The notes under the pieces: model-generated | What the model was told of the DNA's origin: nothing | The model's database searches: none | The model's input: the letters and a program-made list of their open reading frames with translations, nothing else | Shown: positions 1 through 39,933 of the stretch, piece after piece | Position numbering within the stretch: the stretch's first letter is position 1 | Layout of the letters: every line of letters starts with the position of its first letter | Program-made: the position numbers and the translations under genes | DNA from: Lacrimispora celerecrescens | GTDB taxonomy: Bacteria > Bacillota > Clostridia > Lachnospirales > Lachnospiraceae | Assembly: GCF_000732605.1 (NCBI RefSeq) | Contig: NZ_JPME01000044.1 | Coordinates: 1-39,933, forward strand | Direction: 5' to 3' | Length of the DNA: 39,933 bases

Positions 1-2
1 TC

Positions 3-369
3 GACACAATAAATATGTTAATCAAAAATCATAAAAAAAAGCCTTCAGACCGATGCAATATTGCACTCAGATCAAGGCTGCCATTATACAAGTATTTCGT
101 TCAGACAGCTACTGAAAGATAAAGAACTAAGACAGTCAATGTCCAGACGTGGTAACTGCTGGGATAATGCACCACAGGAATCTTTTTTCGGACATATGAA
201 AGACGAAATCCATCTTGTCAGATGTACTACTTATGAAGAACTTTGTACAGAAATCAATGATTACATGGATTATTACAACAACGAGCGTTATCAATGGGAA
301 CTGGCAAAGCTTTCTCCTAACCAATATGCAGAATATTTGAGAACAGGTTATTATCCTATTAAGGTATAG
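3..369 (+). pseudogene. IS3-family transposase (OrfB) C-terminal fragment, frameshifted
   Basis: This is the C-terminal part of an IS3/IS150-type DDE integrase. It contains HSDQG with the second catalytic Asp and, 35 residues further on, the catalytic Glu in DNAPQESFFG, followed by the usual YYNNERYQWELAKLSP tail. The N-terminal half lies outside the window. Upstream of a run of eight A's (33-40) the transposase-like reading DTINMLIKNH is in frame 3. Downstream it continues in frame 1, and frame 1 has stops at 10 and 19. A one-base slip in the A run therefore breaks the gene (or is a sequencing error). The slip lies inside the catalytic domain, not at the orfA/orfB junction where IS3 elements normally frameshift, so I read it as damage. 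Confidence 0.8.
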
Positions 370-371
370 CA

Positions 372-408
372 AAAGCGTCACAACTACAATTACTAGCTGT
401 GACGCTTT
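372..408 (+). terminator. Hairpin after the IS3 transposase
   Basis: A perfect 11-bp inverted repeat (AAAGCGTCACA / TGTGACGCTTT) with a 15-nt loop starts 3 bases after the transposase stop. A T-rich run follows at about 416-424. It is a plausible rho-independent terminator of the element. Confidence 0.55.
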
Positions 409-661
409 ATCATACTCTTTTTTTTAAATGCCCTTGACATGGGGACCAATTTAGAATGGACTATACGCTTTTTATTAGTAAGCGCCAACTAAGCGGTTAC
501 CTTTTTACCACCACTGCAAACTACTGTTAATGGGAAACTTCGTGTTGCGTAAGGTAAACTAACTCCCACCCAATAAATTTATCTATACAATACTACGTTC
601 TTGTAGAAATATAGAAAATTATATTATATAATTAAAGTATTACTTATAATAGGGGTATGGG
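409..661. other. IS3 right end and AT-rich leader of the DUF3800 gene
   Basis: The stretch at about 432-455 (CCCTTGACATGGGGACCAA) resembles the terminal inverted repeat of IS3-group elements, so the element probably ends near 455. The rest has no gene. A TATAAT box at 645-650 and an AGGGGT ribosome binding site at 650-655 lie directly before the DUF3800 start, but I find no convincing -35 box. Confidence 0.4.
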
Positions 662-1456
662 ATGAAAAAATATACATTATATTTAGATGAAAGCGAGACA
701 CACAAGTATAATCCAGTTATTCGTAAAAATGATAACTTTCATTTTTGTATGGCTGGAGTTATTGTCGCAGTAGATGATTATAAAGATTTAGAAGACAGTG
801 TTAATAATTTAAAGAGAACCATTTGGAGTGAAACTCCGAACCCAGAAAAAATAATTCTTCATCAAATGAGATTGATTGATGCAGAAAGGGGTAGATTAGA
901 TTCTACAAGATATCCTGAATATGTAAAATTTAATAAAAAAGAAGAACGGAAAAAATTTTATAATGAATTAAAAAATGTCTTTGATAAAAATTCATTGTCT
1001 ATTGTAGGTAGTTGTATTAATGAAGATAATTTAAAGAAGTATTATTGGATAACAGATAAAAATAAACAAGATCAATACTTAGTTGCGATGCAGTTATTAT
1101 TGGAGAATTATTGTCATTTTTTATGTGCAAATAACGCAATTGGTAACATAATATATGAGTTTAGAGAACTGAAAGGAAATGAGAAATTAAGAGATAAGTA
1201 TTACCATATGAAACTAATGGGTTCTATGTATATGACGAAGAATACCGCAGAAAAGAGGCTGCTGGGGATTGACTTTGTAGACAAAGAGGATAATGAGATT
1301 GGGTTACAGATCGCGGATTTTGTACCAAATTCATTTGCAAGAGACCACGCCGGTATAGCGCAGGCAAAACCGAACATATTTAGTACATTAAAATATAATA
1401 TGTATGATGGGGTTATGGGGAATTCAGAAAGATTTGGAATAAAATATATGCCATAG
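662..1456 (+). CDS. DUF3800 domain protein
   Basis: This 264-residue protein has the two hallmarks of DUF3800. The N-terminal beta-strand motif LYLDES (residues 6-11) carries the conserved Asp-Glu, and a C-terminal IGLQIADFV motif carries a second conserved Asp. The spacing suits an RNase H-like fold, which is what has been suggested for the family. The biochemical role of DUF3800 is not established; members are common in mobile and defence-related neighbourhoods. The gene is much richer in AT than the downstream PTS genes and sits beside an IS remnant, so I infer recent transfer. It has its own ribosome binding site (AGGGGT). A structured-RNA candidate begins about 45 nt after its stop. Confidence 0.78.
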   Translation: MKKYTLYLDESETHKYNPVIRKNDNFHFCMAGVIVAVDDYKDLEDSVNNLKRTIWSETPNPEKIILHQMRLIDAERGRLDSTRYPEYVKFNKKEERKKFYNELKNVFDKNSLSIVGSCINEDNLKKYYWITDKNKQDQYLVAMQLLLENYCHFLCANNAIGNIIYEFRELKGNEKLRDKYYHMKLMGSMYMTKNTAEKRLLGIDFVDKEDNEIGLQIADFVPNSFARDHAGIAQAKPNIFSTLKYNMYDGVMGNSERFGIKYMP

Positions 1457-1470
1457 TATTAAAATGCATA

Positions 1471-1499
1471 TTGACAAACTATTAGTCATATAATAAGAT
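1471..1499 (+). promoter_or_regulatory. Sigma-A promoter for the RNA downstream of DUF3800
   Basis: TTGACA (1471-1476), a 17-bp spacer and TAAGAT (1494-1499). A second, overlapping TATAAT at 1489 is too close to this -35 box to pair with it. Transcription would start near 1506, at the base of the closing stem of the RNA. Confidence 0.5.
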
Positions 1500-1501
1500 A
1501 T

Positions 1502-1645
1502 ATATAGGGATTGGGAGATACCAATTACGTTTCTATGCTTTGCATAGTTGATAATCATTGGAGTGGTCAAAAGCCAAGTATGGAGAAAAATACTATCGGC
1601 AACGAACCCTATATCAAAAAAGCTACCGTGTTAGGTGGCTTTTTT
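1502..1645 (+). ncRNA. Structured RNA candidate next to DUF3800
   Basis: About 145 nt with nested pairing and no reading frame. An 8-bp closing stem (ATATAGGG 1502-1509 / CCCTATAT 1607-1614) surrounds three hairpins: ATTGG/CCAAT (1510-1514/1521-1525), CTATGC/GCATAG (1533-1538/1542-1547) and a two-part stem GCC...GGC plus AGTAT/ATACT (1573-1600). A strong terminator follows at 1616-1645 (12 bp with one G-U, ending in six T's). An extra ATTGG at 1557-1561 could pair with the first CCAAT, or its TTGG with CCAA at 1574-1577, suggesting a pseudoknot or alternative fold. From memory, comparative surveys have named several structured RNA classes after the DUF3800 genes they adjoin. I cannot say which class, if any, this belongs to. 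It could instead be the 3' UTR of the DUF3800 mRNA. Confidence 0.55.
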
Positions 1646-1739
1646 GTGTTTAAACATACCATGGTTGAACATTTGAATATATAAATTGGAGAATTAGATG
1701 CTGTATGGAAAACTTTTGTAATTTAGTTCTCAATTGTTG

Positions 1740-1768
1740 CAAAAAGTCGGCAAGATGTCGGCTTTTTT
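1740..1768 (+). terminator. Hairpin terminator upstream of the HPr-like gene
   Basis: A 12-bp stem (AAAAAGTCGGCA with TGTCGGCTTTTT, two G-U pairs) with a 3-nt loop and a T run. Seen as DNA the GTCGGC halves look like a direct repeat, but as RNA they pair. A TATAAT follows at 1770-1775 and may be the -10 box for the HPr-like gene. Confidence 0.55.
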
Positions 1769-1817
1769 GGTATAATAAAATCAGAAGTGTTTTTTATGAA
1801 TGGGAAAGGGTGATGAG

Positions 1818-2075
1818 ATGATTAGTTATGAATACATAGTATCGGACAAACAGGGGCTTCACGCCATCAATTCCTTGAGGCTGAGCAAGGCGGCATCGAA
1901 ATATGAGAGCCGTATAACCTTAAAAAGCAGAAAAGGCACAGCGGACTGTAAGAATGTACTTTCACTCATAGGTCTGGGAGCACGTTATGGTGAATGTCTG
2001 GAGTTTCTTGTAGATGGGCAGGATGAAAACAGTGCAATCGAATTCCTTAAGGAGTTTCTTCCAGCCAATTTATAA
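1818..2075 (+). CDS. HPr-like phosphocarrier paralogue lacking Arg17, Pro18 and Ser46
   Basis: HPr carries phosphate from Enzyme I to PTS EIIA domains. The 85-residue product has HPr length and aligns along its whole length. His15 is present in GLHA, Gly54 in LGLGA, and the KYES segment aligns. Residues that are near-invariant in canonical HPr differ: HARP is HAIN (Arg17 and Pro18 lost), and the KS dipeptide holding the HPr-kinase target Ser46 is KN. I chose the ATG at 1818 because AAAGGG lies 8 nt before it; an upstream ATG at 1800 would add six residues and has no site. The gene sits directly before the first operator of the PTS/MupG locus, which suggests a dedicated or regulatory phosphocarrier. 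The family call is firm; the role is inferred. Confidence 0.72.
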   Translation: MISYEYIVSDKQGLHAINSLRLSKAASKYESRITLKSRKGTADCKNVLSLIGLGARYGECLEFLVDGQDENSAIEFLKEFLPANL

Positions 2076-2088
2076 CAGAAACAAGATA

Positions 2089-2107
2089 TTTCCTAGCAAT
2101 TAGGAAA
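2089..2107. promoter_or_regulatory. Operator palindrome 1 of the PTS locus
   Basis: TTTCCTA-N5-TAGGAAA, a perfect 7-5-7 palindrome. The same arms and spacing recur at 5271-5289. Its centre is 42 bp before the proposed -10 box (2140), against 41 bp at the second site. It is probably the binding site of the PRD activator encoded at 3350. Confidence 0.65.
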
Positions 2108-2117
2108 CCGATTTACC

Positions 2118-2145
2118 TTCAAACTCTTTCTTGACGGACTATAGT
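2118..2145 (+). promoter_or_regulatory. Promoter of the mupG-activator unit
   Basis: TTCAAA (2118-2123), 16-bp spacer, TATAGT (2140-2145). The weak -35, 10 bp downstream of the operator palindrome, fits an activator-dependent promoter. Confidence 0.4.
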
Positions 2146-2157
2146 TAATGTCAAAGG

Positions 2158-2185
2158 ACCATCCGGTACGTAAGTACCGGATGGT
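2158..2185 (+). promoter_or_regulatory. Perfect 12-bp hairpin in the mupG leader
   Basis: ACCATCCGGTAC / GTACCGGATGGT separated by GTAA. It lies just after the likely transcription start and ends about 10 nt before the GAGAGGGG ribosome binding site. There is no T run, so it is not a standard terminator. It may stabilise the 5' end of the mRNA or be a protein or RNA binding element. Confidence 0.5.
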
Positions 2186-2210
2186 TAAATATAAGAGAGG
2201 GGTTAATCAT

Positions 2211-3302
2211 ATGGCAAAATTGGGTATTTCCGTTTATCCGGAACATTCTACGGAAGAAAGGGACATAGAGTATATCAGAAAGGCAGGGAGCTTGGGGTAT
2301 AAGAGAATCTTTACCTGTCTCTTAAGTGTGGAGGAGAGCAGGGAAGAGGTAATCTGCCGTTTTCGGAGGCTGGCGGATGAAGCCCACGCTTGCGGTATGG
2401 AAATCATACCGGATGTGAGCCCTGCCGTATTTTCCCGAATGGGAATCTCCTACGAGGACTTATCCGTATTTCAGGAAATGCATGTGGATGGCATCCGTCT
2501 GGACGAAGGCTTTGACGGCATGAAAGAAAGCCTTATGACTTACAATCCTCAGGGGCTTAAGATAGAGCTCAATGCCAGCACCAGGCTGGCGTATGTGGAG
2601 AATGTCATAGACCACCACCCGGATCGTGATAAACTGATTACCTGCCACAATTTTTATCCGCAGAAGTATACGGGATTAAGCCTGAAACAATTTCATACCT
2701 GTAATGATAAGATGAAATCACTTGGGCTTAAGGTTGCGGCTTTTGTGTCCAGCAACGCGCCCGGAGCATACGGTCCATGGCCCGTAAACGAGGGGCTGTG
2801 TACTCTGGAGATGCACCGTGGTCTTCCCATTGATTTCCAGGTGCGCCATCTGCTTGCTACCGGTATGGTTGATGATGTGCTTATCGCCAATGCTTATGCG
2901 ACTGATGAGGAACTGGAGGCTTGCGCCGCCATCAATACCAGCATCCTGACCTTTGGTATCCATCTGGAGAAAGAACTGACTCAGACCGAGAGCCAGATCC
3001 TGGATTATGAACTCCGTCATGTAGTAAGAGGTGATTTAAACGACTATATGATCCGTTCCTCCGGCCCCAGAGTCACGTTTGCGGACCGGTCTATCCCGGC
3101 TGCCAATACCAGAGATTTAAAGCCAGGTGATGTGGTCATCTTAAATGACGGTTATCCCAAATATAAGGGAGAACTTCAAATCGTCACCAAAGACATGCCA
3201 AATGATGGCCGCAAGAATGTGATCGGTCATATTCCTGAGCATGAACACGTTCTGCTGGATTACGCAGAACCATGGACGGTGTTCGCATTCTGCATCCTCT
3301 AA
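2211..3302 (+). CDS. mupG: MupG-type 6-phospho-glycosidase (DUF871)
   Basis: The 363-residue protein belongs to the DUF871 family, whose characterised member MupG is a cytoplasmic 6-phospho-N-acetylmuramidase that splits phosphorylated MurNAc-GlcNAc taken up by a PTS. The family start KLGISVYPEHS is clear, followed by a TIM-barrel-like region with ISMG-type helices and an acidic strand HVDGIRLDEGFDG. A smaller C-terminal domain begins around residue 270 (VVRGDLNDYMIRSS, then LKPGDVVILNDGYPKYKGELQIV). I chose the ATG at 2211 for its GAGAGGGG site; the frame stays open 21 codons upstream, but those codons encode the leader hairpin. It is followed after 47 bp by the PRD activator and lies in the locus with PTS genes. 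The substrate here could differ from MurNAc-6P-GlcNAc. Confidence 0.8.
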   Translation: MAKLGISVYPEHSTEERDIEYIRKAGSLGYKRIFTCLLSVEESREEVICRFRRLADEAHACGMEIIPDVSPAVFSRMGISYEDLSVFQEMHVDGIRLDEGFDGMKESLMTYNPQGLKIELNASTRLAYVENVIDHHPDRDKLITCHNFYPQKYTGLSLKQFHTCNDKMKSLGLKVAAFVSSNAPGAYGPWPVNEGLCTLEMHRGLPIDFQVRHLLATGMVDDVLIANAYATDEELEACAAINTSILTFGIHLEKELTQTESQILDYELRHVVRGDLNDYMIRSSGPRVTFADRSIPAANTRDLKPGDVVILNDGYPKYKGELQIVTKDMPNDGRKNVIGHIPEHEHVLLDYAEPWTVFAFCIL

Positions 3303-3349
3303 ACAGAGGATTTTACGGAAGAAGACAGCAAGAAAGGGAGTATTTAGAC

Positions 3350-5269
3350 ATGCAGAATCAAAGACAGGAACAGCTGCTTGCCATATTATCAGAACTGGGA
3401 GACTGGATAACCAGCCGTCGCCTGGCTGTTCTTCTGCAGGTGTCGGATCGTACCATACGCTCCGATGTAGAATCCATCAACAGACACATGACCCCGCCTC
3501 CCATAGAGTCTAATGTGAGGCGGGGCTACCGCATTTGTGAAAAGGCCAGTCTATCGCCTTTGCCGCCAAAAGAATCCAGGGGGACGGATATTCCACAGAC
3601 TCCAGGTGCCCGCTGCGCATACATGATTCAAAAGCTGTTATTCGAGGTGAAGGAACTGAACCTTACCCTTCTCCAGAGCCAGATCTATGTAAGCGGTGCC
3701 TCCATTGACAATGACTTAAAGCGTATACGAAAGATGCTGGAACCTTATCCTGGTTTAAAGCTGGTCCGCAATAAGGAATGCATATCCTTAAAGGGGGATG
3801 AGGCTGGAAAACGGCGGTTTTACAGGGATTTACTGATGGCTGAGGTGCAGGAGAATTTTCTAAACTTAAATATGCTGGCTAATCTATATAAAAGCTTCAA
3901 CTTAATTGAGGTAAAGGATATATTCGTGGATGTCTTAAAGGAATATGATTATTCCATCCATGAATCCATGTTTCCCATGCTGATCCTGCACGCCGGTACC
4001 AGCATTGAGAGGATGAATTGCGCCAACTACATCAGTATGGAAGAGGGGATGCAGGGGTTAGAGGATACCATCGAGTACCAGATATCAAAGGACTTCTTTG
4101 ACCGCATTTCCAAACGCCTGCACATAAAGATCCACGATGGAGAAGTGGGGATGTTTGCCCTGGTTGTCATGGGCAGAAAGGCCTCCAATTATACCGACGA
4201 TTACGTAAATTTCGGCGGAAGGTGGTTGAGTACCAGGAAACTGGTAGGCGAGGCCCTGGAGCAGATATACACGTTGTTTGGGCTGGATTTCCGGCAGGAT
4301 GGGGACCTTATCGCCGGTCTTAAGATGCATATTCACGGACTGGTGGAACGAGTCAGGAATCAGGTCCGGATGGAGGATGTATTTGTGGAAGAGATCAAAC
4401 GCAAATACCCTCTGGTCTTTGAGATGGGCATTTATGTGGTGGAATTTCTGGAAGAAAGGCTTAAGACTCCCGTATCCGATGCAGAGAGCTGCTACATCGC
4501 CCTTCATCTGGGAGCTGCCAGTGAGCGCATGAAAACAGAAAGAAAGTATCATGCCGTAATGATTCTGCCTCATAACCAGTCTTTTTCTGATATGTGCGTG
4601 AAGAAAATTTCCGATATGTTTCGTGAGAGGATGGAAGTGGTAAAGGTCTTTGGTTATTTTGAAGAGGAGGTAGTGTCTTCTCTGGATCCTGATCTACTGC
4701 TCAGTACATTTCCCCTGGAACATGGGTTGAACGTGGAGACCGTCTCCATTAACTTATTCGTGGATTCCGAGACGGAGTCAAGGATTCTCCAGGCCATCAA
4801 CCGGCTGGATAAGAAAGGATTCCGGCTGGAATTCTCCTCTCATATCGGCAGCTTAATCCGCAAGGAACACTATCACACAGAGGTGAATTGTACAAACCCG
4901 GAGGAAATCATCCGTATGCTGTGTTCCGGCCTGGTACAGGAGGGGGTTGTGGATCCGGAATTTACAGATGTGGTATTAAAGAGGGAGCAGATGTCCCCGA
5001 CATCCTTTGTGAATACATTTGCAATTCCCCATGCGTTCGGTGCCTTTGCCAGGAATTCCACCATTGCGGTGGCCCAGCTTAAGAATCCGGTGAAATGGGG
5101 TGTCTTTGAGGTGCGGCTGGTGATGCTGTTTGCCATAAATATAGGGGACGCCAGGATGATTAAGATCTTCTTTGACTGGATCTCCAATATCGTGAATCAG
5201 CCTGAGGAGCTGGCAAAATTGGCTGCTCCCTGCGGATATGAGGAATTCATCGACCGGATTACGGAGTGA
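3350..5269 (+). CDS. PRD-containing transcription activator (MtlR/LicR type)
   Basis: This 639-residue PTS-controlled regulator has an N-terminal DeoR/HTH_11-like helix-turn-helix (residues about 5-50, LAVLLQVSDRTIRSDVESI), a second HTH region, two PTS regulation domains in the middle with conserved histidines, an EIIB-like segment and a C-terminal EIIA type-2 domain with FAIPHA (His561). Such proteins are DNA-binding activators, not RNA antiterminators. Their activity is set by HPr- and EII-dependent phosphorylation of the PRD, EIIB and EIIA residues. The start at ATG 3350 has AAAGGGAG 9 nt upstream; an in-frame start at 3272 lies inside mupG. It sits between the two units that carry the matching palindromes, so it is the natural candidate to bind them. 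The general class is certain; the inducer is unknown. Confidence 0.82.
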   Translation: MQNQRQEQLLAILSELGDWITSRRLAVLLQVSDRTIRSDVESINRHMTPPPIESNVRRGYRICEKASLSPLPPKESRGTDIPQTPGARCAYMIQKLLFEVKELNLTLLQSQIYVSGASIDNDLKRIRKMLEPYPGLKLVRNKECISLKGDEAGKRRFYRDLLMAEVQENFLNLNMLANLYKSFNLIEVKDIFVDVLKEYDYSIHESMFPMLILHAGTSIERMNCANYISMEEGMQGLEDTIEYQISKDFFDRISKRLHIKIHDGEVGMFALVVMGRKASNYTDDYVNFGGRWLSTRKLVGEALEQIYTLFGLDFRQDGDLIAGLKMHIHGLVERVRNQVRMEDVFVEEIKRKYPLVFEMGIYVVEFLEERLKTPVSDAESCYIALHLGAASERMKTERKYHAVMILPHNQSFSDMCVKKISDMFRERMEVVKVFGYFEEEVVSSLDPDLLLSTFPLEHGLNVETVSINLFVDSETESRILQAINRLDKKGFRLEFSSHIGSLIRKEHYHTEVNCTNPEEIIRMLCSGLVQEGVVDPEFTDVVLKREQMSPTSFVNTFAIPHAFGAFARNSTIAVAQLKNPVKWGVFEVRLVMLFAINIGDARMIKIFFDWISNIVNQPEELAKLAAPCGYEEFIDRITE

Positions 5270-5270
5270 A

Positions 5271-5289
5271 TTTCCTAAGAGCTAGGAAA
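5271..5289. promoter_or_regulatory. Operator palindrome 2 of the PTS locus
   Basis: TTTCCTA-N5-TAGGAAA with the same arms and spacing as the site at 2089 but a different 5-bp centre. It begins 1 bp after the activator stop codon and precedes the PTS structural genes. Confidence 0.65.
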
Positions 5290-5320
5290 TGCCTTTAAGG
5301 AAAAAAGTGAATAAAAGCCT

Positions 5321-5332
5321 TATAATTATAAT
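5321..5332 (+). promoter_or_regulatory. -10 region of the PTS operon promoter
   Basis: Two adjacent TATAAT hexamers (5321-5326 and 5327-5332). No good -35 box is found at the right distance, which again fits activation from the palindrome 41 bp upstream. Transcription would start near 5335, leaving a leader of about 80 nt. Confidence 0.45.
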
Positions 5333-5418
5333 TAATTAAGGCAGCTTAAGATAAGATGCAGCAAACAAATGGTTTTGCTGCATTTTTCATATCATCAACA
5401 CATTCAGGAGGCAGCAAT

Positions 5419-5754
5419 ATGTTAGAGGGATTAGAGACGATTTGCTTTAAAATCATATCCAATGTAGGCGGTGCAAGGTCCAGCTATATTGAGGCGATCC
5501 AGAAAGCAAAGCATGGGGACTTCGGTGGCGCAGGGGAATGTATGAAAGCCGGTCAGGAAATGTTCTTAGCCGGACATGAGGCCCACTTTGAACTGATCCA
5601 GAAAGAGGCCCAGGGCGAGTCGGTGGGCAGTTCCCTGATTCTGATCCATGCGGAAGACCAGCTTATGAGTGCGGAAGGATTCAAAATCATTGCAGAAGAG
5701 ATGATTGCCAGCTATAAAAGGATCACAGAGCTGGAGGCAAAGGCAGGGAGTTAA
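5419..5754 (+). CDS. PTS EIIA, lactose/cellobiose family
   Basis: The 111-residue cytoplasmic phosphotransfer protein accepts phosphate from HPr and passes it to EIIB. It has the all-helical Lac-type EIIA pattern with the phosphorylated His77 and metal-binding Asp80 in ILIHAEDQLMSA. The length is normal for the family (about 105-115). ATG 5419 is preceded by AGGAGGC at 5406; a longer open frame from 5356 covers only leader. It is first in an operon running to the M20 dipeptidase at 10206. The Lac family transports beta-glucosides, chitobiose and lactose; the substrate cannot be read from EIIA. Confidence 0.88.
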   Translation: MLEGLETICFKIISNVGGARSSYIEAIQKAKHGDFGGAGECMKAGQEMFLAGHEAHFELIQKEAQGESVGSSLILIHAEDQLMSAEGFKIIAEEMIASYKRITELEAKAGS

Positions 5755-5796
5755 TGATGGAAATAAAAAAATGCATAAAGCAAGGAGGATTTTACA

Positions 5797-6117
5797 ATGA
5801 AACGAGTGTATTTATTCTGCAGTGCAGGAATGTCAACCAGTATGTTGGCAAGCAAGATGCAGAGCGTAGCCAATGAGCATAATCTTCCCATTGAAGTGGA
5901 AGCTTTTCCGGATGGCAAGATCGGACAGATCATCGATGAAAAGCATCCGGATGTGATTCTTTTGGGGCCACAGGTTAAATACCGTTACGGTGAGATTGTG
6001 GAAAAGTTTGGAAGAAAAGGAATTCCGATCCAGGTCATTGACCAGACCGATTATGGTATGATGAACGGAGAGAAGGTTCTTAAATCGGCAATCAAACTTT
6101 TAAAAGCTTCCAAATAA
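5797..6117 (+). CDS. PTS EIIB, cellobiose/chitobiose family
   Basis: The 106-residue protein has the Lac/cellobiose EIIB phosphocysteine loop, YLFCSAGMSTSM, with Cys8 as the phosphorylated residue, followed by the Rossmann-like IIB fold (VILLGPQVKYRY). The length is typical. It has an AAGGAGG ribosome binding site and lies 42 bp after EIIA. It passes phosphate from EIIA His77 to the sugar bound by EIIC. Confidence 0.9.
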   Translation: MKRVYLFCSAGMSTSMLASKMQSVANEHNLPIEVEAFPDGKIGQIIDEKHPDVILLGPQVKYRYGEIVEKFGRKGIPIQVIDQTDYGMMNGEKVLKSAIKLLKASK

Positions 6118-6175
6118 GGCGATAAAAGCAGATCTTCCATAGTAGCAAAACAAAGAAAAACGGGGGAATAACAAT

Positions 6176-7506
6176 ATGTTAAGTAAATTAGAGTCAATAC
6201 TCATGCCTCTGGCTGAGAAAATCGGAAAGAACAAGTATCTTATTGCAATTCGTGACGGCTTCCTGCTATCCATGCCGCTGTTAATCGTGGGTTCCTTTTT
6301 CCTGCTTATTGCCAACTTCCCGATTCCTGGGTGGACGAATTTCTGGGCAAGGTTCTTTGGGGAGAACTGGGATGCCTATTTCGCCAAACCAACCGATGCT
6401 ACGTTCTCAATCATGGCAATGCTGGCTGTCGTTGGAATCGGCTATTCCTTTTCCGAGCAGATGAAGGTAGATAAGCTGTTCGGCGCTGCCGTATCACTGG
6501 TATGCTGGTTCTTAATCATGCCTTATAAGATCATGGTTAATGATACTGCTGTGTCCGGCATTCCACTGGGCTGGGTAGGTTCCAAGGGAATCTTCGTAGG
6601 AATTATAGTAGCGTTCCTATCCGTACATATCTATGCTTGGGTTAATAAAAAAGGGTGGATCATCAAGATGCCTGACGGTGTTCCGCCAACAGTGGCAAAG
6701 TCTTTCTCTGCACTGATTCCTGCCGGAATTTCCGTGCTGGTGTTCTTTGTCATAAATATTATTTTTGCCATGACACCATATGATAACGCATTTAATTTTA
6801 TATTCACGATCCTGCAGACTCCTCTCCTTAAACTGGGCAACACCCTTCCGGCTATGGTAATCGCTTATATCTTCCTCCATCTCTTCTGGTTCTTCGGAGT
6901 AAACGGCGGTTCCGTAGTGGGTGCGGTATTCAATCCCATCCTTCAGACCTTGTCTGCGGAGAACCTGGCTGCACTTCAGGCAGGCCAGCCGCTGCCCAAT
7001 ATTATTTCCCAGCAGTTCCAGGATCTGTTCGCCACATTCGGCGGCTGCGGTTCTACCTTGTCGCTGCTGATTGCAATGCTGTTTTTCTGCCGCTCCAAGC
7101 GTATCAAAGAGTTAGGAAAACTGGCATTTATCCCTGGTTTGTTCGGTATCAATGAACCCATTGTGTTGGACTTCCCATCTTACTGAACCCAATGATTCTT
7201 ATTCCGTTCATGCTGGTACCAACCATCAACATTGTGATTTCCTACTTCTGTATGAGTGTCGGCCTGGTTCCTCTTTGCTCTGGTGTAGCCATTCCGTGGA
7301 CCATGCCTGTGATTCTATCCGGGTTCCTGGCAACCGGCTGGCGGGGAGCTGTGCTTCAGCTGTTTCTTCTTGCTTTGGGCGTATTCATCTATATGCCGTT
7401 CATTAAGATGATGGATAAACAATATATGGAAGACGAGACTAGAGCAGCTGAGAAACCCGATGACGACGATATTGATCTTAACGATCTTTCCTTTGATGAT
7501 CTATAA
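6176..7506 (+). pseudogene. PTS EIIC, cellobiose family, interrupted by a one-base deletion
   Basis: This is the membrane channel of the Lac-family PTS: about ten hydrophobic segments, conserved FWFFGVNGG around residue 240 and the GINEPIV signature. Reading is open from 6176 (GGGGGAATA site) to 7186, where the frame ends in DFPSY-stop. Inserting a single T into GTGTTGGA (7163-7170) restores the family sequence PIVFGLPILLNP, and reading then continues in the frame that ends at 7506. The restored protein would be about 443 residues, normal for the family. Either the gene has a very recent inactivating deletion or the base was lost in sequencing. The surrounding genes look intact. Confidence 0.85.
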
Positions 7507-7536
7507 AATGATGATTTATAAAATGAGGTGTACGGT

Positions 7537-8061
7537 ATGAAGCTTATTATGATATACGACCAGATTCAGTCAGGACTTGGAACCAAGGACGACACCATGG
7601 TTCCCCTTACAGGGAAAAAGGAGCCCATCGGACCAGCAATTATGATGGAGCCTTTCTTAAAACAGGTGGACGGACACGTAATAGCCTGCCTGTGCTGCGG
7701 CAACGGTACATACCTTGCCGATCCGGAGGAGGTCAGCCGCAAGCTTTGTGCCATGGTGAACAAGCTGCAGCCGGATGTGGTAATGTGCGGGCCAGCCTTT
7801 AACTTTGCAGATTACGCACAGATGTGCGCCAAAGTGGCCTGCGATATCAATGCCACCACCAAAGCAAAAGCATTTGCAGCCATGTCTGTGGAGAATGCAG
7901 ATACCATTGCAGCTTATAAGGATAAAGTGGCGATTGTGGAGACACCGAAAAAGGGTGGTTTGGGTCTTAATGATGCCTTAAGAAACATGTGTACTCTGGC
8001 CAGGGCTCTGGCTGATAGTACAGACACTACAAAGTTGATTCATGAATTCTGTTATAAATAA
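7537..8061 (+). CDS. Stand-alone GrdB-like protein (glycine/betaine reductase component B N-domain)
   Basis: The 174-residue protein resembles the N-terminal part of GrdB, the substrate-binding selenoprotein component of glycine, sarcosine and betaine reductases. Shared pattern: an N-terminal IYDQIQSGLG strand, a VIACLCCGNGTYL strand, PDVVMCGPAFNFADYA and the EN...VAIVETP region. GrdB proper has about 430 residues and its selenocysteine lies in the missing C-terminal half, so this is unlikely to be a working reductase. Short homologues are often labelled GrdB-related oxidoreductases and have no established activity. The ATG at 7537 has GAGGTG 7 nt upstream. The gene lies between PTS EIIC and the asparaginase, so it probably acts on the same substrate. 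Confidence 0.65.
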   Translation: MKLIMIYDQIQSGLGTKDDTMVPLTGKKEPIGPAIMMEPFLKQVDGHVIACLCCGNGTYLADPEEVSRKLCAMVNKLQPDVVMCGPAFNFADYAQMCAKVACDINATTKAKAFAAMSVENADTIAAYKDKVAIVETPKKGGLGLNDALRNMCTLARALADSTDTTKLIHEFCYK

Positions 8062-8076
8062 AAGGAGGCCTTTGCT

Positions 8077-9045
8077 ATGTGGGGTATGATAGCAACCTGG
8101 CGTATGGCCGTAGAAGGGATTACCAAGGGAGCTGAGATGTTAAAAGAAAGCGGCGACGCAGGGGATGCCATCGAGCTTGCCATTTGTCAGGTGGAGGACT
8201 TCCCTTACTATAAATCCGTGGGCTACGGCGGACTGCCTAATGAGGAAATGGAAGTGGAAATGGACGCTGCCTATATGGACGGCGATACACTGGATATAGG
8301 GGCTGTGGCCGCCATCAGGGACTTTGCCAATCCAGTGTCTATTGCCAGACGCTTAAGCCGGGAAAAAGTCAATAGCATGCTGGTGGCCGAGGGGGCTGAG
8401 AAATTCGCCCACAAGGAAGGCTTTGAGCGCAAAAATATGTTGACAGACAGAGCTAAGGCACATTACAGGAAGCGGGTAAAGGAGATGTCTGCCGAGGCAG
8501 CAGCTAAGGAGCTTAAACCTTATTCCGGCCATGACACCGTGGGTATGGCCTGCCTGGATGGAAGTGGCAAGATGACGGCAGCCACCTCAACCAGCGGACT
8601 ATTTATGAAGAAAAAGGGCAGGGTAGGCGACTCTCCTATATCCGGTTCCGGCTTCTATGCCGACAGCAAGAAAGGAGCCGCCTGCGCCACCGGCCTGGGA
8701 GAGGATCTGATGAAAGGCTGTATTTCTTATGAAATCGTCCGGCTTATGGGGGAGGGAATGCATCCGAAAGAAGCCTGTGAGACAGCGGTGAACCGACTGG
8801 ATCAGGAACTTCGGGAACGTCGGGGCGAAGCCGGTGACATATCCCTCATTGCCATGAATCCGAAAGGAGAGTGGGGTGTCGCTACAAATATCGAGGGATT
8901 TTCTTTCGCAGTGGTCACGGAGGAACTGGAGCCAACGGTTTACTTAGTAACCCGTGGGGAGAACGGTCACTGCACTTATGAGAAAGCCTCAGAGGAATGG
9001 ATGGAAAATTATATGAAGACGCGCATGGCGCCCATAGAGGAATAA
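8077..9045 (+). CDS. N4-(beta-N-acetylglucosaminyl)-L-asparaginase-like Ntn hydrolase (family T2)
   Basis: This 322-residue protein is a family T2 threonine N-terminal-nucleophile hydrolase. These are made as precursors and cut themselves before the catalytic Thr. The cleavage site GHDTVGMA (Thr154) has the HDT form typical of glycosylasparaginase, whereas plant-type isoaspartyl peptidases have a GTVG form. Substrate-pocket motifs follow: AATSTSG, GRVGDSPISGSGFYAD and CATGLGED. Glycosylasparaginase releases aspartate from GlcNAc-Asn. It begins 15 bp after the GrdB-like gene with an AAAGGAGG site and is followed within 3 bp by the peptidase. In this context it may remove an amino acid from a sugar-peptide imported by the PTS. 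The family is firm; the exact substrate is inferred. Confidence 0.8.
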   Translation: MWGMIATWRMAVEGITKGAEMLKESGDAGDAIELAICQVEDFPYYKSVGYGGLPNEEMEVEMDAAYMDGDTLDIGAVAAIRDFANPVSIARRLSREKVNSMLVAEGAEKFAHKEGFERKNMLTDRAKAHYRKRVKEMSAEAAAKELKPYSGHDTVGMACLDGSGKMTAATSTSGLFMKKKGRVGDSPISGSGFYADSKKGAACATGLGEDLMKGCISYEIVRLMGEGMHPKEACETAVNRLDQELRERRGEAGDISLIAMNPKGEWGVATNIEGFSFAVVTEELEPTVYLVTRGENGHCTYEKASEEWMENYMKTRMAPIEE

Positions 9046-9048
9046 AAT

Positions 9049-10206
9049 ATGGGATATGGAACGATTGAAAATGAATCAGATAAGAAGATACTGGACTGCA
9101 TAGACCGATTAAAGGACCGGTTAATCAGCAGTGTTCTGGAGCTGGTGCGCATTGACAGTGTGGAAAGGGAGGCCTGTGATGGGGCTCCCTTTGGCACTGG
9201 TGTAAAGCGCGCATTGGAATTCGCCCTGGATATCAGCGGGCAGCTGGGATTTGACACCATGAACTTCGATCATTATATGGGATATGCCCAGTATGGTATA
9301 GGAGAAGACTATGTCTGCGCCATCGGTCATGTGGATGTGGTTCCGGCGGGAGAGGGCTGGAGGCAGCCGCCTTTCAGCGGTTATCTGGAAAACGGAGTCA
9401 TCTACAGCAGGGGAGTGTTGGACAATAAAGGACCAATTATGGCATGTCTCTATGGCTTGGCAGCCATTAAGGAGGCCGGATTTGCTCTTAAGAATCCGGT
9501 GCGCATCATATTCGGATGCGACGAAGAATCCGGATTTGAGGATCTGAAGTATTATCTCTCCAAGGAGAAACCGCCACTTTACGGATTCACACCGGACTGC
9601 AAGTATCCGGTGGTGTACAGTGAGCGGGGCAGAGCCGTGGTGCGGATAACAGGCAGTATGGAGCAGTTGGAGACATTCTTTGAGTTTGTAAACAAATATT
9701 TTATTGGAGCCAGGAATACAGGCGACCGGTTGGGAATTGACTTCTGCCACGAAGAATATGGCATGATGGAGATGCGGGGATATAAGCTGAGCGTAGTTAC
9801 GGACAGTCTGTGCGGTGGGAGACAGGCGGCATTTGATGTGACATTAAGCTATCCGGGAGGCGTTACCATAGAGGAAATCATGAAGCGTATCGGCGGAAAG
9901 GCCGGGGAAGAGGGGCTTAAGGCTGAACTTATACAGAATTTTGACCCGGTAGTATTCCCAAAGGATACGCCTATGGTTAAGGCCATGCAGGAAAGCTATG
10001 AACTGGTCACGGGGATGGATGGGACTCCTGTAACCACCACAGGCGGTACTTATGCCAAGGCAATGCCTGGCATTGTCCCCTTTGGCCCTAGTTTTCCTGG
10101 TCAGAAGGGGATCAGCCACAATCCCAATGAGTGGATGAGTGTGGAAGATCTGATGACCAATGCAAAGATCTATGCACTGGCGCTGTACCGTTTAGGGCAA
10201 TTATAA
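9049..10206 (+). CDS. M20 family metallodipeptidase (Sapep/PepV type)
   Basis: The 385-residue dizinc peptidase has every expected ligand in order: His94 (IGHVDVVP), bridging Asp125 (GVLDNKG), catalytic Glu159 and ligand Glu160 (CDEESG), Asp183 (TPDCKYPV) and His357 (ISHNPNE). The large lid insertion and the GEGW motif place it with PepV/Sapep dipeptidases rather than the shorter amidohydrolases. It starts 3 bp after the asparaginase-like gene, so the two are translationally close, and it is the last gene before a terminator. It would release free amino acids from dipeptides, perhaps from a peptide attached to an imported glycan. Confidence 0.87.
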   Translation: MGYGTIENESDKKILDCIDRLKDRLISSVLELVRIDSVEREACDGAPFGTGVKRALEFALDISGQLGFDTMNFDHYMGYAQYGIGEDYVCAIGHVDVVPAGEGWRQPPFSGYLENGVIYSRGVLDNKGPIMACLYGLAAIKEAGFALKNPVRIIFGCDEESGFEDLKYYLSKEKPPLYGFTPDCKYPVVYSERGRAVVRITGSMEQLETFFEFVNKYFIGARNTGDRLGIDFCHEEYGMMEMRGYKLSVVTDSLCGGRQAAFDVTLSYPGGVTIEEIMKRIGGKAGEEGLKAELIQNFDPVVFPKDTPMVKAMQESYELVTGMDGTPVTTTGGTYAKAMPGIVPFGPSFPGQKGISHNPNEWMSVEDLMTNAKIYALALYRLGQL

Positions 10207-10280
10207 CTTATGGAGTAGCATTCCCATATGGTTATGCTGCTTTTTGACAACATTGGGGAGTCGGGAGAGAGGGGAGGAAA

Positions 10281-10332
10281 AAAAACTGTTGCTAAATAGA
10301 TGAGAAGTCTATATAGCAGCAGCTTTTTTTAT
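10281..10332 (+). terminator. Terminator of the PTS operon
   Basis: CTGTTGCTA pairs with TAGCAGCAG (one G-U) around a smaller inner hairpin (ATAGAT / GTCTAT), flanked by A7 on the 5' side and T7 on the 3' side. Confidence 0.75.
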
Positions 10333-10357
10333 TGTAGGGTAAATTGTACGATTCTTA

Positions 10358-10386
10358 TTGATAGTCAGCAAGATTTCAGATAAAAT
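10358..10386 (+). promoter_or_regulatory. Promoter of the first tusA-like gene
   Basis: TTGATA (10358-10363), a 17-bp spacer and TAAAAT (10381-10386), about 77 bp before the start codon. Confidence 0.5.
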
Positions 10387-10462
10387 GAGTCTGTACCCTG
10401 TTTTTTTCAGTTATGAAGCACAGCAGCCTGCGAAAGCTTAGGAATGTGCAGAAGGAGCGCTT

Positions 10463-10684
10463 ATGGTTAAAATCGATTGCCTGGGTGATATGTGTCCGGT
10501 ACCTGTTTTGAGATTAAAAAATGTTATGGATTCCATAAAAAACGGTGAGGAATGTATGTTGGTTACGGATCACAGCTGTACAATTACTAATATTAAATCT
10601 TTTTGTAAGGCCAATCATTTGAAATATAAAGCGGAAGAAGTCATTAATGGAGTATGGGAAGTCACTATTTCACTTAACAAATAG
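10463..10684 (+). CDS. TusA-family sulfur carrier (first copy)
   Basis: The 73-residue protein has the TusA/SirA/YedF fold and the family signature CLGDMCPVPVLRLK. Cys11 in CPxP is the persulfide-carrying residue. Family members relay sulfane sulfur, and in some clades selenium, between a donor and an acceptor enzyme. GAAGGAGCG precedes the ATG. It is transcribed alone, converges with the LysR gene and overlaps its 3' end by 11 bp. A second copy lies inside the transporter operon at 12541. Confidence 0.85.
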   Translation: MVKIDCLGDMCPVPVLRLKNVMDSIKNGEECMLVTDHSCTITNIKSFCKANHLKYKAEEVINGVWEVTISLNK

Positions 10685-11573
10685 TCTCCTTTAATATTGC
10701 TTCCATATACTTAATGAGTTTAGATGATTCATAGTTGAGAGGAACACTGGCACCATTTTTTATTGAGTAATATTCATTGTCAAACTCCAGGCATGGACAT
10801 TCAACAATGCGGAGCTGTTTATTATATAGTTCCTTCTTGATTGCCATGTAAGGGAGAAACGCAAGCCCGAAACCATTAATTGCGGACAGCTTAATGGATT
10901 CCGTGGATTCTAGGGCATAAGGAATATGCAGCTGATTGATGCGGACTCCGTTTTTGTTCAGCATTTTATCCAGTACCTGCCTAGTCTTTTGAGCTTTTAC
11001 CAGCATCAGAAGTGGATACTGATAAAGATCCTGGCAGTCTAACTGGGAAGGAACCTTCATTTTTTCTCCTGCTACCAGAAAAACACGGTCGGTAAATACC
11101 TTTTTGGCAGATAAACTTTTATCTTTGGGCTTGCCAATGATGATTCCCATATCGGCAACGCCTTTTGATATTTTCTCCTCTATGATTCGGCTGGACATCA
11201 TTTCCATATTAAGAGTGTATTCCGGATACTTGTTTTTTACATGGTAAAACGTACATGGCAGGGCATAGGAATATACACAGGGGGAAGCAAGGATATGTAC
11301 GGTTTTATTTTGATTCTGCGCGTTGGTGATATCAACTAACAGTCTGTCATAGGACGATAAGATCTCAAGAGCACGGTTATAGACAATCATACCGATGTGA
11401 GTCGGAATCACGCCTTGATAGTTCCGCTCAAAAAGCCGCGCACTGAATTCCTGTTCCATGACTCTCAGCTGCTGGCTTAATGCGGACTGGCTGATATTCA
11501 TCTGCTCGGCAGTTTTTGAGATGCTGCCGGATTCCACTATTTTTATAAACATTTTCAGGTTATGAATGTTCAT
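10674..11573 (-). CDS. LysR-family transcription regulator
   Basis: The 299-residue protein has the N-terminal winged helix of LysR regulators (MNIHNLKMFIKIVESGSISKTA, then SQSALSQQLRVMEQEF) and a periplasmic-binding-like effector domain with the IGKPKD and GFGLAFLPYMA strands. The start at 11573 has AAGGCGGGG upstream; ten extra codons are open before it. It is divergent from the sulfur transporter operon. An extended -10 (TGCTATAAT, 11653-11658 on this strand) probably drives it. Matching 12-bp sequences occur in both divergent control regions (11602-11613 and 11734-11745), so it likely controls itself and the operon. The effector may be a sulfur compound, by context only. Confidence 0.85.
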   Translation of the reverse strand: MNIHNLKMFIKIVESGSISKTAEQMNISQSALSQQLRVMEQEFSARLFERNYQGVIPTHIGMIVYNRALEILSSYDRLLVDITNAQNQNKTVHILASPCVYSYALPCTFYHVKNKYPEYTLNMEMMSSRIIEEKISKGVADMGIIIGKPKDKSLSAKKVFTDRVFLVAGEKMKVPSQLDCQDLYQYPLLMLVKAQKTRQVLDKMLNKNGVRINQLHIPYALESTESIKLSAINGFGLAFLPYMAIKKELYNKQLRIVECPCLEFDNEYYSIKNGASVPLNYESSKLIKYMEAILKETIC

Positions 11574-11601
11574 ATTACCCCGCCTTTCTGAATTTAACCC
11601 C

Positions 11602-11764
11602 AAACCAGTTAATTGAACTGTTAAAAACTTAACAGTTCTTTTTTGTTCTTTTATTATAGCAAATATAATTCGCTGTGGCTAGTGTGTTAAAATAATGGGT
11701 TATAAGTAAATCTTATGACATATCAGATTCTTGATTAACTGGTTTCTGATAAGTGTGGTATAAT
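11602..11764. promoter_or_regulatory. Divergent lysR / sulfur-operon control region
   Basis: It contains, left to right: AAACCAGTTAAT (11602-11613), whose reverse complement recurs at 11734-11745; a 10-bp inverted repeat GAACTGTTAA / TTAACAGTTC (11615-11638) in the lysR leader; the lysR -10 (11653-11658, minus strand); an inverted repeat TATCAGA-N17-TCTGATA (11721-11751) typical of a LysR site; and an extended -10 TGGTATAAT (11756-11764) for the transporter operon. Confidence 0.5.
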
Positions 11765-11823
11765 TTGAATTGTGAATTCGTTATAATATTAACAAATACT
11801 ATTTTTAAGAAAGGGGGATTTAC

Positions 11824-12510
11824 GTGTCAGAGGTTAACACAAAAGTTAGTGGGGAAAGAGTGCGTAAGCCAAGAAAACCCAAAAAGAGTCAAATCCCATA
11901 TGCAATTCTGGTCACAATCCTGATTATTGCTTTTGGATCTTATTTGGCAGGAGGAAGCAATAAGCTGCCTGTTTATTGGGGATTCGGCATTGCATTCGGG
12001 TATATCCTGCAGCGTTCACGTTTCTGCTTTACAGCAGCATTCCGTGACCCGTGTATAACAGGAAGTACATCCGTAACAAGAGCCGTACTGGTTGCAGTTG
12101 CAGTTGCCAGCGTTGGTTTCTGGGCAATCAAGTATGCCGGTATATTGGCAAATGCGGAATCCAATCTCAACATGGTTGGCGTAGCGCCGATCGGTTTGCC
12201 CTTGGCAGTCGGTGCAGTTTTATTTGGTATCGGAATGGTAATTGCCGGCGGCTGCGCATCAGGAACCTTGATGAGAGTCGGAGAAGGCTTTACCATGCAA
12301 ATGCTGTCCTTGGTATTTTTCATTGCAGGTTCCTTCTGGGGTGCACATGATATGAACTTCTGGAGCAAATTCAATACAAATGCGCCGAAGATCTTTTTAC
12401 CGGACGTGTTTGGCTGGTTTGGAGCAATCGTTGTACAGGGATTGATCATTGTGCTGTTATACATAGCAGCTGTCAAATGGCAGGAAAAGAAAATGGGTAG
12501 TGCAGATTAA
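11824..12510 (+). CDS. YeeE/YedE-family sulfur transporter, N-terminal half
   Basis: This 228-residue membrane protein starts with GTG after AAAGGGGG. After a basic cytosolic tail (RKPRKPKKS) come about five hydrophobic segments. Family hallmarks are RSRFCFTAAFRDP with a conserved Cys and GGCASGTLMRVGEG with a second Cys. In TsuA, a characterised thiosulfate importer of this family, such cysteines line the pathway. Single-chain YeeE/YedE proteins have about 350-400 residues with two pseudo-symmetric halves. Here the second half is encoded separately at 12788, with a TusA gene between. Thiosulfate is the likeliest cargo. A selenium-linked role, known for some YedE/YedF pairs, is possible. Confidence 0.8.
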   Translation: MSEVNTKVSGERVRKPRKPKKSQIPYAILVTILIIAFGSYLAGGSNKLPVYWGFGIAFGYILQRSRFCFTAAFRDPCITGSTSVTRAVLVAVAVASVGFWAIKYAGILANAESNLNMVGVAPIGLPLAVGAVLFGIGMVIAGGCASGTLMRVGEGFTMQMLSLVFFIAGSFWGAHDMNFWSKFNTNAPKIFLPDVFGWFGAIVVQGLIIVLLYIAAVKWQEKKMGSAD

Positions 12511-12540
12511 AATAATTTAAAAATAAAGGAGAAAAATAAA

Positions 12541-12768
12541 ATGGCTGAATTTACATTAGATTGTCTGGGAGAGGCTTGTCCAGTTCCACTTATGAAAACT
12601 GAGAAAAAAATCAATGAGATAACCGTAGGAGATGTTCTGGTTGTATCCATCGATCATAGCTGCGCAATGAAGAATATTCCTGAGTGGGCAAGAAAACAGG
12701 GACATAACGTAGAAATTGAAGAAGTAGATGATGGAGAATGGGAAATTGTCATCGAAAAGACGAAGTAA
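12541..12768 (+). CDS. TusA-family sulfur carrier (second copy)
   Basis: The 75-residue protein carries DCLGEACPVPLMKTEKK with the persulfide Cys13 in CPxP. It has an AAAGGAG site and lies 30 bp after the first transporter half and 19 bp before the second. Placement between the two halves suggests that it receives sulfur delivered through them; TsuA is known to work with the TusA-like TsuB in this way. It resembles the copy at 10463 in the DHSC core and at the C-terminal VxDGxWE segment, so the two are paralogues with some divergence. Confidence 0.87.
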   Translation: MAEFTLDCLGEACPVPLMKTEKKINEITVGDVLVVSIDHSCAMKNIPEWARKQGHNVEIEEVDDGEWEIVIEKTK

Positions 12769-12787
12769 ATAACTTCTGTGAAAGCGG

Positions 12788-13345
12788 GTGAATAAATTGA
12801 AACAATTTTTTATTAAGCTTGGTGATCATCCCATTTACAAGAAGCTGTTAAAAGAACCCTTAACATACGTGGCCGGTGCTGTTTTGCTTGCAGTTTTTCA
12901 AATTGCACATTTTGCAGCTCTGGGCAGCGGCTGGGGTGTAACAAGCGCATTTGCCAACTGGGGCACCTGGATTTACAAGGCTCTTGGCGGTGACGCAAGC
13001 GGCTGGGTATATTATGCCACTGAAAAAATGCAGAAGGAACTAAATACCAGCTTTTTAGCAGACGGTGCTTCCATCCGTAACTTGGGCATTGTACTGGGAG
13101 CTTTAGCGGCAACGTTATTTGCATCACAGTTTAAGATCAAGAAGATCAAGTCCTTTCGTCAGGTAATAGCGGCAATCCTTGGCGGTTTGTTAATGGGTTA
13201 TGGAGCAAGACTTGCAAATGGCTGTAATATTGGAGCGTTATTTACTGCAATTGCATCCTTTTCCTTATCCGGATGGGTATTCGGTGGATTTCTGCTTGTA
13301 GGAGCTTTTCTGGGAAGCAAATTATTAGCCAAATATTTTATGTAA
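12788..13345 (+). CDS. YeeE/YedE-family sulfur transporter, C-terminal half
   Basis: The 185-residue membrane protein has four to five hydrophobic segments and the family motif MGYGARLANGCNIGALFTAI with its conserved Cys, plus GSGWGVTSAFANWG near residue 50. It is the partner of the half at 11824. The start is uncertain: GTG at 12788 or TTG at 12797; the GCGGGTG before the TTG could serve as its ribosome binding site. The gene precedes the flavoprotein at 13419 by 73 bp. Confidence 0.8.
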   Translation: MNKLKQFFIKLGDHPIYKKLLKEPLTYVAGAVLLAVFQIAHFAALGSGWGVTSAFANWGTWIYKALGGDASGWVYYATEKMQKELNTSFLADGASIRNLGIVLGALAATLFASQFKIKKIKSFRQVIAAILGGLLMGYGARLANGCNIGALFTAIASFSLSGWVFGGFLLVGAFLGSKLLAKYFM

Positions 13346-13418
13346 TTGTAATAAGGGGGCGATCAAATCTGATTGCCCCTATATAAATATAAGAATATAC
13401 AGAGAGGAACAGGTTGCA

Positions 13419-14639
13419 ATGACTAAAAAAACAGAATCATATGACGTTGTAATTATAGGGGGCGGAGCAGCTGGCTTAACTGCAGGAATCTATTGCGGCA
13501 GAGCCAAGCTGAAAACATTGATCATAGAAAAGACTCTGGTAGGCGGACTTGCCACATATACCAATGAAATAGAGAACTATCCAGGTTTTCCGGAAGGGGC
13601 GACAGGCCTTGGACTGATGGAATTATTTCATAAACAAGCCAAAAAATTCGGTGTGGAGTTTAAATTAACTGATGTTAAATCCGTATCTCTGGAAGGAGAT
13701 ATCAAGGAAGTAGAAACATTCCGTACCATTTACCAGGCAAAGGTTGTAATTGTCGGAAGCGGCGGCAAGCCACGTTTGACCGGTGCAAAAAATGAGGACT
13801 TATATCTTTACGACAAAGGGATTTCTTTCTGTGCCACCTGTGATGCAGCGGCTAACACCGGAAAGACCGTTATGGTAATCGGAAGCGGAGATGCAGCCAT
13901 TGAAGAAGGAATATTCTTAACCAAATTTGCTGATAAAGTCATGGTATCTGTCATGCATGAGGAAGGCAAAATGGACTGCAACGAGATTGCCAAGGCTCAG
14001 GCTCTGTCAAATCCCAAAATGGAATTTATCTGGAATACGGTTGTGGACAGTTTTGAAGGAGACGAAAGACTGAACACGGTGGTGTTAAAAAATGTGAAGA
14101 CAGAGGAAAAAATCCCTGTACCTGTGGACAGCTGCTTCCTGTTTATCGGCTATCTGCCAAATACAGAAATATTCCGTGACATTCTGGACATGAACCGTGG
14201 CGGTTATCTGATAACAAATGAACGGATGGAATCAAATATCCCCGGAGTATTTGCAGTAGGAGATGTTCGTGACAAATACTTAAAGCAGGTTGCAACCGCT
14301 GTGGGAGACGGAGCCGTTGCCGGATACGGTGCAGAAAAGTATGTATCGGAAAGTGAAATATTCGAAAAGCAGATCATGAATGAAGGAAAATCTTCTCTGG
14401 TATATATTTATAATGCTATCGATTCCCATGCAAGAGAACTGCTTCCGATTTTCAAAGAGTTTGAACAGAATCATAGCGACATCCGTGTATCCTGTATCGA
14501 CATTTATAAATCAGATGGCATTGCAAAAAGGCTTGCTGTTGAGAATACTCCCTGCATCGTCTGGATTAAAGATAATCAGATTATGGAGAAGTATTATGGT
14601 GAGATAACTCCGGAGCATATAAACAGCATTTGCAAATAG
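13419..14639 (+). CDS. Thioredoxin-reductase-like flavoprotein with a cysteine-less thioredoxin domain
   Basis: The 406-residue protein has residues 1-315 as a TrxB-type oxidoreductase: FAD-binding GGGAAG (14-19), redox-active CATC (Cys138, Cys141), NAD(P)-binding GSGDAAIEEG and the second FAD motif FAVGDVRD. Residues about 325-406 add a thioredoxin-like fold (VYIYNAIDSHARELLPIFKEFE, then the cis-Pro loop ENTPCIVWI). The CxxC that should follow the first strand is replaced by AIDS, so the domain cannot cycle as a normal thioredoxin. It may bind a partner such as the TusA proteins instead. It has a GAGAGGAAC site and ends the sulfur operon. Reduction of a persulfide or polysulfide on TusA is a reasonable inference. 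Confidence 0.8.
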   Translation: MTKKTESYDVVIIGGGAAGLTAGIYCGRAKLKTLIIEKTLVGGLATYTNEIENYPGFPEGATGLGLMELFHKQAKKFGVEFKLTDVKSVSLEGDIKEVETFRTIYQAKVVIVGSGGKPRLTGAKNEDLYLYDKGISFCATCDAAANTGKTVMVIGSGDAAIEEGIFLTKFADKVMVSVMHEEGKMDCNEIAKAQALSNPKMEFIWNTVVDSFEGDERLNTVVLKNVKTEEKIPVPVDSCFLFIGYLPNTEIFRDILDMNRGGYLITNERMESNIPGVFAVGDVRDKYLKQVATAVGDGAVAGYGAEKYVSESEIFEKQIMNEGKSSLVYIYNAIDSHARELLPIFKEFEQNHSDIRVSCIDIYKSDGIAKRLAVENTPCIVWIKDNQIMEKYYGEITPEHINSICK

Positions 14640-14690
14640 GAAAAATACAATTAAACAGGTTTTTATCGAGACGAATCATAAGATAAAAAG

Positions 14691-14727
14691 AAAAATGCCC
14701 CAAAATTTAATTTTGGGGCATTTTTCG
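14691..14727 (+). terminator. Terminator of the sulfur operon
   Basis: A near-perfect palindrome (AAAAATGCCCCAAAATT / AATTTTGGGGCATTTTT) with a GC core and T5. It can work in both directions. Confidence 0.85.
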
Positions 14728-14999
14728 TACTTAGGGTTAAGCTGTTAACAACACATCGCTAACAGCTAAACTGTTATTTCCGCATTGCCATCCATAGCTT
14801 GACACCTCCGTCTATAATGATGTGTTTTTGAACACAATGTTATTATGAGCATTATCTAAAAAAATATGATGGAAATATTTAGAAAATAAAAAATGCAGAG
14901 ACAGACAGCAAATTAAGTTGTCAGACTTTGTTTAACCTCATCAAATATCGGAGCGGATTTCAAAAATAAATAGACTGCAAAAGAAAAACTCTGAACTTA
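14728..14999. other. Gene-free AT-rich spacer
   Basis: No reading frame of note. It holds an inverted repeat AGCTGTTA / TAACAGCT (14740-14747 / 14760-14767) with a 12-nt centre and nothing else I recognise. A pseudo-promoter at 14799-14818 has a spacer of only 8 bp. Confidence 0.4.
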
Positions 15000-15028
15000 T
15001 TAACTTTCGACATCTTGCGTGATATACT
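15000..15028 (+). promoter_or_regulatory. Promoter of the ABC exporter operon
   Basis: TTAACT (15000-15005), a 17-bp spacer and TATACT (15023-15028). It overlaps the earliest possible start codon (GTG 15019), which rules that start out. Confidence 0.55.
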
Positions 15029-15090
15029 ATATTTTATCACATTTGGCAATGATTTCAGGAATAAGATTATATTGGAAGCAGAGGAGAATG

Positions 15091-16809
15091 ATGAAACTTT
15101 ATAGCAAATATTTCAGAAGATATAAACAGCCGTTTTTCATAGCCGTTTTGTGCGTGACGCTGGAAGCGGTCTGTGATTTGCTGGGACCTACGCTGATGTC
15201 ACATATCGTAAACAGCGGAATTGAAAAGGGCTCTCTGACAAAAGTTTATTACTGGGGCATACTGATGCTCATTGTAACTCTGATCGGTGCTTGCTTTGCC
15301 GTTGCACGAAATATATTGGCAAGCAACGTTTCTCAAAGAATGGGGGCGGATTTACGAGCAGACTTATTTGAAAAAATCATGTCTTTCTCGGAAGTAAGTG
15401 CGGATAAGGTTGAAAGCGGCTCACTCATAACCAGGATGACAAATGATACTTCTCAAATTATACAATTTGTAAATGGAATGATGCGTATTTTTCTTAAGGC
15501 CCCTGTTGTCTGTATCGGCAGCATGATACTGGCAAGCCTGCTCAATCTCCGGCTCAGTCTCATTATATATGGAGTAGTAGCTGTCGTTACCATATTAATT
15601 TACTTTAGTATGAAAATCAGCTATCCACGATTCTATCAGCTGCAAAAGGCTATGGATCAAGTGAATTCAAAGGTACAGGAATATTTGATCGGTGTCCGGC
15701 TCGTTAAAGCGTTCGGTACGTTTGGGAAGGAAACAGATAAATTTGATGAGGCCAATCAGAATTTAATGCAGAAGGGAATCGCTTCCCAGATGGTTATAAC
15801 AATTATTTCACCTCTTTTAACACTGGCTGTGGGCATCGGAACCGCTGTTGTGATTTATATTGGAAGCAGCCTGTTTACGATGAACTTAGCGAATACCGGA
15901 GATATTACGGCATTTACAATCTATATGGCACAGATACTTACCTCTCTGATTATGATAACCAATGTGTTTACCATGTTTGTCCGCACCAAAGCTTCTACGG
16001 CTCGGATCGGTGAAGTGTTTGACTGTGAAGAAGATTGTTTAAGAAACAATGAAAATAGAAAACTAAGCGGGAAAATCACCTTTGAAAATGTTACCTTTGC
16101 CTATCCAAACGGCAGTGGGGTTCCGGCAATCAAAGATCTTTCCTTCTCCGTAAACAGCGGGGAAAGCCTTGCGATTATCGGCCCCACCGGGAGCGGAAAA
16201 TCAACAATCACCTGGCTGCTTCTTCGTTTTTATGATGTGGACAGAGGAAAAATAATTCTGGACAATTACGATATAACGATGCTGGGCGCAGATGAGGTAC
16301 GAAGTAATGTAGCGGTGGTTCCCCAGAAACCAATGCTGTTTTCGGGATCAGTAGCGGATAATCTTAAATGGGGGGATAAACTCGCCGACATTGATGAACT
16401 GCGGCATGCAGCGGAAAAAGCACAGGCGGATTTTATCATGCAGATGCCTGATGGCTATGACAGTATTCTTGGAAGCGATGGAGTTAATTTATCCGGAGGA
16501 CAGAAGCAGCGTCTTTCCATTGCCAGGGGGATACTGAAAAAAGCTTCTATACTGATTTTAGATGACGCAACCAGTGCCCTTGATGCCGTTACGGAGTCAA
16601 AGGTACGGGAAGGTCTTAAGAATAAAGAGTTTAATCAGACTCTGATTATGATCACACAGCGCTGCGGAACAGCTATGTCGGCGGATAAGATTCTGGTAAT
16701 GGAGAATGGAAGGAACGTGGGATTTGGCACACATGAAGAATTAATGGAGTCCTGTGAAGTCTACCAGGATATCTATCACACGCAGATTGAAAGCGGTAGG
16801 GAGGCATAA
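15091..16809 (+). CDS. ABC exporter half, degenerate-site subunit
   Basis: The 572-residue type IV ABC exporter half has six membrane helices (residues about 15-300) and a C-terminal ATPase domain with Walker A GPTGSGKST and signature LSGGQKQR. The Walker B end is LDDATSALD, with Asp in place of the catalytic Glu, and the switch His is replaced by Gln (MITQRC). Both changes mark the non-hydrolysing site of heterodimeric exporters such as TM287/288, BmrCD and LmrCD. I chose ATG 15091 (GAGGAG upstream); the longer frame starts before the promoter -10. Its partner follows after 3 bp. The cargo is unknown; multidrug or peptide export is usual. Confidence 0.87.
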   Translation: MKLYSKYFRRYKQPFFIAVLCVTLEAVCDLLGPTLMSHIVNSGIEKGSLTKVYYWGILMLIVTLIGACFAVARNILASNVSQRMGADLRADLFEKIMSFSEVSADKVESGSLITRMTNDTSQIIQFVNGMMRIFLKAPVVCIGSMILASLLNLRLSLIIYGVVAVVTILIYFSMKISYPRFYQLQKAMDQVNSKVQEYLIGVRLVKAFGTFGKETDKFDEANQNLMQKGIASQMVITIISPLLTLAVGIGTAVVIYIGSSLFTMNLANTGDITAFTIYMAQILTSLIMITNVFTMFVRTKASTARIGEVFDCEEDCLRNNENRKLSGKITFENVTFAYPNGSGVPAIKDLSFSVNSGESLAIIGPTGSGKSTITWLLLRFYDVDRGKIILDNYDITMLGADEVRSNVAVVPQKPMLFSGSVADNLKWGDKLADIDELRHAAEKAQADFIMQMPDGYDSILGSDGVNLSGGQKQRLSIARGILKKASILILDDATSALDAVTESKVREGLKNKEFNQTLIMITQRCGTAMSADKILVMENGRNVGFGTHEELMESCEVYQDIYHTQIESGREA

Positions 16810-16812
16810 CGT

Positions 16813-18651
16813 ATGGCAGAAAAATACAGTCAGCAACAGCCAAAAGTACCGTCGATGGGGCAGCGGTTTGGGCACGGAAGAGATCGTTTCGCCCCAACTG
16901 CAAAACCACGAAATGCAAAAGGAACGTTGATTCGGATTGTTAAAATCTATATGCGGTGGGGGAAGACCATATTTGCAGCAATCTTTTTGACCGTCATCTC
17001 TTCTTTGATATCAGTATCGATTCCATATTATGTGGGTAAGGCATTCAATACCTTTGATATCACGAATCGGAGTGTGGACTCCGGCAAGCTGGTTTCACTT
17101 CTTGCAATCATATTAAGCTTCTATCTGTCCAACTGGCTGCTTAATTTATTAAACGGAGTCATGATGCTGCGCGTCTCCCAGAAGCTGGTTTTCACGCTTC
17201 GTACTGAATTTTTTGAGAAAATGCAGAAACTTCCCCTTGGATTTTATGATACACGGTCTCATGGAGATACCATGAGCAGAATTACAAATGACGTGGATAA
17301 TATCAGTTCTACCATAGCACAGACAACGACACAGCTGATCTCCAGCGTCTTAACGCTTGTGGGTTCTTTGGCTATCATGATTCGTTTGAATCTGCCCCTT
17401 ACCTTTGTGGTTTTGCTGTGCGTGCCGCTGGTTTCTTTATTAACAAAAACGATTGCAACCAAAAGCCGTGCTTACTTTTTGGCACAGCAGAGAAGCCTTG
17501 GAGCACTAAACGGTGTCATCGAAGAGAATATTCTTGGTTTAAAAATGGTAAAGGCCTTTGACAGACAAGAAGATGTCATTTTGCAGTTTAAAGAAATCAA
17601 CGAACACTTATGTGAAAGCAGCAGCAAAGCCCAGGTTTGGTCAGGGTATATGATGCCGTTAATGAATGTCATTAATAATTTTGTATTTGCTGTGGTTGCG
17701 ATCTTAGGTGGTATTCTATCAGTAAGCTATGGCCTGAAGGTAGGTACCGTTGTGAGCTTTTTGAGTTATTCAAAGCATTTTGCACAACCGCTGAATTCGG
17801 TGGCAGGTATGTTTAATACGATACAATCTGCACTGGCTGGAGCCGAGCGGGTTTTCGAAATATTGGATTATGAGGAAGAAACCGAAGATCATATCGATGC
17901 AGTGGAAATGCAGCATCCAGTTGGAGAAGTTTCCTTTCATAATGTGTGTTTTTCTTATGACAAAACAAAGCCGATTCTAAAAGATGTAAGTTTTCATGTA
18001 AATCCTGGTGAGGTCATTGCATTAGTCGGAGAAACCGGTGCCGGTAAAACAACGATTGTCAATCTGTTAACACGGTTTTATGATGCGGACAGCGGTGAAA
18101 TCATGATTGATAAAGTACCAATCACTCATATCAAACGGGACAGTTTAAGAAGATGCTTCTCCGTTGTGCTTCAGGATACCAGCCTGTTCAGTGGTACGAT
18201 CATGGATAATATCCGTTACTCTAAGAACGATGCCACGGAGGAAGAAGTGATTCAAGCGGCGAGAATTGCCCATGCCCATGACTTTATTGATAAACTTCCA
18301 AAAGGTTATGCCACGAATGTCTCCGCCGCCACAGATAATTTAAGCCAGGGACAGAGACAGCTGATATCCATTGCAAGAGCAGTTCTTTGTGACTGCCCGA
18401 TTTTAATCCTTGATGAAGCAACAAGCAGTGTTGATACTAAGACGGAGAAAGAGATACAAAAGGCTTTGGTCAGTCTCATGCAGAACCGGACCAGCTTTTT
18501 GATCGCCCACCGTCTTTCAACTATCCGCGATGCGGACCACATTATGGTAATTGGTGACGGGCAGATATTGGAAAGCGGGAATCACCAAAGCCTGATGAAC
18601 GAGCACGGTCGGTATTACGAAATGGTTATGAGTCAGATGGGTAAGCTATGA
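16813..18651 (+). CDS. ABC exporter half, catalytic subunit
   Basis: The 612-residue partner has a longer cytosolic N-terminus (about 45 residues, basic and Gln-rich), six membrane helices and an ATPase domain with Walker A GETGAGKTT, a canonical Walker B (LDEATSSVD) and the switch His (LIAHRLSTI). Its signature is LSQGQRQ, with Gln for Gly, so it supplies the altered signature to the degenerate site and the catalytic residues to the working one. This complements the neighbour exactly. The gene starts 3 bp after the first half, which suggests translational coupling. The operon ends at a bidirectional hairpin. Confidence 0.88.
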   Translation: MAEKYSQQQPKVPSMGQRFGHGRDRFAPTAKPRNAKGTLIRIVKIYMRWGKTIFAAIFLTVISSLISVSIPYYVGKAFNTFDITNRSVDSGKLVSLLAIILSFYLSNWLLNLLNGVMMLRVSQKLVFTLRTEFFEKMQKLPLGFYDTRSHGDTMSRITNDVDNISSTIAQTTTQLISSVLTLVGSLAIMIRLNLPLTFVVLLCVPLVSLLTKTIATKSRAYFLAQQRSLGALNGVIEENILGLKMVKAFDRQEDVILQFKEINEHLCESSSKAQVWSGYMMPLMNVINNFVFAVVAILGGILSVSYGLKVGTVVSFLSYSKHFAQPLNSVAGMFNTIQSALAGAERVFEILDYEEETEDHIDAVEMQHPVGEVSFHNVCFSYDKTKPILKDVSFHVNPGEVIALVGETGAGKTTIVNLLTRFYDADSGEIMIDKVPITHIKRDSLRRCFSVVLQDTSLFSGTIMDNIRYSKNDATEEEVIQAARIAHAHDFIDKLPKGYATNVSAATDNLSQGQRQLISIARAVLCDCPILILDEATSSVDTKTEKEIQKALVSLMQNRTSFLIAHRLSTIRDADHIMVIGDGQILESGNHQSLMNEHGRYYEMVMSQMGKL

Positions 18652-18677
18652 GATAATAGAAACAGATAATAAAACGG

Positions 18678-18703
18678 CCCTGATTAACTTAGGTTAATCA
18701 GGG
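18678..18703. terminator. Bidirectional terminator between the exporter and AraC genes
   Basis: A perfect 11-bp stem CCCTGATTAAC / GTTAATCAGGG with a TTAG loop, T's on the right and A's on the left. The AraC stop codon lies inside it. Confidence 0.8.
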
Positions 18704-19587
18704 TTTTCCCTATCAATAAGTTTTGCTTGAATGTATTCGCTGGGAGTCAGCATCGTATACTTTTTAAAAACAGTAGAGAAATAGCTGCTGGTATTAAATT
18801 TCAACTGCATGGCCACCTCTGTTACAGGAATATTTTTGAGAAGCAGTCCTTTTGAACAGTTGATTTTTTTCTTATTGATATAATTTCGCGGTGAGATGCC
18901 TACGATCCGCCTGAATTTCTGCTTAAACTGCGAGACGGACAGATTACAGATTCCAGCCAGGGTATGCAGTGATAATTCTTCCGTGACGTGCTCCTCGATA
19001 TACCGGACGGCTGCTTCGATATCATGGGTCAGATAATACCGGTCCTCTTTGGAGGCCGCGATCATTAACTGGAAGAAGATAATCAGAAACCCGGCAATCA
19101 GCAGTTGGTTTCCATTGGACAAGGCCAGCTCGAAGGCTTTTTCAATCAGAGGGCGGGTTTCCTTGATATCCGTGGATATAATATGCCTATTTATGCTTTT
19201 CAAATCACGGATTAGTTGTTTTGCAGTTTCCTCATTTAAAAATAATAAGTTTTTCGGATCACTGATATCGACTTGGAGCCAGTATTGCTCGCTCAAGGAA
19301 ATGGGAACTTCGTTTGTGCTGTGAACTTCGTCAGGAAAAGAGATAAAAACATTTCCACCGGAGACTTCATATTCGGATTCCTTTGTAAAGAAGGAGATGC
19401 TTCCTTTGGATATAAAAGTAAATTCAATCACATTTTCATGATAGTGGGGTAAAAGAGGAAAGGTCGCGTTGTGGATATTATGCGTGGCAAACAGCCGTAT
19501 ACCTGGTATGTTCAATTCCTGGTGTGTCAGGACGATACGGTCTTCTGAACAGAAATATTCGTCACACAAGTTAATCGGTGAATCCAT
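18694..19587 (-). CDS. AraC-family regulator with cupin sensor domain
   Basis: The 297-residue protein has an N-terminal cupin-like sensor (LLPHYHENVIEFTFISKGSI, His-rich metal or sugar pocket) and a C-terminal double helix-turn-helix (LAGICNLSVSQFKQKF, then SSYFSTVFKKYTMLTPSEY). Start at 19587 has GGGAGG upstream; eight more codons are open but carry that site. It is convergent with the ABC exporter, so control of the exporter is only a guess. Its own upstream region is AT-rich with no gene on the other side, and I see no sugar-use genes next to it. Confidence 0.83.
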   Translation of the reverse strand: MDSPINLCDEYFCSEDRIVLTHQELNIPGIRLFATHNIHNATFPLLPHYHENVIEFTFISKGSISFFTKESEYEVSGGNVFISFPDEVHSTNEVPISLSEQYWLQVDISDPKNLLFLNEETAKQLIRDLKSINRHIISTDIKETRPLIEKAFELALSNGNQLLIAGFLIIFFQLMIAASKEDRYYLTHDIEAAVRYIEEHVTEELSLHTLAGICNLSVSQFKQKFRRIVGISPRNYINKKKINCSKGLLLKNIPVTEVAMQLKFNTSSYFSTVFKKYTMLTPSEYIQAKLIDRENPD

Positions 19588-19698
19588 GGCTTTACCTCCC
19601 TGAGATTTCAAAATTGTACAGTATTCAAATTAAATTGTAATATAAAATTGCAATTGTTTCAATACCAATATAGAAAGATGTGAATCTAATAAAAGAAC

Positions 19699-19740
19699 GA
19701 GCCGCAGCAGCATAGATTTACCTCCATGCTGCTGCGGCTC
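19699..19740. repeat. 15-bp perfect inverted repeat
   Basis: GAGCCGCAGCAGCAT / ATGCTGCTGCGGCTC with a 12-nt loop in otherwise AT-rich DNA. Read on the minus strand the loop contains GGAGG and the stem is followed by a T-rich stretch (GTTCTTTTATT), so it would act best as a minus-strand terminator for whatever lies at 19741-19950. On the plus strand no T run follows. Confidence 0.5.
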
Positions 19741-19778
19741 TAACCAACGGCAAGTTTTTGTATTATTAGAATGCTTAA

Positions 19779-19948
19779 TTGTAAAAACCGGTATGTCCTG
19801 ATATAATGGATTGACCAGAAAGGATCCATCGTATTTGCGTTTGTGAGATTATAGAGAATGAGAAAATGAATTAGGAGAGAAACATAATCTATAAAGAAAA
19901 TTTTAAATGCTGTTTTCTTGTACATAAGTATAAGAAGCAGCATTTTTT
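19779..19948 (+). ncRNA. Possible small RNA with promoter and terminator
   Basis: TTGTAA (19779-19784), a 17-bp spacer and TATAAT (19802-19807) form a good promoter. About 100-130 nt later a hairpin AAATGCTG / CAGCATTT (19905-19912 / 19938-19945) ends in six T's. The transcript between has no convincing reading frame and can form AGATTAT / ATAATCT. It is not a class I recognise, and the evidence is only the promoter-terminator pair. Confidence 0.3.
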
Positions 19949-19959
19949 CCTTGCGCTAG

Positions 19960-20214
19960 ACGATCAAACCGGCTGAAAAGACAGATTATGGTCTTTTAGG
20001 TCAATTCCTTAAGGACTGCTTCGACATGAACCCGAACATATTGGGAACAGAAAAAGTCCAATTTATAACATCAATGTCCGCTCCTTATTGGATACAGTTA
20101 TATTTATATTAGGTAATTGGGCGAAAGCGTGTAATTATTCAGCAGAATGATGGCTGGATATATGCCCTGTTACCCTATAATGAGCTTGCGCTGAAGTGTC
20201 GATTATTTATATAA
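19960..20214 (+). pseudogene. Unrecognised broken reading frame
   Basis: The frame reads as protein for 84 codons, with one internal TAG at 20110. It has varied, globular-looking composition (KTDYGLLGQFLKDCFDMNPN, then NDGWIYALLPYNELALK), no start codon near its beginning and no ribosome binding site. I do not recognise the family. It is probably a remnant of a decayed gene in this eroding stretch. Confidence 0.3.
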
Positions 20215-20238
20215 TGCGAAACATAAGGAAGATAACAC

Positions 20239-20586
20239 ATGTCAAATTTATTTCCAGAGCCGATTAGCAGCCTTCCAGAAGCAGAAATGCCTTTTTCCAA
20301 TTATCAAGCATATCTTTCTCAAGGAGAGGAACACCAAATTATTTTTATACAATTTAATGAGGATGTTGATTTTCCAGAACACTCGCATGAAAGTCAATGG
20401 GGTATTGTGCTTGAAGGCAAGATTGAACTAACGATAAATGGTGTTAAAAACATTTATACTAAAGGCGATAGGCACTTTATTGAAAAAGATGTGAAGCACT
20501 CCGGAAAAATATTTGCTGGCTATGCTGATATCACTTTTTTTAGTCAAAAGGATAGGTACATTACAAAGCCGAAAGTGCAAAAATAA
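20239..20586 (+). CDS. Small cupin-domain protein
   Basis: The 115-residue single-domain cupin has metal-binding motif 1 as FPEHSHESQWGIVLEGKIELTI (two His) and motif 2 around GDRHFIEKDVKHSG (His). The Glu of motif 1 is not in its usual place. Such proteins bind small ligands or act in sugar and amino-acid metabolism; no function can be given. The AGGAAGATAA before the ATG is a fair ribosome binding site. The gene is AT-rich like its neighbours and stands alone, followed by a nested hairpin at 20594-20630 (GCGTAG/CTACGC, GGTTAT/ATAACC). Confidence 0.7.
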   Translation: MSNLFPEPISSLPEAEMPFSNYQAYLSQGEEHQIIFIQFNEDVDFPEHSHESQWGIVLEGKIELTINGVKNIYTKGDRHFIEKDVKHSGKIFAGYADITFFSQKDRYITKPKVQK

Positions 20587-20742
20587 GCAACTTGCGTAGA
20601 TGCTGGTTATGAGCATAACCCTTGCTACGCTAAATTAGCATTTAACGTATTAATGTACATTGGAAATTTAATATTGATAGTTAGTAATTTTGGTGTTATT
20701 CTACTCATAAATATTTATTTCAAAATTATTGGGGGAGTCGAA

Positions 20743-21102
20743 ATGAAAGTGGGAGAAGTATGTTTATTGACAAATGATGTTATCCGATTATCAAATTTTT
20801 ATAAAATATTATTTGATATCGATAATGGCAGTGATGATAATAATCATCAATTTATCATATCGGAGGATACAACACTGACTGTTTATAATGACGGGATAGA
20901 GCGAGAAGCGAACCTACATAACATCTGTATTGCTTTTACAGTCGATGATGTAGATGTAGAGTTTAAGAGATTAAAAGCACTTGGTATCCAGATTATTGAA
21001 CCCCCCACCGTAAGACCGTGGGGTGCAAAGAATATGAGCTTTTTAGACCCCGATAATAACTTGATAATTTTTAGGTGTTTTCCTCCAAAAATAGAACAAT
21101 AA
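20743..21102 (+). CDS. VOC (glyoxalase/bleomycin-resistance fold) protein
   Basis: The 119-residue protein has the beta-alpha-beta-beta-beta pattern of the vicinal oxygen chelate superfamily: an opening EVCLLTNDVIRLSNFYKILF and a closing PWGAKNMSFLDPDNNLIIF, where the DPDNN loop is diagnostic. The ATG at 20743 has GGGGGAG upstream; thirty extra upstream codons are hydrophobic and AT-rich and probably not translated. Family members include glyoxalases, dioxygenases and antibiotic-binding proteins. The substrate cannot be read from the sequence. Confidence 0.75.
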   Translation: MKVGEVCLLTNDVIRLSNFYKILFDIDNGSDDNNHQFIISEDTTLTVYNDGIEREANLHNICIAFTVDDVDVEFKRLKALGIQIIEPPTVRPWGAKNMSFLDPDNNLIIFRCFPPKIEQ

Positions 21103-21109
21103 GCAAACT

Positions 21110-21139
21110 AACTATCAGTTATTAAGCTGGTAGTTTTTT
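21110..21139 (+). terminator. Terminator after the VOC gene
   Basis: AACTATCAG / CTGGTAGTT (one G-U), 8-nt loop, then a T run. Confidence 0.65.
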
Positions 21140-21269
21140 ATTGTAGTAAATCCAGAAAATCAGAATTTACTGGGCTTTACCGGGGCAAAGAGCAAAATCA
21201 CGCCGCTGGGTTGTGGCGGTTGTAGTCGGCCCGTAACATTTTAAATCCTAAAACTGGAGGGATATATAA

Positions 21270-21884
21270 ATGAAAAATTTTGATGTAAAAAGTTTAGTAG
21301 CGGGGGTCATCATAGGAACGCTGGGGATAACGACCGTATTTGCGGCAACGGGTATTAAGTCCGTGATTTTGAGCAATACGAAAGTTACGCTTAACGGAGA
21401 TTCTTTACCACTTAGTAAATCCTTAATTTCGGTTACAATGGATAATGAGCAAAACGCGATTTTGTATGTCCCGGCAAATGAATTGCTTGAAAAGCTCGGA
21501 TATACAGTAAATTATAACGGCGTAAAAAATACGGTTGATTTAATTCCCGGTAACAACAGTTCGCATGAAGTTAATGGCGACATCATATCCGAAGGGAATG
21601 TCGTTATGAATTTAACCAATAATACCAACCAAATGAATATAGCTGAATCTGGCTCATTCGAAGCGGAAAATAATCAAACATTAACCTTAAATGTTACCTC
21701 GGATATTAAGGGTGGGTCGGTAGATCTATTCTTATTTGACCCGAATGGTAAAGAACAGCGCATTACAATCGGCTCCGCTAACATAACTAAAGAGATAGCT
21801 TTGAAAAAAGGAGTTTGGCAGTATAATTGTTCCGGTGTATTCAAAGATGGCGGGAACGTAAAGATTGTAGGTATAATCAAATAG
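21270..21884 (+). CDS. Exported stalk-domain protein (copper amine oxidase N-like)
   Basis: The 204-residue protein starts with a signal peptide (basic MKNFDVK, then LVAGVIIGTLGITTVFAATG, with cleavage likely after AFA/AAT around residue 27). Residues 28-95 look like the stalk domain found in many clostridial surface proteins (VTLNGDSLPL, YVPANELLEKLGYTV, NTVDLIPG). The C-terminal 100 residues form a beta-rich segment (VDLFLFDPNGKEQRITIG...GVWQYNCSGVFKDGGNVKIVG) reminiscent of pre-peptidase C-terminal or lipoprotein beta-sandwich domains. CTGGAGGG is the ribosome binding site. It is probably secreted or cell-wall associated; the role is unknown. Confidence 0.7.
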   Translation: MKNFDVKSLVAGVIIGTLGITTVFAATGIKSVILSNTKVTLNGDSLPLSKSLISVTMDNEQNAILYVPANELLEKLGYTVNYNGVKNTVDLIPGNNSSHEVNGDIISEGNVVMNLTNNTNQMNIAESGSFEAENNQTLTLNVTSDIKGGSVDLFLFDPNGKEQRITIGSANITKEIALKKGVWQYNCSGVFKDGGNVKIVGIIK

Positions 21885-22070
21885 AAAGTCAAGATAGACA
21901 ATAAGTAAATAGGATACTCTATCAAAAGTATCCATGAGATTTTATCTCCACGTCAAATTCTAGTTTGCCAATTGGGGAAATATCAATTTAATAATGTTGA
22001 TCACAAACTACTAACTAACAGTATGAACCGCTCCCTGTCAAGAAAACTGGAATTTGAAGGAGAAATATTA

Positions 22071-22445
22071 ATGGACATAAATCAATTTGTAATTCAGTAT
22101 TGGGATCATATTGCTGCTCAAAACGAAAAAGAATTGAAAAAGTACTTTCACGAAAATGCTTGTATCCGTTGGCATAATACAAATGAGCAATTTAATGTTA
22201 GCGAGTTCTTGCGTGTCAACTGTGACTATCCTGGAAGTTGGAGTGGCGAAGTTGAACGAATAGAACACATCGGAAATACTATTATTACCGCTACTCATGT
22301 TTGGTCAGAAGAAAAGTCTTTTCATGTGACTTCTTTTTTAAAAATGGCAGAAGAGAAAATAAAGGGATTGGACGAATACTGGGGTGATGATGATTCAGCC
22401 CCTCAATGGCGAATAGAAAAAAATATAGGCAAGCCTATCCGATAA
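22071..22445 (+). CDS. NTF2-like (SnoaL/DUF4440-type) protein
   Basis: The 124-residue protein has the cone-shaped NTF2 fold pattern: a starting helix (FVIQYWDHIAAQNEKELKKYF), ENACIRWHNTNEQFNVSEFLR, then antiparallel strands ending in KIKGLDEYWGDDD and PQWR. The ATG at 22071 has GAAGGAG upstream and begins the fold; thirty-three further open codons upstream look untranslated. Such proteins act as small hydrolases, isomerases or ligand binders. No partner is evident. Confidence 0.68.
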   Translation: MDINQFVIQYWDHIAAQNEKELKKYFHENACIRWHNTNEQFNVSEFLRVNCDYPGSWSGEVERIEHIGNTIITATHVWSEEKSFHVTSFLKMAEEKIKGLDEYWGDDDSAPQWRIEKNIGKPIR

Positions 22446-22855
22446 TTTCCAATTTATCGGGCGGTTTTGAACGCAGGCTGATGGTGGACTTAATAGTAGG
22501 AGTATAATCTTAAGCAATATCTAAGATGCCATACCTTCGGAAATAAACAGTCCTGGCATTGCTCACTTAGCTTTTGAAGTGGACGATGTAGAATCTACGT
22601 TGGGGAAAATTATCGATGCTGGAGGAAGCAGTGTTGGAGAGTTGGTTACTGCGGCCTACCTGGGGGATCTGAAGGCTGTTTTTATATGCACAAGACCAGG
22701 AAGGCAATACCATTGAATTGCATAGTAGGAGAAAAGTAAAAGACTAAGTGTAGGTGACTTCTGCATACTATATGTATAGAGCGGAATTGGTTCAACAATT
22801 ATAACTGTAGATTATAATATTTTATGCAGCAATGTGGTGAAAAGAGGAGAGAGTT
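22446..22855 (+). pseudogene. VOC-family pseudogene and surrounding spacer
   Basis: Between about 22545 and 22735 the DNA reads as the C-terminal half of a VOC protein: SPGIAHLAFEVDDVEST, then GGSSVGELVTAAYLGDLKAVF. At about 22681-22685 the frame slips and continues as YAQDQEGNTIELHSR, the expected family ending. No start codon is attached and a stop lies just upstream. It is a remnant with a frameshift and a lost N-terminus. The rest of the spacer has no gene; ATTATAATATT at about 22811-22821 may be the -10 region of the next gene. Confidence 0.65.
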
Positions 22856-23533
22856 TTGACGAATAGCAGCGTTAAAAAAGAGGCAGGCTGGAAGTATTTA
22901 TTGCTTTCGATAGGAGCGTTTTTGGGGATTTCATTAGAAGCTGTACATGCTTTTGGTTGGGAACCCATTCTTTATGGAGGAATAACCTTTCAGGAATATG
23001 CAACGTGGCAAGCCGTTTTACATTGGGTCATTACCTATTTTACCTGGGCTGTTGCGGGCTATTTGCTTATACGCACTGCAAAATACAGATTGGAATTTGA
23101 CATATGGGCAAAAGGAGAAAAAATGAGACTGTGGCAACTCCTTGCCGTATTGTTTGGTATTATATTATCTGCGACAATTAGTTATTTTTCTTGGGATGGA
23201 TTCAAGGTTATAAAAGAATTTACTAATTTAGGCTTGGTAAAATTTTTTTTCCAATACATCTACTACATGGTTGAAACCGCAATGTTTTTGTTGATTATTG
23301 TCTTTGGGCAAAAGGCATTGGAAATATGGACAAAAAACCGGAATGTGCCTTGGGGCGGTATCATTTGTGGATTGACTTGGGGGATAGTGCATTTAGTTAG
23401 CAGGGGTATTTTTGATATTGAAAACGGTGTGCTTGGCGCAATATTAGGATTTATGTTTGGAGCAGCGTATTTATTGACAAACAGAGATATTAAAAAGTCT
23501 TGGCTCATCTTATATTTAATGTTTGCATTGTAA
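22856..23533 (+). CDS. Multi-pass membrane protein, possibly CPBP-like
   Basis: The 225-residue hydrophobic protein has six to seven membrane segments. The C-terminal third (GLTWGIVHLVSRGIF, then GVLGAILGFMFGAAYLLTNRDIKKSWLI) resembles the last conserved blocks of the CPBP (CAAX protease and bacteriocin-processing) family, but the EExxxR catalytic block is not visible, so it may be an inactive or unrelated relative. It starts with TTG after AGAGGAGAG. AT-rich, standing alone, with no recognisable partner. Confidence 0.55.
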   Translation: MTNSSVKKEAGWKYLLLSIGAFLGISLEAVHAFGWEPILYGGITFQEYATWQAVLHWVITYFTWAVAGYLLIRTAKYRLEFDIWAKGEKMRLWQLLAVLFGIILSATISYFSWDGFKVIKEFTNLGLVKFFFQYIYYMVETAMFLLIIVFGQKALEIWTKNRNVPWGGIICGLTWGIVHLVSRGIFDIENGVLGAILGFMFGAAYLLTNRDIKKSWLILYLMFAL

Positions 23534-23614
23534 GACAACAGAGAAAATAAGCATTAAGGTAAATTGGCAAGGTTTAAGTTATTGAAGTATAAAAAACTAC
23601 TAACTATCAACATG

Positions 23615-23676
23615 ATATGCTCCTCCTTGTAGTAGACAGTTTAAATATAAAACTGTTTATACAAGGAGGAGCATAT
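23615..23676 (+). promoter_or_regulatory. Long hairpin hiding the IS orfA ribosome binding site
   Basis: ATATGCTCCTCCTTGT (23615-23630) is perfectly complementary to ACAAGGAGGAGCATAT (23661-23676), and inside it ACAGTTT / AAACTGT (23636-23642 / 23650-23656) extends the stem. The right arm contains the AAGGAGGAG used by the orfA ATG at 23681. A transcript reading in from outside would fold and block translation; one starting inside the element would lack the left arm. Confidence 0.6.
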
Positions 23677-23680
23677 TTTC

Positions 23681-23842
23681 ATGCCTGGAAATAGGAATAT
23701 AACACCACAAGAAAAAATTAAGGCTGTGAAAGAATTTTTATCCGGGAATGGTTCAGAGTATACCATTGCAGAAAAGTATGGTGTATCACGTAGTGGTTTT
23801 AGACGCTGGGTATTAAAATTCTTTTTTTCGATTAATTTATAA
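23681..23842 (+). pseudogene. Truncated IS3-family orfA
   Basis: The 53-codon reading frame begins like an IS3/IS150 OrfA helix-turn-helix protein: NITPQEKIKAVKEFL, then TIAEKYGVSRSGFRRWV. After WVLKF the sequence runs into FFSINL and a stop, where family members continue with the rest of the HTH and a leucine zipper. No orfB or right end follows, so only the left end of the element remains. It has a strong but hairpin-sequestered ribosome binding site. Confidence 0.7.
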
Positions 23843-24021
23843 TAAAACGCAGAGATCGTAGAAACAGATGATAGGAACAAAAGGTAGAACTATTTTCTCA
23901 CCTCCAAATTAAGCACGTAAAAAATCAAATTGAGTACACGGCAATACAAAGTCGGCGTTCATTATTTTATACTATATGGATATGTTTCCACATCAAGTTA
24001 AATCCAGATTAATGGTGCCGC

Positions 24022-25812
24022 ATGCATAGCGGCGGAATGGAGTTCAATTTGAACGAGTTTATTTTTAACAGTATGTTTAAAGATATCAATATCCCCGTTA
24101 TAGTATGTGAGGCTGGAGATGAAATGATAGTATCCTTTGCCAACAGGGAAGCATACCTGCTTCTTAACCCGTCAATCATTTTGGAGAAACCCGATGCAGA
24201 TTCCTCCCTGAAGGTTCCTCTCCGCCAATTAATGCGTTTTCAGAATGAAAGGGAACAGGATCATATTCGTCAGACACTGGAACATGCCGGCTCTCTTAGC
24301 CAGTACCCATTAAAACTGATATCACCTGAAGAAAGAGTTATTTCTGTTAAAATTGCCGCAAACATTGCATGCCTTGGCGAGTCAAAATATATCATTATAT
24401 ACGTTTTTTATGACGACTCAGACTGCGATTCATCGAATAAATATAATGATATTTTAGCCTACGTTTTGAATACATCCTACCACTCTACGGATATAAACCA
24501 GGCTGTGCAGATGATTCTGTCCCGAGTGGGTGAATACATCGATGTCAGCCGTGTGTATATCTTTGAGGATCTTTTTAATAGTTACACGCGCAATACATAT
24601 GAGTGGTGTGCACCGGGCGTGGAACCTGCAATACAGGATTTACAAAACCTCTGCAAAGATGACTATAGTTACGATATCATTGTGAACCCCTCTGGCCTGT
24701 ATGTTTCCGATGATGTAAGTACGCTGACGGAAAAGGACCGGGCCATACTGGAGCCACAGGGAATTAAAGCACTTGCTATCCTGCCGTTATTCCAACATGA
24801 TACGCCAATAGGATTTATTGGCTATGACGACTGTATGAAAACACGGCGTTGGAGCTACAGAGAGTTGATGTTTTTAAAAGGTGTGGGCAGTGTCATATCC
24901 TCATTGATTATCAGGCGCAACGAGGAAACGGAGATTATCCGCAGCTACGAGGTACTGCAAACGATCAGCGACAACATTGACTCTATCATCTTTGTTAATG
25001 ATTTGGAAACCTTCGAACTTAAATTTGTAAACCGGACACTTACGGATCAACTGGGAATTGAATCGGATGGAGTGTTGGGAAGAAAATGCTGGGAGGTGCT
25101 GCAAAAGGGAATGGATGGTCCTTGTCCTTTTTGTTCAATTCCCAAGCTGAAATGCAGTGGTTTTGCTCCTAATAAGGGGGTTCTGGAATATGAGCATCAG
25201 AATACAATCAACGGCAACTGGTACTGGGTCAAAGATTCAGTCATTCGCTGGGTAGATGGTACTCTGGCTCATTTTGAGGTGGCGATTGATATAACCTTGC
25301 GGAAAAAGTGCGAGGAACAATTGCACTATTTTGCTTCAACGGATGCGCTGACTGGCGTATCTAACCGTGAATGGGGCATCAAGATCCTGCAAAAAACGCA
25401 TGGTTCGCTTCAAATGACGAAACCTGCTGTATCTTTATGCTTTATTGATTTAGATGGATTAAAGTCCATTAATGACATTTTCGGACATGCTGCTGGCGAT
25501 GAGGCAATTAACAGTGTAGCCCGAGCCATTTCCAAGCGAATCCGCAAGGATGATATGGTTTGCCGGTGGGGTGGCGATGAATTCCTTGTTCTGCTGGGAT
25601 GCGGTGTTATGGATGCTGATGCTATAATATGTAATATACAAGAAGACTTAAAAGCAAAGGTTCTAGAGGGAACTGGCTCTGCATTATCCTTTAGTTATGG
25701 AATCGTCGATTTTACTATGTTTGATAGTGTGGATGCTGCAATCGCCGCTGCTGACAGTTTTATGTACTATAATAAGAATTCCAAACCTTCCCGGATTAAA
25801 GACATACGATGA
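24022..25812 (+). CDS. Diguanylate cyclase with PAS-GAF-PAS sensor
   Basis: The 596-residue protein makes c-di-GMP from two GTP. Order of domains: an N-terminal PAS-like region (about 15-130), a GAF domain (about 150-300, with ILPLFQHDTPIGFIGYDDC), a PAS domain (about 315-430, with CPFCSIPKL and a short Cys cluster) and a C-terminal GGDEF domain (about 440-590) with DALTGVSNR, the metal-binding FIDLDGLKSIND and an intact GGDEF active loop. There is no membrane segment, so it senses a cytoplasmic signal. The start is ATG 24022 or ATG 24037; neither has a strong ribosome binding site. It precedes the glycine operon but has its own transcription unit. Confidence 0.87.
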   Translation: MHSGGMEFNLNEFIFNSMFKDINIPVIVCEAGDEMIVSFANREAYLLLNPSIILEKPDADSSLKVPLRQLMRFQNEREQDHIRQTLEHAGSLSQYPLKLISPEERVISVKIAANIACLGESKYIIIYVFYDDSDCDSSNKYNDILAYVLNTSYHSTDINQAVQMILSRVGEYIDVSRVYIFEDLFNSYTRNTYEWCAPGVEPAIQDLQNLCKDDYSYDIIVNPSGLYVSDDVSTLTEKDRAILEPQGIKALAILPLFQHDTPIGFIGYDDCMKTRRWSYRELMFLKGVGSVISSLIIRRNEETEIIRSYEVLQTISDNIDSIIFVNDLETFELKFVNRTLTDQLGIESDGVLGRKCWEVLQKGMDGPCPFCSIPKLKCSGFAPNKGVLEYEHQNTINGNWYWVKDSVIRWVDGTLAHFEVAIDITLRKKCEEQLHYFASTDALTGVSNREWGIKILQKTHGSLQMTKPAVSLCFIDLDGLKSINDIFGHAAGDEAINSVARAISKRIRKDDMVCRWGGDEFLVLLGCGVMDADAIICNIQEDLKAKVLEGTGSALSFSYGIVDFTMFDSVDAAIAAADSFMYYNKNSKPSRIKDIR

Positions 25813-25899
25813 ACTGCTCGCAGCCAGGCTGTAAGGAGCCGCCTTAAAAGATAGTTAAAAAGTTGTCAGAATTATTCTAAAAGGTTGTGTAAAAAATGA

Positions 25900-25928
25900 T
25901 TGACAGTGCCAAAATACTCTGATAATAT
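25900..25928 (+). promoter_or_regulatory. Promoter of the glycine cleavage operon
   Basis: TTGACA (25900-25905), a 17-bp spacer and TAATAT (25923-25928), directly before the riboswitch. Confidence 0.75.
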
Positions 25929-25939
25929 CAATAATAAAT

Positions 25940-26082
25940 AACGGATGATGAATCAGAGAGAGAGCACAAATCTGTGCCGCCGAAGGGGAAGGCAGAAACT
26001 CTCAGGCAAAAGGATCGGATTCGGACGTAACTCTGGAGAACATTTATGTACCGACGAAGTTAATCTTTCAGGTAAAAGGACA
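25940..26082 (+). ncRNA. Tandem glycine riboswitch
   Basis: Two glycine aptamers in series. The first runs GAGAGAGC...GCCGCCGAAGGGG...ACTCTCAGGCAAAAGGA...GGACGTAACTCTGGAGA; the second continues ACCGACGAAGT...ATCTTTCAGGTAAAAGGACAGAGG. The conserved cores CCGAAGG / CTCAGGCAAAAGGA and the CTCTGGAGA linker are characteristic. It precedes gcvT by about 110 nt with a terminator in between, so glycine binding is expected to allow read-through and switch on glycine catabolism. Confidence 0.93.
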
Positions 26083-26083
26083 G

Positions 26084-26130
26084 AGGCAGACAGGAATATC
26101 CAATACGGATACTTCTTTCTGCCTTTTTTT
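26084..26130 (+). terminator. Riboswitch expression-platform terminator
   Basis: AGGCAGA / TCTGCCT (26084-26090 / 26118-26124) enclosing a smaller stem, followed by seven T's. The 5' arm adjoins the last stem of aptamer 2 (ACAGAGG), so the two can compete. Confidence 0.75.
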
Positions 26131-26189
26131 GTGCATATAACGGATGATGTTCCTATATTATCATATAAATTATTTAAGGAGGATTAAAC

Positions 26190-27272
26190 ATGGAACTTAA
26201 AACACCGCTTTATGAAATTCATCTGAAGTATCACGGTAAAATGGTCCCTTTTGCCGGGTATCTTCTGCCTATCCAATATGAAGAGGGCATCATAAAGGAG
26301 CATATGGCAGTAAGAACGAGGGCAGGGCTTTTTGATGTTTCCCATATGGGAGAAATCATCTGTAAGGGGAAAGATGCACTTGAGAATCTTAATCGTCTGC
26401 TGACCAATGATTTTACCGATATGGAGATCGGACAGGCAAGATACAGCCCCATGTGCAATGAGCACGGGGGAACGGTGGATGATCTGATTGTATATAAGAA
26501 AAAGGAAGAGGAGTACTTCATTGTCGTAAATGCTTCCAATAAAGAAAAGGATTACCAGTGGATGCTGGAACATAAGTTAGGAGAAGTGGAGTTTGAAGAT
26601 ATTTCCGATAAAATCGCTCAAATCGCCCTGCAAGGTCCCAGATCACAGGAAATACTTATGAAACTCACCTCAGATATACCTGAAAAATACTATCATGCAG
26701 TGTTTGATGGAAAAGTGGCCGGAATTCCTTGTATGGTATCCAGAACCGGTTATACAGGGGAAGATGGTTTTGAACTGTATTTAGAAAATCAATATGCTGA
26801 GACCATGTGGGAAACACTTATGGAGGCTGGCAGTGAATATGTACTGATCCCATGCGGTCTGGGAGCCAGGGATACTCTGAGGCTGGAGGCAGGCATGCCG
26901 CTGTACGGGCATGAAATGAATGATGATATTAATCCTGTGGAAATCGGTCTTGGATTTGCAGTGAAGATGCAAAAGGATGATTTTATCGGAAAAAGCCATT
27001 TACCAAATAAAGATTCCCTCACAAGAAAACGAGTTGGCCTAAGGGTAACCGGGCGTGGAATCATAAGGGAACAGGAAGAGGTACTTGCAGAGGGGAAGAA
27101 GGCAGGCTTTACAACATCGGGAACCCATTGCCCATATCTGGGCTATCCGGCAGCCATGGCTATTTTAGATAAAGAATATACAGCAGCAGGTACGAAAGTA
27201 ACGGTAATCGTCCGGGGAAGAGAAGTAGAAGCGGAAGTGGTAACCCTTCCATTTTATAGAAAATCAAAATAA
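26190..27272 (+). CDS. gcvT: Glycine cleavage T protein (aminomethyltransferase)
   Basis: The 360-residue cytosolic enzyme transfers the methylene group from aminomethyl-lipoyl-H protein to tetrahydrofolate, releasing ammonia. Family pattern: [26 protein letters not shown] at the N-terminus, [22 protein letters not shown] and [20 protein letters not shown], which shape the folate pocket. Full length for the family. It has AAGGAGGA upstream and is the first gene after the glycine riboswitch; gcvH follows after 25 bp. Confidence 0.95.
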
Positions 27273-27297
27273 CCTACAAGGAAAAGGAGAATTAATT

Positions 27298-27681
27298 ATG
27301 AAGGTATTAGGGGATCTGGTTTATACCAAAACACATGAATGGGTGAGATTTGAAGATGAAACAACGGCTTTGGTCGGACTTACAGATCATGCGCAGCAGT
27401 CATTGGGAGAACTTGTTTTTGTTAATCTTCCGGAAGAAGGTGACGATACGACAGCCGGTGAAGTATTTGCTGATGTGGAATCTGTTAAGGCCGTTTCCGA
27501 TGTATATTGCCCGGTAACCGGAGTTGTATCAGAAATCAATGAAGAACTTTTAGACTCACCGGAAAAGATCAATGAGGCTCCTTATGAAGCCTGGTTTGTG
27601 AAAATCACCGATATTACGGATAAAGAAGAATTCTTAAGTCCTGAGGAATACGAAGAACTTGTTAAAAAAGACATGGAATAA
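27298..27681 (+). CDS. gcvH: Glycine cleavage H protein
   Basis: The 127-residue lipoyl carrier shuttles the aminomethyl group between the P, T and L proteins. The lipoylated Lys64 is in [15 protein letters not shown], in the standard hairpin-turn context, and HEWVRFED and [18 protein letters not shown] blocks precede it. Normal length. AAAAGGAG is the ribosome binding site. The lipoate ligase gene of the same operon (30462) presumably loads it. Confidence 0.95.
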
Positions 27682-27694
27682 AGGAGATCTGCAT

Positions 27695-29014
27695 ATGGGT
27701 TCATTTGTACCGGCAACCGACCATGACAGAAAAGAAATGCTGTCAGCGATCGGAATTGAGAGCATAGAAGACCTTTTTGGGCAGCTTCCTCAGGAGGTTT
27801 TATTAAAGGATGGATTGAATCTTCCTAACGGAATGTCTGAAATGGAAGTAAATAAAAAGATGGAAGGCATTGCAGCAAAAAATACGGTGTTTCCAGTTAT
27901 ATTCAGAGGAGCAGGTGCTTACAAGCATTACATTCCTTCCATTGTAAAAAGCGTGATATCCAAAGAAACCCTGTACACCGCCTATACCCCGTATCAGGCG
28001 GAAATGAGCCAGGGAATCTTACAATCCATATATGAATACCAGACAATGATCTGTGAGATTACAGGGATGGATGTGGCCAATGCCTCCGTATATGACGGCG
28101 CGTCTGCGGCGGCTGAAGCGGTAGCTATGTGCAGGGATAGAAAGAAAAACAGGGCATTTGTTTCCGCAGCGGTTCATCCTCAGGTAATAGAAACCATAAA
28201 GACCTATTGTTTTGGAAACGGGATGGAACTTACGGTTATTCCGGAAAAAGACGGTATAACAGATCTGGATTTTCTAAAAGAACATCTGGATAGTCAGGCC
28301 GCATGTGTCTACATTCAGAATCCAAATTATTACGGCAGTCTGGAACCGGCAGAAGAGATCGGAAGCATAGCAAAGGAAGCCAATGCCCGCTATATCATGG
28401 GAGTGAATCCTATTTCTTTGGGAATCATTAAGACACCGATAGAATACGGTGCTGATATTGCAGTAGGAGAGGGGCAGCCCCTTGGATTGCCGCTATCATT
28501 CGGCGGACCATATATTGGCTTTATGGCATGTACGAAAGAATTGATCAGAAAGCTTCCGGGAAGGATCGTTGGGGAAACCGTTGATTCCAATGGAAAAACA
28601 GGCTACGTCTTAACCCTTCAGGCGAGGGAACAGCATATCCGAAGAGAAAAAGCATTAAGTAACGTCTGCTCAAACCAGGCGCTTTGTGCATTGGCAGTGT
28701 CCGTCTATTTATCTGCAATGGGGGCAGAAGGACTGAAGCAGACAGCCATTCAATGTATGTCAAAAGCTCATTATATGGCGGAGCAATTGGAAGCAATCGG
28801 ATATTCGGTTGTAAACCAAGGGGAATTCTTCCACGAATTTGTGACCACTTCAAAAATCCCGGCTGAACAGGTGATGGGGAAACTGGAAGAACATGGAATT
28901 CTTGGCGGCTATCCCTTAACCGGAGAAAGAGCCGGACAAATCTTATGGTGCTGCACGGAAATGAATGCTAAGGATGACATTGACCGTGTCATTGGCATTC
29001 TGAAGGAGGTGTAA
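27695..29014 (+). CDS. gcvPA: Glycine dehydrogenase subunit 1 (P protein, alpha)
   Basis: The 439-residue product corresponds to the N-terminal half of the PLP-dependent P protein, split into two subunits as in many Firmicutes and archaea. Visible: FVPATDHDRKEML, GAGAYKHYIPSIV, YTPYQAEMSQGILQ, DVANASVYDGASAAAEA and ALQAREQHIRREKA-type blocks. The pocket lysine is on the beta subunit. I chose ATG 27695, 8 nt after AAGGAG; an earlier in-frame start lies inside gcvH. It decarboxylates glycine together with gcvPB, which begins 4 bp downstream. Confidence 0.94.
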   Translation: MGSFVPATDHDRKEMLSAIGIESIEDLFGQLPQEVLLKDGLNLPNGMSEMEVNKKMEGIAAKNTVFPVIFRGAGAYKHYIPSIVKSVISKETLYTAYTPYQAEMSQGILQSIYEYQTMICEITGMDVANASVYDGASAAAEAVAMCRDRKKNRAFVSAAVHPQVIETIKTYCFGNGMELTVIPEKDGITDLDFLKEHLDSQAACVYIQNPNYYGSLEPAEEIGSIAKEANARYIMGVNPISLGIIKTPIEYGADIAVGEGQPLGLPLSFGGPYIGFMACTKELIRKLPGRIVGETVDSNGKTGYVLTLQAREQHIRREKALSNVCSNQALCALAVSVYLSAMGAEGLKQTAIQCMSKAHYMAEQLEAIGYSVVNQGEFFHEFVTTSKIPAEQVMGKLEEHGILGGYPLTGERAGQILWCCTEMNAKDDIDRVIGILKEV

Positions 29015-29018
29015 GGTT

Positions 29019-30443
29019 ATGCTGATATTTGAAAAGGGACAGGAAGGAAGAATGATGACCATTCTGCCGGAATGTGATGTGCCGGTAAGCCTGCCGGAAG
29101 AAGGCAGCTTGAGAAAAAAGAGCATGCACCTTCCCCAAGTGTCTGAAAATGATATAAGCAGACATTATACAGAAATAGCGAAAAAGGCATATGGTGTCAA
29201 TGACGGCTTTTATCCTTTGGGCTCTTGTACCATGAAATACAATCCCAAGATCAATGAAGATACAGCAGCTCTTCCTGGCTTTAAACAAATTCATCCGCTG
29301 CAGCCGGAGCATACGGTGCAGGGTTGTATGGAAGTATTAAAAACAGCAGAGCAATACTTATGTGAGATCACTGGAATGAGCCGTATGACTTTCCAGCCGG
29401 CAGCAGGAGCCCACGGTGAATTTACCGGACTTTTGCTGATAAAAGCATATCACGAAAGCCGCGGTGACAATAAAAGAACAAAGATCATCGTACCAGATTC
29501 CGCCCATGGAACCAATCCTGCCAGTGCGACAATGGTGGGCTATTCGGTAATCAGTATCCCATCTGCGGAAGACGGCGGAGTGGATTTGGAGGAATTAAAA
29601 AAAGCAGTCGGGGAAGATACAGCAGGACTGATGTTAACCAATCCCAATACATTAGGTCTTTTTGATAGAAACATACTGGAGATTACAAAAATCGTTCATG
29701 AAGCCGGAGGACTGAATTACTATGACGGAGCAAATTTAAACGCCGTTATGGGCATGATCAGACCAGGTGACATGGGATTTGATGTGGTCCATTTAAATCT
29801 TCATAAGACGTTTTCTACCCCTCACGGAGGCGGTGGCCCGGGCAGCGGACCAGTTGGCTGCAAGGATCTCCTGGCTGAGTTTTTACCCGGCAGCATGGTA
29901 GAGGAAGAGGAAGGATACGTATTTAAACATCCGGCACATACCATCGGACAGGTGAAAAGCTTTTACGGTAACTTTTTAATTGTGGTCAGAGCTATGACGT
30001 ATTTATTTATGCTTGGAAAGGAAGGGGTTCCGGAAGCCTCAAAGCATGCCGTATTAAACGCCAATTACATGATGGCGCAATTAAAGGATGTATATGATAT
30101 GGCTTACCAGGGACCTTGCATGCATGAATTTGTCATGAGCCTTGCAAGGCTTAAAAAAGAAACCGGTGTATCAGCCATGGACATAGCAAAAGGACTTTTG
30201 GACTATGGAATCCATCCACCGACCATGTATTTTCCACTGATCGTGCCAGAAGCGTTAATGGCGGAGCCTACGGAAACGGAATCAAAAGAAACATTGGATA
30301 AAGTGATTGCTGTATTACGCAGTCTTCATGAAACAGCAATGACGAATCCGGAAACTCTTCATCAGGCCCCCATCCACACACCGGTCACCAGACTTGATGA
30401 AGTTAGGGCTGCCAGAAATCCAAAGTTAAAGCACGAATTTTAG
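29019..30443 (+). CDS. gcvPB: Glycine dehydrogenase subunit 2 (P protein, beta)
   Basis: The 474-residue PLP-binding half of the P protein. The Schiff-base Lys263 is in HLNLHKTFSTPHGGGGPGSG, and GSCTMKYNPKIN, DSAHGTNPASA and YYDGANLNA are the usual cofactor-pocket motifs. Length is normal for GcvPB. Only 4 bp separate it from gcvPA, with AAGGAGGT overlapping the gcvPA stop, fitting equal synthesis of the two subunits. Confidence 0.95.
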   Translation: MLIFEKGQEGRMMTILPECDVPVSLPEEGSLRKKSMHLPQVSENDISRHYTEIAKKAYGVNDGFYPLGSCTMKYNPKINEDTAALPGFKQIHPLQPEHTVQGCMEVLKTAEQYLCEITGMSRMTFQPAAGAHGEFTGLLLIKAYHESRGDNKRTKIIVPDSAHGTNPASATMVGYSVISIPSAEDGGVDLEELKKAVGEDTAGLMLTNPNTLGLFDRNILEITKIVHEAGGLNYYDGANLNAVMGMIRPGDMGFDVVHLNLHKTFSTPHGGGGPGSGPVGCKDLLAEFLPGSMVEEEEGYVFKHPAHTIGQVKSFYGNFLIVVRAMTYLFMLGKEGVPEASKHAVLNANYMMAQLKDVYDMAYQGPCMHEFVMSLARLKKETGVSAMDIAKGLLDYGIHPPTMYFPLIVPEALMAEPTETESKETLDKVIAVLRSLHETAMTNPETLHQAPIHTPVTRLDEVRAARNPKLKHEF

Positions 30444-30461
30444 ATAAGGAAACAATAAAAG

Positions 30462-31460
30462 ATGATACAGGAAATTAAATATATAGACGGAAGCAGTTAT
30501 GATCCGTATCTGAATCTTGCTATTGAGGAGTATTTATTAGAAAATGCAGGTCGGGATACCTGTATCTTATACCTTTGGCAGAATGAAAATACTGTTGTAA
30601 TCGGTAAAAACCAGAATCCATGGAAGGAATGCAGGATCCGGGAATTGGAGCAGGATGGCGGTCACCTGGTGAGAAGGCTTTCAGGAGGCGGCGCCGTATT
30701 CCATGATCTTGGTAACCTGAACTTTACGTTTCTTGTTAACAAGAATCATTATGATCTGGATAAACAGCTTGAGGTTATTTTGAGCGGGGTCAAAAAACTG
30801 GGAATCCATGCAGAAAAATCAGGACGAAATGATATTACCGTATCAGACAGGAAATTTTCCGGCAATGCCTTTTATACCAGAGGGGAAAAGTGCTATCATC
30901 ATGGGACCCTGTTGGTTCATGCGGATATGGAGAAGCTTTCCAAATACTTACAGGTTTCAAAGGATAAGCTGGCATTAAAAGGAGTGGACTCCGTTAAATC
31001 CAGGGTAACCAATCTTTCTGAATACCGGGCTGACTTAACCATTGATATGCTAAAGGAAAAGCTTCTGGAGGCATTAGAGGAAACTTATGGATGTAAGGCG
31101 GTTTTCTGCAGGCAGGAGGATTTAGACCAGGAAGCATTGTCAGAGGGAAGAAAGAAGTTTTCTTCCTGGGATTGGCTGTACGGGCGTAACATGGATTTTC
31201 AATACGAACTGTCAAAACGCTTTGTTTGGGGAAATGTGATCTGGCAATTTCAGGTAAACAGCGGGATCATACAGGATCTGCAATTATTTTCAGATTCCAT
31301 GGAACCGGATCTTATGGACCGGATCCCCAGGTATATAAAGGGTAGCAGATATGAGAATGAAGATATCTGCAATAAGCTGGATCAAGTGCCTGCAGAAACC
31401 CAGGCCCAGTCGGCCATGATAAAAGACTTAAAAGAGTTTTTTGCTGCTGCAGAATTATAA
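30462..31460 (+). CDS. lplA: Lipoate-protein ligase A
   Basis: The 332-residue enzyme attaches lipoate to acceptor lysines through lipoyl-AMP. The catalytic domain has RRLSGGGAVFHDLGNLNFTF and the lysine loop SDRKFSGNAFY; a C-terminal accessory domain follows from about residue 240 (WDWLYGRNMDFQYELSKRFVWG), as in E. coli LplA. Its only obvious client here is the GcvH of the same operon. It lies 18 bp after gcvPB, with a weak ribosome binding site (AAGGAAAC). Confidence 0.9.
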   Translation: MIQEIKYIDGSSYDPYLNLAIEEYLLENAGRDTCILYLWQNENTVVIGKNQNPWKECRIRELEQDGGHLVRRLSGGGAVFHDLGNLNFTFLVNKNHYDLDKQLEVILSGVKKLGIHAEKSGRNDITVSDRKFSGNAFYTRGEKCYHHGTLLVHADMEKLSKYLQVSKDKLALKGVDSVKSRVTNLSEYRADLTIDMLKEKLLEALEETYGCKAVFCRQEDLDQEALSEGRKKFSSWDWLYGRNMDFQYELSKRFVWGNVIWQFQVNSGIIQDLQLFSDSMEPDLMDRIPRYIKGSRYENEDICNKLDQVPAETQAQSAMIKDLKEFFAAAEL

Positions 31461-31478
31461 AGACCAGGGAGGGATAGG

Positions 31479-32891
31479 ATGGAAGAACGATACGATCTGC
31501 TTGTTATTGGTGCAGGTCCCGGAGGATATGTAGCGGCCATAAAGGCTGCAAAGCTGGGAATGAAGACGGCTGTGATAGAAAACCGGGAAGTAGGCGGTAC
31601 CTGTTTAAACCGAGGCTGCGTTCCTGCCAAGGCCATGCTGCACGCTGCTAAATTATATCAGGAGGTTCTGTCAGGAGAGAGATTCGGAATCATCTCAAAA
31701 GAGGTGAGCTGTGATTATGGAAAAGTGATGTCCTATAAAAATGAAACTTCCGAAAGTCTCAGACTGGGTGTGGAACAGCTTCTTAAGGGAAATAAAATTG
31801 ATCGGATACACGGAACGGGAACGCTGACCAAGGATGGAACGGTCAGGGTCAAGACAGAGGAAGGGGAAGAACTCCTTCAGGCGAAGCATATCCTGCTGGC
31901 AACAGGATCAAAGCCAGCTATTTTGCCGATAGAAGGAATCCGTCTTCCCGGAGTCATGACCAGCGATGAGTTGTTTCAGCTTGATCATGTACCGGAAAGC
32001 CTGATTATTATAGGCGGCGGAGTTATCGGGGTGGAGTTTGCCACCGTATTCGCTTCCTTTGGCTCCAAGGTCACATTACTGGAGGCGGAAGAGAGACTTC
32101 TGCCTGGTCTGGATAAAGAAATCTCACAGAATTTAAAGCTGATATTGAAAAAGAGAGGCGTTGACATCCATACCAAGGCATTTGTCCGAAAAATTGAAAA
32201 AGAGGGCAAAGATTTCATCTGTACCTATGGGGAGATGGCAAAAGACAAAGAAAAGATCGAGGTCATAAAGACGCCGTACCTGCTTTCTGCCACCGGACGT
32301 ATTCCCAATACGGATGGACTGTTTGAAGAAGGGACTTCACTGGAAATGAACCGGGGAAGGATTGTGGTGAAGGAGAACTTTGAAACAAGTATGCCGGGTG
32401 TGTTTGCGATCGGAGATGTGATCGGAGGCATTCAGCTGGCCCACGCTGCAAGCTCCCAGGGCATCTGCGCTGTGGAACTTATGAACGGGGTAGAGCCCTC
32501 CATCGATCTGTCGGTAATTCCGTCATGTGTTTATACGGATCCAGAGATTGCATGTGTCGGAATAACAGAAGAGGAAGCAAAAGGGAAAGGGATCGAGACC
32601 ATTACCGGTAAAACCTTAACCCACGCTAACTGCAAATCATTTATAACAAAGGAAGAGAGAGGCTTTGTTAAAGTTGTAACAGATAAGGAAACAGGCGCAT
32701 TGCTGGGAGCACAAATGATGTGCGCCAGAGCTACGGATATGATTGGAGAGATGGGAACTGCCATTACCAACAAACTTACTGCAGAGCAGCTTTTAAAAGC
32801 CATGCGGGCTCATCCTACTTATAATGAATCAGTAGGGGAAGCGCTTGAGGATTGTATTGGCGGAGCGATTCATGCGCTGCCCCGCAGGTAA
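31479..32891 (+). CDS. lpdA: Dihydrolipoyl dehydrogenase (L protein)
   Basis: The 470-residue flavoprotein reoxidises dihydrolipoyl-H protein with NAD. FAD-binding GAGPGG (11-16), redox disulfide Cys42/Cys47 in GGTCLNRGCVPAK, NAD-binding GGGVIGVEFA, FAD motif FAIGDV and the C-terminal HPTYNES with the catalytic His-Glu pair are all present. GGGAGGGA precedes the ATG. As the last gene it completes the operon, making glycine cleavage independent of other lipoyl dehydrogenases. Confidence 0.95.
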   Translation: MEERYDLLVIGAGPGGYVAAIKAAKLGMKTAVIENREVGGTCLNRGCVPAKAMLHAAKLYQEVLSGERFGIISKEVSCDYGKVMSYKNETSESLRLGVEQLLKGNKIDRIHGTGTLTKDGTVRVKTEEGEELLQAKHILLATGSKPAILPIEGIRLPGVMTSDELFQLDHVPESLIIIGGGVIGVEFATVFASFGSKVTLLEAEERLLPGLDKEISQNLKLILKKRGVDIHTKAFVRKIEKEGKDFICTYGEMAKDKEKIEVIKTPYLLSATGRIPNTDGLFEEGTSLEMNRGRIVVKENFETSMPGVFAIGDVIGGIQLAHAASSQGICAVELMNGVEPSIDLSVIPSCVYTDPEIACVGITEEEAKGKGIETITGKTLTHANCKSFITKEERGFVKVVTDKETGALLGAQMMCARATDMIGEMGTAITNKLTAEQLLKAMRAHPTYNESVGEALEDCIGGAIHALPRR

Positions 32892-32918
32892 TTCTCCTGG
32901 TAAAAAGAAAGGTTAAAT

Positions 32919-32958
32919 AATAAAGGTACATTTTCTATTATGAAGATGTACCTTTATT
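32919..32958 (+). terminator. Terminator of the gcv operon
   Basis: A perfect 12-bp stem AATAAAGGTACA / TGTACCTTTATT with a 16-nt loop. AT-rich, and followed by only a weak T stretch (TGTTTTT). Confidence 0.55.
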
Positions 32959-33064
32959 TGTTTTTAAACTCCACTATGTTATAATGGTTTAGCAGAAAAT
33001 ATCATGCAGCCCCTCCATTGTTTCGGTAAACTAAAGAAAACGAATACAAGGAGGAATCAACATT

Positions 33065-34183
33065 ATGCTAAAATTACAAACCTACACCGCAGAGCTTGCC
33101 GGAACAAGCTATGAAATTGGATATCAGTTCGGAAAAATGACCGCTGCAATCCCGCAGCTGCAAGCAACCCATACTGCCGAAATAGAGGGCTTTGGCCTAA
33201 AGCAGGTTGAGGAAGCGGCAAAACTTTTTGACCGCTGGTGTCCCGGTCTCACAGAAGAACTTTGCGGTTTTGCCGATGCGCTAAAAGTAAAACCTGAGCA
33301 GGTATTTTTTTACGGAATGACTTATCTGCTTCCCCGGTGCAGTCATATTGCACTGCTGCCAAGCCGCACTGCCGATAGGAAACCCCTGCTTGCCCGTAAC
33401 TATGAGTTCAGTCACGAAGCTGAGGATTTCTGTCTGATTAAAACCAGTGTCACAGGAAAATACTCGCATATGGGGACCAGTGTACTCCACTTCGGACGGG
33501 ATGATGGATTTAACGAACACGGCCTTGCTGTCACGATGAGTTCCTGTGGCTTTCCGGTAGGGGCTCTTCCCTATATGCGATCGCCGAAACTCAAAGGTCT
33601 CCAGTTTTGGGCGGTTACCCGTGCTCTGCTGGAAAACTGCAAGGACGTAACCGAATCGCTCAAATATCTGGAAGGGATGCCCATCGCTTATAACTTAAAT
33701 ATGATTCTGCTGGATAAGGCTGGAAATGCCGCTCTGGTAGAAACGTTGGATGGCCGTACCGCTGTCAAGCAGATTGGTCCGGATTCCAAAGAGCAGGAGT
33801 TGTATGCTACGAACCATGCGCTTTTTCCAGATCTTCAGTCGATGGAACCCAAGGTAATGGCGCATTCCGCAAGACGGTTCGAATATATCAAAAAACAGAT
33901 TGCAAATCAAAACGAAGTAACTCAGGTACAGCTTAAGGAAATGCTGCTGGCTAAGTATCCGGATGGCCTATGCTGTCATTACTTCGAGGAGTATTTCGGA
34001 ACCACCAAGAGCATGGTGATTTCGCCATCAGACGGTATCATTGACCTTTGCTGGGGTGGCCGGTCCGAAAATGGCTGGCATACCTATGATATTACCCAAC
34101 CGTTGGAAGATGGTATGCAGACGGTGGAGATTAATTTAGAGAAAGCGGCACCAGGCACTTATGATTGGCAGCCGTTAACTTAA
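33065..34183 (+). CDS. C45-type Ntn hydrolase (acyl-CoA:6-APA acyltransferase-like)
   Basis: The 372-residue protein resembles family C45 and linear-amide C-N hydrolases, which cut themselves to expose an N-terminal Cys. The likely nucleophile is Cys92 in LLPRCSHIA, after a propeptide of normal length (GTSYEIGYQFGK, then ELCGFADALKV). The core follows with LLARNYEFS, DGFNEHGLAVTMSS and NMILLDKAGNAALVE. Members hydrolyse amide bonds of small acylated compounds, including penicillin-type and acyl-homoserine lactone substrates; the substrate here is unknown. AAGGAGG precedes the ATG. It is followed after 19 bp by an AraC regulator and probably shares its transcript. Confidence 0.75.
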   Translation: MLKLQTYTAELAGTSYEIGYQFGKMTAAIPQLQATHTAEIEGFGLKQVEEAAKLFDRWCPGLTEELCGFADALKVKPEQVFFYGMTYLLPRCSHIALLPSRTADRKPLLARNYEFSHEAEDFCLIKTSVTGKYSHMGTSVLHFGRDDGFNEHGLAVTMSSCGFPVGALPYMRSPKLKGLQFWAVTRALLENCKDVTESLKYLEGMPIAYNLNMILLDKAGNAALVETLDGRTAVKQIGPDSKEQELYATNHALFPDLQSMEPKVMAHSARRFEYIKKQIANQNEVTQVQLKEMLLAKYPDGLCCHYFEEYFGTTKSMVISPSDGIIDLCWGGRSENGWHTYDITQPLEDGMQTVEINLEKAAPGTYDWQPLT

Positions 34184-34202
34184 AAGCAGAAGGAGGATTG
34201 CT

Positions 34203-35078
34203 GTGAATTATAGAAAATCATTGGAGCAGGCGGTTATATATATTGAAAACCATCTGGGATACAATATTAAGGTCGAGGATGTGGCAAAGGCAGCCGGATA
34301 TTCTTATTATCATCTGAATCGACAATTCACAGCGATCCTGGGTGAAAGCATAGGCAGCTACATCAAGAAGCGACGTCTAGCTGACGCATCCAAGAAGCTT
34401 CTCTATTCAGACCTTAAAATAATAGATATAGCCATTGAATACGGCTTTGATTCTCCGGAAGCTTTTAGCCGTGCATTCAAAGCTATCTATAAGGTCAGTC
34501 CTCAAAGTTATCGTCAAAACCGCCTGGACATCTTCATTGGCGGGAAAGAACGCCTGGATACAGGATTGTTGGATCATCTGGTCCGCAATGTGACGGTTCA
34601 TCCGCGGATCGTTGAACTGCCGGAGATCAGGGTCGCGGGGATTCGGGGAGAAACGACCTTGCGGGACAACCGCCTGCGGGAACTGTGGGATAGGACTAAT
34701 TCCCTATATAGTCAAATTCCCAACCGAATCCCAGGCGGGAGATCCTTTGGTATCTGCGAGGCATGTGCAGAAAACACGCTGTACACCATGAATGAGGATA
34801 TCCTTTTCACTGAAGTGGCGGGAACGGAAGTTTCGTCTTTTGAGGGGCTAACCGAACCCTTTGTGCAGAAGGTAATCCCTGGGGGGCGCTACGCGGTTTT
34901 TACACACCGAGGTACTTTGCGGATGCTGCCTCAGACCTTTGACTACATCTGGGGCACATGGTTTCTCACTACGAAAGAAGAATTAGACTGGCGGGAGGAC
35001 TTCGAGCTTTATGATGAACGCTTCCTTGGATATGACCATCCGGACTCTGAGGTGGATTTGTATATTCCAGTGAGATAA
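34203..35078 (+). CDS. AraC regulator with GyrI-like effector domain
   Basis: The 291-residue protein has an N-terminal double helix-turn-helix (residues 8-105; VAKAAGYSYYHLNRQFTAI, then EYGFDSPEAFSRAFK) and a C-terminal GyrI-like ligand domain (about 135-291; ELPEIRVAGIRGETTL...GGRYAVFTHRG...WREDFELYDERF). This is the Rob/SoxS-type arrangement whose GyrI domain binds hydrophobic drugs or metabolites. It starts with GTG after AAGGAGGA, 19 bp after the C45 hydrolase, which is its likeliest target by position. Confidence 0.85.
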   Translation: MNYRKSLEQAVIYIENHLGYNIKVEDVAKAAGYSYYHLNRQFTAILGESIGSYIKKRRLADASKKLLYSDLKIIDIAIEYGFDSPEAFSRAFKAIYKVSPQSYRQNRLDIFIGGKERLDTGLLDHLVRNVTVHPRIVELPEIRVAGIRGETTLRDNRLRELWDRTNSLYSQIPNRIPGGRSFGICEACAENTLYTMNEDILFTEVAGTEVSSFEGLTEPFVQKVIPGGRYAVFTHRGTLRMLPQTFDYIWGTWFLTTKEELDWREDFELYDERFLGYDHPDSEVDLYIPVR

Positions 35079-35131
35079 ACAGCTACGGACAACAGATGGT
35101 ATTTTGCAGGGAGCGATTTAAAAAAAAAATA

Positions 35132-35160
35132 TTGACATAGCCTTCTCATAGGAGTATATT
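35132..35160 (+). promoter_or_regulatory. Promoter of the hsmA-like/TetR unit
   Basis: TTGACA (35132-35137), a 17-bp spacer and TATATT (35155-35160). Near-consensus and strong unless repressed. Confidence 0.8.
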
Positions 35161-35201
35161 GAACTTAGTTCATTTGAACAATGTTCATTTAAACAACGTT
35201 C
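35161..35201. repeat. Triple operator: three palindromes at a 15-bp period
   Basis: GAAC-TTA-GTTC (35161-35171), GAAC-AAT-GTTC (35176-35186) and the imperfect AAAC-AAC-GTTC (35191-35201) repeat every 15 bp directly on the start point of transcription. TetR proteins usually bind such short palindromes, and the TetR gene of this unit (36082) is the expected ligand. Confidence 0.7.
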
Positions 35202-35217
35202 AAAGGAGGTGTCGGAT

Positions 35218-35643
35218 ATGAAACCATTTATAGTAAAAAAACAATGTTTATTATTGATTGCAGGCTGTGTATGGATGTTTGCAGGCTTTATGGTCATGAA
35301 AACGGGCTATCCTTTATTACAAAAGTCTACTTCATTAGGACTTATTCTTTTAGGTGCTTCTATCATATTTTTATTTTTTTATTTAAAGATTTTTTCAAAA
35401 TTAGTACGAAGGCATGAGATAAGAATTAGAGGTTACGAGGAAGATAAAGTGGCTTTTTGGAAGTTTTTTGATAGAAAGCAGTATGTCATTATCGCTATCA
35501 TGATGAGCGGAGGCATTTTAATTAGATATTATCATCTAGTTCCTAATTGGTTTATTGCATTTTTTTATTCAGGATTGGGATTTGCACTTTTTTCCTGTGG
35601 AACTAGGTTTGTAGCTAGATATATTAAATTTGAAAGGGCGTGA
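35218..35643 (+). CDS. Small membrane protein of the TetR unit
   Basis: The 141-residue protein has four hydrophobic segments (about residues 10-28, 36-56, 88-106 and 112-130) and a charged loop in the middle (KLVRRHEIRIRGYEEDK). I do not recognise the family. ATG 35218 has AAAGGAGGTG upstream; a GTG at 35209 is too close to that site. It ends 4 bp before the next gene, so the two are probably made together. Regulated by the triple operator. Confidence 0.6.
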   Translation: MKPFIVKKQCLLLIAGCVWMFAGFMVMKTGYPLLQKSTSLGLILLGASIIFLFFYLKIFSKLVRRHEIRIRGYEEDKVAFWKFFDRKQYVIIAIMMSGGILIRYYHLVPNWFIAFFYSGLGFALFSCGTRFVARYIKFERA

Positions 35644-35647
35644 TTTT

Positions 35648-36040
35648 ATGAACGGATTATTAGTGAGTGCAATTGTTACAATATCCCTGGCTTTGGTATT
35701 TTATACAATTGGTGTTTGGAGTGAACATAAAGAAAAAGTTTTAAAGAAAATACACGCAGTATACTTTGGTTTAGGTCTGATCTTCGATACGACAGGGACT
35801 ACTTTAATGTCGATCATTGCTGGAAAGAAAGATATCTCTAATTTAACCACATTTTATATCCATAGATTTACTGGTGGTTTAGCAATCATGCTTATGCTAG
35901 TTCATTTCCTATGGGCAATTTATGTACTAATAAAAGGATCAGAAAAAGCGAAAGAGAATTTCCATAGGTTTAGTGTGATTGTTTGGGGATTTTGGTTAAT
36001 CCCATATTTTGTTGGTATGTTTATGGGAATGAGAGGCTAG
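35648..36040 (+). CDS. HsmA/TIGR03987-type membrane protein
   Basis: The 130-residue protein has four membrane segments and the family's core DTTGTTLM in the second one, then FYIHRFTGGLAIMLMLVHFLWA. Proteins of this kind, some named HsmA, are often paired with a TetR or MerR regulator. A transport or membrane-stress function has been suggested but not shown, as far as I recall. AAAGGGCG precedes the ATG. TetR follows after 41 bp. Confidence 0.6.
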   Translation: MNGLLVSAIVTISLALVFYTIGVWSEHKEKVLKKIHAVYFGLGLIFDTTGTTLMSIIAGKKDISNLTTFYIHRFTGGLAIMLMLVHFLWAIYVLIKGSEKAKENFHRFSVIVWGFWLIPYFVGMFMGMRG

Positions 36041-36059
36041 TTAAATAAAGTTTATTTAA
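36041..36059. repeat. Perfect AT palindrome before the TetR gene
   Basis: TTAAATAAA-G-TTTATTTAA, directly after the preceding stop codon. All A-T, so it is a weak hairpin; it could be a second protein binding site. Confidence 0.4.
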
Positions 36060-36081
36060 TAAGAAAGAAGTAGGTAACGAA

Positions 36082-36672
36082 ATGAAGAAAGTTGATGTGA
36101 GCAGAGAAGATATCTTAAAAATAGGGTTGGAACTGCTAACTTCAGGAACTGTCAGGACTTTGACTTTGAGAGACTTAGCCAGCCGAACAGGAGTTTCAGT
36201 AGGAACGTTATATAATTATTTTGGAGACAAAGAACAGCTTCAAAGAGAAGTGTTAGGATATTTTTGGGAAAAAGCAATGTATCAAGAAGGCATCCTTAAT
36301 TGCGATAATATAGATTTTATCGACCATGTGGAACAGTCTTACAGCCTGTTTTTTAAGAGTTTTCAAAAGATACATGGTGCTGTCAGTAATAATTCTTCAA
36401 GTACTGTAAACAAATGTGATATGCAAGCTAATTTTCCTGTGAAACATATTAATGAAAAACTAGAATCTTGGGTTGAAGTGTTGGTAGATCTTCATACGGA
36501 TGAACTGAAAGAAGTAGAAGCGAAATGCTCAAGAACAGAGATCATCAATTATATTGTTGCCATTTATATGGGGAGATTTCTAAGAGGTGATGACGATCTT
36601 GGGATTGCAATGAAAGTATTAAGAGCATACTTTTCGAAGATGCCCCCTGACGTCAACGGGATATCAAATTAA
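36082..36672 (+). CDS. TetR-family repressor
   Basis: The 196-residue protein has the TetR DNA-binding domain at its N-terminus (residues 5-52: REDILKIGLELL, LTLRDLASRTGVSVGTLYNYFGDKEQL) and an all-helical ligand domain. It is the last gene of the unit with the two small membrane proteins and probably represses that unit through the triple GAAC-N3-GTTC operator at 35161, including its own synthesis. The ribosome binding site is weak (AGTAGGTAACGAA), so the repressor may be made at a low level. The ligand is unknown. Confidence 0.87.
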   Translation: MKKVDVSREDILKIGLELLTSGTVRTLTLRDLASRTGVSVGTLYNYFGDKEQLQREVLGYFWEKAMYQEGILNCDNIDFIDHVEQSYSLFFKSFQKIHGAVSNNSSSTVNKCDMQANFPVKHINEKLESWVEVLVDLHTDELKEVEAKCSRTEIINYIVAIYMGRFLRGDDDLGIAMKVLRAYFSKMPPDVNGISN

Positions 36673-36682
36673 TGTGATTAAT

Positions 36683-36733
36683 AAAGAGGTGAGGTTTCGG
36701 TCAACGATAGACTAAAGACTTAGCCTCTTTTTT
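36683..36733 (+). terminator. Terminator after the TetR gene
   Basis: AAAGAGG pairs with CCTCTTT around a long loop, followed by T6. The loop also holds complementary GTC/GAC segments. Confidence 0.45.
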
Positions 36734-36790
36734 ATGCCTAAAACAAAGGGTTTTCAGCTAATGATAGATATTTTACTAGTGGAATGTGTA

Positions 36791-36819
36791 TTGAAAATTT
36801 GGAATATATATGATAATAT
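36791..36819 (+). promoter_or_regulatory. Promoter of the marR-MATE operon
   Basis: TTGAAA (36791-36796), a 17-bp spacer and TAATAT (36814-36819). The -10 box overlaps the left end of the palindromic operator. Confidence 0.7.
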
Positions 36820-36840
36820 AGTTCAATATTGAACTATATT
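36815..36840. promoter_or_regulatory. 26-bp perfect palindrome, likely MarR operator
   Basis: Half site AATATAGTTCAAT followed immediately by its exact reverse complement. It covers the -10 box and start point, 18 bp before the marR ATG. Its length and position are typical of an autorepressed MarR gene. Confidence 0.75.
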
Positions 36841-36858
36841 AAAGCGAGGTGAATATAA

Positions 36859-37314
36859 ATGAAGAATGAACCAGTTAATAATAAAAACAGTCTTTTTTTA
36901 ATCTTTAACTGGAAGTTAAAAAAGGTGTATGAAAAGGTATTTTATCAACTTACTGAGGAATTGCAATTGACCCAGAATGAAATCGATGTACTTTTGTATT
37001 TGTATAACAATGCCCCGTTTAATACCGCACGTGATATAGCCAGATATCGTGCTATGTCAAAGTCTATGATATCAAAATCCGTAGATTCCTTATATAGAAG
37101 AGGCTATTTATCCTATGAGACAGATGAAATAGACAAAAGATGTACTCATCTAAAAATCGAACCAGTGGCTATTCCAATTGTGGAAAAATTACTTGAGGCT
37201 CAAAAAGAGTTTTTTTCTATTCTTACATGTAATATTACTGGGAAAGAATATGAAGCAATGGAGACAGTATTAAATAAAATGTATCAAAACATCATTGATC
37301 AGCTTGAAGAATAA
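36859..37314 (+). CDS. MarR-family regulator
   Basis: The 151-residue protein has the MarR winged helix (about residues 30-110): LTQNEIDVLLYLYNN, ARDIARYRAMSKSMISKSVDSLYRRGYLSYETDEIDKR with the wing Asp-Arg motif, and long flanking helices for dimerisation. AGCGAGGTG precedes the ATG. It probably represses itself and the MATE pump that begins 16 bp downstream, with release by a pump substrate. Related clostridial pairs of this kind respond to drugs or dyes. Confidence 0.88.
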   Translation: MKNEPVNNKNSLFLIFNWKLKKVYEKVFYQLTEELQLTQNEIDVLLYLYNNAPFNTARDIARYRAMSKSMISKSVDSLYRRGYLSYETDEIDKRCTHLKIEPVAIPIVEKLLEAQKEFFSILTCNITGKEYEAMETVLNKMYQNIIDQLEE

Positions 37315-37330
37315 AGGGGAGATAGAAGAA

Positions 37331-38722
37331 ATGAAAAATAAGCAACAAAGTGAATTAGGAACTAAAAGTATAAAAAAGTTACTTTTTAGTATGGCTGTTC
37401 CTGCAATTACAGCGCAGATTATCAACCTTCTGTACAATATGGTGGATAGAATGTATATTGGACATATTCCTGATGTAGGTGCTACAGCGTTAACTGGAGT
37501 AGGTGTTACAATGCCAATCATTATGGTCATATCAGCATTTGCTGCATTAGTTAGCATGGGTGGTGCACCACGCTCTTCGATTATGATGGGAAAAGGTGAT
37601 AAAGATACTGCTGAAAAAATACTGGGAAACTGCACGACGGCATTGGTGCTTATTTCAATAATATTAACAGTTGTAGTTCTTTTATTTGGAGAAAATATGT
37701 TAATGGCATTTGGGGCCAGCCAGAATACGTTTAAGTATGCATTGGATTATTTAAAGATCTATGCTTATGGAACCTTGTTTGTCCAACTGGCCTTAGGTCT
37801 AAATGCATTTATTACTGCACAAGGTTTTGCCAAAACAAGCATGCTTACAGTACTAGTCGGAGCAATATTAAATATTATTTTAGACCCAATCTTTATTTTT
37901 GGATTTAATATGGGGGTAAAAGGTGCCGCTTTAGCAACTATAATATCACAGGGGGTTTCTGCTCTATGGGTTATTAAATTTCTTACTGGGGATAAAACCT
38001 TCTTAAAAATCAAGAGAAAATATTTAAAAATAGATTTTAAAGTATTATTACCATGTATTGCCCTTGGATTAGCACCATTTATTATGCAATCAACAGAAAG
38101 CATTTTAGCCGTATCATTTAATACCTCCTTACTCAAACATGGTGGAGATCTATCCGTTGGAGCCATGACCATCCTTTCCAGTGTTATGCAGTTTTCTATG
38201 CTACCATTAGTTGGGCTGACTCAAGGAGCTACACCAATTATTAGCTTTAATTACGGATCGGGTAATGGCACCAGAGTGAAAGAAGCATTTTTATTACTAC
38301 TTAAGGCATCACTAAGTTATTCAATCGGATTATGGGCAATTGCAATGTTCTTTCCCCAAGTATTTGCTGGAATTTTTTCAAAAGAAGCAGAGTTGATTGA
38401 TATTACTATTAAGGCAATGAGAATTTATATGGCAGCTTCTTTACTATTTGGAATTCAAGTCAGTTGTCAGCAGACTTTTATAGCATTAGGAAAAGCAAAA
38501 GTATCTGTATTCTTAGCTGTTCTGCGCAAAATAATTCTTTTAATTCCACTTATTTATATATTACCTTTATTTCTAGAAAATAAGGTAAATGCAGTATTTT
38601 TAGCAGAGCCAATCGCTGATATGATTGCCGTTACAATAACCGGCATCATGTTTGCTACCCAGTTTAAACGTGTATTAAAGAAATTAGAAACCGAGAGAGA
38701 ATCGAACGCTATGGCGTGTTGA
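37331..38722 (+). CDS. MATE-family efflux pump
   Basis: The 463-residue membrane protein has 12 helices in two bundles: the first begins LFSMAVPAITAQIINLLYNMVDRMYIG, the second at about residue 240 with PCIALGLAPFIMQSTESILAV. The NMVDRMYIGHI and QGATPIISFNYGSGN motifs are typical of the DinF/MepA branch, which exports cationic drugs in exchange for sodium or protons. The start at ATG 37331 has AGGGGAGA upstream; the longer frame overlaps marR. Regulated with marR through the 26-bp palindrome. Confidence 0.9.
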   Translation: MKNKQQSELGTKSIKKLLFSMAVPAITAQIINLLYNMVDRMYIGHIPDVGATALTGVGVTMPIIMVISAFAALVSMGGAPRSSIMMGKGDKDTAEKILGNCTTALVLISIILTVVVLLFGENMLMAFGASQNTFKYALDYLKIYAYGTLFVQLALGLNAFITAQGFAKTSMLTVLVGAILNIILDPIFIFGFNMGVKGAALATIISQGVSALWVIKFLTGDKTFLKIKRKYLKIDFKVLLPCIALGLAPFIMQSTESILAVSFNTSLLKHGGDLSVGAMTILSSVMQFSMLPLVGLTQGATPIISFNYGSGNGTRVKEAFLLLLKASLSYSIGLWAIAMFFPQVFAGIFSKEAELIDITIKAMRIYMAASLLFGIQVSCQQTFIALGKAKVSVFLAVLRKIILLIPLIYILPLFLENKVNAVFLAEPIADMIAVTITGIMFATQFKRVLKKLETERESNAMAC

Positions 38723-38736
38723 CTTTTGAGTTTGAG

Positions 38737-38774
38737 GGTCATTATGCATGGTATATAACCAATGCATAATGACC
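38737..38774. terminator. Terminator between the MATE and AraC genes
   Basis: A perfect 13-bp stem GGTCATTATGCAT / ATGCATAATGACC, extended by TGGT/ACCA, then GTTTTT. It sits between convergent genes and can serve both. Confidence 0.8.
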
Positions 38775-38802
38775 GTTTTTAGATTCCGTTCGCATTTTGC
38801 AG

Positions 38803-39657
38803 TTATGGAATAAGTTCCTTGATATACTGTCTGGGAGATTTCCCTTTGTATTTTTTGAAAGTCTTAATAAAATAACTGATATCATTAAATCCGCAGGAAA
38901 GTGAGATTTCTGTTATGGAGTCATTGGTGGTTATCAGCTGATAGCAGGCCCGTTCAATGCGGTAATAATTCACATAATCGATGGGCGTCCGGGAAGTCAT
39001 TTCGAAGAAAAAGCGGCAGAAATATTTGGGGGACATTCCGGTAATTCTTGCCAGATCATTCAGTTCTATTTTGTTGGAGTAATTATGATCAATATAATCC
39101 AGTACATTTTTTAAAAGGTAAATGTTCTTATGCTTAGATCGTTCCGCCTGATCAGGGATGACATAGCGGTTTTCAGAATACATATATCCTATGATCTGAT
39201 TTAATAGCCCGATGGCAATTAGCTCTTGCTTGACCGTTATACCTCTTATAATCCGAAAGAACTCTTCCATTAAGGAATAGATCTTGTTTGGATCGTATGG
39301 ATAGTATTCATCCAATCTCAGCTCACATCTATTTAATTTGTCCAAAAAAGGAGAAGCAAAGGATTTGCCCAACAGGATGCTGCATGGGATAACGATGCAT
39401 TCGTAAGTGCAGTCATGGGGGACGCCTCCGTGCAGGCAGCCGCTGTTGACAATGAGAATATCTCCAGGCCGGGCGAGCCGGCTGTTTTCATCAATCGTCA
39501 CCTCAAATTCCCCTTCTATAATATGAATAAATTCCAGCTCTTCATGCCAGTGATAGGGCATGGTATATTGCGGATGAAGATGATTCACATAGTAATAGCC
39601 AACAGGAAATTCAGATGTACCGTGGCTTTTGTTTTCTTTATATTTAAGATATTGCAT
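38803..39657 (-). CDS. AraC-family regulator with cupin domain
   Basis: The 284-residue protein has an N-terminal cupin (HLHPQYTMPYHWHEELEFIH, two His pairs; ARPGDILIVNSGCLHGG) and a C-terminal double helix-turn-helix (DLARITGMSPKYFCRFFFEM, then CGFNDISYFIKTFKKYKGKSP). ATG 39657 follows GAGGTG; eleven further open codons upstream lack a site. It probably controls a carbohydrate operon that would lie outside the window, since its convergent neighbour, the MATE pump, has its own repressor. GC content is higher than in the efflux genes, marking the end of the AT-rich stretch. Confidence 0.85.
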   Translation of the reverse strand: MQYLKYKENKSHGTSEFPVGYYYVNHLHPQYTMPYHWHEELEFIHIIEGEFEVTIDENSRLARPGDILIVNSGCLHGGVPHDCTYECIVIPCSILLGKSFASPFLDKLNRCELRLDEYYPYDPNKIYSLMEEFFRIIRGITVKQELIAIGLLNQIIGYMYSENRYVIPDQAERSKHKNIYLLKNVLDYIDHNYSNKIELNDLARITGMSPKYFCRFFFEMTSRTPIDYVNYYRIERACYQLITTNDSITEISLSCGFNDISYFIKTFKKYKGKSPRQYIKELIP

Positions 39658-39882
39658 GGCTTTCACCTCTTTGGTTTTACAATTAAGCAACGGAAGTAGT
39701 ATCCGTCAATTGCAAATCGAAATGCAACCCTTTAAATCTAATTTAGAGTGAAAATCAATAGTTATTATTATTAGCTGGGCGGTTGCATCCCGGTTTACAA
39801 GGCTGTTTGGTATGGCTTTTTTTGTTGTATCGTTCCACGATTGCCGCTATAGTTGATTCATTGGCGGCAGTTTGGAGGATAT

Positions 39883-39933
39883 ATGACGAAATTCTTTACT
39901 TATGAAGAGCGACTGATTCTTCAGAAACATTTA
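39883..39933 (+). CDS. IS30-family transposase, N-terminal fragment at the window edge
   Basis: The first 17 residues, MTKFFTYEERLILQKHL, match the usual start of IS30 transposases (YEERLxIQxxL, first helix of the HTH). TTTGGAGGATAT gives a strong ribosome binding site. The rest lies beyond the window. The 190 bp before it, with a T8 run at 39819-39826, probably contain the left inverted repeat, which I cannot delimit. Confidence 0.65.
   Translation, partial: MTKFFTYEERLILQKHL

Follow-up and report, generated by a model that had tools for sequence, protein, structure and literature searches.

The DUF3800 protein gene of the window (the whole stretch of DNA that was analysed, 39,933 nucleotides) and the structured RNA that lies directly behind it form a protein–RNA module, a conclusion strongly supported by the conserved place of the RNA next to DUF3800 genes, its own promoter and terminator, the covariation of its base pairs and its occurrence as a separable unit. 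The features of the locus are collected in Table 1.

Table 1. Features of the DUF3800 locus and its RNA in the window.
Feature	Position	Strand	Basis or remark
IS3-family transposase remnant, C-terminal part, at contig edge	61–369	+	NF033516, rve_2 PF13333
Candidate promoter of the DUF3800 gene, TAGAAA-N17-TATAAT	604–632	+	consensus scan alone, 10/12
DUF3800 protein gene, 264 aa	662–1456	+	PF12686
RNA promoter, TTGACA-N17-TAAGAT	1471–1499 (TTGACA 1471–1476, TAAGAT 1494–1499)	+	
Structured RNA core, ~110 nt	1502–1614	+	covariance models R1/R2, covariation
P1, closing stem, 8 bp	1502–1509/1607–1614	+	
P2	1521–1525/1557–1561	+	capped by P2b
P2b	1533–1538/1542–1547	+	caps P2
P3	1564–1567/1573–1576	+	
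P4	1578–1581/1590–1593	+	
Intrinsic terminator of the RNA, T run	1615–1646	+	13-bp stem, -18.3 kcal/mol

The DUF3800 stop codon and the TTGACA element of the RNA promoter are separated by 14 bases, and the unit lies in the AT-rich setting beside an insertion sequence remnant that the first-pass annotation had described: the GC content is 28–31% over positions 501–1500, compared with 44–50% over 2001–5000, and the transposase fragment scores 119.6 bits with NF033516, under that model's cut-off of 160. When 1.5 kb of flank was compared with six congener loci, five aligned with the window only from 1796–1811 onward and the sixth from 2065 onward. Since the matches begin only there, positions 1–1795 are missing at that site in the six congeners, and in 5 congeners these genes are present with no module next to them. 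Farther along the window, a glycine riboswitch (RF00504, 59.1 bits) occupies positions 25945–26027.

The 8-bp stem enclosing three arms in about 110 nt, drawn earlier from the letters of the window, was recovered as the comparative structure, in which P1 closes the arms P2/P2b, P3 and P4. The minimum-energy fold of the single sequence agrees in P1 and the terminator and pairs the interior otherwise, with a folding z-score of -4.86 for positions 1499–1660 and -3.76 for the core alone. Inspection of the 3′ flanks of 50 DUF3800 loci showed that the closest homologous loci share the promoter, AGGGATTGGGAG, the three arms, CGAACCCT and the terminator. Conserved letters, GGGAUUGGGAG and CGAACCC, lie at the base of the RNA, where the strands 1510–1519 and 1600–1609 are its most conserved part (mean entropy 0.31–0.32 bits).

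The RNA structure is supported by covariation, the check on homologous DUF3800 3′ flanks that had been proposed for it. A covariance model (R1) was built from seven sequences and then detected other RNAs; the rows from L054 and L061 were judged chance matches and removed before the count of 13 distinct RNAs, one of which is the phage RNA described below. In the structure-fitted alignment of these 13, 96.9% of cells are paired and 19 of the 24 pairs have changed on both sides (57 cells). No shuffle out of 500 did as well in pairing and double change, and slid structures pair at 20–42%. A plain MAFFT alignment of seven close sequences still has both-side changes in 9 of 24 pairs, equalled by 0 of 500 shuffles; its count of further pair types, which 496 of the 500 shuffles equal or exceed, is below chance. 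RNAalifold, run on 14 sequences without a given structure, recovered P1, P2 and P3 and missed P2b and P4; it adds a short inner extension of P1, and 14 of the 22 pairs of its structure carry double changes.

The pairing of a DUF3800 gene with an RNA that has its own promoter and terminator, claimed for the window in the first-pass annotation, extends to other DUF3800 loci. In 55 of 62 loci (including three duplicate pairs and the window, with three more loci without flank left out) the 130 nt that follow the DUF3800 stop contain a promoter of at least 10/12, compared with 23 of 401 control ORFs, which were stop-to-stop frames of at least 200 aa from the same loci. The seven loci without a post-stop promoter are L010 (half a gene), L021, L027, L043, L062 (9/12), L284 and L285. 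Taken alone, the window promoter is unremarkable, with 12 promoter-like sites over positions 400–2300 where 9.2 are expected. The promoter consensus scan gave no terminator; the window's terminator hairpin comes from folding, and its letters ACCG..AGGTG are common, by eye, to 12 bacterial group-A loci including the window. At L021 the order is reversed: the RNA unit, consisting of a promoter, AGGATTGGGAGG, a 9-bp P1 and a terminator-like hairpin, precedes an undamaged DUF3800 gene (53.9 bits), with a weak R2 score for the RNA (16 bits, E 0.44) and a kinship resting on the letters and P1. In distant clades the RNA interior differs, and a base motif, GG-A-UUG/CRA-A-CY, was found by script in 23 of 45 loci, compared with an expectation of 1.75 from shuffles; for L008, L045 and L048, which are among the 23, the pick of the 3′ strand is doubtful. 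R2 applied to the RNAs of other groups gave only weak matches, to L021 and L035. The window RNA is of a general kind, a covarying RNA consistently beside DUF3800 genes.

Several loci hold further elements. A second RNA follows the first in tandem, by eye, in two Bacillus relatives (L016:6987 and L017:6986). Another contig of the window's own genome carries a second DUF3800 gene (L004; G000:C10, ~137–138.5 kb), behind which come a promoter and a stretch containing three GGGTGTAACCG repeats, and an FMN riboswitch lies farther along at L004:2664–2778. Distant DUF3800 genes at L032–L034, L036, L037, L041, L048 and L051 are followed by short RNAs that apparently consist of repeated small hairpins, unlike the window RNA. 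A viral DUF3800 gene has a Skipping-rope RNA (RF02924, L057:5266–5349) ~650 nt upstream, and drum RNA (L015:2566–2669) and a Pistol ribozyme (L011:6057–6126) also occur at DUF3800-gene loci. The genes neighbouring the loci are of unrelated kinds; among them are genes for a SocA/Panacea antitoxin domain (L022:4267–5313) and a SNaCT7/NACHT-like domain (L024:7225–9048).

DUF3800-associated RNA motifs were reportedly described in a 2017 survey, and their families include RF02969 (DUF3800-I) and RF02968 (DUF3800-IX). The first-pass annotation was right to recall such motifs, as two DUF3800-I RNA loci were found among 79 class genomes. At L380 the RNA precedes a DUF3800 gene of another branch (41 bits), one beyond the reach of tblastn at 1e-3; at L379 (G305:C130) it follows, by eye, a serpin-like gene, with no DUF3800 match within 1.7 kb. 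The window RNA is like the Rfam DUF3800 motifs in being structured, ~110 nt long and beside a DUF3800 gene, and it differs from them in that the proposed covariance-model search against Rfam gave no family for it: at the gathering cut-off, Rfam 15 placed no family on the RNA and only the glycine riboswitch elsewhere in the window. A search of positions 1300–1900 at E up to 1 returned only rseX and Phe_leader, both sub-threshold and outside the core, and no DUF3800 family was found there, nor on 32 distant loci or, with E allowed up to 5, on 7 close relatives. DUF3800-linked RNAs are already a known kind, of which the window RNA is a variant; three things appear to be new in the databases and literature covered, namely the family of this RNA, its pattern beside broken genes and the orphan in the phage, with the family set apart via Rfam 15 and possibly matching a published motif outside Rfam.

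The module is sporadic, being present in 3 of 397 family genomes (its own included) and 2 of 391 class genomes. R1 matched, over the 397 family genomes, its own genome and five weak candidates (E 0.04–0.1), and a DNA search of 295 order genomes found the own copy and two short partial matches. R2 over 392 order genomes returned the own genome and L305 (E 0.0014), which has no DUF3800 nearby and was judged chance.

The protein matches PF12686 at 56.5 bits (gathering cut-off 21), its sole Pfam domain at E up to 0.01, and residues D9, E10, E166 and D219 are invariant across a 43-row alignment. The RNase H-like nuclease guessed at from its motifs concurs with the predicted fold: the structure model resembles RNase H2 and PIWI, with a distant best Foldseek match to RNase HII/H2 (E 0.0047, TM 0.42, identity 8%). 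Passages in PMC10910872 and one further paper likewise describe DUF3800 proteins as RNase H-like and report them from certain CRISPR loci of types V and VI. A sequence search of the PDB with the protein at E up to 1 gave no match, and none of the 50 structure matches listed is a ToxN-like chain, a result that speaks for those 50 and leaves room for the family outside them. PADLOC matched neither the DUF3800 protein nor 10 neighbour proteins of 7 loci. In the passages returned by a full-text literature search, including those from PMC10910872, PMC11701678, PMC12669027, PMC7657543, PMC7811196 and PMC6722718, no function is reported for DUF3800.

The RNA persists where the gene is broken. Damaged DUF3800 genes were counted at loci clear of contig ends, which left out L015 and L049; of the nine such loci, eight (L025, L035, L038, L040, L045, L048, L051 and L066) keep the promoter and RNA. 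The gene has lost its N-terminal part in L038, L040, L045, L048, L051 and L066, its frame breaks with stops in L035, and the open frames of L025 and L030 no longer include the N-terminal LYIDES motif, L030 being the ninth locus, where other sequence, read as an insertion sequence by eye, replaces the RNA. L038 and L066 retain every pair of the RNA model, and L045 retains 20 of 24, compared with 21 of 24 in its intact relative L008; the P1 motif is kept in L025, L035 and L040. Over the 200 nt after the stop, identity to intact relatives is 92.1% for L048 (to L032), 74.2% for L051 (to L037) and 96.5% for L025 (to L020). A search with the window protein at E 1e-5, which more distant genes would escape, found no further DUF3800 copy in the damaged-gene genomes, and one of them, G1111, contains both halves of one gene. 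These halves, L010:6001–6654 and L045:665–889, are split at residues 206–209 over two contigs of the same MAG and overlap by ~4 residues, through either an inserted element or an assembly break. The ratio of eight in nine is biased upward, since motifs from both the N- and the C-terminal part served as search seeds and fragments of the C-terminal part adjoin the RNA, and genes lost together with their RNA are invisible to this count. The gene damage may also be recent.

The RNA also occurs alone in a phage. A pattern scan of IMG/VR found it in L088 (L088:3301–3416; record G1037, 138,604 bp) and L118 (L118:4731–4846; record of 8,392 bp), which are identical over the 3.7 kb compared and therefore represent one lineage. 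G1037 is a tailed-phage record, with a terminase large subunit (E 3e-26) and a portal protein (E 2.8e-81) encoded 4–8 kb from the RNA, and PF12686 has no match in its 138,604 bp, which may be a fragment. The core of the phage RNA is 88% identical to the L038 RNA, and the identity of both upstream and downstream flanks is at chance. All 24 of 24 pairs are kept in the phage RNA, although 7 of its 17 differences from L038 fall in paired columns, with three pairs changed on both sides. In a neutral leftover, loss of the flanks would be expected to go along with loss of pairs; we infer that the phage gains from the RNA. The phage RNA lies between two terminators and for that reason should be its own transcript; no sigma-70 promoter is listed between them.

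Further orphan lineages did not appear in the viral model and blastn searches. The pattern set of 69 viral stretches contained the RNA with a gene in L071 and without one in L088 and L118, the set of 17 contained it with a gene in L152, and the sets of 4, 5 and 62 held no RNA of the window family. R2 on 90 of these stretches (69 + 17 + 4) found only L071, L088 and L118, and R1 on at least 120 further viral stretches gave only L168, a weak match (E 0.43). Two R2 matches among 67 viral stretches (L307 and L344, E 0.03) were judged chance. Neither blastn of the L088, L066 and L022 RNAs against 50,697 phage records nor blastn of the window RNA against plasmids gave a match.

The retention of the RNA beside broken genes, together with its carriage alone by a phage, suggests that the RNA restrains the protein. 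The first-pass annotation had offered a toxin with an RNA antitoxin, an RNA-guided nuclease or an RNA-processing system; the protein–RNA module itself stands, and the toxin with its RNA antitoxin is the best fit of the three mechanisms, because broken genes keep the RNA, the order is reversed in L021 and the phage has the RNA alone. The guided nuclease fits poorly, as the predicted RNA leaves no variable guide end, and the processing system, like an obligate-cofactor role, is a less likely alternative. We consider the chances about even that this is a mobile toxin–antitoxin-like or abortive-infection module in which a nuclease of RNase H2 fold is neutralised by the RNA and the phage copy serves as a decoy; a more tentative version, to which we give somewhat less credence, combines an RNase H2/PIWI-fold toxin restrained by a trans-acting RNA with a wild phage that has evolved the RNA as an anti-defence decoy. 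In such a scheme, the DUF3800 protein, a nuclease judging by its predicted RNase H2/PIWI-like fold, would probably be harmful or growth-arresting when free. The RNA, which would be made from its own promoter and fold into the closed multi-arm structure, would bind the protein and keep it inactive. When a phage infects the cell or the module is lost, the amount of RNA would fall and the protein would be freed, resulting in abortive infection or addiction, and a phage carrying the RNA alone could supply the antitoxin and escape.

The main rival, which we hold to be unlikely, is a ribonucleoprotein effector whose nuclease, acting in defence, would require the RNA as scaffold, activator or sensor rather than be inhibited by it, and for which the phage copy would compete. 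The same association and phage-orphan data fit this arrangement, and for CRISPR-linked DUF3800 proteins a role in interference or crRNA biogenesis is proposed in a passage of PMC10910872. However, 8 of the 9 loci with a broken gene still have the RNA, and a cofactor alone would have no need to persist there.

A role of the protein in processing or removing the RNA, with the RNA as the active or harmful partner under its control, seems improbable to us. The predicted RNase H-like fold would suit it, as would the transposon sequencing described in part of PMC7811196, where a strain-specific DUF3800 gene in an accessory region, beside antitoxins, is itself listed as essential. This listing also counts against the toxin–antitoxin reading: insertions into the gene of a toxin should be tolerated, and the listed protein may have another mode of action. 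Against this role, the RNA and its promoter persist beside broken genes with no other genomic copy at E 1e-5, and the phage retains the RNA alone.

An RNA-guided nuclease of OMEGA or CRISPR kind is very improbable: the RNA is predicted to begin at P1, its terminator comes right behind P1 and the base strands are the most conserved part of the RNA, so that no variable unpaired end is left for a guide. With its transcript ends as predicted, the window RNA has a closed and conserved base and no variable guide segment of the kind that the RNAs of such effectors have. Least probable of all, a cis element acting as a 3′UTR or regulator of the neighbouring gene would suit the usual position of the RNA directly after the stop, but it is at odds with the separate promoter and terminator, the upstream position in L021, the unrelated kinds of neighbours and the orphan in phage.

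Returning to the toxin with an RNA antitoxin, type III toxin–antitoxin systems have toxins of the ToxN/AbiQ-type ribonuclease fold, and their RNA repeats lie upstream of the toxin. The window RNA differs in being single, downstream of the gene and expressed from its own promoter, and the window protein, whose predicted fold is RNase H2-like, probably differs from ToxN. We know of no RNA-neutralised toxin with an RNase H2/PIWI fold. The likeness to ToxIN and pseudo-ToxI lies in the combination of a protein with a structured RNA, a phage that has the RNA without the protein, and the tandem RNAs in L016 and L017; according to a passage in PMC3475682, a phage pseudo-ToxI lets the phage escape ToxIN. 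A second parallel is AbiF of C. difficile, which PMC12373285 describes as neutralised by the RNA RCd22 in cis and in trans. By analogy, the window locus would likewise join a mobile toxin-like gene to a neutralising ncRNA, although the window protein is without an Abi_2 domain (Pfam, E up to 0.01).

For years, to our knowledge, DUF3800-linked RNAs have been catalogued with no function assigned to them. The RNAs beside broken genes and the phage orphan make it a testable question whether the bacterial or the phage RNA switches the protein off. If it does, a nuclease fold common to RNase H2 and Argonaute would join the RNA-controlled toxins, and the natural phage decoy would be a ready inhibitor. 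The answer would also bear on type V and VI CRISPR loci, since some of these, according to the passages cited above, contain DUF3800 proteins.
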